Of a stretch of DNA of 64,000 bases, positions 1 through 64,000 are shown in pieces. Position 1 is the first letter of the stretch; every line of letters begins with the position of its first letter. A program made the position numbers and the translations under genes. Below the pieces are notes generated by a model, which was given only the letters and a program-made list of their open reading frames with translations, had not been told where the DNA came from and searched no databases. This DNA is from Acidiluteibacter ferrifornacis (GTDB lineage Bacteria; Bacteroidota; Bacteroidia; Flavobacteriales_E; Vicingaceae), in assembly GCF_009909615.1 (NCBI RefSeq), contig NZ_WWNE01000006.1:310001-374000 (forward strand), in the 5' to 3' direction.

Positions 1-343
1 GAGAACTGAAATTATGCTCCACTTTCTTGGAGGAGAATTCAAACTGGTGATAACAAATGGTCAAAAATTATTGATGAGCAATAGTTTTAATTACCAGACC
101 TCAGAAGATGTAATTTACTACCTCCTCTATGTTATGGAACAACTGAAACTCGACCCGAACAAATCAGTGCTTATCCTATCAGGAAAAATTTTGAAGGATT
201 CTGCAATCTACAAATTGCTGTATAAATATATTCTTACCATCGAATTTGCAGACTTACCCCATTCAGTTGAATACGCCAAACCCATTATGCAAACAGAAAC
301 CCATCGATATTACCCATTAATCCAACAATACTTGTGCGAATAA
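1..343 (+). CDS. DUF3822 family protein, C-terminal part
   Basis: The reading frame is open from the first complete codon (base 2) to the TAA at 341-343, so this is the C-terminal ~113 residues of a gene that begins outside the window; the Met at base 14 is internal. The residues resemble the end of DUF3822, a Bacteroidota family with an actin/ASKHA-like fold and no established function, and the position directly in front of rsmD and coaD is the usual one for that family. The 3' end overlaps the GTG start of rsmD by 10 bp, which suggests translational coupling. The family assignment rests on short sequence similarity plus synteny, so it is moderately sure. Confidence 0.7.
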   Translation, partial: RTEIMLHFLGGEFKLVITNGQKLLMSNSFNYQTSEDVIYYLLYVMEQLKLDPNKSVLILSGKILKDSAIYKLLYKYILTIEFADLPHSVEYAKPIMQTETHRYYPLIQQYLCE

Positions 344-870
344 TCAGTGGAATATATAAAGGAAAAAAATTAATCGCCCCAAAAAGTCTTCCCGTAAGAC
401 CAACAACTGACTTTGCGAAAGAAGGGCTATTTAATATGCTAAATAATCGAATAGATTTTGAAGGGATTGCCGTTTTAGACTTATTCGCGGGAACTGGAAA
501 TATTTCTTTAGAATTTGCCTCTAGAGGAGCTCAATTGATTACCTCAGTAGATGCAGACAGAGGTTGTATAAATTACATTAGAAAAACTGCAGAGGAGCTA
601 AACTGTAACTGCATTCTACCTTTGCGTGGAGATGTATTCAGCTTTGTTCAAAAGAACTTTGGACAGTTTGATGTCATTTTTGCTGATCCACCCTACGGTT
701 TAAAAGGTTCTGAAATTTTACCAACTAGTATCCTAAATGGGACCTTATTGAATGAAAAAGGTCTTCTCATTTTTGAGCACCCAAAAGAACTCAATTTTGA
801 TAATCATCCAAATCTGATTTTGAATCGTAAATTTGGTAATGTGAATTTTAGCTTCTTCGAACATAAATAG
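334..870 (+). CDS. rsmD: 16S rRNA (guanine(966)-N(2))-methyltransferase RsmD
   Basis: Methylates N2 of G966 in 16S rRNA using S-adenosylmethionine. The 178-residue length is typical. The N-terminus MRIISGIYKGKKL is the family signature, the SAM-binding motif DLFAGTGN lies at residues 49-56 and the catalytic DPPY motif of amino-methyltransferases at 118-121. The start is a GTG at 334, supported because the conserved N-terminal signature begins exactly there; it overlaps the DUF3822 stop by 10 bp. coaD follows 7 bp downstream. The DUF3822-rsmD-coaD order is common in Bacteroidota and suggests one transcript. Confidence 0.93.
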   Translation: MRIISGIYKGKKLIAPKSLPVRPTTDFAKEGLFNMLNNRIDFEGIAVLDLFAGTGNISLEFASRGAQLITSVDADRGCINYIRKTAEELNCNCILPLRGDVFSFVQKNFGQFDVIFADPPYGLKGSEILPTSILNGTLLNEKGLLIFEHPKELNFDNHPNLILNRKFGNVNFSFFEHK

Positions 871-877
871 ACTAAAT

Positions 878-1330
878 ATGAAAATTGCGGTTTTTCCCGG
901 CTCATTTGACCCCATCACCAATGGGCATATCGACCTAATCAAGCGTGCATTACCAATATTCGACAAAGTGATTATCGCTATTGGCTACAACAGCAATAAA
1001 ACGAGCGGAATGTTCTCTATAGAAGAAAGACAAGAGTTCATTGCAAAAAGTGTAAAAGGTATAGGCAATACAGAAATTGCCACCTACGAAGGACTAACGA
1101 TCAATTTTTGTAAAAAAGTAAAAGCAAATACTATCTTGAGAGGACTAAGAAACACCGTAGACTTTGAATTTGAAAAATCAATCGCTCAGATGAATAAAGA
1201 ACTAGCTCCAGATATTGAAACCATGTTTTTATTCACCAATCCAGAGTTTTCAGCAATAAACTCATCAATCGTGCGTGATATAATTCGTAATGGCGGCAAT
1301 GCTAACCAGTTTTTACCATTTGAATTATAA
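878..1330 (+). CDS. coaD: Phosphopantetheine adenylyltransferase
   Basis: Fourth step of coenzyme A synthesis: transfers AMP from ATP to 4'-phosphopantetheine giving dephospho-CoA. The 150-residue protein starts MKIAVFPGSFDPITNGH, containing the nucleotidyltransferase TxGH motif (TNGH, residues 14-17), and carries the conserved SSIVRDI segment near residue 130 that corresponds to the second nucleotide-binding motif. Follows rsmD by 7 bp and precedes a TlpA-like gene by 9 bp, so it is probably in the same operon. Nothing unusual; complete. Confidence 0.95.
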   Translation: MKIAVFPGSFDPITNGHIDLIKRALPIFDKVIIAIGYNSNKTSGMFSIEERQEFIAKSVKGIGNTEIATYEGLTINFCKKVKANTILRGLRNTVDFEFEKSIAQMNKELAPDIETMFLFTNPEFSAINSSIVRDIIRNGGNANQFLPFEL

Positions 1331-1339
1331 GATAATCCT

Positions 1340-2707
1340 ATGATTAAAATCTTCTCAACTACAATTTTACTTCTAATTGTAAACTTCAGTTTCTCAAGTG
1401 AAACCATAATTCAAGGGAATGCAAAAGGCTTTGAAGGAAAAACTATTCGCTTAACTGCTATTCAAGATTACATCACGAATACTACAGAGAAATTAGGAAC
1501 TGCCACTATAAAAGACAATCAATTTAAATTTAAATTGGAAACCGAGGAGGTGATTCAAATAACTCTTACTATTGAAGATAAGTCCACCTCGTTTTACATC
1601 TCAGCGGGTAAGGTATACAACATTAGTCTAAGTTTTGATGAAGAATGGAACAGAGGTAAAATATATGATAAGGAATTGAGTTTAAGCTTTAGCTTTCCGC
1701 AACCAGATGACATTAACCAATTAATTAAAAAGTTCAACAATGATTACGCTGCATTTTTTGAAAAAAATGCGGTTTTAATGGCTAACAGGCAAGCTCAAAA
1801 ACAAATAGATGAATTTGTAGATCAAGTCAACTCGGATCAAAGATACTCTCGAGATAAATTCATGTTGGCTTATGTAAAATACGCTTGTGCCAGCCTGCAA
1901 GATGCCTCCTTTTACAACAAACAAAAACTAACAGCAAATTATTTAAGTGACTCTCCTATTTTATATAATCACAAAGAGTATATGCTTTTTTATACGCAGT
2001 TCTATGACAATCATTTCAAGAAATTGATACTGGGCAGTAAAGGAGCAGAACTACTTAAGTATCTAACTTTAGAAAATGATTTAATATCAGCTAATAAATA
2101 TATTCAAGAACAAATAAAAGTCAAAAATGCATCCTTTGCAGAATTGTACCTACTCTATGGTATTTTTGATGTTTATTTCGATAAAGTATTTAATCAAAAA
2201 AGCGCCCAAGATATTTTAAGGCAAATTTCAAAAAATGGAGCTACAAAAGAAAATAAAATCATTGCTGGTAATATCCTAAAGAAAATTCAATTCTATGGAA
2301 ATGACAATGTCGCTCCCAGTTTTAGCCTGTATGATGTCAATAAAGAGTTACATCAATTAAAAGAATTTAAAGGCAAATATATCTATTTAAACTTTTGGGC
2401 AAGTTGGTCATTGATTTCCGTAAAAGAGATGCAAATTATTAAAAGCCTCCATAAAACATTTGGCGATAAAATTGCATTCATCAGTATCAACTTAGACGAT
2501 AATTTTGAAGATTTTAAAGCAGCAAACAAGCGTTATAATTATACGTGGACTTCTTTACATTATGGTAATCAGTTTGAGGTAAAAGAAGATTATCAAGTCT
2601 TCACGATTCCTACATATATCATTATAAATCCGAAAGGAAAAATAGAATCTAGCCAAGCGCCCAATCCAGAAACTATTGGGGATTACTTTTATAAGGTTAC
2701 GAAGTAA
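1340..2707 (+). CDS. Secreted TlpA-like thioredoxin-fold protein without the CxxC
   Basis: 455 residues with an N-terminal signal peptide (about residues 1-19, [19 protein letters not shown]), a DUF4369-like beta-rich N-terminal domain, a helical middle, and a C-terminal TlpA/AhpC-like thioredoxin fold from about residue 325. The thioredoxin hallmark motif reads WASWSLIS (353-360): both cysteines of the WCxxC active site are serines (357 and 360), while the cis-proline IPT motif (423-425) and the following strand are intact. Family members normally reduce periplasmic disulfides or act in cytochrome c maturation; this one cannot do thiol-disulfide exchange by the usual route. It could be a structural, binding or chaperone-like relative. 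Its stop overlaps the convergent Nudix gene by 11 bp. Family placement is good, function unknown. Confidence 0.75.
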
Positions 2708-3308
2708 TGTTTTTCAGCAGTGATTCAATAGAAGCGTAGGTGTTATTCATGATAGGTTCCATTCCAATTGGAGCAACCCAACAGACCTGCTCAATGCCCT
2801 CTTCTTCCTGAGGAGTCAATAATTGATCTCTCTCTACACGCATTTTAAACCAGTGAGTAGGTTTCAAAATCTGATGTTCATTTACCCAATAAACATGGTA
2901 AGTCGTCATTAGTTTTTCTTCCAATAAAACATCAACTAATCCACATTCTTCTTCTACTTCCCTTATTGCTGCATCATCATAGCTTTCTCCTTTCTCTACC
3001 TTTCCTTTAGGTAAGTCCCATTTACCTAAACGATAAATAAAAAGCATTTCGTTTAAAGGGTTAAATACAATTCCACCAGATGCCTCTACTATTTCGAATT
3101 GTCTTTTAAATAATTCCCATTGAATTTCTACTTCTTTCATTAAAAAAACCAAATGCAGGGCATTCTTACTATTTTTTAATAAATCCACAGCCTCTTCTAA
3201 CTCACTTAAATCGGAATAGTTAATGTAAAGATAATTCTTAAGACGATCTGAAAAGGAATCAAAATGTTGAAAAGTAATGGAAGACTGATTAATAAAAACT
3301 TGATACAT
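2697..3308 (-). CDS. NUDIX hydrolase
   Basis: 203 residues. The Nudix box Gx5Ex7REUxEExGU is complete: G102, E108 and REVEEECG at 116-123, binding the catalytic divalent metal; the preceding strand has the typical G-W-D-L-P-K-G-K entry. An unusual ~75-residue N-terminal extension precedes the Nudix fold and looks helical; it may be substrate- or partner-specific. Nudix enzymes hydrolyse nucleoside diphosphates linked to another moiety; the substrate here cannot be read from sequence. The gene is divergent from pyrE with only 8 bp between the two start codons, and convergent with the TlpA-like gene with an 11 bp overlap. Confidence 0.88.
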
Positions 3309-3311
3309 TTG
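3304..3311 (+). promoter_or_regulatory. Candidate -7 element of pyrE, overlapping the Nudix start codon
   Basis: TACATTTG fits the Bacteroidota sigma-ABfr -7 consensus TAnnTTTG. It ends 5 nt before the pyrE ATG, so initiation would fall at or next to the start codon, and it overlaps the start codon of the divergent Nudix gene (3306-3308). No good -33 TTG is seen at the right distance. Confidence 0.4.
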
Positions 3312-3316
3312 TCAAT

Positions 3317-3958
3317 ATGAATGCTACGGATGATACTGCGTTAAAGGTCGCAGAATTTTTGCTACAAATAAAAGCAATAAAATTGAACAATGCTGAACCC
3401 TTTACATGGGCTTCAGGATGGAAGTCACCTATCTATTGTGACAATAGAAAAACACTTTCATACCCTCCAATACGAACCTATATTCGACAGATTTTCGTTG
3501 AAAAAATTAGAGAAAAGTATGGTACTCCTGATGTAATAGCTGGTGTTGCCACTGGTGGAATTGCCCTTGCAGCGCTCATCGCTCAAGAAATGGAACTTCC
3601 AATGATATATGTTCGTTCTTCTTCGAAAGGACATGGTCTACAGAACCAAATCGAAGGGGTATTGGAGAAAGGCCAAAAAGTTGTGGTAATAGAAGATCTC
3701 ATTTCCACAGGAATGAGCAGTTTAAAGGCGGTTGAAGCATTAAGGACTACTGGAGCTGACGTAGTAGGTATGGTTGCTATATTCACTTATGGGTTCGACG
3801 TTGCAGTAAATAATTTCAAAGACTATAAATGTCCCCTGATTACTTTAACAGATTATGAAGCTTTATTGGAAGTTGCCGTAGAAACTTCCTATATTCAGAA
3901 GCATGAAATATCCTCACTTAAGGAATGGAGAGAAAACCCTTCTACCTGGAAACAATAA
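3317..3958 (+). CDS. pyrE: Orotate phosphoribosyltransferase
   Basis: Converts orotate and PRPP to orotidine 5'-phosphate in de novo pyrimidine synthesis. 213 residues; the type I phosphoribosyltransferase PRPP loop is visible as VVVIEDLISTGMSS, and the N-terminal substrate region FTWASGWKSPIYCDNR is typical of bacterial OPRTases. The ATG is well placed by the conserved N-terminus. Followed after 6 bp by a small SRPBCC protein, likely co-transcribed. Divergent from the Nudix gene with almost no intergenic space. Confidence 0.95.
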   Translation: MNATDDTALKVAEFLLQIKAIKLNNAEPFTWASGWKSPIYCDNRKTLSYPPIRTYIRQIFVEKIREKYGTPDVIAGVATGGIALAALIAQEMELPMIYVRSSSKGHGLQNQIEGVLEKGQKVVVIEDLISTGMSSLKAVEALRTTGADVVGMVAIFTYGFDVAVNNFKDYKCPLITLTDYEALLEVAVETSYIQKHEISSLKEWRENPSTWKQ

Positions 3959-3964
3959 AAAAAT

Positions 3965-4366
3965 ATGAAAATAGAAACAGCTAAAGTAGCTTCACCCAAT
4001 AGTCAACAAGCATTATTTAATTTTTTATCAGATTTAAACAATCTTGAACAATTAATGCCTGAGGGCAAAATTGACAACTGGAAATCCGACAGTGACAGCT
4101 GCGAATTCAGTATCAAAGGGATGGCCTCTATAGGACTTAGAGTAATTGATCGCAAACCCAATAATGAGATCAATATTGAATCTTTCGGCAAAGCTCCGTT
4201 TAAATTCAAATTGAATATCCTAATTGAGGAAAAATCAGCAGATAGCGCAGAGACTCAAATCATTTTTGACGGAGATGTCAACCCTTTCATGAAGATGATG
4301 ATTGAAAAGCCATTGAGTAACTTTTTCAATATGCTAACTGCAAAAGCTGGAGAGCTTAAATTATAA
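3965..4366 (+). CDS. SRPBCC (START-like) superfamily protein
   Basis: 133 residues matching the small one-domain SRPBCC/polyketide-cyclase-like fold: an initial beta strand, a helix pair with the DLNNLEQLMPEG segment, then a run of beta strands and a long C-terminal helix. Such proteins bind hydrophobic ligands in a deep pocket, but no ligand or catalytic residue can be named here. It has no signal peptide and is predicted cytoplasmic. It sits 6 bp behind pyrE, probably in its operon. The stop overlaps convergent birA by 11 bp. Confidence 0.75.
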   Translation: MKIETAKVASPNSQQALFNFLSDLNNLEQLMPEGKIDNWKSDSDSCEFSIKGMASIGLRVIDRKPNNEINIESFGKAPFKFKLNILIEEKSADSAETQIIFDGDVNPFMKMMIEKPLSNFFNMLTAKAGELKL

Positions 4367-5111
4367 ATTTAAGTTCTTTCAGCCCGTATTCGGATAGGTC
4401 ACCAATTTCATTTTCTAATACTACATTTCCATAATTTTTTACGCCGACTAACTTGGCTTTAATTACTTGGTCGTCTTTTTCATAATACGCCCATTGATTA
4501 TAGTTTAGCAATCGGTGATGGTAAGCATCGTCAATTTCAAAGTACTTCTCGGCTCTCAGCATTAAATACCACTTTTGCATACTTTTTAACAATGATTGCA
4601 ATAAATGTCCTGTTTCTATCAACTCTCCTGCCTCCATCGAGAGTGAAGTTGCACCAAGTCCATAAATTCCAAAATCTTGCTCATTAATATTTACCCCAAC
4701 CCCAATAACTGAGTGTTCAATTTCTTGTCCACGAACTGAGTTTTCAATTAATATTCCTGCCACCTTATCTTTTCCAACGTAAATATCGTTGGGCCACTTT
4801 ATTTTCACATTGAAAATGGACAGCTTCTCAATAGCCTCTACCATCCCAATCGCGATGACTTTACTGAGGTAAAATTGCTTTTCTAAGGTTAAAAATTTAG
4901 GAAATAAAATGACGCTAAACGTTAGATTTAGGCCTTCTCCGGAATACCATTTCGTACCCATTTGCCCCCTTCCATGAGTTTGGTGTTTTGCATTAATGAC
5001 AGTACCTTCAACAACTTTTTGTTTTTTTAACATGCGTTGTGCATGCAAGTTGGTTGAATCAACTTCGTCAATTTCTATGAGTTGGCCTCCAAAGAATTGC
5101 CTATCTATCAT
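4356..5111 (-). CDS. birA: Biotin--[acetyl-CoA-carboxylase] ligase
   Basis: Activates biotin with ATP and attaches it to the carrier lysine of biotin-dependent carboxylases. The 251-residue protein has the biotin-binding GRGQMGTKW loop and the KWPNDIYVGKDKVAGILIE segment of the catalytic core. It lacks the N-terminal winged-helix domain of E. coli BirA, so it is a monofunctional ligase and not a biotin repressor, as is usual in Bacteroidota. Divergent from rsfS; convergent with the SRPBCC gene, overlapping it by 11 bp. Confidence 0.92.
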   Translation of the reverse strand: MIDRQFFGGQLIEIDEVDSTNLHAQRMLKKQKVVEGTVINAKHQTHGRGQMGTKWYSGEGLNLTFSVILFPKFLTLEKQFYLSKVIAIGMVEAIEKLSIFNVKIKWPNDIYVGKDKVAGILIENSVRGQEIEHSVIGVGVNINEQDFGIYGLGATSLSMEAGELIETGHLLQSLLKSMQKWYLMLRAEKYFEIDDAYHHRLLNYNQWAYYEKDDQVIKAKLVGVKNYGNVVLENEIGDLSEYGLKELKFII

Positions 5112-5164
5112 AATACAAAGGATTTGAAGAAGACAATATTAAGCGTTTCTATACTAAATTTCGT

Positions 5165-5172
5165 TACTTTTG
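5165..5172 (+). promoter_or_regulatory. Candidate promoter -7 box for rsfS-ftsH
   Basis: TACTTTTG matches TAnnTTTG, 22 bp before the rsfS ATG, in the divergent birA-rsfS intergenic region. It would drive rsfS, ftsH and probably the downstream DUF2007-cdsA-psd genes. Confidence 0.5.
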
Positions 5173-5194
5173 TGAATTAATTTTATAGCTCATA

Positions 5195-5572
5195 ATGACC
5201 AAGAAAAGAATTGTAGGAGAATCCGAATTGTTGACAGAAAACATCATCAAAGCCATACAAGAAAAAAAAGGAGACAACATCACTTGTCTAAATTTAAAAA
5301 ATATAGACGCAGCCGTAACGGATTATTTCATCATTTGCGACGGAACATCTAACACCCAGGTTTCAGCCATTAAAGACTCTATCGAAAAAGAAGTTAGAGA
5401 AGCGCTAGGCGAAAAGCCGTGGCACATTGAAGGTACGAATAATGCAGAATGGATTTTAATGGACTACGTTAATGTAGTGGTTCACATTTTCCAAAAAGAA
5501 ACCAGAGCCTTTTTTAATATTGAAGGACTTTGGGCAGATGCAGACATTCAAGAAATACCAAGTATAAATTAA
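5195..5572 (+). CDS. rsfS: Ribosome silencing factor RsfS (DUF143)
   Basis: Binds ribosomal protein uL14 and blocks subunit joining when nutrients are short. 125 residues with the conserved core: the ITCLNLKNI strand, the DYFIICDGTSNTQVSAI segment and the C-terminal WILMDYVNVVVHIF motif that faces uL14. The start ATG gives the expected length with a short basic N-terminal extension. ftsH follows after 38 bp, the usual Bacteroidota order. Confidence 0.93.
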   Translation: MTKKRIVGESELLTENIIKAIQEKKGDNITCLNLKNIDAAVTDYFIICDGTSNTQVSAIKDSIEKEVREALGEKPWHIEGTNNAEWILMDYVNVVVHIFQKETRAFFNIEGLWADADIQEIPSIN

Positions 5573-5610
5573 GATTACAATCTAAAAAGTATCACTACCC
5601 CCATTTTAAC

Positions 5611-7677
5611 ATGACAGAGAAGAAAAAACAAAAAGGGAAACCACCAAAGAAACAATTCAACTTTTATTGGATTTATGTAACGGTTGGTGTTTTACTAATA
5701 GCATTAAATTTATTCAACTATAGTTCAGGTGCTCAGAAAGTGACTTGGGATAGATTTGTCAATGAAATGCTCAAAGAGCAAGAAGTTAGCAGATTAGTAG
5801 TGGTGAATAATGAGCTAAAAGTTGAAATATTTTTAAGTGCCGAAGCATTAAAGAGTGATAAATACAAAGACCTAAAAAAGGGAACTTTCTCAGATGCTAC
5901 AGGACCGCAGTTCTATTTAACTATTGGCTCTGTAGACCAATTCAGTAGAGATTTAAATCGAGTACAGGAGGATCTTCCAGAATCTGCACAAGTCAATCCA
6001 GAATATGACCAACGTAAAAATTGGACTGGAGAAATAATCAGCTGGGTTCTACCAATCGTGATTATGATTGGCCTTTGGGTATTCATTATGCGTCGAATGT
6101 CAGGTGGTGCAGGTGGTGGCCCCGGTGGACAATTGTTCAACATAGGAAAGTCTAAAGCGACTCTTTTTGATAAAGAAAAAAACGTAAAGGTTTCTTTTAA
6201 TGACGTAGCAGGTTTGGATGAAGCAAAAGTGGAAATTCAAGAAATCGTTGAGTTTTTAAAGAATCCTAAAAAGTATACTGAGTTGGGAGCTAAAATCCCA
6301 AAAGGAGCATTATTAGTAGGCCCTCCTGGAACAGGTAAAACCTTATTAGCTAAAGCAGTAGCAGGTGAAGCTCAAGTTCCATTCTTTAGTTTATCAGGTT
6401 CTGATTTCGTTGAAATGTTTGTAGGAGTTGGTGCTTCAAGAGTACGGGACTTATTCAAGCAAGCGAAGGAAAAAGCGCCTGCTATCATTTTTATCGATGA
6501 AATCGATGCCATCGGTAGAGCAAGAGGTAAAGGTGCAGCGCAAGGATCTAACGACGAAAGAGAAAATACATTGAACCAGTTATTAACTGAAATGGACGGA
6601 TTTGGATCTAACTCTGGAATCATCATTTTAGCAGCGACTAACCGTGCCGAAATTTTAGATAGGGCATTACTTCGTCCAGGTCGTTTTGACCGTCAAATTA
6701 GTGTAGACTTACCTGAGTTAAATGAGCGTAAGCAGATTTTTAAAGTTCATGTGAAGCCATTAAAAATTGACAATACTGTTGATATCGAATTTTTATCAAA
6801 ACAAACTCCTGGCTTTTCTGGTGCAGACATTGCCAATATTTGTAATGAAGCGGCATTAATTGCTGCAAGAAAAGATAAAAAAGCGATAGATCAACAAGAC
6901 TTTTTAGATGCCATTGACCGTGTAATTGGCGGATTAGAGAAGAAAAATAAAATCATCACCAGTGAGGAAAAGAAAGTTATCGCTTTTCATGAAGCTGGTC
7001 ATGCATCAGTAAGTTGGTTAGTAAAATACGCCAACCCATTGGTAAAGGTGACAATAGTTCCTAGAGGAAGGTCCTTAGGAGCTGCATGGTATTTACCCGA
7101 AGAAAGACAAATCACCAACACCGAGCAATTGATCGATGAAATGTGTGCTGCCTTAGGTGGAAGAGCTGCAGAAGAAATTATTTTTGGTAAAATTTCTACT
7201 GGTGCGTTAAGCGACTTGGAAAAAATCACCAAACAAGCATATGCCATGGTTTCCATTTATGGATTGAATAGCAAGATTGGAAATATCTCATTCTATGATT
7301 CTACCGGCCAAAGTGAGTATAGTTTTAGTAAACCTTATAGCGAAAAGACGGGGCAAACTATTGACGAAGAAGTTAGCAAACTTGTCGAAGCTGCATATAT
7401 AAGAACAAAAGATATTCTGATAAAACACAAGGCAGAATTAACTCAATTGGCAGAGCTACTGTTAGAAAAAGAAGTTATCTTCAAAGAGGATGTAGAACGC
7501 ATTTTCGGGAAACGCCCGGCTGAATTTGATGCGGAGCGTGAAGAAAAGAAACTTTTAGAACAAACTATTTCTGATAATGAAAAAGCAAAAGCGATAGCAT
7601 TGAGCGCAGAAAATAGTGATCAGAAGAAATTAACAGAGCCAACAGAGGAAGAAATATCTGAAGAAAAGAATAGCTAA
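5611..7677 (+). CDS. ftsH: ATP-dependent zinc metalloprotease FtsH
   Basis: Membrane-anchored AAA+ protease that degrades misfolded membrane proteins and regulators. Starting at the ATG at 5611 gives 688 residues; the open frame extends upstream to 5530 but that part overlaps rsfS and lacks similarity. Two transmembrane helices frame the periplasmic domain (about 19-37 and 145-165). The AAA module shows Walker A GPPGTGKT near residue 237, Walker B IIFIDEIDAIG, the SRH NRAEILDRALLRPGRFDRQ, and the zinc protease motif HEAGH at 460-464. A glycine-rich hinge (GGAGGGPGG) follows the second helix. The C-terminus is acidic and low-complexity. Lies between rsfS and a DUF2007 gene (4 bp gap). Confidence 0.96.
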   Translation: MTEKKKQKGKPPKKQFNFYWIYVTVGVLLIALNLFNYSSGAQKVTWDRFVNEMLKEQEVSRLVVVNNELKVEIFLSAEALKSDKYKDLKKGTFSDATGPQFYLTIGSVDQFSRDLNRVQEDLPESAQVNPEYDQRKNWTGEIISWVLPIVIMIGLWVFIMRRMSGGAGGGPGGQLFNIGKSKATLFDKEKNVKVSFNDVAGLDEAKVEIQEIVEFLKNPKKYTELGAKIPKGALLVGPPGTGKTLLAKAVAGEAQVPFFSLSGSDFVEMFVGVGASRVRDLFKQAKEKAPAIIFIDEIDAIGRARGKGAAQGSNDERENTLNQLLTEMDGFGSNSGIIILAATNRAEILDRALLRPGRFDRQISVDLPELNERKQIFKVHVKPLKIDNTVDIEFLSKQTPGFSGADIANICNEAALIAARKDKKAIDQQDFLDAIDRVIGGLEKKNKIITSEEKKVIAFHEAGHASVSWLVKYANPLVKVTIVPRGRSLGAAWYLPEERQITNTEQLIDEMCAALGGRAAEEIIFGKISTGALSDLEKITKQAYAMVSIYGLNSKIGNISFYDSTGQSEYSFSKPYSEKTGQTIDEEVSKLVEAAYIRTKDILIKHKAELTQLAELLLEKEVIFKEDVERIFGKRPAEFDAEREEKKLLEQTISDNEKAKAIALSAENSDQKKLTEPTEEEISEEKNS

Positions 7678-7681
7678 TCAC

Positions 7682-7897
7682 ATGGAAAACGATTGGGTAA
7701 AAATTGCAGGAGCCTCTCAACTATATATTGTTGAAATGTACAAAGGCCTTTTGGACGAACATTCTATCCAATCCATTCTAATGAATAAAACTGACTCCAT
7801 GCATCTGCATTTAACCAATGCAGATGTAGAGTTATACGTTCGGAATCATGATGTTATTCGTGCTAAACACTTAATTGAAAAAGCCCGATTTGAATAA
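7682..7897 (+). CDS. DUF2007-type small protein
   Basis: 71 residues resembling DUF2007 (putative signal-transducing protein): one ferredoxin-like half-domain with the pattern 'strand - helix YIVEMYKGLLDEHSI - strand - LYVRNHDVIRAKHLIEKA'. Function is not established; homologues often sit between ftsH and cdsA in Bacteroidota, which fits here. The gap to ftsH is 4 bp, and its 3' end overlaps the proposed TTG start of cdsA by 23 bp, so the three genes are likely translated from one transcript. Confidence 0.75.
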   Translation: MENDWVKIAGASQLYIVEMYKGLLDEHSIQSILMNKTDSMHLHLTNADVELYVRNHDVIRAKHLIEKARFE

Positions 7898-8720
7898 TTT
7901 TACACAACGTGCTCTTACAGGAATAATTTTCGTTGCGGTGCTTTTAGGAGCAATCGTACTCAGCGAATATGCTTCAGCCATACTATTCTTCTTTATTATT
8001 CTATTGGGAACTAGAGAGTTTTATAATTTCTTTAAAGATGGAGAGTGTTCTCCTCAAAAAAATGTAGGAATTATCAGTTCTCTATCTTACTTCACAATTT
8101 CGGTTTTCATTAATCAATCGCAATTAGCCAACACTACGCTTTTCTTATTGGTTCCAATTGTCTTTTCTATTTTCATCATCGAGTTGTTCAGGAATAAGCC
8201 AAATCCGATTAGCAACATTTCCTATACCTTATTAGGAATTGTTTACATCGCATTCCCGATGACATTGCTATATGAACTTTCCTTTATCGAAAACAATCAA
8301 TTTGGGGGAGCGTATAACTATCAAATTGTCTTAGGCTTCTTTTTTCTTTTATGGGCGAATGACACAGGAGCCTATTTAGTGGGAAGAAAATTAGGACGTA
8401 CCAAACTTTTTGAACGAATTTCACCAAAGAAAACATGGGAAGGTTCATTGGGTGGTGCTGTTCTAGGAATCGGGGTTGGATATTTAAATGCACAAATATT
8501 CACAGACTTAAGTTTATTCAATTGGATTATTGTTGCGTTACTAGTAGTCGTTTTTGGCTCACTCGGAGATTTAGTAGAATCTCTCTTTAAACGAAGTTTA
8601 AATATCAAAGATTCAGGCAAATTACTCCCTGGCCACGGTGGACTCCTCGATCGTTTTGATGGTATTTTTATCGCGGCACCTATCGTTTATACCTATTTAC
8701 GATTTATATTTGCATTTTAG
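7875..8720 (+). CDS. cdsA: Phosphatidate cytidylyltransferase
   Basis: Makes CDP-diacylglycerol from CTP and phosphatidic acid, the branch point of phospholipid synthesis. About 281 residues with roughly seven to eight hydrophobic helices, and the C-terminal CDS signature around S-L-F-K-R ... KDSGKLLPGHGGLLDRFDG with the metal-binding aspartates. No ATG is available: the frame opens with TTG at 7875, inside the DUF2007 gene; a second TTG at 7890 is an alternative start giving MNNFTQRALTG. psd follows after 32 bp, so the pathway steps are adjacent. Confidence 0.9.
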   Translation: MKKPDLNNFTQRALTGIIFVAVLLGAIVLSEYASAILFFFIILLGTREFYNFFKDGECSPQKNVGIISSLSYFTISVFINQSQLANTTLFLLVPIVFSIFIIELFRNKPNPISNISYTLLGIVYIAFPMTLLYELSFIENNQFGGAYNYQIVLGFFFLLWANDTGAYLVGRKLGRTKLFERISPKKTWEGSLGGAVLGIGVGYLNAQIFTDLSLFNWIIVALLVVVFGSLGDLVESLFKRSLNIKDSGKLLPGHGGLLDRFDGIFIAAPIVYTYLRFIFAF

Positions 8721-8752
8721 TACCTTGCACACCTAACTCATTTTTTTATCAG

Positions 8753-9412
8753 ATGACATTTCATAAAGAAGGATATCCAAGCATTATATTAGTGTTAATT
8801 GTATCAGCTATTATTACAGCAATTACACATTATTTTTTTAGTCAATACCCTTGGGTAATCTATTTAGGCTATGCTATTTCAGCCTTTTTAATTGTTGTAA
8901 TTCTTCAGTTTTTTAGAAGTCCGAGTAGAACGGTAACCCCTAATGACAATCACATTATTTCTCCTTGCGATGGCAAAGTGGTAGTAATAGAAGAGGTTCA
9001 AGAGACTGAATTTATCAATGAAAAGAGAATTCAAGTTTCTATCTTCATGTCTCCGATAAATGTGCATAACAATAGATACCCAATTGCAGGAACTTTAAAA
9101 AACTTCAAATACCACCCAGGGAAATTCTTGGTAGCATGGCATCCAAAATCCTCTACGGAGAATGAAAGAACCACTGCGTTAGTAGAAGATTCAAAAGGTC
9201 GTAGTGTTTTGTTTAGACAAATTGCAGGGGCTTTGGCAAGAAGAATCGTATTCTACGGTAAAGAAGGTGATAAAGTAGAGCAAGGCTCAGAATGCGGCTT
9301 TATTAAATTCGGATCTAGAGTTGATTTATTTCTTCCAATTGGAACTAAAATCAATGTAGCACTTGAGCAGAAAGTCACTGGTGGAATTGATGTGATTGGT
9401 GAATTTCAATAA
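8753..9412 (+). CDS. psd: Phosphatidylserine decarboxylase, short type
   Basis: Decarboxylates phosphatidylserine to phosphatidylethanolamine. 219 residues, the compact type of proenzyme. Two N-terminal membrane helices (about 9-28 and 33-53) anchor it. The substrate motif MSPINVHNNRYP and the autocleavage motif KFGSRVDLFLP are present; cleavage would fall between Gly187 and Ser188, turning Ser188 into the pyruvoyl cofactor of the alpha chain. Located just behind cdsA. The phosphatidylserine synthase is not in the window. Its stop is 4 bp from the stop of the convergent yjjG-like gene. Confidence 0.92.
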   Translation: MTFHKEGYPSIILVLIVSAIITAITHYFFSQYPWVIYLGYAISAFLIVVILQFFRSPSRTVTPNDNHIISPCDGKVVVIEEVQETEFINEKRIQVSIFMSPINVHNNRYPIAGTLKNFKYHPGKFLVAWHPKSSTENERTTALVEDSKGRSVLFRQIAGALARRIVFYGKEGDKVEQGSECGFIKFGSRVDLFLPIGTKINVALEQKVTGGIDVIGEFQ

Positions 9413-9416
9413 TTCA

Positions 9417-10112
9417 CTACAAAATCCCTTTCAGCTCAATCAATCCTTTAATGTGATGTGTTGGTTTTACTATTGATTTCTTAGGAAAATCAGCTAAGTA
9501 AACACTGTCCATTCCTGCTTGTTTTGCTCCAACAATATCTGCCTCAAAATCGTCGCCGATCATAATACTGTGATGAGCAGCAGCACCACTGCGATCAAAT
9601 GCGTGTTTAAAAATATCCTCATGTGGCTTTGCCTTCCCGATCAATTCTGAGATGACCACTTCTTTAAAAAATCGATCAATTCCAGAGTTTTTCAACTTTA
9701 CAAATTGAGCTTCTTTAAATCCGTTTGTAATTATGTGTAGGTGATACTTTTCATTTAGGTATTCTAAAACAGGCAGCGCATCAGGTAATAAATGAGGCTT
9801 TATACTACAAGTCTCTACATATCGATCATTGAACTCTAACGCCATTTTCTCATCATCAATATGAAAGTGCTGAAGTGCATGATGAAATCTCAGCTGCCTT
9901 AGTTCATCTTTAGTGACTTTTCCAACTCTATAAAGTGCCCACAAGTCGTGATTCTTTATTCTATAAACGCTCATAAATTCATCAAAACTCGGAACACTTT
10001 TATGCCCCAGTTCAAATTCGTGATACAAGTCGTTTATAGTTTCTAAAGAATTTCTTTCAAAATCCCATAGTGTTCGATCTAAATCGAAAAAAACATGTTC
10101 ATATTTAGACAT
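9417..10112 (-). CDS. YjjG family HAD-type nucleotidase
   Basis: 231 residues of a HAD hydrolase. Motif I is FDLDRTLWDFERNS with nucleophile and acid/base aspartates; motif II is IITNGF; the lysine and motif III/IV appear as GKAKPHEDIF and IMIGDDFEADI. The TLWDFERNS extension and cap helices are typical of YjjG, which dephosphorylates non-canonical pyrimidine nucleotides and so protects DNA. Located 3 bp downstream of upp on the same strand, a sensible pairing with pyrimidine salvage. Cytoplasmic; complete. Confidence 0.88.
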   Translation of the reverse strand: MSKYEHVFFDLDRTLWDFERNSLETINDLYHEFELGHKSVPSFDEFMSVYRIKNHDLWALYRVGKVTKDELRQLRFHHALQHFHIDDEKMALEFNDRYVETCSIKPHLLPDALPVLEYLNEKYHLHIITNGFKEAQFVKLKNSGIDRFFKEVVISELIGKAKPHEDIFKHAFDRSGAAAHHSIMIGDDFEADIVGAKQAGMDSVYLADFPKKSIVKPTHHIKGLIELKGIL

Positions 10113-10115
10113 GAA

Positions 10116-10769
10116 TTATTCTTTTTCGCCAAATGCTAAATCTCCTGCATCTCCCAAACCAGGAACAATATAGGACTGAGCTGTTAATTCCTCGTCCAAT
10201 GCTGCCATCCAAATAGTAACATTATTTGGAAGATTTCTTTTTGCATACTCTAGACCTTCTGTGCTACCAATTACAGATACTAAATGAACGTGTTCAGGCT
10301 TACCTTTAGACAACAATGCTTTGTAGGCCAACACAATAGAAGAGCCAGTTGCGATCATCGGGTCGGAGAGAATTAAAGTTTTCTTTTCAATAGAAGGGCA
10401 AGCTAGATATTCCAACTCTATATCAAAACTACCATCCTTGTGGTGTTTTCTGTAAGCAGAAATAAATCCATTTTGAGCCGCATCAAAATAATTTAACAAA
10501 CCTTGATGTAATGGCAACCCTGCTCTTAAAATAGTAGCAATAACAGGCTGGTGCTTGAACACAAATTCATTAGATAGACCTAAAGACGTTTGAACTTCCT
10601 TTTTCTCAAAAGCCATTGTTTTACTGATCTCATACGCAAAAATTTCGCCCACCCGTTCAAGATTTCTTCTGAATCGCATGCTGTCTTTTTGTATATTAAC
10701 ATCTCTAATCTCAGCCATAAATTGGCTGACAATCGAAAGTTCTTTATCTAGTATTTTAACTTTGGCCAT
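10116..10769 (-). CDS. upp: Uracil phosphoribosyltransferase
   Basis: Pyrimidine salvage: uracil and PRPP to UMP. 217 residues with the PRPP-binding loop LILSDPMIATGSS and the C-terminal uracil-binding PGLGDAGDLAFG. The conserved RAGLP segment lies in the middle. Precedes the yjjG-like gene by 3 bp. The upstream region (10770-10845) is A+T rich; no clear promoter could be picked. Confidence 0.93.
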   Translation of the reverse strand: MAKVKILDKELSIVSQFMAEIRDVNIQKDSMRFRRNLERVGEIFAYEISKTMAFEKKEVQTSLGLSNEFVFKHQPVIATILRAGLPLHQGLLNYFDAAQNGFISAYRKHHKDGSFDIELEYLACPSIEKKTLILSDPMIATGSSIVLAYKALLSKGKPEHVHLVSVIGSTEGLEYAKRNLPNNVTIWMAALDEELTAQSYIVPGLGDAGDLAFGEKE

Positions 10770-10845
10770 TTTGATATATTTTTTACAAAGATGCCTAATT
10801 TATTGGTGGAGCATCCTATTCTTTGTCCAATTTTTTATTTTTTGA

Positions 10846-12153
10846 CTATTTTTCAGAAGCTTTTTCTAACAAATAAGAATAAATGGAGCGCCAGCCTACC
10901 CAAATGTCTTCATCACTCAAACTCTCGTTGTGCCATAAACTAATGAAAGTCCCGTCCACTTGTCTAACCGCATCTACCATTTCATCAATCGCTTCTTTTG
11001 CTTCTTCAATGGTGTAATTATAGTAAAACTTTAAACTTGCATCCATAATGCAGAATGGATATACCTTAAGGTCTGTTATTACTTCCAAATCCAAGTCATA
11101 GAAGTAAAAGGGCGTACAAATACTGGCTCTAAAGCCAACTGTTGCAGCATAACCCATTGTATAATCCTCCTTCATATCAAAATGAATCAAATTTCGATAG
11201 GTTTCTGGCAATGTCAATTTTAAGAAGTGTTGTCTACTTTTAGTGACATCCCTTTTTATCACACCTGCCAACCGCTTGATCTCTTTCTCCAATTTCGCGA
11301 CATTCTCATTGGACACATAACCAGGATGAATTCCAATTTCTGCTTCGTCAGCAGTAGATTTTATCACCGATTGAAAACTTCGACTTTCTATGGGTACATT
11401 TTTATCATTGAACCCATAATCTGCCACTAAGAAAAAATAAATGGGATGCAGCTTATATTCTGCATGCACTTCATTGAGATGTTCAAAAGTATCATAAGGA
11501 TCGTGCGCTAACCCAAACACCACTTTTAACTGTCGAACCAATTTTGAAAATTGAAACTTAAACAAGTATTTCAAAGAGGCTCCAATGGTGCGTACTACTC
11601 CTTTTTGTCGGTAGGCAAACGCATTGTCTACATCTAATGTAGGTAGGAACTGGTAATTTCTAGATTTAAAATCCAAATCAGGAAATTTACTTTCGAGAAT
11701 CACTTTAAGGCGTTGCGCCCATAGGTTAACTAATGGTCGTTTAATAAATCGATTTTTATAGGCAATACTTTCTTTGGGATCAAATCGATCAAAAACGTCA
11801 CGAATATGAGGCAAGTATTCTTCATATCTAGAAACCAAATAGAAAGACAATGCAAAAACATCAAAAGGCAATTCTGAGTTGGAATTCGTTTTAAAAAATG
11901 CAGGATAACCGTCTACATCGAACACCTTCAACTCTTGTTCTTCTATTCCGTTTTGAAACAAAAAATCGACAGCTGCAAAGTGTAATTCCTCAGCAACTGG
12001 ACGATAGCAATAGGAAATTTTTGGGCCGCTAAAATCTGCAAACTCCTGCTTTTCAGAAGTAAGCTTTATCTTTAAGCCTAAAATGGTTTCAAAAACTAAT
12101 TCCAGTGAGTACTGAACTCTATTGGTAATTTTATGCGTGTAGATTAATATCAT
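10846..12153 (-). CDS. Polysaccharide deacetylase family protein with N-terminal DUF7033-like domain
   Basis: 435 residues. The C-terminal part carries NodB-like features: FLPTLDVDNAF supplies the catalytic/metal Asp pair and EIGIHPGY a metal-binding His, followed by a long barrel ending near FISLWHN. The first ~150 residues form an alpha/beta domain seen in Bacteroidota homologues (DUF7033). No signal peptide, so it is probably cytoplasmic or surface-associated by another route. NodB-type enzymes remove N-acetyl groups from sugars; the substrate cannot be inferred. It lies immediately downstream of radC with no intergenic base, so the two are co-transcribed. Confidence 0.78.
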   Translation of the reverse strand: MILIYTHKITNRVQYSLELVFETILGLKIKLTSEKQEFADFSGPKISYCYRPVAEELHFAAVDFLFQNGIEEQELKVFDVDGYPAFFKTNSNSELPFDVFALSFYLVSRYEEYLPHIRDVFDRFDPKESIAYKNRFIKRPLVNLWAQRLKVILESKFPDLDFKSRNYQFLPTLDVDNAFAYRQKGVVRTIGASLKYLFKFQFSKLVRQLKVVFGLAHDPYDTFEHLNEVHAEYKLHPIYFFLVADYGFNDKNVPIESRSFQSVIKSTADEAEIGIHPGYVSNENVAKLEKEIKRLAGVIKRDVTKSRQHFLKLTLPETYRNLIHFDMKEDYTMGYAATVGFRASICTPFYFYDLDLEVITDLKVYPFCIMDASLKFYYNYTIEEAKEAIDEMVDAVRQVDGTFISLWHNESLSDEDIWVGWRSIYSYLLEKASEK

Positions 12154-12852
12154 TTATAGCAAGCCTTCATCTGCGAAGCTAAAGTAAGTATTGTCGGCGA
12201 AAATCAAATGGTCTAATATAGGAAGATCGAGGATTCTTCCAGCCTCTTTTAGTTTTTTGGTCAATTGAATGTCGGCATCGCTAGGTTTTAAATTCCCTGA
12301 GGGGTGGTTGTGACATAAAATAATGGAAGATGCCAATTTATCGATAGCCATTTTAAATATTATTTTAGAGTCTACTACCGTTTGGCTAACACCACCCTTA
12401 CTAATGTTAACCCGCTCCAATATTTGATTTCCACGATTCAATAATAACACCCAAAACTCTTCATGTGGCAAATCTTCCATCACCTCTCTCATGTTCTCAA
12501 ACACGACAGAACTGGCTGTAATTTTCACTCGTTTTACAGCCTCAGTTTCTTTTCGCCTTCTCCCTAGCTCTAATGCAGCAGCAATAGAAATTGCTTTGGC
12601 TTCTCCTATTCCTTTAAACTTTTGGAGGTCCACAATGCTCATTTTCCCCAATTGATTGAGGTTATTAGATGCTGCTGACAAAATTCGTTTGGACAACTCA
12701 ACAGCCGTTTCATCACGACTTCCTGAACCAATTAAAATGGCTATCAATTCTGCGTCGCTCAATGCTGTTTTTCCTTTCAAGAGTAATTTCTCTCGAGGTC
12801 GGTCTTCCTCAGCCCAAGCTTTTATTCCCAAATGCTTTTCGATGTCTTCCAT
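12154..12852 (-). CDS. radC: RadC family JAB-domain protein (UPF0758)
   Basis: 232 residues: an N-terminal helix-hairpin-helix region (LQKFKGIGEAKAISIAAAL) and a C-terminal JAB/MPN metalloprotease-like domain with the zinc motif HNHPSGNLKPSDAD. Historically called DNA repair protein RadC, but a repair role is doubtful and the biochemical function is not settled. Its stop codon abuts the start codon of the deacetylase gene. A near-consensus -7 box (TATCTTTA) ends 8 nt before the ATG. Confidence 0.88.
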   Translation of the reverse strand: MEDIEKHLGIKAWAEEDRPREKLLLKGKTALSDAELIAILIGSGSRDETAVELSKRILSAASNNLNQLGKMSIVDLQKFKGIGEAKAISIAAALELGRRRKETEAVKRVKITASSVVFENMREVMEDLPHEEFWVLLLNRGNQILERVNISKGGVSQTVVDSKIIFKMAIDKLASSIILCHNHPSGNLKPSDADIQLTKKLKEAGRILDLPILDHLIFADNTYFSFADEGLL

Positions 12853-12899
12853 AACTCTAAAGATAAGAGAATAAATTATTTATAGAAAATGGAGCTAAT

Positions 12900-12935
12900 A
12901 AAAAAGCATCCCTCCTTTCGGAAGAATGCTCTTTT
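12900..12935 (-). terminator. Terminator downstream of purL
   Basis: Imperfect hairpin: AGCAT/ATGCT outer arms (12905-12909 with 12926-12930) and a short inner CTT/AAG pair around a TCGG loop, followed on the minus strand by a run of five T. It lies 24 bp past the purL stop. Confidence 0.55.
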
Positions 12936-12958
12936 AAAATTCTATGTATAGGACTGAA

Positions 12959-15196
12959 TTAGCTATTCAATCTGTTCTCTAAAGCGGTTTCAAATTGGTG
13001 TTTCGCATCAGCTACTGTTCCAAATGATTCTCCATCGATAAGCATTTCTTTACCCTCTACAGTTCCTAAGAAAGTATACTCTAATCCAGAAGCTACCATG
13101 TGCTCAACAAACTCATCTTGGTTATCAGGATTGATGGATACCACTACTCTACTTTGAGATTCTCCGAACAAGTATGCATCTTTTCTATAGTCGCTATCAG
13201 TTTCTACAGAGAAACCAAATCCATTTGGCATTCCTGCTTCTAACAAAGTAATGAATAAACCACCATCTGAGACATCATGTGCTGAGTTCAACATACCTGC
13301 TTGAATCAACGTCTTCACTTGATTTTGCAATGCATGCTCCTCATCCAAATTGAAGTATGGAGAAGGTGATTGCTTCACTTTATGGTAAGCATATAAATAT
13401 TCAGATGAACTGATATCGTTTTGAGCTCCACCAATCATATAAATTAAATCTCCTTCGTTTTGGAAAGCCAATGAAGTGATGAATTTCTTATCAGTTACAA
13501 TACCCATCATACCAATAGTAGGAGTTGGAAAAACTGGAACATCTACTCCATTCTGCATGCTTTGGTTGTAGAAACTTACGTTTCCACCCGTTACTGGTGT
13601 CTGGAACTTCTCACAAGACTTTTTCATTCCTTTGATCGCTCCCACAAACTGCCAGTATACCTCTGGGTTGTATGGATTTCCGAAATTCAAACAGTTAGTA
13701 ATTGCTGAAGGCTCTCCACCAGAACAAACAATGTTTCTAGCTGCTTCTGCAACTGCAATGGCACAACCTTCTTCTGGGTTAGCATTAACGTAACGTGCGT
13801 TACAATCTACTGTAAAGGCCAAAGCTTTGTTCAAGCCTTTGATGTTTACAATACCTGCATCAGTTGGTTTGTTTGCACTCATGTTAATAGTACCTACCAT
13901 TGTGTCATACTGCTCAATCACCCACTTCTTAGAAGCGATGTTTGGATGATTGATTAAAAAGTAAGCCACTTCTTTAAGGTCCTTTGGCTCTTCAATAGAC
14001 TCAATTTTGAACTTCTGATTTTCTGCAAAATAAGCAGGTTCTTTATATTCTCTTTCATAAACTGGAGCTCCACCACCTAATACTAATGATTCAGCAGGAA
14101 CATGAGCAACTAATTGACCTCCCATATAATATTCCAATTGTCCGCCTTCGGTCACTTCACCAATTTGCTCGCAATTCAAATCCCATTTGTCAAAAATAGC
14201 TTCTACCTCAGCTTCTCTACCTTTCTTCACCACTACTAACATACGCTCTTGAGATTCTGATAACAAAATCTCAAATGGCTTCATGCCTTCTTGACGGGTA
14301 GGCACTTTATCTAAATCTATCCTCATTCCGAATCCCTCCTTTCCACTCATTTCTGAAGTAGAACAAGTAATTCCAGCAGCTCCCATATCTTGCATTCCAA
14401 TGATTGCATCAGTTTCAGCCAATTCTAATGAAGCTTCCAATAATAATTTCTCTTGAAAAGGATCTCCAACTTGAACAGCTGGCAAATCATTTGCAGATTC
14501 TTCGGTGATGTCTTTCGAAGCAAAAGCTGCTCCATGGATTCCATCTTTACCTGTAGCTGATCCAACAATATAAACTGGATTACCTAATCCGTAAGAAGTA
14601 GCAGAAATCATTTTGTCTGCTTTCATAATTCCTGCAGACATAGCGTTTACTAATGGATTGGTGTTGTAGCACTCGTCAAAGAACACCTCTCCTCCCACTA
14701 CAGGGATACCAAATGCATTACCGTAGCTTCCGATACCTTTTACCACTCCTTTCAATAACCACTTGGTTCTGTCAGAATCGATAGAACCAAAACGTAAGGA
14801 GTTTAATTGTGCAATTGGACGAGCCCCCATGGTAAAAATGTCACGGTTGATACCACCTACACCTGTAGCCGCACCTTGAAATGGCTCCAAAGCCGACGGG
14901 TGATTGTGTGATTCAATCTTGAATGCACAAGCTAATCCGTCACCGATGTCCACTAATCCAGCATTTTCTTCTCCAGCTTCGGCCAACATATGTGGGCCTT
15001 CTTTTGGTAATTTCTTCAACCAAGTAATGGAGTTTTTGTAAGAACAGTGCTCCGACCACATCACAGAGTAAATACTTACTTCTGTAAAGTTGGGTGTACG
15101 TCCCAAAATTTCCTTGATTTTATCAAATTCCTCAGGTCTTAATCCTAATTCTATTGCCGTTTCTACGGTTGCTTCGTTCAATGTATTATCTTCCAT
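12959..15196 (-). CDS. purL: Phosphoribosylformylglycinamidine synthase subunit PurL (small type)
   Basis: Fourth step of purine synthesis: FGAR to FGAM with ATP and glutamine-derived ammonia. At 745 residues it is the small PurL that works with separate PurS and PurQ, neither of which lies in the window. Motifs: SEHCSYKNS near the N-terminus, [20 protein letters not shown] (ATP/FGAR site) and GGxG-rich AIRS-type domains repeated twice. Start ATG at 15196 is supported by alignment to the family N-terminus and a promoter 27 bp upstream. Monocistronic, with terminator below. Confidence 0.93.
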
Positions 15197-15222
15197 TTTG
15201 TGAAGGGCTGGTTAGTAAGCTG

Positions 15223-15253
15223 CAAAAGTAAAATTTTGAATCCCATCTACCAA
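15223..15253 (-). promoter_or_regulatory. purL promoter
   Basis: Minus-strand -7 box TACTTTTG (15223-15230) preceded at 19 bp spacing by TTGG (15250-15253), a good fit to the Bacteroidota TTG-N19-TAnnTTTG pattern, 27 bp before the purL start. Confidence 0.55.
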
Positions 15254-15298
15254 CCCATTTAATGCATATTTTTCACTTATGACTTACTATTTTTAAAT

Positions 15299-15306
15299 TA
15301 CTTTTG
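15299..15306 (+). promoter_or_regulatory. Candidate -7 box of the 15311 membrane protein gene
   Basis: TACTTTTG ends 4 nt before the ATG at 15311, so the mRNA would start at or very near the start codon (possibly leaderless). No convincing -33 element. Confidence 0.4.
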
Positions 15307-15310
15307 AATC

Positions 15311-16609
15311 ATGACTTTAGTGATTCAAATTTTAGTATTTATCCTCTTTGCGATATGCTTTGCATGGATCATTAAATCTTTCGATTTTTTTCGACTAGTT
15401 GGAATTCCCTCTAGCATAGTGGTGGGTACTTTTTTTCTTAAAGTAGCTGTTGGAATAGGTTTGTGGGGGCTATACACTTATGTATTTACTGAACGTGCAA
15501 ATGCTGACATCTACAAATATTACGATGATGGCTACCTACTTTTCCTCCAATTGCGTGATCAACCAGTATTAGCTTTTAAATTCTTTTTTGGGATAGAGGA
15601 CGAAAAAATAACATCTCTTATGCATGACACTATGCACTGGAATCGAGATTATAACTTCGGTGTTTTGAATGATAATCAGACTATGATTCGGTTTAACTTC
15701 CTAACCAGTTATTTTTCTCATGGATTTATACACTTACATACTTTATTCATCAATTTTCTATCCTTTATAGGGCTGGTGGCATTGTACAAAACAATCCATA
15801 AACAATTGGATCTACCAGCATTTGTGTTGTACTTTGCAATCTTTCTGGTTCCTTCAACGCTTTTATGGGGTTCGGGTATTTTAAAAGAAGGATTTCTACT
15901 CTTTTCATTAGGATTTTTCTCTTTTACCTTCTTTAAATGGTTATCCAACCCTTCCATTCGATACAGTTATTTTCTCATGATTGGAATAGCATTGCTAACT
16001 ATTATTAAGCCTTACGTATTTTTATCCCTAATTCCTGCAATCATAGCAGCAGTGATAGTTAGATTTACCCAATTAAAACCTATTATTTCCTACTTAAGCA
16101 TCATCACTTCAGGCTTTATAATATTCGTCTTTTTCAGAGAACTTCACTTATTTGACTTATTTGATTTGTTGCAGCAAAAGCAAACAGCGTTTTACAATGT
16201 AGCTCAAATCAATGGAGCAGGCAGCGCTATTTCCACTCCTTCCATACAAACACCAACTGAGGCCTTGATTGCCATTCCTGAAGTATTGATTAACGTGCTT
16301 TTTCGTCCCTTCATCACTGAAGTTCATTCTATTTTCTATTTGCTTGCTGCAGTTGAAAACCTATTGCTATTGATACTAATCGTTACAATGCTTTTCTTTT
16401 TTAAGAAGCCAAAGGCCAATCAACTTAACTTTTTGTTTTTTGGATTGTTTTTTACATTGATTTTAGGAACACTTATCGGATGGACAACACCTATTTTGGG
16501 CGCTGTAGTTCGATATAAAGTCCCATTTTTGCCCTTTTTATTTGCACTTATTTTTTCATGTATTGATTTTAATAAAATCAATCAAAAATTCAACTTATCT
16601 ATCCGATGA
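15311..16609 (+). CDS. Polytopic membrane protein of unknown function
   Basis: 432 residues with about ten hydrophobic helices, starting with MTLVIQILVFILFAICFAWI. A soluble loop near residues 60-125 (ADIYKYYDDGYLLF ... MHWNRDYNFGVLNDNQT) lies between the second and third helices. The topology and the aspartate/tyrosine-rich first large loop recall O-antigen polymerase-like or glycosyltransferase-type membrane proteins of Bacteroidota, but no diagnostic motif was recognised. The stop overlaps the start of the amidohydrolase in an ATGA quartet, so the two are translationally coupled. Confidence 0.7.
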   Translation: MTLVIQILVFILFAICFAWIIKSFDFFRLVGIPSSIVVGTFFLKVAVGIGLWGLYTYVFTERANADIYKYYDDGYLLFLQLRDQPVLAFKFFFGIEDEKITSLMHDTMHWNRDYNFGVLNDNQTMIRFNFLTSYFSHGFIHLHTLFINFLSFIGLVALYKTIHKQLDLPAFVLYFAIFLVPSTLLWGSGILKEGFLLFSLGFFSFTFFKWLSNPSIRYSYFLMIGIALLTIIKPYVFLSLIPAIIAAVIVRFTQLKPIISYLSIITSGFIIFVFFRELHLFDLFDLLQQKQTAFYNVAQINGAGSAISTPSIQTPTEALIAIPEVLINVLFRPFITEVHSIFYLLAAVENLLLLILIVTMLFFFKKPKANQLNFLFFGLFFTLILGTLIGWTTPILGAVVRYKVPFLPFLFALIFSCIDFNKINQKFNLSIR

Positions 16610-18237
16610 AAAATCTGATACTCATTTTAATTTCTTCTCTTTTTATGACATCTTGCTATAAATCAGAAACAGTCGATTTAATTATTCATAACGCAACCAT
16701 TTACACCATGGATGAATCCAACTCTATGGCGGAAGCTATGGCCATAAAAGATGGAAAAATTATCGCCATCGGACCAGAGAACCAGATCATGAATAAATAC
16801 TTTGGTGAAAAAACCATTGATGCAGGCACTCGACCAGTTTATCCAGGTTTCAACGATGCACATTGTCATTTTTTTTGGTACGGACGTTCTTTTCAGGAAG
16901 TCGACCTTTCAGGTGCTAAAAGTTGGGACGAAGCCGTGCAAAGAGTCGTAGACTTCGCCAAAGGAAAGTCCTTAAAATTCATCGGTGGAAACGGATGGGA
17001 TCAAAACTTATGGGCGGAACAAGCTTTCCCTAGCAAACATAAATTAGACAGTCTTTTCCCGAATACACCGGTTCTATTAAAACGTGTAGACTCTCATGCG
17101 GCTGTTGCCAATCAAGCAGCGTTAGACATGGCAGAAGTCAATGAAACTACCTTTACAGAAGGTGGAATTTTCAAAAAAGAGAACGGTAAATTAACAGGTC
17201 TTTTAGTAGACATGGCGATTACCTATGTGGAGCAAAAATTACCTCGATACTCCGATGAAGAAGATCAGAAATCATTATTGACCGCTCAAGAAAAGTGTTT
17301 CGAAAAAGGGTTGACTACGGTGGCTGATGCCATGTTAGAAAACAAGATGATTCACCTCATCGATGACTTACAGAAAGCAGGGAAACTAAAAATGCGCATC
17401 TACGGAATGGCGACACCTTCAGAAGAAAACTTAGCTGAGTATTTATTGGATTCTGCATACAAAACAGATCGTTTGCACATTGGTGCGATTAAGTTCTTTG
17501 CTGATGGGGCTTTGGGTTCTCGAGGAGCAAAATTGATCGAGCCGTATTCTGATGACTCCACCAATTCGGGACTATTCTTGAATGATTCAGCCTACTTACA
17601 AGACATGGCACATAAGATATATGAATCAGGGTTGCAAATGAATACACATTGCATTGGAGACGACGCCAACCGACTGATGTTAAACATTTATGGAAATGCA
17701 TTAAAACAAGTCAACGACCGAAGATGGAGAATCGAGCACGCCCAAATCGTTCATCCAGATGACATGGAATTGTTTAGAAAGTACACTATCATTCCTTCGG
17801 TGCAGCCAACACACGCTATTTCGGATATGGGTTGGGTAGAAGATAGATTAGGCGCAGAGCGTTTGAAAGGGGCTTATGCCTTTAAAACCTTGCTTTCACA
17901 GAATGGCTTATTGCCGTTAGGAACAGATTTCCCAATTGAAAAAATAGATCCTTTATTGACCTTTTACACTGCAGTGGTGCGTAAAAACACAGAAGGCAAA
18001 CCTGTGCAAGGCTTTTTACCTGACGAGGGTTTAAGTCGTTTAGAGACCTTGAAAGGAATGACCATTTGGCCGGCAATAGCCAGTTTTGAAGAAAACGAAA
18101 AAGGAAGCTTAGAAGTTGGAAAGTATGCCGATTTTATTCTGCTCGACAAAGACTTAATGACGGTAAAAGAAAGTGAAATATTGTCAACAAAAGTAGTGTA
18201 TACGGTTGTTGGTGGTGAAGTGGTTTGGGGAGAGTGA
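16606..18237 (+). CDS. Lipoprotein amidohydrolase (YtcJ-like, amidohydrolase 3 family)
   Basis: 543 residues. A lipoprotein signal ends at Cys17 (LFMTSC), so the enzyme is exported and lipid-anchored. The barrel has the metal-binding HCH in GFNDAHCHFF, a candidate carbamylated lysine in AIKFFADGALGSRGA, the histidine of IEHAQIV and the catalytic Asp of LGTDFPIE. Amidohydrolase-3 proteins hydrolyse C-N bonds in varied substrates (N-acyl amines, cyclic amides); the substrate here is unknown. Coupled by a 4 bp overlap to the upstream membrane protein. Confidence 0.87.
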   Translation: MKNLILILISSLFMTSCYKSETVDLIIHNATIYTMDESNSMAEAMAIKDGKIIAIGPENQIMNKYFGEKTIDAGTRPVYPGFNDAHCHFFWYGRSFQEVDLSGAKSWDEAVQRVVDFAKGKSLKFIGGNGWDQNLWAEQAFPSKHKLDSLFPNTPVLLKRVDSHAAVANQAALDMAEVNETTFTEGGIFKKENGKLTGLLVDMAITYVEQKLPRYSDEEDQKSLLTAQEKCFEKGLTTVADAMLENKMIHLIDDLQKAGKLKMRIYGMATPSEENLAEYLLDSAYKTDRLHIGAIKFFADGALGSRGAKLIEPYSDDSTNSGLFLNDSAYLQDMAHKIYESGLQMNTHCIGDDANRLMLNIYGNALKQVNDRRWRIEHAQIVHPDDMELFRKYTIIPSVQPTHAISDMGWVEDRLGAERLKGAYAFKTLLSQNGLLPLGTDFPIEKIDPLLTFYTAVVRKNTEGKPVQGFLPDEGLSRLETLKGMTIWPAIASFEENEKGSLEVGKYADFILLDKDLMTVKESEILSTKVVYTVVGGEVVWGE

Positions 18238-18254
18238 AACTAAAAATTAGCAAT

Positions 18255-19028
18255 ATGAAAAAGATCGCTCAGATAATGCTGATTAGTGTTCTAGTTAGTT
18301 GTTCGAATAATTATGAGAATGTCCTTTTAGAAGAAATAACAAACAAAAGCATCTCTTTAGCTCTTGAATCAGCAATGGATCATCGTAATGAAATTGAATA
18401 CAGTTTCAATGAAAATCCTGAAAAAACAGGACCTTTTTATAAACTATCTGTAGCTAATTTTGAGAGCTCCATGCACTTTTTGGACAGAATAGATAGTTTT
18501 GAAATTTCTCAATACAAGGATACCCTAAAGCAATTATTAACTGATTACAAAAATCTTAGAGACACTCTAATTCAAACAATTAAATATGCAGGTTGTAATT
18601 CCGATTCGCTCTGGAATTTTGAAATTGATGGAGTCTCAAATGATAACAGTTATCTAATGAAACTAAATATTGCCTTTCTTAATCAGCTTTCACAGCGATG
18701 TCTTTCATCTGGAATTGATGGTTGTAATATGAAATTCCTAACACATAAGATATTTACTAATCAAAGTAATAATGACACTTTTAAAATACAGTTAAACTCT
18801 CCAGGAATTCAACTCCAAGATAAACGATTTATAAAAATAGATTCCGTGAAGTTAAATGGGGTTATTATAGAATCTCCTTTTACAATTCAACCTAATTATG
18901 CTTTTAGCAATTTGGTAAGTAATAAATTAACTAAAGGAAAGTATGAAGTCTTTGGGAAAGTGAACTTTTTCCCATTAGAAGAGATTAAATTGACCAGAGA
19001 ATTCACTCATTCTTTTGAACAAGAATAA
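18255..19028 (+). CDS. Hypothetical lipoprotein
   Basis: 257 residues from the ATG at 18255 (the frame opens 30 bp earlier, overlapping the amidohydrolase, but only this Met gives a proper signal). The lipobox LVSC places the lipidated cysteine at residue 16. The mature part is mixed helix and strand with four cysteines (two in AGCNSDS and RCLSSGIDGCN segments). The layout (N-terminal helical region, C-terminal beta-rich region) resembles GldM-like architecture only in general outline; no family was recognised. It follows the amidohydrolase by 17 bp. Confidence 0.6.
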   Translation: MKKIAQIMLISVLVSCSNNYENVLLEEITNKSISLALESAMDHRNEIEYSFNENPEKTGPFYKLSVANFESSMHFLDRIDSFEISQYKDTLKQLLTDYKNLRDTLIQTIKYAGCNSDSLWNFEIDGVSNDNSYLMKLNIAFLNQLSQRCLSSGIDGCNMKFLTHKIFTNQSNNDTFKIQLNSPGIQLQDKRFIKIDSVKLNGVIIESPFTIQPNYAFSNLVSNKLTKGKYEVFGKVNFFPLEEIKLTREFTHSFEQE

Positions 19029-19117
19029 ATCAGCAAGTTGTTCAACCTGCATAAAAGAAGCATTCTTGCAGGAATAATTTATTGCCTAATTTTAGAAAAA
19101 ATATAAAATCAACAATT

Positions 19118-19633
19118 ATGAAAAAAATAAATGTATTAGCAATTGCTTTAGGCTTATTTGTAGCTTCTTGTGGAGAGACACCAAAAGCAACTGAAGAAAA
19201 AGAAATGCAAAGTGAAGAAATGCACAATGATCATGCAGGTCATGACCATGAAGCGATGATGGAAAAAGCCGCTGATTCAGAACCGGTAGCTATTCCTGAG
19301 GGAGCTAAAGTCTTCTTCGTTAACCTAACAGATGGTCAGAAAGTAAAATCACCAGTAAAAATTCAATTTGGTGTAGAGGGCATGGAAGTAGAACCTGCCG
19401 GTGCTCTAAATGCAGGCAAAGGACACCACCACATCATTATTGATGGTGCTGCTTTAGAAAGAGGAACTGTTGTTCCTGCTGATTCATTAAACATACACTA
19501 TGGACAAGGGCAAACTGAAACGGAATTGGTATTGCCAAAAGGTGAGCATACATTAACCATGCAATTTGCTGACGGTTATCACCAAAGTTACGGAGAGCAG
19601 TTGAGCACGACGATTAAAGTGATCGTAGAATAA
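19118..19633 (+). CDS. DUF4399 lipoprotein with His-rich segment
   Basis: 171 residues starting at the ATG at 19118; the open frame upstream (to 19082) lacks a signal sequence. Lipobox VASC with Cys18. After an acidic linker comes a His/Met-rich stretch (MHNDHAGHDHEAMM) that could bind copper or another metal, then the DUF4399 domain (GAKVFFVNLTDGQKVKSP ... GKGHHHIIIDG ... LTMQFADGYHQSYGEQL). DUF4399 proteins are small periplasmic proteins of unknown function, often near metal-related genes. A near-consensus promoter (TTG then TAATTTTA) lies about 30 bp upstream. Monocistronic with a strong terminator. Confidence 0.8.
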   Translation: MKKINVLAIALGLFVASCGETPKATEEKEMQSEEMHNDHAGHDHEAMMEKAADSEPVAIPEGAKVFFVNLTDGQKVKSPVKIQFGVEGMEVEPAGALNAGKGHHHIIIDGAALERGTVVPADSLNIHYGQGQTETELVLPKGEHTLTMQFADGYHQSYGEQLSTTIKVIVE

Positions 19634-19652
19634 ACAACAAATCATATAATTC

Positions 19653-19699
19653 AAAAGCCACTCAGAAAACTGATTACTCAGAAACTGTGTGGCTTTTTT
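19653..19699 (+). terminator. Terminator after the DUF4399 gene
   Basis: Stem AAAAGCCAC (19653-19661) pairs with GTGGCTTTT (19089-19097 of this stretch, i.e. 19689-19697), loop of 27 nt with an internal CTCAG repeat, ending in a T run. On the minus strand it also carries four T, so it may serve the convergent cupin gene too. Confidence 0.7.
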
Positions 19700-19717
19700 A
19701 TTTTGTTTCACATACTC

Positions 19718-20215
19718 TTACTCCCGACAGAACCTTCCAATCAACTCAGCATGCTTTGGAAATTCTTGCGATAACTCCGCCTTTTTCGCCAATTCAAAAT
19801 CCTTGAAATCAAACCCTGGAGAAACGGTACAGCCGACTAAAGAATAAGTTCCTAAAGATTCACTAGCAAACCAAGCTCCTGCAGGAACTATTGCTTGTGG
19901 TGTTTGCCCCTTTTCTAAATCTAACCCAATAGAGAGTTTAGTATAACTTCCGTCTAATGCTATTACATGAACAATTAAAGGATCACCATAGTAGAAATGC
20001 CACATTTCATCAGATTTTATTCGGTGAAAAGCAGAAAAATTTCCTGCTGTGATTAAAAAATAAATTCCAGTCGCCAGACTTCTATCGCCTTTCATCCCTG
20101 CTTCCATAATATCAGCCGAAACAGTAGTTTCGGACCGATACACTTCTTTAAAAAATCCTCCTTCAGGATGTGGCAATAAATCAAGATGATCTACCCAATA
20201 GTCTACTTTTTTCAT
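19718..20215 (-). CDS. Cupin domain protein (DUF985)
   Basis: 165 residues of the DUF985 cupin family (YML079w-like). Recognisable blocks are HPEGGFFKEVYRSE at the N-terminus, GIYFLITAGNFSAFHRIKSD, and the C-terminal GAWFASESLGTYSLVGCTVSPGF. The cupin motif histidine lies in FHRIKSDEMWHFYYG. The ligand or reaction is not established; the fold resembles sugar-binding cupins. Divergent from the acyl-CoA synthetase gene with about 75 bp between the preferred starts. Confidence 0.87.
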   Translation of the reverse strand: MKKVDYWVDHLDLLPHPEGGFFKEVYRSETTVSADIMEAGMKGDRSLATGIYFLITAGNFSAFHRIKSDEMWHFYYGDPLIVHVIALDGSYTKLSIGLDLEKGQTPQAIVPAGAWFASESLGTYSLVGCTVSPGFDFKDFELAKKAELSQEFPKHAELIGRFCRE

Positions 20216-20290
20216 AATTCTTCACATTTGCGTTTCACAAAACTATCATTAGAAAGTGATATATTTATGCAAAATAAATCACTCGTGAAG

Positions 20291-22054
20291 ATGGAAAAGC
20301 AACTTACAAGAATATTTGATCTGCATTATCATCAGCAGAATAACTATAAAAAAGAAGATTCATTAACGTCAAAAGTTAATGGAAAGTGGGAGAAAATTAG
20401 CACCGACGAATTCATTTCGATGGGTCAGAAAATGAGTATGGCCTTTCTAAAAATGGGGTTAAAGCCTGGCGATAAAATTGCCATTATTTCCAATAACCGA
20501 TCAGAATGGCACATCACCGATTTAGGAATTACCCAAATGGGTGGAATTAGTGTTCCTATTTATCCTACCATCACAGAGGATGACTATGCCTACATTATGA
20601 ACGATGCCGAAATTAAATGCTGCTTTGTTTCGGATGCCGACCTATTTCAAAAAGTAAGCAACATTAAGAGTCAAGTTCCTTCACTAGAAAGTGTTTATAC
20701 TTTTGATCAAGTAACAGGCGCCAAAAACTGGAAGGAAGTTTTAGAGTTAGACGCCAATGGTGACTTTAGTGCTGTTCAAACCATAATGGATGGTATACAA
20801 ACGGAAGATTTAGCGACTTTAATTTACACTTCAGGGACAACTGGAAGACCAAAAGGAGTAATGCTTTCGCATAAAAATTTAGTTTCCAATTCTCTTTCCT
20901 CCCGAAAAAGACTGCCTTGCGACCATAACAGCAGAGCCCTAAGCTTTTTGCCATTGTGCCACGTGTACGAAAGAATGGTGGCATACATGTACATTTACGT
21001 GGGTGTATCTATTTATTATGCAGAGTCGATGGAAACCATTGGCGACGATTTAAAAGATGTAAAGCCACAGATATTTACAGCCGTTCCTAGATTATTGGAA
21101 AAGGTTTACGATAAAATCATGGCCAAAGGAATGGAACTAACTGGAATTAAAAGAGCATTGTTCTTTTGGGCTGTTGGTTTAGGGCAACGATATGAAATTG
21201 AAGGAAACAATCCATTCTTTAATTTCCAACTGAAATTGGCGAACAAAATCATCTTTAGCAAATGGAGAGAAGCTTTGGGTGGGAATGCCCTAGCAGTAGC
21301 TTCAGGTGCAGCAGCATTACAACCTCGTTTGGCTCGAATATTCTTAGCTGCGCAAATTCCAGTGATGGAAGGATATGGTTTAACAGAAACCTCCCCTGTA
21401 ATCTCAGTAAACTGTGAAGAAAATAATGGTGTAAGAATTGGGACTGTTGGACGTCCTTTAGATGATGTAACTGTAAAAATTGCAGAAGACGGAGAAATTT
21501 TGGTGAAAGGCCCGAACGTAATGATGGGCTACTACAAGAAGCCCGAAGCAACAGCAGAAGTATTTACCGAAGATGGTTTCTTCAAAACGGGAGACATTGG
21601 GGAGCTAAGCGCAGACAACTTCTTAAAAATTACCGGTCGTAAGAAGGAGACCTTCAAAACCTCAGGTGGTAAATACATTGCGCCACAGGTTATTGAAAAC
21701 AAAATGAAGGAATCGTCCTTTATTGAGCAGCTAATGGTAGTGGGAGAAGGAGAAAAACACCCTTCAGCAGTTATTCAACCTGCTTTCGACTTCTTGAAAG
21801 ATTACTGCAAAAGAAAAAACATACCCTTTACTGATAATGCATCCATTGTAAAGAATCAGAGAATAATTGATCGAATTCAAAAGGAAGTAGATTTTTACAA
21901 TGAAGGATTTGCAAAGTATGAGCAAGTGAAACGATTCATCCTAGTTCCCGATGTTTGGGGAATAGATTCTGGAGAAATGACGCCAACAATGAAAATCAAA
22001 CGTGCCGTAGTTAAGGCTAAGTACCTCGATCAAATCGAAGCCATCTATAGGTAA
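20291..22054 (+). CDS. Long-chain acyl-CoA synthetase (AMP-binding)
   Basis: Activates fatty acids to acyl-CoA via an acyl-adenylate. Starting at the ATG at 20291 gives 587 residues (20267 is an alternative; the open frame back to 20186 overlaps the divergent cupin start and is rejected). The P-loop-like A3 motif LIYTSGTTGRPKGVMLSHKN, the A5 motif GYGLTETSPV and the A7/A8 region TGDIGELS ... GRKKETFKTSGGKYIAPQ are complete; the last is typical of the FadD/long-chain branch. It lies immediately upstream of the fad operon and is functionally its first step. Ends in a strong terminator. Confidence 0.9.
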   Translation: MEKQLTRIFDLHYHQQNNYKKEDSLTSKVNGKWEKISTDEFISMGQKMSMAFLKMGLKPGDKIAIISNNRSEWHITDLGITQMGGISVPIYPTITEDDYAYIMNDAEIKCCFVSDADLFQKVSNIKSQVPSLESVYTFDQVTGAKNWKEVLELDANGDFSAVQTIMDGIQTEDLATLIYTSGTTGRPKGVMLSHKNLVSNSLSSRKRLPCDHNSRALSFLPLCHVYERMVAYMYIYVGVSIYYAESMETIGDDLKDVKPQIFTAVPRLLEKVYDKIMAKGMELTGIKRALFFWAVGLGQRYEIEGNNPFFNFQLKLANKIIFSKWREALGGNALAVASGAAALQPRLARIFLAAQIPVMEGYGLTETSPVISVNCEENNGVRIGTVGRPLDDVTVKIAEDGEILVKGPNVMMGYYKKPEATAEVFTEDGFFKTGDIGELSADNFLKITGRKKETFKTSGGKYIAPQVIENKMKESSFIEQLMVVGEGEKHPSAVIQPAFDFLKDYCKRKNIPFTDNASIVKNQRIIDRIQKEVDFYNEGFAKYEQVKRFILVPDVWGIDSGEMTPTMKIKRAVVKAKYLDQIEAIYR

Positions 22055-22061
22055 GCTAATT

Positions 22062-22100
22062 AATCCCTTCTTAAAAAATTTTAAGAAGGGATTTTTTTTA
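22062..22100 (+). terminator. Terminator of the acyl-CoA synthetase gene
   Basis: Perfect 15 bp inverted repeat AATCCCTTCTTAAAA (22062-22076) / 22079-22093 with a 2 nt spacer, followed by a T run. Confidence 0.85.
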
Positions 22101-22117
22101 AAATAACCCCTCATTAC

Positions 22118-22129
22118 TATGCATGCATA
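22118..22129. promoter_or_regulatory. Palindrome TATGCATGCATA upstream of marR
   Basis: A perfect 12 bp palindrome 12 bp upstream of the marR -7 box, within the -33 region. Its position suggests an operator for the MarR protein itself; this is inferred. Confidence 0.35.
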
Positions 22130-22141
22130 ATATAAAATTGT

Positions 22142-22149
22142 TATATTTG
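22142..22149 (+). promoter_or_regulatory. Promoter -7 box of the marR-fad operon
   Basis: TATATTTG matches TAnnTTTG, 20 bp before the marR ATG and downstream of the acyl-CoA synthetase terminator. It would drive marR, fadN, fadA and fadE. Confidence 0.5.
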
Positions 22150-22169
22150 TTTCCATTCAAGTCAAATAG

Positions 22170-22607
22170 ATGAAACCAAACGAAACTGTAGATTACCACA
22201 TCAAAGTAAATTGGCATGCATTGACCAATTTATACAATGGAATTGCCGCTGAGCATGGATTAACTCAAGCTACGGGATTTGTCCTCTTAAATATTGAAGA
22301 CTACACTGGGACTCCAGCCACAAAAATTGCTCCATTAATGGGAATGAAAGCAACTAGTTTGAGTCGGATATTGAAGAATATGGAAAACTCCGGACTTATT
22401 GAAAGAAAGGGTGACAAATCAGATGGAAGAATGGTAAGGATTCACCTCACAGAAGAAGGAGTGCGTAAAAAACAAATTGCCAAGCAAGTGGTAAAAGACT
22501 TGAATGAATACATTATCAAAAATATTCCTCAAAAGAAGTTGGAAACGTATTTTGAAGTAATGGGGAATATCAATGATTTAATAGCTAATTATAAAGAAAC
22601 TAAATAA
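22170..22607 (+). CDS. MarR family transcriptional regulator
   Basis: 145 residues. The winged helix-turn-helix region ATKIAPLMGMKATSLSRILKNMENSGLIERKGDKSDGRMVRIHLTEEG is textbook MarR; recognition helix near residues 62-76, the wing DKSDGR near 84-89. As first gene of the beta-oxidation operon (18 bp before the dehydrogenase/hydratase gene) it is a good candidate for a fatty-acid or acyl-CoA responsive repressor of that operon, acting perhaps at the palindrome 41 bp upstream; both are inference from context. Confidence 0.9.
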   Translation: MKPNETVDYHIKVNWHALTNLYNGIAAEHGLTQATGFVLLNIEDYTGTPATKIAPLMGMKATSLSRILKNMENSGLIERKGDKSDGRMVRIHLTEEGVRKKQIAKQVVKDLNEYIIKNIPQKKLETYFEVMGNINDLIANYKETK

Positions 22608-22625
22608 CCTAAAAATTAATATTTT

Positions 22626-25034
22626 ATGGCGACAAGAAGAATAAGAAAGGTAGCAATTTTAGGCTCAGGAGTAATGGGTTCACAGATTGCTTGCCATTTC
22701 GCAAATATTGGTCTCGAAGTTCTGCTTCTGGATATTGCTCCAAAAGAACTGACAGCTAAGGAAGAAAAGCAAGGGTTAAAACTAGATGATTCCGCAGTAA
22801 AAAACAGGATAGTCAACGAGGCGTTGATGGCGGCTTTAAAATCTAGCCCATCTCCTATTTATAGGCAATCTTTCGCCAAAAGAATTACCACAGGAAATAT
22901 GGATGACAATATGAAAGATATTGCATCAGCAGATTGGATAATAGAAGTAGTGGTAGAGCGATTAGACATTAAAAAAATCGTTTTTGACAACGTAGAAAAA
23001 TTCAGAAAAAAAGGAACCATTATCTCTTCGAATACATCAGGAATTCCAATTCATATGATGTTAGAAGGAAGAAGCGAGGATTTTCAAAAGCACTTCTTAG
23101 GAACCCACTTTTTCAATCCACCTAGATACTTAGAATTATTAGAAATCATTCCTACTCCTAAAACAGATCCAGCAATAGTTGACTTTTTAATGGACTATGG
23201 CAGACGATTCTTAGGAAAGAAATCAGTGCTTGCGAAAGATACTCCAGCATTTATAGCCAACCGAATTGGAGTTTACTCCATTATGAATCTGTTCCACACG
23301 GTGAAAGAGATGGGCTTTAAAGTTGAAGAAGTAGACAAATTAACTGGTAGCATCTTAGGACGTCCTAAATCGGCTACTTTCAGAACTTGCGATGTAGTTG
23401 GATTAGACACATTGGTTCATGTAGCAAATGGTGTACGGGAAAACTGTCCAGACGATGAAGCAAAGGACATGTTTGCGATACCTGGATATGTTCAACATTT
23501 ATTAGACAACAAATGGCTAGGGTCTAAATCCGGTCAAGGATTTTATAAAAAAGTTAAAGGTGCAGACGGACAAAGCAATATATTGTCGCTAAACTTAGAG
23601 ACTCTAGACTATGAAGAGCAAACGAAAGTTCGCTTCGACATTATTGGAAAAGTTAGAGAAATTGAAGATGTTCGTGAAAGAACCAAACTACTCATCGAGT
23701 CTGACGGTAAAGTTGGTGATTTCTTTAGAGCAAATTTCTTGGGCTTATTTGAATATGTTTCGAACAGAATTCCTGAAATTTCAGACGAATTATTCCGAAT
23801 TGATGATGGTATGAGAGCGGGTTTTGGATGGCAATTAGGACCATTTGAAGCTTGGGACGCGCTGGGCTTAGAAAAAGGAGTCGAGTTGATGAAAGCCAAT
23901 GGCCAAAAGCCAGCAGCTTGGATTGATGAAATGATAGCAAGCGGTGCAAAAACATTCTACAAAGTAGAAAACGGAGCGAAATACTATTATGACATTCCTT
24001 CAAAAGGATACAAAGTTATTCCAGGTACGGAAGACTTAGTGGTATTGGATAACTTAAGAGCTGCTAATACTATTTGGAGCAACAAAGGAACAACAATCGT
24101 TGATTTGGGAGATGGAATCTTGAATTTAGAGTTTCATACCAAAATGAATACGATTGGTGCCGAGGTGATTCAAGGAATCAACAAAGCAATTGATTTAGCA
24201 GAAGCTGACTACAAAGGTTTAGTAATTTCAAACACCGGGCAGAACTTCTCAGCAGGAGCCAATGTAGGGATGATTTTCATGATGGCAGTAGAGCAAGAGT
24301 ATGATGAATTGTCATTCGCAATTGCTCAATTCCAAAAGACAATGATGCGTATAAGATACAGTGCAATTCCAGTAGTTGCTGCTCCTCACCAAATGGCGTT
24401 GGGTGGTGGTTGCGAGTTGTGCATGCATTCAGACAAGGTAGTCGCTCATGCAGAATTATATATGGGATTAGTAGAATTTGGTGTTGGTGTGATTCCTGGT
24501 GGTGGTGGAACGAAAGAATTCGTTCTTCGATTATCTGACAGTTTGAAAGAAGGAGATATCCGAATCAATGCAATGAGAGAGCGTTTCTTGACGATTGGAC
24601 AAGCTCAAGTTTCTACATCTGCATATGAAGCTTTCGACAAAGGCTATTTGCGTGAAGGAGTAGATGAAGTGGTTGTAAGCCGTGAATTTCAATTGAAGCG
24701 TGCTAAAGAAGCTGCAATTGCATTGGCAGATAAAGGATATAGCCAACCTGTAGAACGAACCGATATCAAAGTATTAGGAAAAGAAGGTTTAGGAATAGTA
24801 TACGTTGGAGCCAACTCAATGAAATCAGGAAACTACATTTCTGAGCACGATGCATTAATCTCTGAAAAATTAGGTTACGTTATGTGTGGTGGAGATTTAT
24901 CTGAAATCACTGAAGTTTCTGAAACCTACTTATTAGAGTTAGAACGAAAAGCATTTGTAGAATTATGTACCAAAAAGAAAACATTGGAACGACTACAAAG
25001 TATAGTGACTAAAGGAAAAGTTCTTAGAAACTAA
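22626..25034 (+). CDS. fadN: 3-hydroxyacyl-CoA dehydrogenase / enoyl-CoA hydratase (FadN-type)
   Basis: 802-residue bifunctional beta-oxidation enzyme with the dehydrogenase first. The NAD-binding Rossmann motif ILGSGVMGSQIACHFANIG is at the N-terminus; the catalytic His region THFFNPPRYLELLEII and the C-terminal dehydrogenase domain follow. The crotonase-type hydratase is at the C-terminus (about 490-800): FSAGANVG, GGGCELCMHSD and GVIPGGGGTKEF motifs. This domain order is that of Bacillus FadN, opposite to E. coli FadB/FadJ. Acts on enoyl- and hydroxyacyl-CoA; partner thiolase is encoded next. Confidence 0.92.
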   Translation: MATRRIRKVAILGSGVMGSQIACHFANIGLEVLLLDIAPKELTAKEEKQGLKLDDSAVKNRIVNEALMAALKSSPSPIYRQSFAKRITTGNMDDNMKDIASADWIIEVVVERLDIKKIVFDNVEKFRKKGTIISSNTSGIPIHMMLEGRSEDFQKHFLGTHFFNPPRYLELLEIIPTPKTDPAIVDFLMDYGRRFLGKKSVLAKDTPAFIANRIGVYSIMNLFHTVKEMGFKVEEVDKLTGSILGRPKSATFRTCDVVGLDTLVHVANGVRENCPDDEAKDMFAIPGYVQHLLDNKWLGSKSGQGFYKKVKGADGQSNILSLNLETLDYEEQTKVRFDIIGKVREIEDVRERTKLLIESDGKVGDFFRANFLGLFEYVSNRIPEISDELFRIDDGMRAGFGWQLGPFEAWDALGLEKGVELMKANGQKPAAWIDEMIASGAKTFYKVENGAKYYYDIPSKGYKVIPGTEDLVVLDNLRAANTIWSNKGTTIVDLGDGILNLEFHTKMNTIGAEVIQGINKAIDLAEADYKGLVISNTGQNFSAGANVGMIFMMAVEQEYDELSFAIAQFQKTMMRIRYSAIPVVAAPHQMALGGGCELCMHSDKVVAHAELYMGLVEFGVGVIPGGGGTKEFVLRLSDSLKEGDIRINAMRERFLTIGQAQVSTSAYEAFDKGYLREGVDEVVVSREFQLKRAKEAAIALADKGYSQPVERTDIKVLGKEGLGIVYVGANSMKSGNYISEHDALISEKLGYVMCGGDLSEITEVSETYLLELERKAFVELCTKKKTLERLQSIVTKGKVLRN

Positions 25035-25077
25035 ATATAACTGAATCGAAGTTTTTACAACTTAAAAAGACAACAAC

Positions 25078-26250
25078 ATGGAAGCATATATAGTAGCAGG
25101 ATATCGATCAGCGGTAGGTAAAGCAGGCAGAGGGCAATTGCGCTTTACTCGACCAGATGATATCGCAGCGCAAGTAATCAAACATTTAATGAAGGACAAT
25201 CCTCAAATAACATCTGACCATATTGATGATGTAATTGTAGGAAATGCGAGTCCTGAAGCGGAACAAGGACTTAACGTAGGTCGTTTAATTTCACTGATTG
25301 GTTTAAACAATATTACTGTTCCGGGGATGACAGTAAACAGATACTGCTCTTCAGGATTAGAAACGATTGCGATTGCAGCAGCAAAGATTAAAAACGGTAT
25401 GAATCACTGTGTAATAGCCGGTGGTGTAGAATCAATGAGCTGCATGCCGATGGGAGGCTGGAGAATTGTGCCTAATGCCGATGTAGCAAAAGATAATCCC
25501 ACTTACTATTGGGGAATGGGGTTGACTGCAGAAGCGGTAGCAAAAGAATACAATGTGAGTCGTGAGGAGCAAGATCAGTTTGCTTACGAATCGCATATGA
25601 AAGCATTGAAAGCTCAAGCTGAAAATCGTTTTGCAGATGACATTGCACCGATCGAAGTAGAAGAAAATTACTATGACAACGGGAAAAAGAAGAAAAGAAA
25701 TTATACTGTTACAGTTGATGAAGGACCAAGAGCAGGAACTAGCGTGGAAGCACTGTCGAAGTTACGACCAGTATTCGCCAATGGAGGTTCTGTAACAGCT
25801 GGAAATTCATCACAAACCAATGATGGAGCTGCATTTGTTTTAGTGGTTTCGGAAAAGATGGTAAAAGAATTAAACTTAAAGCCAATAGCTAGATTAGTGT
25901 CTTATGCTGCTACAGGTGTAGATCCTAGAATCATGGGAATAGGACCTATCAAGGCAATCCCGATGGCTTTAGAACAAGCAGGACTTAAGCTAGAAGATAT
26001 CGATTTGATTGAATTAAATGAGGCTTTTGCCTCTCAATCCGTGGCAGTAATTAGAGAACTTGGATTGGATAAATCTAAAGTGAACGTCAATGGTGGAGCA
26101 ATAGCCTTAGGACATCCACTAGGTTGTACAGGAGCGAAACTAACCGTTCAAGTATTGAATGAATTAAAAAAGAGAGGCGGCAAATACGGCATGGTAACCA
26201 TGTGTGTAGGTGCAGGGCAAGGTGCAGCAGGAATCTTTGAATTATTATAG
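25078..26250 (+). CDS. fadA: Acetyl-CoA acyltransferase (3-ketoacyl-CoA thiolase)
   Basis: Last step of beta-oxidation: thiolytic cleavage of 3-ketoacyl-CoA. 390 residues. The nucleophilic Cys is in [14 protein letters not shown], the catalytic His in [15 protein letters not shown] and the second Cys in [13 protein letters not shown], all at the expected spacing. Lies 43 bp behind fadN and 21 bp before the acyl-CoA dehydrogenase, so it is part of one operon. Confidence 0.95.
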
Positions 26251-26271
26251 AAACATCTAAAATTTACAACA

Positions 26272-28038
26272 ATGAGCAATAGAACAAAAGGTGGAGAGTT
26301 TTTAATTAAAGAAACAGACCCAAAAGACATATTTATCCCTGAAGATTACACGGAAGAACAACACATGATTGCAGACTCATGTAAAGAGTTTTTAGATGCA
26401 GAAGTATTTCCAAACTTAGACCGCATAGATTCTATGGAAGAAGGTTTAATGCCATCACTTCTAGATAAGGCCGGGGACCTTGGATTATTGGGAATATCAG
26501 TACCTGAGGATTTAGGTGGTTTTGGAAAAGGATTTGTTACATCTATGTTAACTGCAGAAGTAACAGGTGCAGGACACTCATTTGCTGTAGCATTATCTGC
26601 ACACACTGGTATTGGCACTCTCCCAATTTTATATTATGGTACTGAAGAGCAAAAAGCAAAGTACATTCCAAAATTAGCATCAGGTGAATGGAAAGGATGT
26701 TACTGCTTAACTGAGCCTAGTGCAGGATCAGATGCCAACTCAGGAAAAACAAAAGCAGTTTTATCTGACGATGGAAAGCATTATATTTTGAACGGACAAA
26801 AGATGTGGATTACCAATGGTGGATTTGCGCATGTGTTTACTGTATTTGCCAAAATTGGAGATGATGACAATCTATCTGCTTTCATTCTGACAAAAGACAT
26901 GGAAGGGCTTAGCTTAAATCCAGAAGAGAAAAAACTAGGAATTAAAGGCTCTTCAACACGACAAGTATTCTTTAATAACGTTAAAGTTCCTGTAGAAAAC
27001 CTTTTGGGGGAAAGACAGGAAGGATTTATGATTGCATTAAACATTCTCAATATTGGTCGAATAAAATTAGCAGGAGCAGCATTAGGTGCTGCGAAAATGG
27101 CAATTTCAAGATCTGTAAACTATGCGAATGAAAGAGAACAATTTGGCAGAGCGATCTCTAAGTATGGTGCCATTCGATATAAGCTAGCCGAGCAAGCTAT
27201 CAAATGTTTTGCAACCGAATCTGCTTTATACAGAGCCTCACAAAGTATAGAAGATGAGATTGAAAATTTAATCTCTGAAGGAATGGACAAGCAAAAGGCC
27301 ACTTTAGAAGGTATCAAACAGTTTGCTGTTGAATGTGCCATTTTAAAAGTACACGGTTCAGAAACATTGGATTATGTAGTAGATGAAGGTGTTCAAATTT
27401 ATGGGGGAATGGGTTATTCTGCAGAAGCTCCTATGGAAAGAGCATATAGAGACGCCCGAATCAACCGAATATTCGAGGGTACCAATGAAATTAACCGTAT
27501 GCTTTCTGTTGATCTTATGCTAAAAAGAGCAATGAAAGGGGAAATCGACTTGATGACACCTGCTATGAAAATTGCAGAAGAATTAATGGAGATTCCTGAT
27601 TTTGACTTTGACGACTCAGCGGCTTATGCCACAGAAACAAGATTAATCGCAAACTTCAAAAAGGCAGTTTTACTTGTAGCAGGTGCTGCGGCAAAAACGC
27701 TAATGCAACAATTGGCCAAAGAGCAGGAAGTTCTAATGAACATTGCTGACATGATGATGGAAACCTACATCGCTGAATCTACATTACTGAGAATTCAAAA
27801 ATTAGGAGAAAATGCAACTGAAGAACAAATTGCGATGATGAAAGTGTACCTATATGATGCGGCTGATAGGATCGGAAAAGCTGGTAGAGACGCTATTCAA
27901 TCATTTGCTGATGGAGACGAGCTCAGAGCAATGATGATGGGAATGAAACGTTTTACAAAACATGAACCATTCAACGTAAAAGAACATAGAAGGGTAGTAG
28001 CTGCAAAGCTAATCGACAAAAACGAATATTGTTTTTAG
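26272..28038 (+). CDS. fadE: Acyl-CoA dehydrogenase (FadE-type)
   Basis: First oxidative step of beta-oxidation, FAD-dependent. 588 residues; the N-terminal helical, middle beta and C-terminal helical domains are those of the acyl-CoA dehydrogenase family, with CYCLTEPSAGSDA and WITNG (FAD and substrate contacts), and the C-terminal IYGGMGYSAEAPMERAYRD ... FEGTNEINRM carrying the catalytic glutamate region. A C-terminal extension of about 170 residues (470-588) is typical of the long VLCAD/FadE-like forms in Bacteroidota and Bacillus. Last gene of the marR-fadN-fadA-fadE operon. Confidence 0.92.
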   Translation: MSNRTKGGEFLIKETDPKDIFIPEDYTEEQHMIADSCKEFLDAEVFPNLDRIDSMEEGLMPSLLDKAGDLGLLGISVPEDLGGFGKGFVTSMLTAEVTGAGHSFAVALSAHTGIGTLPILYYGTEEQKAKYIPKLASGEWKGCYCLTEPSAGSDANSGKTKAVLSDDGKHYILNGQKMWITNGGFAHVFTVFAKIGDDDNLSAFILTKDMEGLSLNPEEKKLGIKGSSTRQVFFNNVKVPVENLLGERQEGFMIALNILNIGRIKLAGAALGAAKMAISRSVNYANEREQFGRAISKYGAIRYKLAEQAIKCFATESALYRASQSIEDEIENLISEGMDKQKATLEGIKQFAVECAILKVHGSETLDYVVDEGVQIYGGMGYSAEAPMERAYRDARINRIFEGTNEINRMLSVDLMLKRAMKGEIDLMTPAMKIAEELMEIPDFDFDDSAAYATETRLIANFKKAVLLVAGAAAKTLMQQLAKEQEVLMNIADMMMETYIAESTLLRIQKLGENATEEQIAMMKVYLYDAADRIGKAGRDAIQSFADGDELRAMMMGMKRFTKHEPFNVKEHRRVVAAKLIDKNEYCF

Positions 28039-28061
28039 TAGTTTTTAATTAGAATGAAAGG

Positions 28062-28107
28062 TAAAAAGCCTGCCAGAACCAATTTAAGGTGTCTGGTGGG
28101 CTTTTTC
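28062..28107 (+). terminator. Terminator of the fad operon
   Basis: Long hairpin: AAAAAGCC-GCCAGA arm (28064-28077) pairs with TCTGG-GGCTTTTT (28092-28106), ending in five T. Confidence 0.8.
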
Positions 28108-28153
28108 AATTCTATCAGATAGCAAAAAATTTTTCCCAATTCAACTATATCGT

Positions 28154-28161
28154 TACTTTTG
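28154..28161 (+). promoter_or_regulatory. Candidate promoter of the 28181 T9SS cargo gene
   Basis: TACTTTTG fits the -7 consensus and ends 19 bp before the ATG. Confidence 0.45.
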
Positions 28162-28180
28162 GAGGTGCTACACTATTTCT

Positions 28181-30010
28181 ATGAGGCTAACTTTTTTAAT
28201 TCTTATCTTATTTGTTCATTTCAGTGCAATTAGCCAATTTGGTCCAGGAGGGGTCGGTAATGTTACCAATAATGGATTATGGCTTAAAGCCAGTAATTAT
28301 TATGGCACGAGTGGCGATCCGGTTGCTGTTTGGAACGACACTTCAGGTAATAACAACGATGCTATTCAGTTAATTACATCACAACAGCCAGTCTATTACT
28401 CAACTAGTTCATTAAATAATCAACCTATCATTCGTTTAGATGGTTCAAACGACCAAATGCAGGTTGCAGATGCAGACATCCTTGACAATAGTGCTGGACT
28501 GACCTTTTTTGCGGTTATTCGAGGAAGTAATATTGATGGTACTCCGAGAGGAATATTGGGAAAAAGAAGAGATTTCAACACGTCTACAAACTACTCCTAC
28601 ACTTGGTTTTTCCATACAGGGAGAAGCCTATTTACAGATATAGAAACCCAAAACAATCGATTTTCAACAGCCGCAACATATTCGAGTGGTACCAATTATA
28701 TTCTTTCACTACGGTATGATGGCACAAGCCCCTCTTCAAGTAGAGTTCGCGTGTATACAGGTGAAACTTTAAGTGCCACCGGTACTGAAGCCTCTGCCAC
28801 CATTGGAAACAGTAATCAACCACTAACACTAGGTGCTCTTAATAAGGACTATAGTTCATATTTAGGTGCTGACTATGCAGAAGTAATCCAATATAATTTT
28901 GCTGTAAACACCGCTCAAAGGATAATCATTAACAACTATTTATCAGCTCAGTACAATATTAGCCTTAGTGCAAATAATGTATATATAAATGATGAAGTTG
29001 CTAATGGAAATTATGACTATGAAGTGGCAGGAATCGGACGAGTAGATGCTTCTAATATTCATAGTGACGCTCAAGGTAGTTCAGCACCTCGATTCTTAAA
29101 TCCTACGGACTTAAACGATGGAGAATTTATGCTATGGGGACATGATAATGCTACCGGCAATGAATATTCAGACATACCTGCCGGCATTGAAGGTAGGATG
29201 AATAGAGTTTGGCGGATTAGTGAACGGAATACGTCTGGAAGTTCAGTAGATGTGGGAACTGTCGACCTTCGTTGGGACCTGAGTAAAGGAACTCCAGCGA
29301 CTGCTGCACATTTGCGATTGCTTATTGATACAGATAACGACGGTCTTTTTAGTGACGAAACTCCTATCTCAGGAGCTACAAGTTTAGGGGGAAATCAATT
29401 CGAGTTTAGTGGAGTTTCTCTAATTAGAGATAGTTTAAGATTTACACTGGCCTCTATAGATACAGCCAACACCCCACTCCCTGTAACTTGGCTAAATTTT
29501 TACGGAGAGTTTACTGGATACCACAACTTACTAAAATGGACAACTATCAGTGAAATTAACAACGACTTTTTTTCTATCGAAAAAAGTAAAGACGGGAATA
29601 GTTGGGAAAAAATAGGAATTGTTTCAGGTCACGGAAACTCAACAGAAAGAATCAACTATCAATTCACTGATTTCTCTCCAAACTATGGAGAAAACTATTA
29701 TCGTTTAAAGCAAGTAGATTTTGATGGAAAGAAAGACTATTCAGAAGTAATAATAGTCAATTCATCTTTCAATTCAATTTCCAGCATCTATCCAAACCCT
29801 GCGAACAGCTCCGTTACCATCAACACTGAAGCAATAGAAATCATTACATTACTTGATGCATTAGGCAGAAAAATTGAAGTACCTAGCACTATTTCTTCTA
29901 ATAAGATAGTATTGAATACCAGTTTGTTAAAAGAGGGGTTGTACTTTATACGTACGGTCGAGAAGATAAGTGGAAAAACCACCACTACAAAAATCCTAAT
30001 TCAGCATTAA
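28181..30010 (+). CDS. Secreted T9SS sorting-domain protein with concanavalin-like region
   Basis: 609 residues. A signal peptide (MRLTFLILILFVHFSAISQ) is followed by GLWLKASNY ... DTSGNNNDA ... LDGSNDQM, the pattern of LamG/concanavalin-like domains in large Bacteroidota surface proteins (about 30-235), then a beta-rich domain (240-420) and a C-terminal type A sorting domain (about 535-609) with IYPNPANSSVTI and the ending GLYFIRTVEKISGKTTTTKIL. The protein is exported by Sec, crosses the outer membrane through T9SS, and is attached or released at the surface. Function unknown; carbohydrate or adhesin-like role is only a guess. Its stop is 4 bp from that of the convergent mscS gene. Confidence 0.88.
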   Translation: MRLTFLILILFVHFSAISQFGPGGVGNVTNNGLWLKASNYYGTSGDPVAVWNDTSGNNNDAIQLITSQQPVYYSTSSLNNQPIIRLDGSNDQMQVADADILDNSAGLTFFAVIRGSNIDGTPRGILGKRRDFNTSTNYSYTWFFHTGRSLFTDIETQNNRFSTAATYSSGTNYILSLRYDGTSPSSSRVRVYTGETLSATGTEASATIGNSNQPLTLGALNKDYSSYLGADYAEVIQYNFAVNTAQRIIINNYLSAQYNISLSANNVYINDEVANGNYDYEVAGIGRVDASNIHSDAQGSSAPRFLNPTDLNDGEFMLWGHDNATGNEYSDIPAGIEGRMNRVWRISERNTSGSSVDVGTVDLRWDLSKGTPATAAHLRLLIDTDNDGLFSDETPISGATSLGGNQFEFSGVSLIRDSLRFTLASIDTANTPLPVTWLNFYGEFTGYHNLLKWTTISEINNDFFSIEKSKDGNSWEKIGIVSGHGNSTERINYQFTDFSPNYGENYYRLKQVDFDGKKDYSEVIIVNSSFNSISSIYPNPANSSVTINTEAIEIITLLDALGRKIEVPSTISSNKIVLNTSLLKEGLYFIRTVEKISGKTTTTKILIQH

Positions 30011-30014
30011 TTCA

Positions 30015-31274
30015 TTAGTCACCTTGGAGTTTCCTAAAATCAGAACCTGAAGGATTTTGAAAAACTTGTAAATCAAATTGAGGAACAACCGAAAGCAGGT
30101 GATCCATAATATCAGATTGAATCGCTTCATAATTTTCCCACGCTATATCGCTCGAAAAGCAATAAATCTGCACAGGAACTCCCTTCTCATTTGGTTCTAA
30201 TTGCCGCACCATAATGGTCTGATTTTTATCCACTTTGGGGTGCTTTTTCAAATACCTTTCTGCATACGCCCTAAACGTTCCTAAATTGGTCATCCTCCTT
30301 CCGTTAGAAACATGAGAAGTGTCTACCTCATTTTCTTGATTGTATTTTGCAATTTCAATTTCCTTTTCTTCAACATATTTGCTGATGATGTGAATATTTT
30401 TGAAACGTTCAATCATCTCCGGAGATGCAAATTTGACTGAACCAATATTGATAAAAATAGAACGAGCAATTCTTCTTGCCCCTGTTTCTTGCATCCCCCT
30501 CCAATTCTTAAATGAGTCGGAGATGAATGAATAAGTAGGAACAGTACTAATTGTTTTGTCCCAGTTTCGAACTTTTACTGTGGTCAAATTTATTTCCAAT
30601 ACATCTCCATCGGCGCCGTATTTATCCATTTGCACCCAATCTCCTACGCGAATCATATCGTTTACCGATAATTGAATGGAAGCAATAAAACCTAAAATAG
30701 TATCCTTAAATACAAACAGAATTACAGCAGTCATAGCTCCTGCTGCACTAAAAAAGTAAATCGGCGACTTACTAACTAAGACTGACAAAATCAAAACAGT
30801 AGCGATTATGCCAATAACAATTTTTGTTAGCTGAAAGTAACTTTCAAGGGGTTTATCCTTGAAAAGCTGATAATCGGAAAGGATTAATTGAGCTGCATTT
30901 AAAAATCGATTCAACATAATCAATACGACTACAATCAGATAAACATCATTCAATCGTATGACGTAATCCACAAAAGTGGGCAAGCCTTTAAAGATGATAG
31001 GCACCAAAACTTCAATAAGCAATACAGGGGCCAAGTGGGCTACAGCATAAAAAAACTTTTTCTCTACTAAAATGTCATCCCAGTGAGTTTTGCTTTTAGC
31101 GGCTACTGTGCTCACAATTCGCACCATTGTCAATCTTGAGATTCGATCTGCAAGCATGCAAAGTATAACTAGGAACAAGCCTAAGAGCAAGTAATTTAGA
31201 TAACCTGCAGTTGTTTCAGAAACCCCTAGGCTAATAAATTTCTCGGTAAAATAGCGGGTGCTTTCTTCAATCAT
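30015..31274 (-). CDS. Mechanosensitive ion channel, MscS family (YbdG-like)
   Basis: 419 residues. Five or so N-terminal membrane helices, then the pore-lining helix region SAAGAMTAVILFVFKDTILGF and the beta domain IRVGDWVQMDKYGADGDVLEINLTTVKVRNWD, which is the MscS signature. The long C-terminal soluble part (GVPVQIYCFSSD) matches the YbdG/MscM-type architecture. Opens under hypo-osmotic membrane tension. It is the last gene of a four-gene minus-strand operon beginning with an M23 peptidase, and lies 8 bp behind a beta-barrel protein. Confidence 0.9.
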   Translation of the reverse strand: MIEESTRYFTEKFISLGVSETTAGYLNYLLLGLFLVILCMLADRISRLTMVRIVSTVAAKSKTHWDDILVEKKFFYAVAHLAPVLLIEVLVPIIFKGLPTFVDYVIRLNDVYLIVVVLIMLNRFLNAAQLILSDYQLFKDKPLESYFQLTKIVIGIIATVLILSVLVSKSPIYFFSAAGAMTAVILFVFKDTILGFIASIQLSVNDMIRVGDWVQMDKYGADGDVLEINLTTVKVRNWDKTISTVPTYSFISDSFKNWRGMQETGARRIARSIFINIGSVKFASPEMIERFKNIHIISKYVEEKEIEIAKYNQENEVDTSHVSNGRRMTNLGTFRAYAERYLKKHPKVDKNQTIMVRQLEPNEKGVPVQIYCFSSDIAWENYEAIQSDIMDHLLSVVPQFDLQVFQNPSGSDFRKLQGD

Positions 31275-31282
31275 TGGATATT

Positions 31283-32014
31283 CTATTTTCTTTTTGTTTT
31301 TCTCTCTGGATCTTCGTGAAAAAAGTATCTAAAATCTAAAGTGAGATAACTTCCATCAAGGTTAAATGTAGACAATGCGTCATATCTTAATGAATTATAA
31401 CTATCTCCATCTCTGTAATAACTAACGTCTGTTCTTGCAATATCAAAAAATGGACGATGATAAGAGGCTCCAATGTATATATAGCCATTCTTATAAGTCC
31501 TGTATTCGTAACCTACATTGGCCAACAACGATGGAACCAACCATTCCTCCCTAGAGGTATACTGCCAATAGTATTCATTCCAAGTTTCTAAATCGGAGGG
31601 AAAAAAATCAATCGATGCTCCAAATGCAGTATTCAAAAAGGAGTTCTCCCCCAACTGGATATAGACTAAGGCCAATATGGGGATATCGTAAGATATAAAT
31701 CCAAAATCTGAACTTAACTCCTGCCCTCCATCTTGTATCAATAAATCATAATTCCTTCGAGTAAAGTTTATTCCTCCTTCTAATGAAAACATTTTCGAAA
31801 AACCGTGTCTCGCAACCATTCCGAAACTAAAACCTGTTTTTGCAGACAAGGTAAAGTCCACATTGTTTGATTCTATTATCTCTTCATCAAACCCTATAAT
31901 ACTCATTGGAACAATAGGTTTCAGTTGAACTCCAAATGTGGTTACATCCTTTTGAGAATACCCACAAATTACAAATGTGATAGAGACGAAAAATAAAAGC
32001 GTTTTGACTCTCAT
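31283..32014 (-). CDS. Outer membrane beta-barrel protein (porin-like)
   Basis: 243 residues from the ATG at 32014, preferred over the upstream in-frame start at 32053 because MRVKTLLFFVSITFVICGYSQ is a clean signal peptide. The mature part consists of alternating amphipathic strands with aromatic girdles (for example GYEYRTYKNGYIYIGASYHRP and YLTLDFRYFF at the C-terminus, ending close to a terminal aromatic strand), as in PorT/OmpA-like eight-stranded barrels of Bacteroidota. Function unknown. The last few residues are basic. Second-to-last gene of the envelope operon. Confidence 0.75.
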   Translation of the reverse strand: MRVKTLLFFVSITFVICGYSQKDVTTFGVQLKPIVPMSIIGFDEEIIESNNVDFTLSAKTGFSFGMVARHGFSKMFSLEGGINFTRRNYDLLIQDGGQELSSDFGFISYDIPILALVYIQLGENSFLNTAFGASIDFFPSDLETWNEYYWQYTSREEWLVPSLLANVGYEYRTYKNGYIYIGASYHRPFFDIARTDVSYYRDGDSYNSLRYDALSTFNLDGSYLTLDFRYFFHEDPERKTKRK

Positions 32015-32057
32015 AGAAAACAAAATTAAGATAAATAAAACCAATAAGAGCACGTAT

Positions 32058-32390
32058 TTAGCTTGCTTTTATTGCACCATAAATAGCCAAAGTCACAGCT
32101 GTAATTGTTACTATTAATAACAAATATTTGAAAAACGGCACGGTAATAAAAGGCTCTCTAAAATGTCCATAGGTTAAAAAATTTAACTTTTTGGCTAATT
32201 TGAAATCTCCCTTCATTACTCCAAAATAGACACGCCCATCCCCTTCTTCGTCTACTTGCCTTTCATGTTTAATTTTATTTTCGTTCAGTAAATTCTGAAA
32301 GTATACTGCATGTTCAGGATCCTTAAAAAAGAATACCATTTTGTTTCGATTAGTCGGATGATCTTGATAATTAATATGGGTTAAAGACAT
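32058..32390 (-). CDS. Small conserved membrane protein, function unknown
   Basis: 110 residues with a soluble N-terminal part that looks like a small alpha/beta domain (MVFFFKDPEHAVYFQNLL ... HERQVDEEGDGRVYFGVMKGDF) and one C-terminal transmembrane helix (about 86-105, YLLLIVTITAVTLAIYGAI). No family recognised. It lies 3 bp after the M23 peptidase gene on the same strand, so a role in the envelope is likely. Predicted orientation: soluble part in the cytoplasm. Confidence 0.6.
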   Translation of the reverse strand: MSLTHINYQDHPTNRNKMVFFFKDPEHAVYFQNLLNENKIKHERQVDEEGDGRVYFGVMKGDFKLAKKLNFLTYGHFREPFITVPFFKYLLLIVTITAVTLAIYGAIKAS

Positions 32391-32393
32391 AGG

Positions 32394-33422
32394 TTAGTCG
32401 ATTCGCAGTTTTTTCCCAATTCTAAGTGTTGATTTTCTGTTAATCCCATTGAGTTCACACAACCGTTGAACACTAGTTCCGTAACGGTTTGCAATTTTAA
32501 CCAAAAAATCGCCTTTCTGTACGGTATAATAATTTATTCCTGCCGGGAAGCAAGTATAATTCCCCCATTTGTTGGCCATTAAAACTATAGAGTCACTTTC
32601 TAATCGATTAGCATTAAACTCAATAATGCTTCTAGGATTGAGCGGTCTTCCTCTAAAACGAACTTCAAAGTGCAAATGACTACCTGTTGAGCGTCCTGAA
32701 CTTCCTCCCAGCCCCACTACTTGTCCGGCCTCTACTACATCTCCTGGCTTAACCTTTAGTCGATGTAAATGAGCATATAAAGTTTCCAATCCATTATAAT
32801 GCCTCACTACTACTACTCTGCCATAGGTTGGATGATGTCTCGCAACTCGGACCATACCATCAAATGCTGAATGAACTGGATCCCATACTTGCAAATCGAT
32901 ATCAATTCCATGATGACTTCTACCATCTCTCCAACCATAGTTAGACGTAATCAATCCTTTAATTGGTGGGTAAAAAGTGCAATTGTTGATCGAGTCCTGT
33001 AATACCAATGTAATTTTTTCTTCTTCTGAAGAAATGATTGGATGCATCTTATAATTATCCCAATTTCCATAAAATGAATTAGATGGATACTCAGAATCAT
33101 CATAAAATCCGCTCAAAGCAACTGGAACTTCTTCTTCTTCTTCTTCAAGCGCAATCTCACCTACCACTTCTACCAATTGCTTCAACATTTCAGAAGGTAG
33201 CTCCTTTTGATCCAAAAGAGAATCAATCAACTGTATTAATTGGGAACCCGTTAAGTCTCTAACAGAAGAAGCTATGGAAGAATTACTATTAAAAACCAAC
33301 GCTTTAACCGTATCACTACCCAAAGCTTCAGTGGCGTTTATATGGCTTATCGGAAGAATAAGATATCCAATAAAGCAGATTACAAATTTTAATTTATTCA
33401 ATTCAGTCAATTTACTCAACAC
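32394..33422 (-). CDS. M23 family metallopeptidase with LysM domain
   Basis: 342 residues. N-terminal signal/anchor (about 10-30, LKFVICFIGYLILPISHINA), an acidic region with six consecutive Glu near residue 95-100, the lysostaphin-type peptidase domain with SHHGIDIDL (Zn ligands) and GSHLHFEVRFRG (HxH motif), and a C-terminal LysM (YYTVQKGDFLVKIANRYG ... LRIGKKLRI). It is expected to cut peptidoglycan peptide cross-links or to act as an envelope-bound regulator. First gene of the minus-strand envelope operon (3 bp to the next gene). Confidence 0.92.
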   Translation of the reverse strand: MLSKLTELNKLKFVICFIGYLILPISHINATEALGSDTVKALVFNSNSSIASSVRDLTGSQLIQLIDSLLDQKELPSEMLKQLVEVVGEIALEEEEEEVPVALSGFYDDSEYPSNSFYGNWDNYKMHPIISSEEEKITLVLQDSINNCTFYPPIKGLITSNYGWRDGRSHHGIDIDLQVWDPVHSAFDGMVRVARHHPTYGRVVVVRHYNGLETLYAHLHRLKVKPGDVVEAGQVVGLGGSSGRSTGSHLHFEVRFRGRPLNPRSIIEFNANRLESDSIVLMANKWGNYTCFPAGINYYTVQKGDFLVKIANRYGTSVQRLCELNGINRKSTLRIGKKLRID

Positions 33423-33638
33423 TAAAGACTAATGTTCTAAATTGGGGTTAGTAGAGGAATAGGCACTTTTTACAACCAGCTAATCTAATTAAAGTTGAAT
33501 AAAAAAGTATAAATAAAATGTTAAAATTTTAATGTTATAAATTATCCACGGTACAAACTGAATTAATATGAGTTTAAATCGAATTTTATTTATCAATTTT
33601 GATGTGCTATATTAGCTAAAAATCAACACCATTAAGCG

Positions 33639-34652
33639 ATGAAAATTTTAAAAAGAATTATTACTATACTGCTCATTTTTATCGCCTTACTAGCGATTGC
33701 AACTTTATTCACTCCTTCTTCATTACAAGTAGAGGAATCTATCGTAATTGATGCCTCACCAGAAGTGATATACGATGAAATACTAGATTTTAAATCATGG
33801 TCAAATTGGTCTATGTGGCACCAAATTGATTCAAATATGAAAAATTACTATTCCGACTCAATGGGAGTAATAGGCGCTTTTAATCGTTGGGAAAGCAATC
33901 ATCAGAAAGTAGGAAATGGAAAACAAACAATAACCAAATTAGAAGCAAATAGTCTTATAAGAACAAAAATGGAATTTGGTGGACAAGAATCAAACGATTA
34001 CTCTGCTTGGTATTTGACACCTGAAGGTGAAGGCAAAACAACAGTAAGATGGACTTTTGAAGGTAGTGAAATGCCATTTACCATGCGCTTGATAAGTTAT
34101 CTATTTATCAAAGATATGATTCACGATGCCTATATTATTGGATTGAGTCAACTGAAAGAAGTAGTAGAAAGTAAACCAAAAATTGTTGAGCTACCTGAAA
34201 ACGTGTCAATAACAGAGGTTGAAGCAGAAATGATACTAGCAATACTTGACTCTACTGATGCCAATGGAGTTGGAGATAAATTAGCTGATTTATACAAAGA
34301 CATATTGGTATATGCTACCATTAAAGGAATGAGTCAGAGTGGATCTCAATTAGCTTATTACCACTACTACAGCCCCGAAAAAGTAATTTTAGAAGCCGCG
34401 ATTCCATTTGAAGGAAACCTTTCCGAGGAGGGTAGAATTAAATTAAAAGAGAAAAAGGCGGAGAAAGTGCTAAAAGGGGTTTTTTACGGCAATTATGATC
34501 AAACAGGAGAAATACATGAAATTATGGCGACTTATATAAATGAGGCGCAACTTCAAATCACTAACTCTCCATATGAAGTATACATTACAGACCCCACTAT
34601 GGAAGCAGACACAACTTTATGGAAAACAGAGGTGTACTACCCGATCCAATAG
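33639..34652 (+). CDS. SRPBCC protein with C-terminal GyrI-like domain and N-terminal membrane anchor
   Basis: 337 residues. One N-terminal hydrophobic helix (about 7-25) is followed by an SRPBCC/polyketide-cyclase domain (30-178; VEESIVIDASPEVIYDEI and WSNWSMWHQID are its hallmarks) and a C-terminal GyrI-like small-molecule binding domain (~190-337) ending in YEVYITDPTMEADTTLWKTE, the GyrI/BmrR-type end. This fusion is recurrent in Bacteroidota; its ligand is unknown. Predicted to be attached to the membrane. Monocistronic with a strong terminator. Confidence 0.8.
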   Translation: MKILKRIITILLIFIALLAIATLFTPSSLQVEESIVIDASPEVIYDEILDFKSWSNWSMWHQIDSNMKNYYSDSMGVIGAFNRWESNHQKVGNGKQTITKLEANSLIRTKMEFGGQESNDYSAWYLTPEGEGKTTVRWTFEGSEMPFTMRLISYLFIKDMIHDAYIIGLSQLKEVVESKPKIVELPENVSITEVEAEMILAILDSTDANGVGDKLADLYKDILVYATIKGMSQSGSQLAYYHYYSPEKVILEAAIPFEGNLSEEGRIKLKEKKAEKVLKGVFYGNYDQTGEIHEIMATYINEAQLQITNSPYEVYITDPTMEADTTLWKTEVYYPIQ

Positions 34653-34672
34653 ATTAGAATCTTAAACAGATG

Positions 34673-34706
34673 AACGTCCATTTTGAAGTAAAATGGACGT
34701 TTTTTT
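34673..34706 (+). terminator. Terminator of the SRPBCC/GyrI-like gene
   Basis: Perfect 12 bp stem AACGTCCATTTT (34673-34684) / 34690-34701, 5 nt loop GAAGT, then T run to 34706. Confidence 0.88.
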
Positions 34707-34711
34707 ATCCC

Positions 34712-34719
34712 TAAATTTG
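34712..34719 (+). promoter_or_regulatory. Candidate promoter of the 34733 lipoprotein gene
   Basis: TAAATTTG fits TAnnTTTG and lies 13 bp before the ATG, directly after the preceding terminator. The predicted leader is therefore only about 8 nt. Confidence 0.45.
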
Positions 34720-34732
34720 GTTAAAAAATAGC

Positions 34733-35641
34733 ATGAAAGAGATTGTCCTAACAGCTCTATTTTGTAGCTTAATCACTTGTTCAAATACTGAAGAAAAACA
34801 GCCCTCTTCATTTGAGCCACAAGAAGCATTTTCGAAATATTGGTATTCCGGAGTTGCAGAGTTAAATCGTTACAAATTATCACAAGCCCGATACGGTGAA
34901 CAAAGAGAAGGCGATGTGGTTCTAATATTTGTAACCGAAGACTTCCTCCTCAAAAAACAGGTTAAAGATGAAGATGCTAAAAATGAATTATCGACCTCAG
35001 TTCTAAAAACCAACTACATCAAAAAATTTACAACAGGGATTTATGACTATTCGTTGATGAGCTCGGTATTTACACCAATCAATTCAAAAGAATACCCTTC
35101 TACAATTAAGGTGACTACTTCATCTCAGGAGTGGTGCGGGCACACCTACTTACAACTGAATAAAAACAATACAGGATATCAGTTCTCAGGACACTCCTAC
35201 TTTATGAATGAGGGAGATGAAGCGGGTAAATTTTCAAACATCCTATTGGAAGATGAATTATTTAATCGCATCCGAATTAACTACCATTCTATCCCAATTG
35301 GTGAACTTGAATTACTTCCCTCCACGCAATGGCTGAGACTATCTCATAATAAAGTTGTTCCTCAAAAGGCCTCAATTAGTTTATCCGAATTAAAAAAATC
35401 AGCGCAACACCTTGTACTAAAGGTTAGTTATCTCCACATAGAAAGAGAATTATCCATTACCTTTGAAAAGGCTTTTCCTCACAAAATATTAGGGTGGGAG
35501 GAATCCTATCCTAGTGGTTATGGAAACAATAAGAAAACCATGCAAACCTCTGCAATACTAGATACTACGATATTGTCGCCCTATTGGAATAAAAACACAA
35601 ATAGTGATTTGGAACTAAGAGAATTATTTTTTTCTAAATAA
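34733..35641 (+). CDS. Conserved lipoprotein (Bacteroidota family often mis-named 'septum formation inhibitor Maf')
   Basis: 302 residues with a lipoprotein signal (LFCSLITC, Cys16). The mature protein is beta-rich with the block YWYSGVAELNRYKLSQARYGEQREGDVVLIFVTEDFLLKKQ, typical of a family that I recall in Bacteroidota under the automatic name Maf. It has none of the Maf nucleotide pyrophosphatase motifs, so that name should not be used. The WCGHTYLQLN segment contains a single Cys. Function unknown; the protein is likely anchored to the inner or outer membrane facing the periplasm. A weak gap of 75 bp separates it from the sensor kinase. Confidence 0.75.
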   Translation: MKEIVLTALFCSLITCSNTEEKQPSSFEPQEAFSKYWYSGVAELNRYKLSQARYGEQREGDVVLIFVTEDFLLKKQVKDEDAKNELSTSVLKTNYIKKFTTGIYDYSLMSSVFTPINSKEYPSTIKVTTSSQEWCGHTYLQLNKNNTGYQFSGHSYFMNEGDEAGKFSNILLEDELFNRIRINYHSIPIGELELLPSTQWLRLSHNKVVPQKASISLSELKKSAQHLVLKVSYLHIERELSITFEKAFPHKILGWEESYPSGYGNNKKTMQTSAILDTTILSPYWNKNTNSDLELRELFFSK

Positions 35642-35716
35642 CTGAAAGTAAAACTTCAATAATTTTTAAATATAAAAATTTAGTTCTATCTTGATGCCCA
35701 AGCCGCTATCCATCCA

Positions 35717-37237
35717 ATGCAGAAAATAAATAACCGATTCGGACTCCCGATAATTGTGGGTCTTATTATTACAATAATAGTAGGTAGCACTTCTCTTTTT
35801 TATATTAAACTGAGAAATGAGCATGAAGAATATGTAATTAATAAGGAACTGGAGAATAGAGTTCAAAATATTAAATCGGTCATAGAAGAATCATTATCTG
35901 ACAAATTTTATTTATCAAAAGTTATAGCAAGTTATGTAAGCATTCATCCCAACATCGATCAAGAATCATTTACCGAATTTACAAAGGAAGTATACAATAT
36001 CTCTAAGAAAGGGTTACTCTCAGTTCAACTCGTAAAAGATAGTATTATTCTATATAATTACCCGGAAAAAGGAAATGAAGTCACCGTAGGAGTTAATGTA
36101 AATTCATTACTCAAAGACAGAACTATTATTGATTATTCTAGGAAAAACAGAACCCCTTTAATTATTGGCCCTCGGGTATTACTACAAGGAAAAATGGGTT
36201 TAGTATACAGATATCCCATTGTTATAACTGACCCTAAAGACACATCAAAAACTCGATTATGGGGCTATTCTGCCATCGTTGTTGACTTAAAAGATTTGTT
36301 TAAAGAAGTAAAAAGTTTTGAATCAGACAATATTGATATTGGTTTAATTTCAGTCAATCAAAGTTTAAGTAAAAATGGTTATTTCTACGGAGATTCTTCC
36401 ATATTAGACCTCAGTTACACAGAGGTGCCCATTGAGTTACCTAACGATTCGTGGAAACTTCAGGTCGGATTAAAAGACAGCACACCATTCATATTTAATG
36501 AGGAATCACTGTTGCTTTTCTTTTTACTCTTTTCACTTTTAATTGGATTACTTGCTGCGTTTTTAACTTATTCTATTCAGAACGTATATTACTCTCATAA
36601 AGCCCTAAACAGAAGAAACCAACTCATTCGGGCTCAACTCAATGAAAAATCGGCCATCATACTTGAAATCCACCATCGGATCAAAAATCATTTTCAAATG
36701 ATTAGCAGCTTAAATCGCATCATCTATCAAAATGTAGAAAATCCAGAGGTTAAAAAAGCCATTTCTGATGTCAACAATAGGATTGGAACTTTAGCTACCG
36801 CCTATAGCCAACTTAATGAGTCGAACGAATTTCAAAGTGAAATGAACGTATACTTACCCACACTGGCAGAAAACCTAATCCATAGTGTTGCGGGTAACAT
36901 TGAATTAGACCTAAAGATTGAAGATATTAAGCTGAATATAAAGAAAACTGTTTCGTTGGGTGTGATTGTAAACGAAATGATTATTAACACCATCAAATAT
37001 GGGTTCCCCAATGGTCAATCAGGCATCATCTATATTTCATTGAAAGTCATCAAACATGAAATTGTACTAAAATACCTTGAAAATGGAGTTGGACTACCAC
37101 TCAATATTTTTTCAACCTATGCTGACTCAACAGGCATATTATTGATTCAAACTTTTAGCGATCAACTCAATGGAACCATAGAACAAATCAACCAAGATGG
37201 GTGGCACGGTTATTACCTTAAATTTCCCCAAGCTTAG
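35717..37237 (+). CDS. Orphan sensor histidine kinase (CHASE-like sensor, HisKA_2 type)
   Basis: 506 residues. TM1 (about 8-30) and TM2 (264-284) bracket a ~230-residue periplasmic domain with a CHASE-like pattern (SYVSIHPNIDQESFTEFTKEV, then GPRVLLQGKMGLVYRYPI). The dimerisation/phosphoacceptor motif EIHHRIKNHFQMISS identifies the HisKA_2 family, with His320 as the likely phosphorylation site. The ATPase N-box is NEMIINTIKYGF; the G1 box reads ENGVGLP (Glu455) where an Asp is expected. No response regulator is adjacent: the partner must be encoded elsewhere. Stop is 3 bp from that of the convergent small protein. Confidence 0.85.
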   Translation: MQKINNRFGLPIIVGLIITIIVGSTSLFYIKLRNEHEEYVINKELENRVQNIKSVIEESLSDKFYLSKVIASYVSIHPNIDQESFTEFTKEVYNISKKGLLSVQLVKDSIILYNYPEKGNEVTVGVNVNSLLKDRTIIDYSRKNRTPLIIGPRVLLQGKMGLVYRYPIVITDPKDTSKTRLWGYSAIVVDLKDLFKEVKSFESDNIDIGLISVNQSLSKNGYFYGDSSILDLSYTEVPIELPNDSWKLQVGLKDSTPFIFNEESLLLFFLLFSLLIGLLAAFLTYSIQNVYYSHKALNRRNQLIRAQLNEKSAIILEIHHRIKNHFQMISSLNRIIYQNVENPEVKKAISDVNNRIGTLATAYSQLNESNEFQSEMNVYLPTLAENLIHSVAGNIELDLKIEDIKLNIKKTVSLGVIVNEMIINTIKYGFPNGQSGIIYISLKVIKHEIVLKYLENGVGLPLNIFSTYADSTGILLIQTFSDQLNGTIEQINQDGWHGYYLKFPQA

Positions 37238-37240
37238 CTA

Positions 37241-37489
37241 CTAGTCAGTCGGATTTTCTCTACTCAGGTCGTTTGCTAATTTTAGTATTGTCCGCTTCAA
37301 CTCTTCATTCTTCATTCTCAAGGTATCCAATTGAGTTTCATAAGAAGCTATTCTACCACTTAGGTCAATTATTTCCTGTTGACGATCATCAATTTCTGCA
37401 TGCAACTCACCTACTTGACTTTTTTGATAAAAAGAATAACCTGCCAAACCTAATGCAATCACTAACAAAGCAATGGATAAATATTTCAT
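37241..37489 (-). CDS. Small membrane-anchored coiled-coil protein
   Basis: 82 residues from the ATG at 37489 (a TTG at 37510 would overlap mutB). A single N-terminal helix (MKYLSIALLVIALGLAGYSFY) is followed by a heptad-patterned region (VGELHAEIDDRQQEIIDLSGRIASYETQLDTLRMKNEELKRTIL), i.e. a coiled coil. No homologue recognised. It lies 4 bp behind the large subunit of methylmalonyl-CoA mutase, so is probably on that transcript, but a functional link is not demonstrated. Confidence 0.6.
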   Translation of the reverse strand: MKYLSIALLVIALGLAGYSFYQKSQVGELHAEIDDRQQEIIDLSGRIASYETQLDTLRMKNEELKRTILKLANDLSRENPTD

Positions 37490-37493
37490 ACTT

Positions 37494-39635
37494 TTAAGAA
37501 TTAATTTCAATTAAAATGTTCAGTATTTCCTGCGCTGCCGCTGGAAGCTTTGTTCCAGGTCCAAAAATTCCTGCCACACCTTTCTCCCACAAGAAGTCAT
37601 AGTCTTGTTGCGGAATAACACCACCAACAATCACTAGAATATCTTCACGGCCAAGCTTTTTTAATTCCTCCATCACTTGAGGCACTAGTGTCTTATGCCC
37701 AGCTGCTAAAGAAGAAATCCCCAACAAATGAACATCGTTTTCCACCGCTTGTCTTGCTGCCTCAGCAGGCGTCTGGAAAAGTGGCCCAATGTCTACGTCA
37801 AAACCTATATCTGCGAAAGAAGTAGCAATCACTTTTGCTCCTCGATCGTGTCCATCTTGTCCCATTTTTGCCACCATAATTCGTGGTCTTCGTCCTTGCA
37901 TCTCCGCAAATTGATCTGCGAGTTGCTGTGCTTTTTCAAAATCTTTATCTCCCATTGCTTCTGTAGAATACACTCCTGATATAGAACTAATTCTTGCCTT
38001 ATATCGTCCAAAAACTTCTTCCAAAGCCGATGAAATCTCACCCAAAGTTGCTCTTTCTCGAGCCGCCTCTACAGCAAATTCCAACAAATTACCTTCCCCT
38101 GTTTTTGCGACCTCTGTTAATTTCGCCAATTTTTCCTTGACCACGGAGGCATTTCGATTTGCTTTAAGTTTTTCTAAACCAGCAATCTGTCCAAGTCGCA
38201 CTTTGGTGTTATCAATATCTAAAATTTCTATAGGCTCCTCCTGGCTAGGTGGGTATTTATTAACCCCAACGATAATTTCTTTACCTGCATCGATTCTAGC
38301 TTGACGCTTAGCTGCAGCCTCCTCTATTCGTTGCTTGGGTAGTCCTTCTTCGATGGCTTTTGCCATTCCTCCCAACTCTTCTACCTCAACAATGAGCTCC
38401 CACGCTCTATTCATCAACTCGTCTGTTAATTTTTCCACATAATAAGAACCTGCCCACGGATCTACACTTCTTGTAATATCCGTTTCTTCTTGAATATACA
38501 ATTGCGTATTTCTCGCAATTCGTGCTGAAAAATCGGTTGGTAAGGCAATGGCTTCATCTAGGGCATTTGTATGTAGTGATTGGGTTCCACCTAATGCTGC
38601 TGCCATCGCCTCTATACAGGTTCTTGCCACATTATTAAATGGGTCTTGCTCGGTCAAACTCCATCCTGAAGTTTGACAATGAGTCCTCAATGCCATCGAC
38701 TTAGCACTTTTCGGGTTAAACTCTTTCACTATTTTGGCCCACAGCATTCTTCCGGCTCTCATCTTGGCGATTTCCATAAAATGGTTCATTCCAATGGCCC
38801 AGAAAAACGAAAGCCTTGGCGCAAATGAATCAATGTCCATTCCTGCTTTTATCCCAGCCCTTAAGTACTCCATCCCATCTGCTAAAGTGTAAGCCAACTC
38901 GATATCGGCTGTAGCTCCTGCTTCTTGCATATGATACCCAGAAATACTAATGGAATTAAATTTGGGCATTTTTTGAGCAGTAAATTCAAAAATATCAGCT
39001 ATAATTTTCATGGATGGCTGAGGCGGATAAATGTAGGTATTCCGAACCATGAACTCTTTTAATATATCATTCTGAATGGTTCCCGACAGTTGGTCTAATG
39101 AAACTCCTTGCTCCTCTGCTGCAACAATGTAAAAAGCCAGAATTGGTAATACAGCGCCGTTCATTGTCATAGAAACTGACATTTTATCCAATGGAATTCC
39201 ATCAAACAAAACCTTCATATCCTCAATACTGTCAATTGCAACTCCTGCTTTACCAACATCCCCCACTACTCTTTCGTGGTCGGAATCATAACCTCTGTGA
39301 GTGGCTAAATCAAAAGCGACTGAAAGCCCCTTCTGACCTGCTGCTAAATTTCTTCTATAAAAAGCATTGGACTCCTCGGCCGTTGAAAAACCTGCATACT
39401 GCCTTACTGTCCACGGTCGCATTACATACATGGTAGAATATGGCCCGCGCTTAAACGGAGCCAAACCAGCTGCATAGTCCAAATGAGTTAAGGAAATGAT
39501 ATCCCTTGCCTGATAAAGTGGCTTTACTGCAATTTTTTCTAATGTATGCCAATCAGCACCTGCTACAACATTCTCTTGATGTTTATAACTCGAAACCAAT
39601 TGGTCGTATGAAATATCTTCTATTTTTATCTTCAT
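37494..39635 (-). CDS. mutB: Methylmalonyl-CoA mutase, large subunit
   Basis: Adenosylcobalamin-dependent interconversion of (R)-methylmalonyl-CoA and succinyl-CoA, used for propionate from odd-chain and branched-chain carbon. 713 residues. The TIM-barrel catalytic domain has the CoA/substrate segments [18 protein letters not shown] and the C-terminal B12-binding domain has DGHDRG (DxHxxG, His ligand to cobalt) followed by [14 protein letters not shown] and VGGVIPQQD. Follows mutA by 5 bp. No meaB chaperone or epimerase gene is in the window. Confidence 0.96.
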
Positions 39636-39640
39636 AATTT

Positions 39641-41008
39641 CTACTTTTCAAATGGTGTTGCCCATCGCACCTCATTCAGCGCTTTAAATTCAACGCTATT
39701 CACTGCTACTTCCTCTTTCAACTTTTGATTTCCCTTTTCTTCAGGCTGAAATTTATTGACCCCAATCATGACTTTAGATTGATTTTCCAACTCCTTTTGA
39801 ATGGCCAATTTATTATTCAAAATTTCCTCTTGTATAAAATTCGATTTCAATGCAGCCATATATCCACCTTTTGACTCAATTAGTTGGAAGATATCCCATC
39901 CTTTTTTTGCCAATTCATCACTCATTTGCTCAATGTAATATGAGCCCGCACCGGCATCTGCTACTTTTGCCAAGTGACCTTCCTCCTTGACTACAATTTG
40001 AATATTTCTAGCGATTCGTAGGGCAAAATCTGAAGACTCTTCTAATGCGATGTCATGAGGTAAAACATTTAAATAATTACATCCACCAATTACAGCAGAC
40101 ATAGAGGCAGTAGTGGCACGAAGCAAATTAGTATATGAATCTGCACCGGAGTATACGATGGAAGCTGTTTCTGCAAAAATAGTAGGCTCTACTTGATGCC
40201 CATATTGCTGGCATAAACCACTATACAAAAATCGAAAAGCTCTAATCTTTGCGATTTCTAAAAAATAGGATGTACCAAAAGAAAAAGAGAATGCAATGTT
40301 CTCCAATACTACAGAAATATCAATGCCTTGTTTCGTCAATTGATCGATATATTCGTTTAATTGTGATAAGGCAAATGCAATTTCTTGCGACTCGTTACCT
40401 CCTGCATTTTTCACTATTCTAGCATCAATATGAATCAATTTTAAATGAGTGCATTTATCTCCATAAATGCTAATGATCTCCGCAAAATTATCCAGTTCCT
40501 TTCCTTTTCCCATTTTGGAGGAAGCTGTTAAAGGTGAGAAATCGATCAATCCACGAATAGAATCAGGAGCGATTGCTTTCTCCTCTATTAGTTGGTCCAG
40601 TTGCTTAAGTGTATCAGTCGAAACTTCCCCATGTAGATTCAACGCAATTGCATCAATATACACTCCTTTTAAAAGCGCCGCTAAATCCGTAGAAGAGTTC
40701 AACGCTATACCGATTCCATCTAAACCCTTCGAAAGTGCATCTAAAATAGTAGCATTTTTGGCTTGATTGCCCGCAAAGTTTTGTTGAATGATCCAATCGT
40801 TGGATAAAAAACGAAATCGTTCAGGCTTCGCTATTTTTTTAAAATCGGATGAACGATAGTACGGCTGAAAAGTTAATTGATTTGCATCATTCCATTCTAA
40901 GGTTTCTGCAAAATCCTTTCCTTTTAAATCTTTTATGATGAGCTCTTTCCACTCTGCATCAGTGATGGATTTGAAATCCTGAGCAATATCCAATTCTTTT
41001 TGATTCAT
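39641..41008 (-). CDS. mutA: Methylmalonyl-CoA mutase, small subunit
   Basis: Non-catalytic partner of the mutase heterodimer. 455 residues: it retains the barrel-domain homology ([19 protein letters not shown] and NYLNVLPHD) but ends before a B12-binding domain, so it lacks DxHxxG, as expected for MutA (some homologues are longer). Starts the mutA-mutB-small-protein unit, with a candidate promoter 24 bp upstream. Confidence 0.93.
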
Positions 41009-41031
41009 AAAGTTACTTTTGAAACGTTTTA

Positions 41032-41039
41032 CAAATTTA
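41032..41039 (-). promoter_or_regulatory. Candidate promoter -7 box of mutA-mutB
   Basis: Minus-strand TAAATTTG fits TAnnTTTG and lies 23 bp before the mutA start. The -33 element is weak. Confidence 0.4.
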
Positions 41040-41158
41040 TCATTCCTAACCAGAAAACACTACTACTTGGCATCGAATCTCAATTTTATTTCATTCTACA
41101 ATCTTGTATTGCCGTAGGTTTTGTAATTTAGAGCTTGTATTTATACTGACCAAACTTT

Positions 41159-43360
41159 ATGATTCCAATCGAACTTGAAGCTGAGAAAAAGGAGATCTTA
41201 AAAAGATATAAGCACCTCTTAAAAGTTAGCAAACTAAAAGACAACAAGGATAAAAAGCTGATTCGAAAGGCATTTGACACCGCCCTTGAAGCGCATAAGG
41301 ACATGCGTAGAAAGACTGGAGAACCCTACATCTACCACCCAATAGAAGTAGCACGAATTGTTGCAGAAGAGATTGGACTTGGAGCCACTTCGATTGTTTG
41401 TGCCCTTTTGCACGACACTGTAGAAGACACCGACATGACATTGGACGATGTCAAAAGAATGTTTGGCCCCAAAGCTGAGAAAATCATTGATGGACTGACC
41501 AAAATATCAGGGGTGGTAGACCACAATGTATCGCTACAAGCTGAGAATTTTAGAAAAATCTTATTGACCCTTTCTGATGATGTTAGAGTAATTTTAATCA
41601 AACTGGCTGATCGATTGCACAACATGCGAACTTTAGAGTCCATGCGGAGAGACAAGCAGTTAAAAATCGCATCAGAAACACTTTATCTTTTTGCTCCGCT
41701 TGCTCATCGATTAGGATTGTATAGCATAAAATCTGAGCTCGAAGATCTTTCTTTAAAATATACTGAGCCGGAAATTTATGAAGAAATAACCAGCAAGCTT
41801 AAAAAGACCAAAGCCGTTCGAACTCGTTTTGTCAATCAATTTTCATTACCAATTCAGAAAGCACTTCAAGAGCAAGGTTTTAATTTTGAAATAAAAGCTC
41901 GAACCAAATCGATCCATTCCATTTTTGACAAAATCAAAAATAAACATGTTTCTTTTGAAGAGATTTATGACATCTTCGCCATTAGAATTATCGTTGACTC
42001 CGCTCCTGAAAGGGAAAAAGCCGATTGTTGGAACATCTATTCCATAGTTACTGATTTCTACCAGCCAAGCCCAGACCGGCTAAGAGATTGGATTTCTACT
42101 CCTCGAGCAAATGGATACGAGTCTCTGCACACTACTGTGATGAGTCCAACAGGAAAGTGGGTAGAAGTGCAGATTCGCTCACAACGCATGGATGAAATCG
42201 CAGAAAAAGGATATGCAGCGCACTGGAAATACAAAGAAGGCGGAGAAGAATCTAATTTCGACACGTGGATCAATAAGATTAGAGAATTGTTAGAAAACCC
42301 AGAAAGCAATGCTATCGATTTCTTGGATGATTTTAAACTCAATCTATTTGCTGAAGAAATTTTTGTATTTACCCCTCAAGGTGATGTAAAAAGCTTACCA
42401 GTTGGCGCTACAGCCTTAGATTTCGCTTTTGAGATACATTCTCAAGTAGGAGAACGCTGTATTGGAGCGAAAGTAAATACCAAACTAGTACCGCTGAGTC
42501 ATGTTTTAAATAGCGGAGATCAAGTAGAAATCATCACATCCCGCAAGCAAAAACCAAATGAAAGTTGGTTAGATTATGTAATTACTGGTAAAGCAAAATC
42601 TAAAATACGCTCGGCACTCAAAGAAGACAAAAAACGAATTGCTGTTGATGGTAAAGCTACTTTAGAGAAGAAACTGAAGAAACTCAAGATTCCATTTACC
42701 AATGATATTATCAAAGACTTATTGAGCTTTTACCGATTGCCATCACCGTTGGAGTTGTATTATAAAATTGCCATCAACAAAGTAAAGTTGGGCAAGCTCG
42801 ATGAAGTGACCTACGAAGGCAGCAAACTAGTGTGGAATAAACCCGAACAAAAAATCAACACGAGCAAGCAGTTTGAAGAAGCACTTCGTTCCAAAGGTCA
42901 AGCTGATGAAATGCTAGTTATTGGTGAGGACATGGAGCATTTTGACTATAAAATTTCTCCCTGCTGTAATCCTATTCCGGGCGATGAAGTTTTTGGATTC
43001 ATTACTATCAGCGATGGCATAAAAATTCACAAGACCAACTGTCCAAATGCTGTTCAACTATTAAGCAATTACGCCTACAGAGTTGTAAAAGCAAGATGGA
43101 CCAGTCAAGAACAAATTGCATTTTTAGCAGGTATAAAAGTAACTGGAATTGATGATGTGGGAATTGTCAATAACATCACTAAACTTATTTCTATGGAACT
43201 GAACGTCAACATGCGTTCCATTAGTTTTGACAGCAACGATGGTATTTTTGAAGGAACTATTATGGTGTTTGTGCATGACACTCGCCACTTAACAGACCTC
43301 ATCAAAAAACTGAAAAATGTGAATGGAGTAATTAATATTTCTAGAATAGATACAGCATAA
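41159..43360 (+). CDS. Bifunctional (p)ppGpp synthetase/hydrolase (Rel/SpoT)
   Basis: 733 residues with the complete RSH layout: HD hydrolase (YHPIEVARIVAEE, ALLHDTVEDTD and KLADRLHNMRTL, metal ligands), synthetase (RANGYESLHTTVMSPTGKWVEVQIR, the GYESLH motif), TGS domain (EIFVFTPQGDVKSLPVGATALDFAFEIHS) and a C-terminal ACT domain (FLAGIKVTGIDDVGIVNNITKL) preceded by a zinc-finger-like CCNPIPGDE segment. The HD motifs are intact, so it should both make and degrade (p)ppGpp in response to starvation. It is monocistronic and ends at the bidirectional hairpin. Confidence 0.95.
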   Translation: MIPIELEAEKKEILKRYKHLLKVSKLKDNKDKKLIRKAFDTALEAHKDMRRKTGEPYIYHPIEVARIVAEEIGLGATSIVCALLHDTVEDTDMTLDDVKRMFGPKAEKIIDGLTKISGVVDHNVSLQAENFRKILLTLSDDVRVILIKLADRLHNMRTLESMRRDKQLKIASETLYLFAPLAHRLGLYSIKSELEDLSLKYTEPEIYEEITSKLKKTKAVRTRFVNQFSLPIQKALQEQGFNFEIKARTKSIHSIFDKIKNKHVSFEEIYDIFAIRIIVDSAPEREKADCWNIYSIVTDFYQPSPDRLRDWISTPRANGYESLHTTVMSPTGKWVEVQIRSQRMDEIAEKGYAAHWKYKEGGEESNFDTWINKIRELLENPESNAIDFLDDFKLNLFAEEIFVFTPQGDVKSLPVGATALDFAFEIHSQVGERCIGAKVNTKLVPLSHVLNSGDQVEIITSRKQKPNESWLDYVITGKAKSKIRSALKEDKKRIAVDGKATLEKKLKKLKIPFTNDIIKDLLSFYRLPSPLELYYKIAINKVKLGKLDEVTYEGSKLVWNKPEQKINTSKQFEEALRSKGQADEMLVIGEDMEHFDYKISPCCNPIPGDEVFGFITISDGIKIHKTNCPNAVQLLSNYAYRVVKARWTSQEQIAFLAGIKVTGIDDVGIVNNITKLISMELNVNMRSISFDSNDGIFEGTIMVFVHDTRHLTDLIKKLKNVNGVINISRIDTA

Positions 43361-43395
43361 AAAAAGAGAGCGTCACAAAAAATTGTGACGCTCTC
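43359..43395 (-). terminator. Terminator of the 43419 T9SS gene
   Basis: Perfect 13 bp stem GAGAGCGTCACAA (43366-43378) / 43383-43395 with a 4 nt loop. On the minus strand it is followed by a run of seven T (43359-43365); on the plus strand there is no T run, so it probably serves the minus-strand gene only. Confidence 0.85.
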
Positions 43396-43418
43396 CAATA
43401 AGACGCTTTATTACCAAT

Positions 43419-44618
43419 TTACTTCACAACAAAAGATTTAGAAGCAACTCCTTTATCAGAAACGATCTGTAAAAAATAAACTCCTTTTGGATATCCGTTT
43501 AAGTCTATTTGGCTTTTAAAGCCATTGATTACTTGTAATTCTTTACCCATTGTATTCACTACTTTTAATTGACTCACTTTATATTTTGATTGGTATTTCC
43601 AATCAATTTTAAGGAAATCATTGGTTGGGTTGGGGTAAATTTTAATTTCACCCAAGTTAACCTCATTCTTTTCGTTAAGACCTACCAAACCGCCTAAGTT
43701 GGTAGATTTGAAGATTACACCATTGTCACCAAACACAAATAACATCCTATTCGAATACATATAAACGCCTATAAATTTAGAATTAAAGCTCAATGTATCT
43801 TTAGTATAACTCATTCCTCCATTTATTGATTTACTTACAATGCCATTGGATCCATAATTAATAACCCCAAACATTTTTTGACTATTTATAAAAACTGGCC
43901 TAGTCAAGGAATTAATATTTCTGCTATAAAAATTTAGCCCTTTGTCGTAAGAAATATAATATGAGGAAGGAAAGCCTGAACTATATACAACAATCGTATC
44001 ACCGCCTTGATAATATCCTCCAGCACCATTTAGAGTTATAGGTGGATGAGTTATAGTATCCCAGCTTAAACCTTCATCCAAAGTGATATACACTTTGTCA
44101 AAACCAACGCCAATTACCACGCTATCATACACATTAAAAGCCTGAAATTCTGACTGTAAAATTGTTAATCTCCCATCCTTATACTCCAATGTTTTGCCAT
44201 CTCCTTGAATCCAAACTTTATCTCCAAAAGAAATCAAACCCAAATAACTCAACAAACTTTCTGTGGTTTGAATTATCCTATTTCCTTTGGTTGCAATTTG
44301 AAACAGCTGAAGCGCGTAAATCCTATTCCAAGAAGCACTTCCAGTATCTATGCGAGTAACAAATAGGCTGTCTTTATAAATTGCCAAACCTGAAAAAGCC
44401 CATAGATTGGTATCCTGGTAATACAACGTCCAATTTTCTCCAGCATCTGTAGATTTTAAAATTTTGTTTTCAGCAGTTGCATAACCAATCAAGCTGTCCT
44501 GAAAAATAATTGAACTAACCTGATCTTGAACTCCTGAATTAACTTGATGCCAATTGGGTTGGGCGCTTATTCCTGAAAAAGTAAAAATAGAGATTATCAT
44601 TAATGTTATTGTTTTCAT
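43419..44618 (-). CDS. T9SS sorting-domain protein with BNR/YCF48-like repeats
   Basis: 399 residues. A signal peptide (MKTITLMIISIFTFSGISAQ) is followed by repeats of the BNR/YCF48 type (NWHQVNSGVQDQVSSIIF, ILKSTDAGENWTLYYQDT, SYTKDTLSFNSKF) that usually form a beta propeller, and a type A C-terminal sorting domain (about 325-399) containing IKIYPNPTNDFLKI and ending in KGVASKSFVV. The protein is exported by T9SS. Function unknown. The start codon abuts ten copies of a 7 bp repeat in the 5' untranslated region, and a terminator follows the stop. Confidence 0.85.
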   Translation of the reverse strand: MKTITLMIISIFTFSGISAQPNWHQVNSGVQDQVSSIIFQDSLIGYATAENKILKSTDAGENWTLYYQDTNLWAFSGLAIYKDSLFVTRIDTGSASWNRIYALQLFQIATKGNRIIQTTESLLSYLGLISFGDKVWIQGDGKTLEYKDGRLTILQSEFQAFNVYDSVVIGVGFDKVYITLDEGLSWDTITHPPITLNGAGGYYQGGDTIVVYSSGFPSSYYISYDKGLNFYSRNINSLTRPVFINSQKMFGVINYGSNGIVSKSINGGMSYTKDTLSFNSKFIGVYMYSNRMLFVFGDNGVIFKSTNLGGLVGLNEKNEVNLGEIKIYPNPTNDFLKIDWKYQSKYKVSQLKVVNTMGKELQVINGFKSQIDLNGYPKGVYFLQIVSDKGVASKSFVVK

Positions 44619-44688
44619 AGTTTTTAGTTTTTAGTTTTTAGTTTTTAGTTTTTAGTTTTTAGTTTTTAGTTTTTAGTTTTTAGTTTTT
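44619..44688 (-). repeat. Ten tandem copies of AAAAACT directly upstream of a start codon
   Basis: 70 bp of the 7 bp unit AGTTTTT (plus strand) or AAAAACT (minus strand), ten exact copies, ending at the base next to the ATG of the 43419 gene. Between it and the next element nothing else is repeated. Tandem arrays of short units like this change length by slipped-strand mispairing. Confidence 0.9.
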
Positions 44689-44879
44689 AAAATAAGTTAT
44701 ATCACGACGCTTACTAACTAACAAGCAGACAATTAAAAACGAAATTTACAGAAAAAAAAATACCAACCTAATTTGTAAAAAATAAATTGGTGCACAATCT
44801 AAAGACACATCAATCAAGCGATTCGTTGTTTACTTGAAGCTTTAGCTTTAAAATAGTTATTTCCAATCTTCTTTGTCCA
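44689..44879. other. Intergenic stretch between heptamer array and terminator, nothing clear
   Basis: 191 bp of AT-rich sequence. It should hold the promoter of the 43419 gene, but no unambiguous -7 box was found: the best on the minus strand is TAAATTTC (one mismatch), about 125 bp upstream of the ATG. A 21-codon coding-looking stretch (minus strand, about 44814-44879) is not long enough to call. Confidence 0.5.
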
Positions 44880-44917
44880 TAAAAAAGAGCCCTTATTGAA
44901 AACTCAACAGGGCTCTA
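44880..44917 (-). terminator. Terminator of the 44941 T9SS gene
   Basis: Stem AGAGCCCT (44886-44893) / AGGGCTCT (44909-44916) with a further TTGA/TCAA pair inside, followed on the minus strand by six T. Confidence 0.8.
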
Positions 44918-44940
44918 CACTCTAACTAATTAAACTAAAT

Positions 44941-46227
44941 TTAGTGATTCACCACTACCTTCTCACTTTTTTGCTGCCCATTTGAGGTAACCGTTAAAAT
45001 GTATGTTCCATTCTCTAGCTGATGAATAGGAACCTTAATTTCATTAGCGTTTAAAGTCGATTGATTTTCAAAAACCACTTTTCCCGATAAATCGACAATT
45101 CGAATTTGATTAATGCGATTACCTTTTGTTGAAATGGTAATTTGATCTGAAGTTGGGTTGGGGTATATTTTAAAATTCGCAAAAGAAGAATGTTCGGCCA
45201 GCCCTACCCTTGTTTGATAATTATAATTATACCTTAAATCATCTGATTTAATTAACCAACCACTTGCATCGATAGATTCCTCTATTACTGACTGTAAAGT
45301 TCCATTTGGATTGTAATTAAATGAAAACCTAACTTGAGGGTAGTATTTCTGTTGAGATACATTGTAATTCGAACTAACGACTTCACTGAGTCCATTTGAG
45401 TTATATTTAAAAACTTTTCGCTTCGAAATTATTCCTGCAGGACTTTCAAATATAGTAGAATCTACTTGATTTGCTGAATTATAATAAGTAGTCAAACGCT
45501 CTAAATCTTCCCACATAGAAACTGACCACCTCTGCACAAGCTCTGACTTAGAATTATTAACGGTATCATAAGTGTAAATGAATTTTTGATAATTCATCCC
45601 CTGAGGGTTAGACCCAATTAGTAATTTACTAAACTTCTCCATCAATCGAGAATTTTCATATTTGTAGGTGATAATGGAATTCTGATCCCACGAAGAATTA
45701 CCTCTCATTAGAATCAAAGCAGTATCAACTTGATTACCAAAAAATTTTCGATTAAGTTTATTAAGTGCCACCCAGGAAGTATCTCCCCATGTGTAGTATA
45801 TATCTTCCACTACATTTCCATTTAAATCGTAGCTGTATTCCCACATCGATTCATTCTCTATGTTTCCAGAATCTAATAACTGTCTTGCCCTTTTCTTTAT
45901 TTGTCCAAGCACATTAAGCTCCTGAGTATAAACTACACTAGTAAAATATCGGCTATTTGCAGCATCCCAAGAGTAGGTTGTTTGATTATCATAACTATTG
46001 AAATAACTTCCATCATAAAGTATTGGTGCACGATACCACTGTGAAGTAAATATATTTAATAACCTTTCATCATCCTGATTCGTACTCCATAGATAACTCA
46101 CCGAGTCTTGTTTGACATATTGAGTACCATCATACTTTTCGACAGTATAACTTTTAATTTGATCTTGAGCTGTTGCTGTAAGGATTGTAAAGCTTCCAGC
46201 TAGAATGGTAGTGAGTAGTTTTTTCAT
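44941..46227 (-). CDS. T9SS sorting-domain protein with YD-like repeats
   Basis: 428 residues. Signal peptide MKKLLTTILAGSFTILTATAQ, then irregular repeats of the form 'YxYdxxGn...' (WEYSYDLNGNVVEDIYY, FKYNSNGLSEVVSSNY, FSFNYNPNGTLQSVIEES) that resemble RHS/YD-type beta-rich repeats, and a C-terminal type A sorting domain (about 352-428) with FKIYPNPTSDQITI and GTYILTVTSNGQQKSEKVVV. Surface-exported by T9SS; role unknown. Same strand as the 43419 gene but separated by its own terminator. Confidence 0.85.
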   Translation of the reverse strand: MKKLLTTILAGSFTILTATAQDQIKSYTVEKYDGTQYVKQDSVSYLWSTNQDDERLLNIFTSQWYRAPILYDGSYFNSYDNQTTYSWDAANSRYFTSVVYTQELNVLGQIKKRARQLLDSGNIENESMWEYSYDLNGNVVEDIYYTWGDTSWVALNKLNRKFFGNQVDTALILMRGNSSWDQNSIITYKYENSRLMEKFSKLLIGSNPQGMNYQKFIYTYDTVNNSKSELVQRWSVSMWEDLERLTTYYNSANQVDSTIFESPAGIISKRKVFKYNSNGLSEVVSSNYNVSQQKYYPQVRFSFNYNPNGTLQSVIEESIDASGWLIKSDDLRYNYNYQTRVGLAEHSSFANFKIYPNPTSDQITISTKGNRINQIRIVDLSGKVVFENQSTLNANEIKVPIHQLENGTYILTVTSNGQQKSEKVVVNH

Positions 46228-46484
46228 AGCAAATAGGGTTTAAAATTAGTCTATTGTTTTTAAGAGAGTTAAATATAAAAAAATAAATCCTTGATTCAAC
46301 AACTTTTAAAAAATTAAATTTCATTAACCCCCTTACCGACTGCATTTTACCCAACTCCGCTAACTACACCCCTTATCATTGCTCATTTTTATAGGGATTC
46401 GATTGGGAACCATCAGAAGTCAATTAATCCAATTTTCGTTAACAAACTGTTCAAAAATCAGTTTTCCCATCCTAATATAAAGCG

Positions 46485-46492
46485 TATCTTTG
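46485..46492 (+). promoter_or_regulatory. Promoter -7 box of fur
   Basis: TATCTTTG fits TAnnTTTG, 26 bp before the fur ATG; TTTTC near 46462 is a weak -33 match at suitable spacing. The rest of the 46228-46518 intergenic stretch shows nothing further. Confidence 0.5.
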
Positions 46493-46518
46493 AATCCTTA
46501 AAATTGCAAGCCGAAACT

Positions 46519-46995
46519 ATGGCCACCGAAGAAACAATAGAAAAAGTAAATCAAATCTTTGCTGCTTATTTAGAGAAGAATGGCCATCGGAAGACACCCG
46601 AACGATTCGCCATTCTGAACGAAATATACAATCAAAAAGGTCACTTTGATATTGAATCCTTGTACATTTCAATGAAAAACAAGAAGTATAGAGTGAGCCG
46701 AGCTACTTTATACAACACCATCGAACTGTTATTGGCTTGCAACTTAGTTCGAAAACATCAATTTGGAAATAACATTGCCCAGTTTGAACGCTCTTATGAG
46801 TTTAAACAACACGATCACTTAGTATGCACCCGATGCAACAAAGTGATAGAGTTTTGTGATCCAAGAATTCAAAATATTAAATCAACGGTTGGTGAAATTT
46901 TAGATTTTAAAATCTTACACCATTCTTTAAATCTTTATGGCATTTGCAGTTCATGCAGCGCCTTGGAAGATGCAAACGCACAAAAACAAGACTAA
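46519..46995 (+). CDS. fur: Fur family transcriptional regulator
   Basis: 158 residues from the ATG at 46519 (a TTG at 46504 in frame is less likely). N-terminal winged-helix DNA-binding part ([16 protein letters not shown] ... [21 protein letters not shown]) followed by a dimerisation domain with metal-binding residues: [11 protein letters not shown] (His and the first CxxC) and [13 protein letters not shown] (second CxxC). It may be Fur, Zur or PerR; the sequence does not settle which metal it senses. The STAS gene and purA follow on the same strand with short gaps. Confidence 0.88.
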
Positions 46996-46998
46996 TCG

Positions 46999-47358
46999 TT
47001 GAATTTTTCATACCACATACAACCCATCGAAGATTCTGTGCTGCGCATTGATTTAAAAGGTGATATCCTTGAAAAATCGCAAACGCAAGACATGATGATT
47101 GCTGTAGATCAATTATTATTGGACGGAAGAAACAATTACTTGATTAACCTGAACGAGCTCAACTACATGAACAGTAGCGGACTCAACAGTTTAGTTGCAT
47201 TATTGACTAAAGCGAGAAGCAATAGCGGCGAGGCCGTGGTATTTGGTGTAAATGAAAGAATTGAAAAATTAATTATCCTTACAAAATTAAATACAGTGTT
47301 TTCGCTTTACAAAACAGAAGCTGAAGCGCTGCAAGCTATAAAAGAACAGACTGCATAA
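46999..47358 (+). CDS. STAS domain protein (anti-sigma factor antagonist-like)
   Basis: 119 residues from a TTG start (no ATG is available before the domain). The STAS fold is visible: two strands, LINLNELNYMNSSGLNSLVALLTKARSNSG with the conserved phosphoacceptor region MNSSGL, then GVNERIEKLIILTKLNTVFSLYKT. In SpoIIAA-like proteins the serine before Gly is phosphorylated by an anti-sigma kinase; the usual DSSGL Asp is Asn here. No partner kinase is adjacent. It lies between fur (3 bp gap) and purA (9 bp). Confidence 0.85.
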   Translation: MNFSYHIQPIEDSVLRIDLKGDILEKSQTQDMMIAVDQLLLDGRNNYLINLNELNYMNSSGLNSLVALLTKARSNSGEAVVFGVNERIEKLIILTKLNTVFSLYKTEAEALQAIKEQTA

Positions 47359-47367
47359 ATTATTACA

Positions 47368-48648
47368 ATGAAAGTAGACGTATTATTAGGCCTACAATGG
47401 GGCGACGAGGGAAAAGGAAAAGTAGTAGATGTATTAACCCCAAAATACAACGTGATTGCACGTTTTCAAGGTGGACCAAACGCAGGCCACACGCTTGAAT
47501 TTGACGGCATCAAACATGTTTTACACACAATTCCTTCTGGAATTTTTCATAAGGATAAAGCCAATGTCGTGGGGAATGGTGTTGTGATCGACCCAGTCAT
47601 TTTCAAAAAAGAAATTGATGCATTAGTAGAAATGGGTGTGGATGTAAAAAAGTCGTTGCTGATTTCAAGAAAAGCACACTTAATCTTGCCAACTCACCGT
47701 ATGCTCGATGCAGCTTCCGAACAAGCTAAAGGAAAAGAAAAAATAGGTTCTACTTTAAAAGGAATCGGACCAACCTACATGGACAAAACGGGTAGAAATG
47801 GCCTGAGAATAGGCGACATTGAATCTCCAGAGTTCATGGAAAAATATGAAGCATTAAAAGGAAAACACGACGATTTACTAAGCAGATCGGAATTTGAATA
47901 TGATGTCACTGAAATGGAAAAAGCTTGGTTTGAAGGAATCGAGTTATTAAAATCATTGACTTTAATAGATAGCGAGCATTTTATTAATGATGCGGCAAAA
48001 AATAACCAAACTATTCTAGCAGAAGGGGCGCAAGGAACATTACTAGACATTGATTTCGGGTCATACCCCTTTGTTACCTCTTCCAATACAATTACTGCCG
48101 GAGCTTGTACTGGTTTAGGAGTGGCACCAAATAACATCGGTGAAGTATTTGGAATTTTTAAGGCCTACTGCACACGTGTAGGAAGCGGACCATTCCCAAC
48201 TGAACTATTCGATGAAACTGGTGAAGAGTTAAGAAAAGTAGGACACGAGTTTGGTGCGACTACTGGTCGTCCTAGAAGATGTGGCTGGATAGATTTGCCG
48301 GCATTGAAATATGCAATTATGATCAATGGTGTGACTCAATTGATTATGACGAAAGCAGATGTTCTAAGCAATTTCGAAACCATTAAAGTATGCACACACT
48401 ATAGCTACAAAGGGGAAGAAATTGACTTTTTGCCATACGATGTATTGGATGCTGAAATAAAACCCCTCTACAAAGAATTGAAAGGATGGACGGAAGATTT
48501 AACAGGATTAGCTTCCATTGATGAAATTCCTGCAGCATTAAATGACTATATTGAATATTTGGAACGAGAATTGGAGACTCCAATCACTATCGTATCTGTA
48601 GGACCTGATCGAAGTCAAACCTTGATGAGAGAAGCAGCTACTGCATAA
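47368..48648 (+). CDS. purA: Adenylosuccinate synthetase
   Basis: GTP-dependent condensation of IMP with aspartate, the first AMP-specific step. 426 residues beginning MKVDVLLGLQWGDEGKGKVVD, with the GDEGKGK P-loop, the GPNAGHT and KGIGPTYMDK motifs and VGPDRSQTL at the C-terminus. Complete, typical length. Follows the STAS gene by 9 bp and precedes the OstA-like gene by 8 bp. Confidence 0.97.
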   Translation: MKVDVLLGLQWGDEGKGKVVDVLTPKYNVIARFQGGPNAGHTLEFDGIKHVLHTIPSGIFHKDKANVVGNGVVIDPVIFKKEIDALVEMGVDVKKSLLISRKAHLILPTHRMLDAASEQAKGKEKIGSTLKGIGPTYMDKTGRNGLRIGDIESPEFMEKYEALKGKHDDLLSRSEFEYDVTEMEKAWFEGIELLKSLTLIDSEHFINDAAKNNQTILAEGAQGTLLDIDFGSYPFVTSSNTITAGACTGLGVAPNNIGEVFGIFKAYCTRVGSGPFPTELFDETGEELRKVGHEFGATTGRPRRCGWIDLPALKYAIMINGVTQLIMTKADVLSNFETIKVCTHYSYKGEEIDFLPYDVLDAEIKPLYKELKGWTEDLTGLASIDEIPAALNDYIEYLERELETPITIVSVGPDRSQTLMREAATA

Positions 48649-48656
48649 TCGAATTT

Positions 48657-50174
48657 ATGAAGACCCTTTTTGTTGTCTTATTTAGTTTCATTTCAACGAT
48701 TACCATCGCTCAGAAGAAGGAAAAAATCCAAATTCTGAATGCGGATGACTTCATCTATTCTGAAAAGAGCAATAAAGATGTTCAAAAGTTGGTTGGTAAT
48801 GTAAAGCTAAAGCACCAAGATGCATTAATGTTTTGCGATAGTGCGTATGTCTACAAATTGTCCAACCAAATGGAGGCGTTTGGTAATGTTAGGATAAAAC
48901 AAGGTGACACTTTATCATTAACTGGAAACTACCTCAAGTATGACGGAAATGCTAAGATTGCAGATGTTCGAAAGAATGTTGTTTTGAATCGTCCTGACAT
49001 TTCATTGACGACTGATAAGCTGATTTTAGATCGCACAACCAATATTGCCTATTACCTGAATGGCGCAAACATCATTTCCAAAACAGACAACAATAAATTG
49101 TTTAGCCGAAAGGGATATTACTACATCAATCAAGATGTCTTTTTCTTCAAAGACAGTGTAGTGCTCAGAAATGAGAAATACACCATGAAGTCGGACACCA
49201 TGAAATATTGGACGACTACGGAGGAAGTTTTCTTTTTTGGTCCAACAGAAATAATCAGTGAAGACAATTATATTTATTGTGAAAACGGCTATTACAACAC
49301 CATAAATGAACGTTCTAAGTTCTTCAAGAATGCCTACCTCATCTCATCTAAGCAGAAGTTGATGGGCGACACCCTAACTTATGATCGAATAAAAGGATAT
49401 GGAGAAGCTAGAGGCCAAATTAGCATCATTGATACTGCAGAAAATATTACTGTAAAAGGCGGATTGGCTAAGTTTTACGAACAAAGCGATAGTGCCGAAG
49501 TAACCAAAAATGCTCTCCTAGTTCAGCCTTTTGAAGAGGATACGTTATTCATGCACGCCAAACTATTTCGGGTTTTCCCAAATAAAGATGGCAAACGGGT
49601 AATGCAAGCTTTTTATCAAGTCAACTTGTTTAAAAAAGACCTACAAGGCAGCTGCGACTCTATCGCATACTCCTTTACAGATAGTACCTTAAAGATGTTT
49701 TACGAACCTATTCTTTGGTCAGATCAAAATCAGATTACTGGAACCATCGTAAACATCAACATGAAAGATGGGAAAATTGATGAACTGTTTATCCCTGAAG
49801 ACGCTTTTATTACTTCAGAAGTTGATACCACTCGATATAATCAGATCAAAGGAAAACAACTAACTGGAACCTTCGTTGAGAATAAATTGAAGAAGGTCTT
49901 TATTGAAGGGAATGGACAAACCATTTATTATGGTCAAGATGAAAATAATAAATTCATAGGTGTTAATCGCGCAGAAAGTTCCGATTTATTGATTGGATTG
50001 AAAGAAAATGAAATAGAGACCATCACTTTTGTAAATGATCCTGATGCTACGCTCTATCCATTAAATGAGTTAAAACCTGACGAGTTATTACTCGGTGGAT
50101 TCAATTGGAAAATTGAATTTCGACCATTAAAAATGAGTGATGTCTTTATCTGGAAGAGGGGCGAATTAAGATAG
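48657..50174 (+). CDS. OstA-like protein (LptA-type, periplasmic)
   Basis: 505 residues. Signal peptide (MKTLFVVLFSFISTITIAQ), then repeated beta strands (for example LVGNVKLKHQDALMFCDSA, LTGNYLKYDGNAKIADVR, ISLTTDKLILDRTTN) characteristic of the OstA/LptA beta-jellyroll, here extended over the whole protein. OstA-like proteins carry lipopolysaccharide across the periplasm, and the Bacteroidota form is usually encoded as here, away from lptB. Its 3' end overlaps the convergent gene by 9 bp. Confidence 0.82.
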   Translation: MKTLFVVLFSFISTITIAQKKEKIQILNADDFIYSEKSNKDVQKLVGNVKLKHQDALMFCDSAYVYKLSNQMEAFGNVRIKQGDTLSLTGNYLKYDGNAKIADVRKNVVLNRPDISLTTDKLILDRTTNIAYYLNGANIISKTDNNKLFSRKGYYYINQDVFFFKDSVVLRNEKYTMKSDTMKYWTTTEEVFFFGPTEIISEDNYIYCENGYYNTINERSKFFKNAYLISSKQKLMGDTLTYDRIKGYGEARGQISIIDTAENITVKGGLAKFYEQSDSAEVTKNALLVQPFEEDTLFMHAKLFRVFPNKDGKRVMQAFYQVNLFKKDLQGSCDSIAYSFTDSTLKMFYEPILWSDQNQITGTIVNINMKDGKIDELFIPEDAFITSEVDTTRYNQIKGKQLTGTFVENKLKKVFIEGNGQTIYYGQDENNKFIGVNRAESSDLLIGLKENEIETITFVNDPDATLYPLNELKPDELLLGGFNWKIEFRPLKMSDVFIWKRGELR

Positions 50175-51206
50175 AATATCTCGATTATTATACAATAATA
50201 TATATAATCGATGCCTTAAAATCTTCCCCATATTTTCACACTCCAAAAAGTCTTTGTCATCAAAATGAACGGCTAATTCCTCCCGCAATTGCTTCACCTT
50301 CTCCTCTGTAGAGATTTCATCAATTTCCATAATATCCAATAAATCTTTCAATCGATAGCGAGAAACCTTGATTCTATTGGCAATCATTGCGCGCTCTTCT
50401 AGTTGATATTGCCGAATCGTTTCAGGGTTAATGTAGCGCACCACAAAATCGACAATGGCATTATTATCTTTAAAAAATTGAGGCAAATACATGGTACGCA
50501 TGCCTTCATACGTCTGTTGATCAAAATCGATGGCTCTAATTCGATACTGAATGTCATCAAAGTCTGGGGTCATATCTACGACATAGTTGTAGGATCGCAT
50601 ATCACCCAATAATCGCACAAAAGTTCGTTCATTGAATTTTACAAATTCCTTCGCCAGTCGTATTTCATTCAGTTCTGCATCGTTCAGCCAATTACTAATA
50701 AAAACGTCACCAGGAATTCCTGCGATATGCTCTTCTATAATGGTATCACCATCCACCACATAATTGATTCGGTTAGGCGATAAAATATGTTCCAATTCTA
50801 ATCCATAAATTCTAGAGGCATCTGCTCGTTTTACATAGAAATAATCATAGTTGTCATTATACCGATTAGTGATTCGTATTCTAAACGGTTTGGAATTCCC
50901 AAAAGGACAATAATCAATTCGATTGGTATAAAGATGTTCGGTCACTTCTAGGTCACCTTCTGTTTTTAATAAGGAATAAATCTTTGTTAGATTTTCATTG
51001 ATCTCTTCCATATCCGACTGAGAGAACATGACTGTTTCCCATAAAGTATCCCGTCCTTCTTTATCATAAACAGGCATACTTGATTCAAAATGCAATAAAT
51101 CTTTATACTGAATGGGCAATTTAACTTCTCGACTATACTCGGTTAAATAACCTCTCAACTCATCACGAATTGGGAAAAAAAACTTCTTTTTGGAAATGGT
51201 ATTCAT
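50166..51206 (-). CDS. Conserved protein with kinase-like (APH/choline-kinase style) motifs; unrecognised
   Basis: 346 residues, no signal peptide and no membrane helix. I do not recognise a family. The middle reads like a protein-kinase or aminoglycoside-phosphotransferase fold: YFYVKRADASRIYGLELEH (candidate ATP-binding Lys126 and helix-C Glu137/139), the linker EEHIAGIPGDVFI, then GDMRSYNYVVDM (Gly201-Asp202, Asn207, Asp211) and AIDFDQ (Asp227/229), i.e. the catalytic-loop pattern GDxxxxNxxxD followed by IDFD. This is my reading of motifs. The 5' neighbour on the same strand is 21 bp away; the two look like one operon. Confidence 0.6.
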   Translation of the reverse strand: MNTISKKKFFFPIRDELRGYLTEYSREVKLPIQYKDLLHFESSMPVYDKEGRDTLWETVMFSQSDMEEINENLTKIYSLLKTEGDLEVTEHLYTNRIDYCPFGNSKPFRIRITNRYNDNYDYFYVKRADASRIYGLELEHILSPNRINYVVDGDTIIEEHIAGIPGDVFISNWLNDAELNEIRLAKEFVKFNERTFVRLLGDMRSYNYVVDMTPDFDDIQYRIRAIDFDQQTYEGMRTMYLPQFFKDNNAIVDFVVRYINPETIRQYQLEERAMIANRIKVSRYRLKDLLDIMEIDEISTEEKVKQLREELAVHFDDKDFLECENMGKILRHRLYILLYNNRDILS

Positions 51207-51227
51207 AAAATATTATTGGGATTGCCC

Positions 51228-51824
51228 TCAAAATACGAATAAATGTTCAGCCAACTCTTCAAATGAATAGGGTTCTTGATAAGAACGATCAGAAAAATAA
51301 TTTGCGAGTAATTTTATGTAATAAGGAGCTCCATCTTTGGAAGCAAAAACAATTCTTATGGTCCCGTACAATTGATTAAAAGGCGCCGTCTTTCTATATT
51401 TCAACTTTGGCTTTAAGTAATAGGATTCTTTCGAAACAATCCAATCTTGGTCTTCTTTAATCTCTTCTTCAGAATGATTAATCGCATAATCCAATTCAAT
51501 AATGCGATACTTGAATAATTCGAATAGAAACGAAGCTTGCTCTTGAGGAACACCTTTTTCAAAATAGTAAACAAACCCTTTAGATTGAGGACTATTGTAA
51601 TAAAAAAAGTTCGCCTCTACAGCGGCTATTTCTGACCTCGTTTCCCACTCTTCCTTTATCGCTCGAACATTAAAGTTATAATTTTGCCCCCTTCTCCATA
51701 CTTCAAAATCACTTTTATACTTTTCAGATCGTCTTATCACCTTCTTAACAAGAATATTAGAACTTGACTCTACCGCTTGCTCAGTAGGCAAAATAGATTG
51801 AATTAATTTATCGAGAAAACCCAT
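51228..51824 (-). CDS. Hypothetical protein, partner of the kinase-like gene
   Basis: 198 residues, predicted cytoplasmic (MGFLDKLIQSILPTEQ start, no signal). The first ~45 residues look disordered and basic (LVKKVIRRSEKYKSDF), the rest an alpha/beta domain with FFYYNSPQSKGFVYYFEK and a C-terminal FEELAEHLFVF. No family recognised. It is upstream of the kinase-like gene with 21 bp between them and shares its strand; it has its own start 113 bp from the divergent M42 gene. Confidence 0.55.
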   Translation of the reverse strand: MGFLDKLIQSILPTEQAVESSSNILVKKVIRRSEKYKSDFEVWRRGQNYNFNVRAIKEEWETRSEIAAVEANFFYYNSPQSKGFVYYFEKGVPQEQASFLFELFKYRIIELDYAINHSEEEIKEDQDWIVSKESYYLKPKLKYRKTAPFNQLYGTIRIVFASKDGAPYYIKLLANYFSDRSYQEPYSFEELAEHLFVF

Positions 51825-51902
51825 AGTTCTATTTAAACATTTCTAATTACAAATCTATTCTTTTACAATGGCATACATTCTTTCAATCAGAAAATATTCC
51901 AT

Positions 51903-51910
51903 TATATTTG
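51903..51910 (+). promoter_or_regulatory. Promoter -7 box of the M42 peptidase gene
   Basis: TATATTTG fits TAnnTTTG, 27 bp before the ATG, with TTTC (51881-51884) as a possible -33 element 18 bp upstream. Confidence 0.5.
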
Positions 51911-51937
51911 AAGGCTAAACATATACAACTCTAACTA

Positions 51938-53029
51938 ATGACCAAAGCAAAACAAGTCGATAAAAAATCGCTCCAATTTTTAGAACAATATATAAACAAC
52001 CCATCACCTACGGGGTTCGAATCAGAAGGGCAAAAATTGTGGCTCGAGTATATTAAACCCTATGTTGATGAAACTTTTGTGGACACATACGGAACAGCGG
52101 TAGGCGTCATAAACCCTGAAGCGAAATACAAAGTAGTAATAGAAGCCCATGCCGATGAAATCAGCTGGTTCGTTCACTACATCAACGAAAAGGGTTTTAT
52201 CTACGTTCGCAGAAACGGCGGATCCGACCATATCATCGCTCCATCAAAACGTGTAAATATCCATACGGACAATGGAATTGTAAAAGCAGTATTTGGATGG
52301 CCTGCCATTCACACCAGGTCTGGGTACGAAAAAGAAGACACGCCTAAATTGAATAATATTTTCTTGGATTGTGGATGCAATTCCAAAGAGGAAGTGGAGG
52401 CATTGGGGGTTCACGTAGGATGTGTGATTACCTACGAAGATGAGTTCATGGTATTGAACAAAAACTATTTTGTAGGTCGTGCATTGGACAATCGGATTGG
52501 GGGATTTATGATTGCTGAAGTGGCCAAAAGACTAAAAGCAAACAAAAAGAAATTGCCGTTCGGATTGTACATCACCAACAGCGTACAAGAAGAAATTGGT
52601 TTGAGAGGTGCAGAAATGATTGTGCAACGCATTAAACCCGATGTAGCCATCATTACAGATGTTTGCCACGATACACAAACTCCTTTGATTAATAAGATAG
52701 AGCAAGGAGATTTCTTTGCGGGGAAAGGCCCAGTTTTGACATACGCTCCGGCAGTGCAGAACAACTTGTTAAAACAAATTATAAAGACAGCAAACGACAA
52801 CAAAATCCCATTCCAACGTTTGGCGGCTTCTCGTGCTACTGGAACAGATACCGATGCCTTTGCTTATGCGAACGGCGGAATAGCTGCAGCACTTATTTCT
52901 TTACCATTACGCTACATGCACACCACAGTAGAAATGGTGCATCAAGATGATGTATTAAATGTCATCGAATTGATTTATCAAACATTATTGAGTATCAGAG
53001 AAAATCAAAACTTCAATTATATTCAATAA
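51938..53029 (+). CDS. M42 family metallopeptidase
   Basis: 363 residues of the M42 glutamyl/leucyl-type aminopeptidase family. It has the dinuclear zinc ligand pattern: VVIEAHADEISW (His/Asp), ALDNRIGGF (Asp), VQEEIGLRGA (Glu-Glu), ITDVCHDT (Asp) and, at the C-terminus, YMHTTVEMV (His). Cytoplasmic tetrahedral-type aminopeptidase that trims short peptides. Monocistronic with promoter and terminator. The window has no paralogue. Confidence 0.93.
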   Translation: MTKAKQVDKKSLQFLEQYINNPSPTGFESEGQKLWLEYIKPYVDETFVDTYGTAVGVINPEAKYKVVIEAHADEISWFVHYINEKGFIYVRRNGGSDHIIAPSKRVNIHTDNGIVKAVFGWPAIHTRSGYEKEDTPKLNNIFLDCGCNSKEEVEALGVHVGCVITYEDEFMVLNKNYFVGRALDNRIGGFMIAEVAKRLKANKKKLPFGLYITNSVQEEIGLRGAEMIVQRIKPDVAIITDVCHDTQTPLINKIEQGDFFAGKGPVLTYAPAVQNNLLKQIIKTANDNKIPFQRLAASRATGTDTDAFAYANGGIAAALISLPLRYMHTTVEMVHQDDVLNVIELIYQTLLSIRENQNFNYIQ

Positions 53030-53032
53030 AAC

Positions 53033-53066
53033 AAAAGGGTGGTTTCTAATTGAAGTCACCCTTTTT
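53033..53066 (+). terminator. Terminator of the M42 gene
   Basis: Stem AAAAGGGTG (53033-53041) / CACCCTTTT (53057-53065) with a 15 nt loop, ending in five T. Confidence 0.8.
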
Positions 53067-53168
53067 ATTTTTCTCTTAAAGCGTTTATTCTCCACTAAAT
53101 ACTTCTAGAATTTCACCACTTTCTCAGTACTTATAAAATTCCCTCTTGAATCTGAGATTCTTTTACAA

Positions 53169-53290
53169 TTACTCTTTGACAATTCGTTTAGAAATTACTG
53201 CACCATCTTCCAAAGTAACACTGATAAAATAAATTCCAGATTTTAAATTTCATTTTCTATATTGATTTGACAACCACCATAAGGTTCGAA
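53169..53290 (-). pseudogene. Decayed C-terminal end of a T9SS sorting-domain gene
   Basis: On the minus strand, 53169-53249 encodes LKSGIYFISVTLEDGAVI followed by SKRIVKE and a stop, the unmistakable end of a type A sorting domain. A TGA (53250-53252) stops the same frame just upstream, while the adjacent frame upstream reads FEPYGGCQINIENEI. The pattern suggests a frameshift plus loss of the rest of the gene. No start and no upstream coding region remain before the next gene 50 bp away. 53067-53168 shows nothing apart from a 13 bp palindrome (53148-53160). A remnant of a duplicated T9SS gene is the simplest reading. Confidence 0.7.
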
Positions 53291-53342
53291 GCATCTGATA
53301 ATTAACATACTAAATAGCATTATTTAAAAACCTAACATAAGG

Positions 53343-54893
53343 CTACTCTTTTATAAAAACAGTAGCTCTTGATAGAGGTTTTCCATTATCGATTAAACTA
53401 AGAAAGTAAGTCCCAGTACTGAGCGAGTGAACATTGACCTGTTTGTCAGAACCTAAGTTCCCATTTCGTATTTGTTGGCCTTTCATGTTATAAATGATAT
53501 AACCTAATGAATTACTAGAGTGTACTATCTTTAGATAGTCTGTCGTCGGGTTTGGATAAACATTTATCGAAGTTGCTATCTCATTTTCCCGAATACTAAC
53601 TAACAGCTGACTAGGAATTTTAGTAATAACCGAAAAAACTTTATTATCACTCCATGCATTGCTAAAATAACTCAATACAAAAATATCTTCATTGGAATCT
53701 ACAATTAACCTAGAAGATACATGATTTTTTTGACCATAGATGAAAAGACTATCTCTACTTTGCCCACTAACTTTAAAAACTAATAGTTGACGGTATTCTG
53801 CTGCAAAAGGAGGAGTGGAAGCATAAGGAGAACTACCAGAAAAATATTCATTATTATTGGCTTTAACATAATAAGTAGATCTATTGTCGATAGTAGTATT
53901 TCCTAAATGAATTTTATTTAAAATATTTCCATTCCAATCAATAGTCGCACGGTAGTACTGCCAAAAGTCAGGATTTCCTATGGCAGTTGACTTGTTTAAA
54001 TCCCCAAAAAAGGTCACGGTGGTTGAATCCATTAAAAATCCCCTTGGTCGCATACTAACCCAACCTTCATTTACTGCCAAATTTAACTCTTGTGTATCGT
54101 CCATCTGAATGGTTTTCACTTTATCTAAAGTAAAACGATTTACGAATTGAATCTCAGAAGCATTATTCCCATAAATTAACAATGAATCATTTACTGGAGA
54201 GACTTGAGTTGGCCCATAAGCAAAAGGAAAAATCAAAATAGTGGGGTCAGAAAAATTGAAAGTAAGTACTTTCTTTTTTAACAAGTTACCTCTCATATCA
54301 TAGCGATATAAGAATGCAGAATCAATAGTATTATATACTGTATAAAGGTAAAAGGAATTATCATATAAATAAGGAATAGAAGTCAATTCTTGCTTTTCTA
54401 AACTTAAAGTAAACAACACATTTGAATCAGCTTTGAAAGCTTGAGTAGAATTTCTAACCTCCAAATTTAGAGTAGAATTTGAATCTACATATGATTCTAC
54501 ATAGATTCTATTATTAGTATACTTTTGATCAACTACAAATTGGGATAATATTGACACTGGAAAACCACTTCTCACAATATATTTTTCTGTTGAATCCTTT
54601 TGCCATGTTACATTTGAATCCCTAATACTCAAATCGTTTTTATTAATCCAATAAAAAACAATCGACTCAGCTACATTATTAGACCCTGCATTTACTTGTG
54701 AATAAATTAAAGTACTATCATCATAATCAATATAGTCCCGTTGAAAAATAGTTCTAATTCCAATTGAATCAAAATTTGTCGGAAAAACATGATCTCTTAT
54801 ACTAATTTGAGCACTTGTATTAAACGAAACTAATAAAAACAAAGCCCCCAAAAGGGCTTTGCTTAGTATAATATTTAACTTAAAATATTTCAT
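53343..54893 (-). CDS. T9SS sorting-domain protein, function unknown
   Basis: 516 residues. Signal peptide (ALLGALFLLVSFNTSAQ, after a basic start) and a C-terminal type A sorting domain (about 440-516) with INVYPNPTTDYLKIVH, ending in TGTYFLSLIDNGKPLSRATVFI. The central region is beta-rich and rich in Asn/Ser/Asp without a recognised domain. Exported by Sec and T9SS. Immediately downstream lies the decayed end of another T9SS gene. Upstream are two small ORFs whose stop/start spacing (10 bp to this ATG) suggests that they share its transcript. Confidence 0.83.
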   Translation of the reverse strand: MKYFKLNIILSKALLGALFLLVSFNTSAQISIRDHVFPTNFDSIGIRTIFQRDYIDYDDSTLIYSQVNAGSNNVAESIVFYWINKNDLSIRDSNVTWQKDSTEKYIVRSGFPVSILSQFVVDQKYTNNRIYVESYVDSNSTLNLEVRNSTQAFKADSNVLFTLSLEKQELTSIPYLYDNSFYLYTVYNTIDSAFLYRYDMRGNLLKKKVLTFNFSDPTILIFPFAYGPTQVSPVNDSLLIYGNNASEIQFVNRFTLDKVKTIQMDDTQELNLAVNEGWVSMRPRGFLMDSTTVTFFGDLNKSTAIGNPDFWQYYRATIDWNGNILNKIHLGNTTIDNRSTYYVKANNNEYFSGSSPYASTPPFAAEYRQLLVFKVSGQSRDSLFIYGQKNHVSSRLIVDSNEDIFVLSYFSNAWSDNKVFSVITKIPSQLLVSIRENEIATSINVYPNPTTDYLKIVHSSNSLGYIIYNMKGQQIRNGNLGSDKQVNVHSLSTGTYFLSLIDNGKPLSRATVFIKE

Positions 54894-54903
54894 AATCTTT
54901 ATA

Positions 54904-55008
54904 TTAACAAACTACACATAAGCCATAATAGAAACGTCCTTCATGGTGAAAATTCATATTATAATATGGAGGAACAGTATAAGTAGCTATTAATTTAATC
55001 TTTTTCAT
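54904..55008 (-). CDS. Small ORF of 34 codons just upstream of the T9SS gene
   Basis: Starts ATG at 55008, reads MKKIKLIATYTVPPYYNM then NFHHEGRFYYGLCVVC and stops at 54904, 10 bp before the T9SS ATG. The basic N-terminus followed by a Tyr/His/Cys-rich second half is not a signal peptide. It could be a leader peptide that couples translation to the next gene, a small secreted or modified peptide, or chance. A chance ORF of this size cannot be excluded; I find no homologue by eye. Confidence 0.4.
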   Translation of the reverse strand: MKKIKLIATYTVPPYYNMNFHHEGRFYYGLCVVC

Positions 55009-55024
55009 TTTATATGTTTAGTGT

Positions 55025-55207
55025 TTAAAATAGACTTAATTTGAATTTCAATCGATTAGAAACGCCTATAAAATGTGCCTCTGCCATAAAACAAATAGCG
55101 TATACATTTAGAAAACCATTGGATTTGTAGAGAGAGAGCTCTACTTGCTCAGCTACAGATAGAGTTTTATCGTGTAGTAAATAAGAGTATGGGGTCAAGT
55201 TTCTCAT
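55025..55207 (-). CDS. Small ORF of 60 codons, doubtful
   Basis: From the ATG at 55207 it reads MRNLTPYSYLLHDKTLSVAE and ends in SNRLKFKLSLF; a further start at 55231 is possible. It begins about 6 nt after the predicted transcription start of the T9SS gene's promoter (box at 55218-55225), and is followed 16 bp on by the 34-codon ORF. It is probably either a real small gene or a long transcribed leader. No homologue recognised. Confidence 0.3.
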   Translation of the reverse strand: MRNLTPYSYLLHDKTLSVAEQVELSLYKSNGFLNVYAICFMAEAHFIGVSNRLKFKLSLF

Positions 55208-55217
55208 AAAGGTATAC

Positions 55218-55225
55218 CAAACATA
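55218..55225 (-). promoter_or_regulatory. Promoter -7 box upstream of small ORFs and T9SS gene
   Basis: Minus-strand TATGTTTG fits TAnnTTTG; TTG at 55247-55249 is 21 bp upstream as a possible -33 element. Transcription would begin near 55212 and run through both small ORFs into the T9SS gene. Confidence 0.45.
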
Positions 55226-55263
55226 AACCAAAAAAAAACAAAAAACAATAGACTCTTCTTTTC

Positions 55264-55286
55264 TAACTAGTTACAATGCATTGTAA
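55264..55286. promoter_or_regulatory. Overlapping palindromes TAACTAGTTA and TTACAATGCATTGTAA
   Basis: A perfect 16 bp palindrome (55271-55286) overlaps by 3 bp a perfect 10 bp palindrome (55264-55273), 39 to 61 bp upstream of the -7 box on the minus strand. This is a typical position for an activator-type dimer site; a protein cannot be named. Confidence 0.35.
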
Positions 55287-55468
55287 AAATAGCTCAAACT
55301 CATATCCCCATTGGATTTTACTATGAAAAATAATTTTTAAAAAAGATCCTTTTTAACATTTTAACTACTAGAAAGTTGACTAAATCGACCCTATTTTTAA
55401 TAATAATTAGATCTATTTTTAGGCTATTTTGACATTTTTTACGAGTCTAATAAATTAAATCAACAAAA
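55287..55468. other. Intergenic AT-rich sequence, nothing recognisable
   Basis: 182 bp between the palindromes and the terminator of the DUF4924 gene: no ORF longer than 15 codons and no further clear repeat on either strand. Confidence 0.5.
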
Positions 55469-55497
55469 AAGCCACCCTTTCACTGAAAAGGTGGCTT
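55469..55497 (-). terminator. Terminator of the OmpH-DUF4924 operon
   Basis: Stem AAGCCACCCTTT (55469-55480) / AAAGGTGGCTT (55487-55497) with one bulged base, followed on the minus strand by six T. Confidence 0.8.
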
Positions 55498-55522
55498 CTA
55501 CTTATAAATATTCTTTCTAAAA

Positions 55523-56083
55523 TCAATTATTCATGACATCGGTTAAATTTAATTTACCCGTTTTCATGTTATTGTATTGCACTACCATATGTGCCAACAA
55601 GGCTGAAATACTTGCCATACTTGCTTTGGTTCCTTCTGAGATATTCATTCCTTTTAGTCGCAATAACAACAAACCATACAATCCATTTAAACAAGCTTCT
55701 ATTTCATTGATATACTTCCCGTCAGATTTCTGCATCAAAGCAGCGATATGCACCTTCGCATCGTCATACAATGCTTTATACTCTTTATCTTGAATGGTGG
55801 TCAATAATGTTTGATGAAGAATTCCTAACCCCATTATGTCGGCATTTATATAACTCAAATGACCGGTTTGCTGTATACCTTCTTCAATCATCATTTCAAT
55901 CAATTCCGCATACCATTCTTTGATTTTAACTTTAACCTCTAACGGCTGTGGATACTTAGCTACCACCTCTTGATCAATTCGATCTAAATCAAACTTATAG
56001 GATCGAATAATGTCCTCAATTTGCCACATATAGATGATATACTCGGCAATATTGGTTTCCTTTTTTAATTGTGCAATTAACAT
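55523..56083 (-). CDS. DUF4924 family protein
   Basis: 186 residues matching DUF4924 of Bacteroidota: MLIAQLKKETNIAEYIIYMWQIEDIIRSYKFD is its typical start, followed by helices (DWYAELIEMMIEEGIQQTGHL). All-alpha, cytoplasmic, function unknown. It lies 5 bp after the OmpH-like gene on the same strand, so the two form an operon, with a terminator 26 bp past the stop. Confidence 0.85.
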   Translation of the reverse strand: MLIAQLKKETNIAEYIIYMWQIEDIIRSYKFDLDRIDQEVVAKYPQPLEVKVKIKEWYAELIEMMIEEGIQQTGHLSYINADIMGLGILHQTLLTTIQDKEYKALYDDAKVHIAALMQKSDGKYINEIEACLNGLYGLLLLRLKGMNISEGTKASMASISALLAHMVVQYNNMKTGKLNLTDVMNN

Positions 56084-56088
56084 TGTGT

Positions 56089-56700
56089 TTAGTCCTTTTT
56101 ATTAAGTTCTTGATATTTTGCGTTTAAGCCATCAATGACTTCCGTAGTAATGTTCATAGCAGAATCAGCCAATAACAAAGAGCTTGTAGTAGAATAATCC
56201 AAAATCATATTTAAACCTTTGTCTTCTTTCAACTGTACCAAATAACCATCTAGACTGATTCTAATTTTTCGCTTCATATTGTCCTCCTCTTCAGCCAATT
56301 TCAAAGCCAACTCCTCTTGCATTTTGCCAATCCCTTCTTCTTCTTGCATCAAAGCCATTTGACGTTTCTCACCTTCTGCTTGAGTCAACATAGGCGCATC
56401 TTCTCTCAATTTAAGGTATTTATTCTCTAAAGTTTTTACTTTCCCTTCTAATTGACTTCTAAATTGTGCTTGTTTGGATTCCAACTCCTTTCTTAATTGC
56501 TTTACTAATTCGTACTTTTCCCACAACGTATCCGTATTGATGTATGCAATACTGATAGCCGACTGATTAACTAGACTATCTACTTTTTGAGTGGTTGGCA
56601 CTGCTTCTATGTTTTCAGCAGATTGATTAGATACCATATAAAACAAGATGGCTACAGCGATAGCCAAAACAACATTAAAAACTAAGGATAAATTCTTCAC
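56089..56700 (-). CDS. OmpH/Skp family periplasmic chaperone
   Basis: 203 residues. An N-terminal signal-anchor helix (about 3-23, LSLVFNVVLAIAVAILFYM) is followed by the OmpH core: IAYINTDTLWEKYELVKQL, a long coiled coil (residues ~65-160, rich in Glu, Lys, Gln) and a C-terminal strand region GLNMILDYSTTSSLLLADSAMNITTEVIDGLN. Family members escort unfolded outer-membrane proteins. Here the hydrophobic segment appears uncleaved, so it may be membrane-anchored. DUF4924 follows 5 bp downstream. Confidence 0.85.
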   Translation of the reverse strand: MKNLSLVFNVVLAIAVAILFYMVSNQSAENIEAVPTTQKVDSLVNQSAISIAYINTDTLWEKYELVKQLRKELESKQAQFRSQLEGKVKTLENKYLKLREDAPMLTQAEGEKRQMALMQEEEGIGKMQEELALKLAEEEDNMKRKIRISLDGYLVQLKEDKGLNMILDYSTTSSLLLADSAMNITTEVIDGLNAKYQELNKKD

Positions 56701-56763
56701 TTTTCTGATTTAAAAATTATAATTTACAAAGTTGCTATATTTAATTGAAATAGTCACGGATTA

Positions 56764-57600
56764 ATGCAGTTATCTCCAACACATACATTCAGCAACAAAT
56801 ATTTAGCGGACTTAGCTTTCATTTTACTTAGTCCTGAGCTCTTTCGATCGTCCGAACATTCATTTTTTCTAAATGAATACAAGGTAAGTAGCTGGCTAAA
56901 AGAGGAGCAATGTCAATCTGATAAAATAGATGCACACTTTGAAAATTATGACATCAGAAAGTTAGGATGGTATGCGGAAAAGTTAATGGAGTACTTCTTT
57001 AGCAACTTCGATGACTTTAGATTGATTGCCAACAACATCCAACTATTTGAGAACAAAATCACGAAGGGAGAAATTGACTTCCTTATAGAAGATATACTAG
57101 CAAAAACAATTACCCAAGTAGAGTTAGCCACGAAATATTACATCAAATACAACGGTCAATACATTGGGCCAAACGCTAAGGACAATTTAGAAAAAAAATA
57201 TAACCGACTAGTTCACCATCAATTATTAAAAGAAACTCCTGAAGATATATTAAGGATAACGGGTAACCAGAAGATAAGCGCTGCAAAATTCTTAGTAAAA
57301 GGAATCATTTTTTACCCTTATGATAGTTTTATAGTTGAGGATTTTAAGTACCCTTCCTATTTAAATCGGAATCACCAGAAAGGGTGGCACCTTAGTTTTT
57401 CAGAGTTTTTGCTCTATGATTTTTCAACACTCCATTATATTCCAAAATCAGAATGGTTCGGATTGAACAATACACTGCGCATTGACAAAAATGAATTTCC
57501 TGATTTTTTTAAACAAGCTTTTCAGCTTTCAAAAGCGATAATGGTATTGGATGAAAAAGGAAATAGAGGCTTTATAACATCGGACGAATGGCCTAATTAA
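56764..57600 (+). CDS. DUF1853 family protein
   Basis: 278 residues matching DUF1853: LGWYAEKLMEYFFSN (Glu72), KGEIDFLIED (Glu103, Asp105), VELATKYYIKY (Glu120, Lys124) and QYIGPNAKDNLEKKYNRLVHHQLL are its conserved blocks. The spacing Glu, then GEID, then ExxxK recalls PD-(D/E)XK nuclease-type sites, which is my inference and not established. No signal peptide. The family has no assigned function. It is divergent from ompH (63 bp) and its stop overlaps the SiaC-like gene by 8 bp. Confidence 0.8.
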   Translation: MQLSPTHTFSNKYLADLAFILLSPELFRSSEHSFFLNEYKVSSWLKEEQCQSDKIDAHFENYDIRKLGWYAEKLMEYFFSNFDDFRLIANNIQLFENKITKGEIDFLIEDILAKTITQVELATKYYIKYNGQYIGPNAKDNLEKKYNRLVHHQLLKETPEDILRITGNQKISAAKFLVKGIIFYPYDSFIVEDFKYPSYLNRNHQKGWHLSFSEFLLYDFSTLHYIPKSEWFGLNNTLRIDKNEFPDFFKQAFQLSKAIMVLDEKGNRGFITSDEWPN

Positions 57601-58003
57601 TAGCTTTTTCTTGTTGTTTCATTTTTTCATAGCCAATAAACTCAATTGGAAGATTTAGCATCATACTGAAATCTTGGCCCATTTCCAGCATATCGACATC
57701 TGAAGCTTGATAAAGCCATTTTACTTCTACCAATTTTTTAAACTTTTCATTCTCCATAAAACGATAAAAAATGAAAAGAATTCTTTTAAATGAAGTTACA
57801 TTAAAATACTCCAGATCGAATTGAAATGTTACCCTTCTTGGTGCTGATTTAGCTAAAAAATTATCGATCCAGTCTAATAACTGCTGATAGAAATCATCAA
57901 CTTCGGCGAGGATAGAACGACCAGAGATTTGAACTTCTGCTTTTTGGGGGTCCAATATTACTTTGGGTGTCTTATAAGTAGGCTCTATTTCTAAATATTG
58001 CAT
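57593..58003 (-). CDS. SiaC-like regulatory phosphoprotein (DUF1987)
   Basis: 136 residues of the DUF1987/SiaC family: YLEIEPTYKTPKVILDP at the N-terminus and YFNVTSFKRILFIF in the middle. In Pseudomonas aeruginosa, SiaC is phosphorylated on a threonine in the NTSS motif by SiaB and dephosphorylated by SiaA. Here the residue after Asn68 is Val69, with Thr70 and Ser71 next; so the phosphosite, if any, would be shifted. SiaA and SiaB genes are not adjacent. It is next to the LytTR regulator, on the same strand. Confidence 0.83.
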   Translation of the reverse strand: MQYLEIEPTYKTPKVILDPQKAEVQISGRSILAEVDDFYQQLLDWIDNFLAKSAPRRVTFQFDLEYFNVTSFKRILFIFYRFMENEKFKKLVEVKWLYQASDVDMLEMGQDFSMMLNLPIEFIGYEKMKQQEKAIN

Positions 58004-58126
58004 GATTTAAGAGTTATTTTTGAGATGTAGTGTGTAATCAAATATGCATAATTATAATTCGATTTCAAAAAAAAATGCAATTAATCGTTCTACTTTTAGA
58101 CCAAGTCTGAAATTGAAGCGATAAAG

Positions 58127-58855
58127 TTACAAGCTCATCATATCTTTTAGCTTTGCCGCTTGCCTTCGAGAAATTTCCACTTGTTTATCATTTCTCAATT
58201 TGGCCAATAATCCTCCATTAAACCAACTTTCAACGCTGCTTATCCAATTCAAATTGATAATATATTTCCGATTGGCCCTAAAAAAAGTTTTAGAATCTAG
58301 GCGTTCCTCTAAATTATTAAGCGATTTCAAGATCAATGGCTTATTATTATCAAAATAAACACGCACATAATTCCCCTCCGATTCAAATAGACTAATATCG
58401 GTCAATTTCACAAACCAACATTTATCTCCATCTTTTACAAAAACCTGGTCGTCTGGGGAGAATCTACTCGTGTTCTCAACTGACTTTTGAGCTGGCTCTA
58501 TTTCCGCCTCAGGCAGTTTTAACCGATCCAGGGTCTCTTTTAATCTTTCTATATCAATTGGCTTCATCAAATAATCAAATGCACTAACTTCGAATGCTTT
58601 AAGAGCATACTCATCATAGGCTGTAGTAAAAACTACTTTTGGCACAAACGATAACTCCTCCAACATAGCGAAACCATCCTTGCCTGGCATTTGAATATCC
58701 AAAAAAATTAGATCGGGTTTCAATTCCTCGATTTTCTCTATTCCATTATCGGCATTGTTGCATTCAGCGATAACTTCAACAGAATTAAACTCATTCAATA
58801 GACTAGCTAATTCTTTCCTAGCCAATCGTTCATCATCAATTATTATTGCTTTCAT
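58127..58855 (-). CDS. LytTR family response regulator
   Basis: 242 residues from the ATG at 58855 (an upstream in-frame start would overlap the kinase more). Receiver domain with Asp53 in FLDIQMPG as phosphoacceptor, DDER acid pair near residues 7-10, and Lys in the YLMKPID segment. The C-terminal LytTR DNA-binding domain spans about 135-240 (FVKLTDISLFESEGNYVRVYF, FRANRKYIINLNWI). The kinase partner is immediately upstream and overlaps by about 20 bp, so the two are translated together. Confidence 0.9.
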   Translation of the reverse strand: MKAIIIDDERLARKELASLLNEFNSVEVIAECNNADNGIEKIEELKPDLIFLDIQMPGKDGFAMLEELSFVPKVVFTTAYDEYALKAFEVSAFDYLMKPIDIERLKETLDRLKLPEAEIEPAQKSVENTSRFSPDDQVFVKDGDKCWFVKLTDISLFESEGNYVRVYFDNNKPLILKSLNNLEERLDSKTFFRANRKYIINLNWISSVESWFNGGLLAKLRNDKQVEISRRQAAKLKDMMSL

Positions 58856-59918
58856 CATAATCAAATTGTATTACATGATGGGGAATGTGCAACTGCACTT
58901 CCACCTCATTTTTTGAATTATTAAATATGGAAAAATGGGCCTGCTTCCCGAACAACAAATAGAGTCGTTGTTTCGTATTCTCGAGTCCAAATGCCGTTTC
59001 CGAAATCAATTGCTCGTCATATAGGCCACTATTCAAAATCCTAATTTTTAATAGGTCGTTTTCTATTTTTGAAGAAATAGAAATGGAACCTCCGTCTCTC
59101 AGCTTTGAAATACCGTGCTTAATCCCATTTTCTACTAAAGTTTGCACCATCAATGGAGGTACCGGCCAATCATAAGTATTTTCATCAATCGAATATTCGA
59201 CCGCTAACCGCTCTTCGAATCTGGTTTTTTCTAATATTAAATAATCTTGAACGAGTTGCATTTCATCTTTAAAACCTATCACCTCTTGCTTGCCCAACAT
59301 AAATGAACTCCTTAAAATATTTGACAGTCGAGTGATGGAATCTTTAGCCTTTTCAGGATCCTCTCCTACTAAGGCACGAATGCTATTCATGGAATTAAAA
59401 ATAAAATGTGGATTTAGTTGAGATTTGATTTTATTTAATTCAATCTCATTTCTTGCCGCTTGCCACTTCAGGTTCTTTATTTCTTCCTTTCTGTAGTTTT
59501 GAACAAAATGAAATAAGAAATACAAAGAGGACCACAAAAGGAATATAACAGTCTGATTGATCACATTCCTGATCACATCAATCCATTCAAAAACATAGCG
59601 CTCTCCAGCAATTAATACATCTGAAATAATCGTATGGACAGTAAAAAACAGGGTGCCAAAAACCAAGCAGGCAACTAAGATTCGAGGGATTAATTTATAG
59701 AGCTGATATTTCAACCAATTCAATTTCAGAATCAATTCGCGATAAATATGCGATATCAATACCCCCAAAGAAAAGGTTACCAACAAATTAAAAATGAGTT
59801 GTCTATTCAGTTCAGCTCCATTTAATTGATTGAGCAACCCCATCAAAACAACATAAATCAACCACCCGTAAACTTGAGAAATCCAGTATAAATTCTGTTG
59901 CTTAAAAACAATTTTCAT
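58836..59918 (-). CDS. LytS-type sensor histidine kinase
   Basis: 360 residues. Four membrane helices in the first 140 residues (about 12-32, 41-60, 77-97, 119-138) without a large extracellular domain, then His_kinase motif LNPHFIFNSMNSIRAL with phosphoacceptor His171, and an ATPase domain with LVENGIKHGI. This is the usual Bacteroidota LytS/LytT partner of the response regulator next to it. The stimulus is probably sensed in the membrane, but it is unknown. Confidence 0.9.
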   Translation of the reverse strand: MKIVFKQQNLYWISQVYGWLIYVVLMGLLNQLNGAELNRQLIFNLLVTFSLGVLISHIYRELILKLNWLKYQLYKLIPRILVACLVFGTLFFTVHTIISDVLIAGERYVFEWIDVIRNVINQTVIFLLWSSLYFLFHFVQNYRKEEIKNLKWQAARNEIELNKIKSQLNPHFIFNSMNSIRALVGEDPEKAKDSITRLSNILRSSFMLGKQEVIGFKDEMQLVQDYLILEKTRFEERLAVEYSIDENTYDWPVPPLMVQTLVENGIKHGISKLRDGGSISISSKIENDLLKIRILNSGLYDEQLISETAFGLENTKQRLYLLFGKQAHFSIFNNSKNEVEVQLHIPHHVIQFDYDESNNN

Positions 59919-60040
59919 CGGCTTTTGCTGTTAAATCGCAATAAAGTAAAGATATTTTAAAACGATCGACTACTCAATTAAAAAATTACAAAAGGTGAAT
60001 AGGTCGTCCAAATGGAAAAAACTTATCCTATAACTTTATG

Positions 60041-60048
60041 TAAATTTG
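60041..60048 (+). promoter_or_regulatory. Candidate promoter of the 60086 outer-membrane protein gene
   Basis: TAAATTTG fits TAnnTTTG, 37 bp before the ATG, in the region divergent from the LytS gene. Confidence 0.4.
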
Positions 60049-60085
60049 AAAGAGCAATTTATGAACTATGTTTTAATCCATCCAC

Positions 60086-60649
60086 ATGAAACAGTTTAAC
60101 ACCTTTCTCCTATTGATCTTGCTCTCTGCATTCCAAATTAATGCACAAACATTAACGGAATCGGATGAACCCACTAAAAAACCAAAAAAGGATCTTGACA
60201 TTCTGGATAAATTAGTTCTTGGAGGTAGTTTCGGAGCTGCTTTTGGGGACATCACTTTTATCGACATTTCACCAACCGTTGGCTATTTAGTTTCTGACAA
60301 TTTTTTACTTGGAATAGGTGGAAAATACATTTATTATAAAGACAATACTCCAGGTTACCAGTTTCAAACCAACATATATGCAGGTAGTTTATTTGGCCAA
60401 TATTACTTTCTTGAAAACTTTATTGCTCATACAGAGTACGAATTAATGAATAGAGGATTCTCAAGAGACCCATCACGTTTTGAGCTGGAACGTATCAATG
60501 TTCATTCAGTATTTGTTGGTGGTGGATATAGAGGTTCGTTAGGTGGCAACTCATTTGTCAGCCTATTGGTATTATTTAACCTCAACGATTCTGAATTCTC
60601 GCCGTACACCAATCCTCAAATTAGAGCAGGCTTTGGAATCGGTTTCTAA
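60086..60649 (+). CDS. Outer membrane beta-barrel protein
   Basis: 187 residues. Signal peptide MKQFNTFLLLILLSAFQINAQ followed by alternating amphipathic strands (LVLGGSFGAAFGDITFIDISP, FLLGIGGKYIYYK, FVGGGYRGSLGGNSFVSL), ending in an aromatic C-terminal strand (IRAGFGIGF), the standard recognition end for outer-membrane barrels. About eight to ten strands. Function unknown. The stop overlaps the convergent DUF6973 gene: the two share a CTAA. Confidence 0.78.
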   Translation: MKQFNTFLLLILLSAFQINAQTLTESDEPTKKPKKDLDILDKLVLGGSFGAAFGDITFIDISPTVGYLVSDNFLLGIGGKYIYYKDNTPGYQFQTNIYAGSLFGQYYFLENFIAHTEYELMNRGFSRDPSRFELERINVHSVFVGGGYRGSLGGNSFVSLLVLFNLNDSEFSPYTNPQIRAGFGIGF

Positions 60650-61263
60650 TTGCAGCTAGAAGGCACTAGAACTCTTCCAGAATCCCAATTCCCTTCCCAC
60701 TCCTCTCTTATTAACACATTGCCATTTATATCGAGTGATTGCGCTTTCTCATTCTTAGCAACTACCAACGTTTTTCCAGAACAAATTTGCTCTATTACTC
60801 GCATTTGTAGCTCAGAAATAGAAACCCTTTCTTTTTTTACAACTAAACTCGACCCAACCTGATTATTGAACAAATCCATTTGAATACTCACACTATCGGG
60901 AATAGTTCCATCTTCTAGTCGGCCTTTTTTAAAGTCTTGTTTATTCTTTTTCTCATGAGCCTCACCCAACTTTAATGCCCTTCTACTCCCTATTTCCTTT
61001 GTCAAAATGGCCATCCAATACGTGTGTCGAAACGCATCTAATTCTCCTCCATTACCATCTTTTCCTAAAAGAGTTTTGATGGTATCTGAATTCGCCACTA
61101 TTTTTACCTCTAAACTAAGTTGGGCAGTTTTATTAGCTATAAATGGGTGCGTAATCACCCACCACTTTTCAGCACAACCTAACTTTTTAAATTGGTTTAC
61201 CAACTGCGCTTCAACACTAAAAGAGCAAACCACCAACAAACCAATAAGTATTTTAATCCTCAT
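60646..61263 (-). CDS. DUF6973-like secreted protein
   Basis: 205 residues. Signal peptide (MRIKILIGLLVVCSFSVEA) followed by the DUF6973-type core: LDAFRHTYWMAILTKEIG ... LKLGEAHEKKN and MDLFNNQVGSSL, with conserved His and Glu residues that could bind a metal. The function of DUF6973 is not established. Its start overlaps the end of mtgA by 11 bp, so the product is made together with a peptidoglycan glycosyltransferase; a role at the cell wall is a reasonable inference. Confidence 0.75.
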   Translation of the reverse strand: MRIKILIGLLVVCSFSVEAQLVNQFKKLGCAEKWWVITHPFIANKTAQLSLEVKIVANSDTIKTLLGKDGNGGELDAFRHTYWMAILTKEIGSRRALKLGEAHEKKNKQDFKKGRLEDGTIPDSVSIQMDLFNNQVGSSLVVKKERVSISELQMRVIEQICSGKTLVVAKNEKAQSLDINGNVLIREEWEGNWDSGRVLVPSSCN

Positions 61264-61942
61264 AGAATGATTTTACAACTGATTGCCCGCCGAGGTTGCT
61301 CATTTGTCTTATAGTCCAACTTTGACGACCTCTAACATAAGGAGAAGGGTTTTTAATTTTAAACTTTACAGGGTTAGGCAAAACAACAGCCATCAACGCT
61401 GCTTGAGATCGACTCACTTTTAAAGCATCTTTATTAAAGTGGATTATTGCAGAGGCTTGTACTCCATAAATACCATCTCCCTGTTCAATTACGTTTAAAT
61501 AAACTTCCATAATTCTCTTTTTGGACCAAATGACTTCAATCAAAAAAGTAAAATAGGTTTCCAGCCCTTTTCTAACCCATGACCGAGAGGGTACTAAAAA
61601 AACATTCTTAGCAGTTTGTTGACTGATGGTACTAGCTCCTCTGACTTTTTTCCCTTTTTGATTGTTTTTAATGGCCTTTTCTATGGCCTCCACGTCGAAT
61701 CCATTATGAGTCATAAACTTCTGATCTTCTGCGGCTATAACAGCTAAAGGTAAGTCCGGACTCATCGATTCTATCGGCACCCAATCTTTTTGAATTTGCT
61801 TAGACCCTCCTTCAAAATACTTGGCTATCATAAAAGGTGTAATAGGTGGATTAACAAACCTATAGACTACTACAGTCAATATAGTGCTCCCAAAAAAAAG
61901 CAACAGCAATCGTCCAATCCATTTGAAGATTTTCTTAAACAT
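61253..61942 (-). CDS. mtgA: Monofunctional biosynthetic peptidoglycan transglycosylase
   Basis: 229 residues. One N-terminal transmembrane helix (about 12-30) anchors a GT51 domain with AAEDQKFMTHNGFDVEAI (catalytic Glu of EDQxFxxHxGFD), GASTISQQTAKNVFL and IEVIWSKKRIMEVYLN. It polymerises lipid II into glycan strands without a transpeptidase domain. Length and motifs fit MtgA. Translation of the DUF6973 gene follows with an 11 bp overlap. Confidence 0.94.
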   Translation of the reverse strand: MFKKIFKWIGRLLLLFFGSTILTVVVYRFVNPPITPFMIAKYFEGGSKQIQKDWVPIESMSPDLPLAVIAAEDQKFMTHNGFDVEAIEKAIKNNQKGKKVRGASTISQQTAKNVFLVPSRSWVRKGLETYFTFLIEVIWSKKRIMEVYLNVIEQGDGIYGVQASAIIHFNKDALKVSRSQAALMAVVLPNPVKFKIKNPSPYVRGRQSWTIRQMSNLGGQSVVKSFYED

Positions 61943-62005
61943 AAAAAGGTAAAATTTGTTGATGTAAATGTATACCGAATTAATTAAAACAATAATATAT
62001 AAGTT

Positions 62006-62524
62006 ATGAAACAGTACTTAAAAAGTGTAACATTTTTTGCTTTAACAGTTGCCTTATTCTCTTGTGGTAGCGAAAAAAACAATAATAAAAACACAGTTGA
62101 AAAAGAAACTCCTGCTAAAAAAGAGTCGAGTGTAGAAATAATCACGGAACAAGTTGAATTAAATGTAGCAGCACTCGGAGAAACTATGGCTGAAATCGCA
62201 TTCCAACCAACAACATTAACTTTGAATGAAGGTGCAGAAGTCACCTTAATTTTTAAAAATCAATCTTCAGCTGCGGGCATGCTGCATAATTTTGTCTTGG
62301 TGCCCTTAGGTTCAGGACAAGAAATAGCCACTGCAGGTATAGCTGCAGGTGAAGCCAATAATTTTGTTCCAAATGATGACCGAATTGTGGTAGCAACAAA
62401 AATGACAACAATGGGAGAAGAAGTCACAATAACGTTTACCGCACCTAAGAAAGGTTCATATCAATACATCTGTACCTATCCAGGTCACTTTCCTAAAATG
62501 GTTGGAAGGTTGACCGTAAAGTAA
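62006..62524 (+). CDS. Azurin-like cupredoxin lipoprotein
   Basis: 172 residues. Lipobox LFSC (Cys20), then a Lys/Asn-rich linker and a cupredoxin domain. Type 1 copper ligands are at the expected spacing: His94 (GMLHNF), Cys156, His161 and Met165 (in YQYICTYPGHFPKMVG). Likely a periplasm-facing electron carrier, probably anchored to a membrane by lipid. The closest description is the azurin/plastocyanin group. A terminator lies 26 bp past the stop. Confidence 0.87.
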   Translation: MKQYLKSVTFFALTVALFSCGSEKNNNKNTVEKETPAKKESSVEIITEQVELNVAALGETMAEIAFQPTTLTLNEGAEVTLIFKNQSSAAGMLHNFVLVPLGSGQEIATAGIAAGEANNFVPNDDRIVVATKMTTMGEEVTITFTAPKKGSYQYICTYPGHFPKMVGRLTVK

Positions 62525-62550
62525 TAACTGTAGTATTTGATTTCACAAAA

Positions 62551-62582
62551 AAAAGGTCTCAGCAAATGTTGAGACCTTTTTA
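62551..62582. terminator. Bidirectional terminator between azurin-like gene and pdhC
   Basis: Perfect 11 bp stem AAAAGGTCTCA (62551-62561) / TGAGACCTTTT (62571-62581), loop of 9 nt. T or A runs lie on both sides, so it can serve both convergent genes. Confidence 0.85.
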
Positions 62583-62601
62583 ATTATACTAGTATTTATC
62601 A

Positions 62602-64000
62602 TTAAGCCAACATGGCTACTGGATTCTCAATAAGTTGTTTAAATGTTTGCAAGAATGCCGCGCCAGCTGCTCCATCTACAGTTCTATGATCACAAGATAA
62701 GGTAACCTTCATCACTGAACCTGGAACAATTTGTCCATTTTTTACTACTGGAACTTCTTTTATCGCTCCTACTGCCATAATACAAGAGTTTGGCGGATTT
62801 ACAATAGCGGTAAATTCATCAATTCCAAACATTCCTAAATTTGAAATAGAGAACGTACTTCCTTCCCAATCTTGTGGCTGAAGCTTCTTATTCTTCGCAC
62901 GTTGTGCAAAATCCTTTACCTCTGCTCCAATTTGAGACAGTTGTTTAGTGTTAGCATAACGAACAACAGGAACTAAAAGTCCATCTTCAACGGCCACTGC
63001 CACACCGATATTAACATGATGATTGATACGAATTTTATCTCCCAACCATGATGAATTGACTTGTGGGTGTTTTTGAAGTGCAACTGCGGCTGCTTTTACT
63101 ACCATATCATTAAATGATACTTTAACCCCTTCCATCGAATTGATGGCCTTTCTTGCTTCAATAGCATTGGTCATATCTAACTCAATCGTCAGATAGAAAT
63201 GAGGGGCAGTAAATTTACTTTCAGCTAATCGCTTAGCAATTGTTTTTCGCATTTGTGAAATATCCTTCTCTTCATAGTTTTCAGAAGAGCTAGACACATT
63301 AGATGCCGATGCGTTAGAAGCAGCTACAACAGGAACAAAGTTTTCAATATCCCGTTTTGTAATTCTTCCATTATCGCCTGTACCTTTAACTTGAGTAAGG
63401 TTTATACCTTTTTCTGAGGCCATTTTCTTTGCTAGCGGGGAAGCTTTAATTCTAGAGCCATCTGCATTTTCTGATGCAATTGTTGCAGAGCTTGCATTTT
63501 CAGTTATTCCTGAATCGGTAGAAGTTTCCGCTTTCACTTCTTCTTCAGGTGCAGAGTCTTGGGCAGAATTGTTTTGCTCGTAGGCCTTAATCAAGCTTTC
63601 GTAATCGGCTCCTTTTTCACCTATTACAGCCAAAACAGCGTCAACCTCAGCCGACTTTCCTTCTTCTACAGCTTGATACAATAACACACCGTCATCAAAA
63701 GCTTCAAACTCCATCGTCGCCTTATCGCTTTCTATATCTGCCAACAACTCTCCGGACTCTACTTTTTCATTTAATTTCTTATGCCATTTTGAAACTGTAC
63801 CCTCTTTCATGGTATCGCTCAACTTTGGCATTTTTACTATCGTTGCTTTGATTGAAGAGGTGTCAATTTTTTCTTTCTTCTCGGCAGCAGCTGAACTCGG
63901 TTTCTTATCTTCATTTCCTGCAGGTATTTCAGATTTAGTATCTCCACCATCTAATAAAGATTGGAAATCCTCTCCTTTCTCACCTACAATTGCTAAGATA
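62602..64000 (-). CDS. pdhC: Pyruvate dehydrogenase E2 (dihydrolipoyl acetyltransferase), N-terminally cut by the window
   Basis: The frame runs open through the window end, so the apparent start at 63831 is internal. Read from the 64000 side: the end of a first lipoyl domain (ILAIVGEKGEDFQSLL), an Ala/Lys/Glu linker, a second complete lipoyl domain beginning KMPKLSDTMKEG with the lipoylated lysine in ESDKATMEFEAF, the peripheral subunit-binding domain (ASPLAKKMASEKGINLTQV) and the catalytic domain with the active-site DHRTVDGAAGAAF. E2 transfers the acetyl group to CoA. At least two lipoyl domains, typical of Bacteroidota E2. E1 and E3 genes are not in the window. Confidence 0.93.
   Translation of the reverse strand, partial: ILAIVGEKGEDFQSLLDGGDTKSEIPAGNEDKKPSSAAAEKKEKIDTSSIKATIVKMPKLSDTMKEGTVSKWHKKLNEKVESGELLADIESDKATMEFEAFDDGVLLYQAVEEGKSAEVDAVLAVIGEKGADYESLIKAYEQNNSAQDSAPEEEVKAETSTDSGITENASSATIASENADGSRIKASPLAKKMASEKGINLTQVKGTGDNGRITKRDIENFVPVVAASNASASNVSSSSENYEEKDISQMRKTIAKRLAESKFTAPHFYLTIELDMTNAIEARKAINSMEGVKVSFNDMVVKAAAVALQKHPQVNSSWLGDKIRINHHVNIGVAVAVEDGLLVPVVRYANTKQLSQIGAEVKDFAQRAKNKKLQPQDWEGSTFSISNLGMFGIDEFTAIVNPPNSCIMAVGAIKEVPVVKNGQIVPGSVMKVTLSCDHRTVDGAAGAAFLQTFKQLIENPVAMLA

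Follow-up and report, generated by a model that had tools for sequence, protein, structure and literature searches.

A lone (AAAAACT)10 array abuts the start codon of a T9SS cargo gene in Acidiluteibacter ferrifornacis and may form a copy-number-tolerant translation leader

A single heptanucleotide microsatellite, (AAAAACT)10, directly precedes the start codon of a gene encoding a T9SS cargo protein in Acidiluteibacter ferrifornacis. The reading that we favour, and to which we give about an even chance, is a recent expansion of this lone array within the leader of a T9SS cargo gene specific to this lineage, where it would act as a strong translation leader that tolerates changes in copy number. 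All positions given here are those of the window, i.e., the whole stretch of 64,000 nucleotides that was analysed (contig NZ_WWNE01000006.1, positions 310,001 to 374,000).

On the minus strand, positions 44688-44619 read exactly (AAAAACT)10 and the ATG (44618-44616) comes directly next; when partial units are included, the period-7 repeat extends over 44618-44689 (72 nt), with 10.3 copies, a 100% match and no indels in TRF. The original prediction of ten mismatch-free heptamers that run up to the base preceding the ATG is thus borne out. The perfect period-7 run of 72 nt compares with a longest run of 17 nt in 40 Markov shuffles of the window, which excludes a chance origin of the array. It was also correctly predicted to lie outside the reading frame, as it is upstream of the ORF and TAA is present in all three frames; in-frame switching is excluded for the same reasons. 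With phase-variable SSRs, the array shares short, perfect tandem units set in the coding or regulatory DNA of a gene; with the dispersed heptamer repeats of the TAACTGA or GGGAATC kind, it shares a period of 7 and a location outside the coding sequence. Its placement is polar, the 3' end of the G-poor strand being set against the edge of the coding sequence, with a gap of 0 to the ATG. It is a heptanucleotide repeat in a 5' leader, a kind already known. Because it is perfect, the array is young and potentially slippage-prone, and its length is probably variable. Units of 7 nt are out of phase with the DNA helix, which speaks against A-tract bending.

The gene behind the array (43419-44618, minus strand) encodes a 399-aa T9SS type A cargo protein with a signal-peptide-like N-terminus. 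The cargo identity that had been proposed is confirmed by the type A sorting domain of the product (PF18962, 8e-13; TIGR04183, 2.5e-11) and by the presence of SprA in the genome (TIGR04189, 2637 bits), so that the array has a surface or secreted target, as is usual for phase-variable SSRs, without being strictly defining. The product also shows a weak BNR/Asp-box (sortilin/Ycf48-like) similarity, its PF02012 match (1.9e-4) being below the cut-off. The nearest homolog found, at locus L010 of a genome of the same genus (G001), is 42-43% identical and can be aligned from the first residue, over the hydrophobic N-terminus, through to the C-terminal sorting domain; both proteins start with MKT, a hydrophobic stretch and Q.NW.QVN. 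Since the alignment begins at residue one, ATG 44618-44616 is the correct start.

A second T9SS type A cargo gene (44941-46227, minus strand; PF18962, 2.8e-16), without array, is located upstream and is followed by a terminator-like hairpin and U-run (44886-44916, minus strand), the fold of 44879-44925 having an energy of -18 kcal/mol (z = -4.8). Another hairpin, of the intrinsic terminator type, is found behind the first cargo gene (43365-43396, minus strand). As a strong terminator-like hairpin separates the upstream gene from the array, the latter probably belongs to the leader of the gene's own transcript, and 43419-44618 is likely a separate transcript. In the leader/promoter region that separates the array from the upstream terminator (44690-44885, minus strand), the Bacteroidetes -33/-7 consensus is not matched well, the best site reaching 7/9 where shuffles usually reach 8, and a sigma-70 scan gives chance-level matches only. 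With no promoter recognised, expression of the gene may be weak, or transcription may begin within the array or below it. An effect of copy number on promoter spacing, which had been put forward, is unlikely given that the array adjoins the ATG; no promoter is identified, however. The array itself was considered as a -7 element and rejected, its sense strand being without TTTG. The opposite strand contains the repeated TAGTTTTT, which is near to a -7 element and has a TTG 20 nt away (8/9), and there is no diverging gene on that side.

The array is a singleton. Whole-genome pattern searches reveal neither a second AAAAACT array nor another series of four ACT at intervals of 7 nt. In the 464 kb sampled (the window and 400 kb besides; 13% of the genome), it is the sole tandem repeat with a TRF score above 60, and the longest homopolymer is 10. 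The genome does not use many SSR loci, unlike organisms with many contingency loci. Dispersed heptamer repeats of the TAACTGA or GGGAATC kind are present in many copies over the genome, whereas here there is one locus; the array is therefore not filed as a member of a dispersed family, though its geometry matches. The comparison with the same genus shows that the array is lineage-specific and absent from the sister species. The leader of the L010 homolog, AAAAAAATACTGAACTATG, is A-rich and without array, and this homolog sits elsewhere on its contig, not between spoT and fur. These two genes are neighbours in G001, with 564 nt between them and no cargo gene, whereas two T9SS cargo genes are present here (43419-46227), which indicates that both cargo genes are lineage-specific at this place.

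Shine-Dalgarno initiation is rarely used by Bacteroidota, so that a leader made of one A-rich heptamer constitutes a natural test of A-rich, unstructured sequence driving translation, in which a copy-number series could separate the effects of length, sequence and structure. Initiation in F. johnsoniae is favoured by adenines at -3, -6, -12 and -13 and by little structure between -20 and +20 (PMC6847099). The sequence AAAAACTAAAAACT|ATG has an A at -3, -6, -12 and -13, i.e., at all four positions, as do 22/241 leaders of this genome. As the phase of the units relative to the ATG is fixed, the last 14 bases before it are unchanged for any copy number of at least 2. The opening cost of the -20 to +13 region is 1.0 kcal/mol for the array gene, the minimum among 346 genes, for which the median is 6.7. 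In a folding model of copy number, based on four assumed 5' ends and taking an arbitrary construct as its 0-copy baseline, this cost is about 6.5, 3.4 and 1.9-2.7 at 0, 1 and 3 copies, respectively, and about 1.4-1.8, 1.2-1.4 and 1.1-1.3 at 7, 10 and 20 copies. Start accessibility is thus predicted by this model to be flat from about 7 copies up and lower at 0-3.

With constant ATG-proximal bases and a flat accessibility, adding or losing 1-3 units is not expected to switch translation via start-site access, and these two properties (the bases being fixed at n of at least 2, the accessibility being flat above ~7 copies) argue against the proposal that copy number acts through ribosome access. 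A collapse to 0-2 copies should matter in the model, while changes of 1-3 near ten should not. The modelling suggests that the array would be a steady, translation-friendly leader more than an on/off switch. The array would probably have grown by slippage out of an A-rich leader that is normal for Bacteroidota. The resulting mRNA, (AAAAACU)10-AUG, is predicted to be unstructured; it is G-free, has A at all known favourable positions and stops in all three frames, and would most likely constitute a strong and permissive translation leader, the effect of which saturates. The length would then probably drift with little tuning around ten copies, and expression would be clearly lower at about 0-2 copies. 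If copy number varies, the array could be a leader-length tuning locus for T9SS cargo.

AAAAACT arrays also occur elsewhere. Of the 46 genomes of the order, G055 is the only further one with such an array, of 7.3 copies, which abuts the TTG start of dnaG and runs into the contig end. At least 3.6 AAAAACT copies are found in 6/395 Bacteroidia genomes, including this one: the G317 array stops 7 nt short of rpmA; that of G355 is set against a stop codon, in antisense; those of G313 and G415 are intergenic and have no such contact with a coding edge. In viral contigs, 4.1 AAAAACT copies directly precede the ATG of an ERF-family recombinase gene (PF04404) on three contigs of one phage type (L304, L309 and L315), and further viral arrays precede a start by 12 and 18 nt or adjoin a stop. 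Since dnaG, rpmA and the phage ERF gene are all preceded by AAAAACT, surface proteins are not its typical neighbour, and the idea that they are the usual targets does not hold for these arrays. In G313 (L033, L038, L041, L043 and L045), several AAAAACT arrays, of up to 14.9 copies, are mixed with related heptads in spacers.

The array can be compared with several known systems. In Haemophilus influenzae, the (ATCTTTC)n array of hmw1A/hmw2A lies between promoter regions P2 and P1; the copy number of hmw1A varies among isolates, and more heptamers lead to less mRNA and protein (PMC8262952). In both systems, a surface-protein gene has 7-bp repeats in its 5' leader and not in the reading frame, but the hmw arrays are located between P2 and P1 and set expression inversely to copy number, whereas the present one abuts the ATG. 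TAACTGA direct repeats are found in Beggiatoaceae, Cyanobacteria and some Bacteroidetes (MacGregor 2015, PMC4679880). They are also ACT-core heptamers, which mostly end a few bases ahead of a start codon on the sense strand, usually without Shine-Dalgarno, but several of those genomes have them at many scattered loci, unlike the one locus, with another unit, described here. The G-rich heptamers GGGAATC of Xanthomonas and GGGGA(C/T)T of Nostoc also occur near ORFs (Rehm 2015, PMC4692102), their G-containing strand being the antisense one ahead of starts, as in our case, and the sense one behind stops; in contrast to these quadruplex-forming repeats, AAAAACT/AGTTTTT has one G per unit, so that no G-tracts are possible. 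Polar placement has already been published for the G-rich heptamers (PMC4692102) and in part for TAACTGA (PMC4679880). Finally, according to the passages of PMC4679880 that cite it, the (AGAT)n repeat of uspA2 in Moraxella catarrhalis is likewise an SSR in the untranslated leader of a surface protein, but a tetranucleotide one, for which tuning of expression was shown experimentally. A literature search on Bacteroidota heptamer arrays at starts yielded only the TAACTGA and G-rich heptamer reports; in a search on type IX secretion and phase variation, neither term was present in the title or abstract of any match (full texts aside).

A wider class of ACT-core heptamers is present in relatives. 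An ACT core at five successive units gives matches in 30/46 genomes of the order, with more than 100 in some of them. A control pattern, TCA, also matches there, partly on the same arrays, so that ACT is not the sole possible core. These repeats are imperfect, their units varying at 4/7 positions. Placement was examined for 115 intergenic arrays with both neighbours present (loci L084-L134 and L194-L273; G024, G042, G043, G044, G060, G061 and others), using simple longest-ORF gene calls, the bias of which is common to both orientations. In 68/115 arrays, a coding edge is found at most 12 nt from the 3' end of the ACT strand; for the 5' end, this is so in 8/115. When related loci are collapsed, these values become 60/104 and 7/104, as against 19 expected if the arrays slid freely in their spacers, and discordant cases split 54 to 1. 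Arrays with ACT on the sense strand of the gene meet a start codon at this edge, and those with antisense ACT a stop codon; 3' ends come within 12 nt in 37/49 stop-facing and 31/66 start-facing cases. As ACT heptads are mostly without G-tracts, quadruplex formation is unlikely as a general reason for this placement. Bacteroidota might, as we very tentatively suggest, harbour an AT-rich, quadruplex-free class of 7-bp repeats, the growth of which is polar and anchored at coding sequence edges by a replication or selection process shared with Xanthomonas, Nostoc and Beggiatoaceae; the array of the window could then be a newborn member, before spread or decay.

Other explanations have to be weighed against a copy-number-tolerant leader. 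The array could be a phase-variable contingency locus, in which frequent slippage would change the length of the 5' UTR and thereby grade mRNA or translation of a surface protein, as in hmw1A. This is rather unlikely: unit length and leader position are as in hmw1A (PMC8262952), ten perfect copies stand before a T9SS cargo gene and the array is young and lineage-specific, but the predicted effect on translation is flat near ten copies, no other SSR locus is present in the 464 kb of genome sampled, and AAAAACT is also found before dnaG and rpmA elsewhere. By analogy with hmw1A (PMC8262952), leader length can nevertheless act on mRNA stability or transcription without any change in start-site access. 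It is also unlikely that the array is a neutral microsatellite devoid of selected function, which would have arisen and persisted only because an ATG-adjacent spacer tolerates G-poor, A-rich repeats. A start region more open than that of any other of the 346 genes would hardly be without consequence for translation, even though the array is a singleton in this genome and the heptamer arrays of relatives occur at stops at least as often as at starts (37/49 vs. 31/66 within 12 nt), which indicates that start adjacency is not special.

An array of binding sites for an RNA- or DNA-binding regulator of ACU heptads, as proposed for TAACTGA in Beggiatoaceae, is very improbable. S1, Csp or Csr proteins have been proposed to bind TAACTGA before starts (MacGregor 2015, PMC4679880) and ACT heptads are common in related genomes, but a regulon needs several sites where this genome has one, and the units of relatives vary at 4/7 positions. 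Finally, the array is internal to a contig of 515,783 bases, has unique flanks and, with 72 nt, fits ordinary reads, which makes a wrong copy number or a collapsed repeat produced by assembly scarcely credible, even if the G055 array, by running into a contig end, indicates that such arrays trouble assemblers.

Some minor features of the heptamer arrays of relatives can be added. At several loci (L238, L259, L272, L216, L218 and L226), AGT-type heptads follow the stop codon and ACT-type heptads precede the next start, and spacers with AGT then ACT heptads resemble a long imperfect inverted repeat. The stretch located 5' of the arrays is AGT-rich, with 139 AGT and 51 ACT in 50 stop-side gaps. 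At L091, L127 and L111, an ACTTTCA array that differs in length between related genomes (5 or 6 ACT units) is found close to a start codon and is immediately preceded by an upstream ATG. The called ORF includes this array in G024 but not in G042 and G043, which makes it a candidate frame-switching locus.
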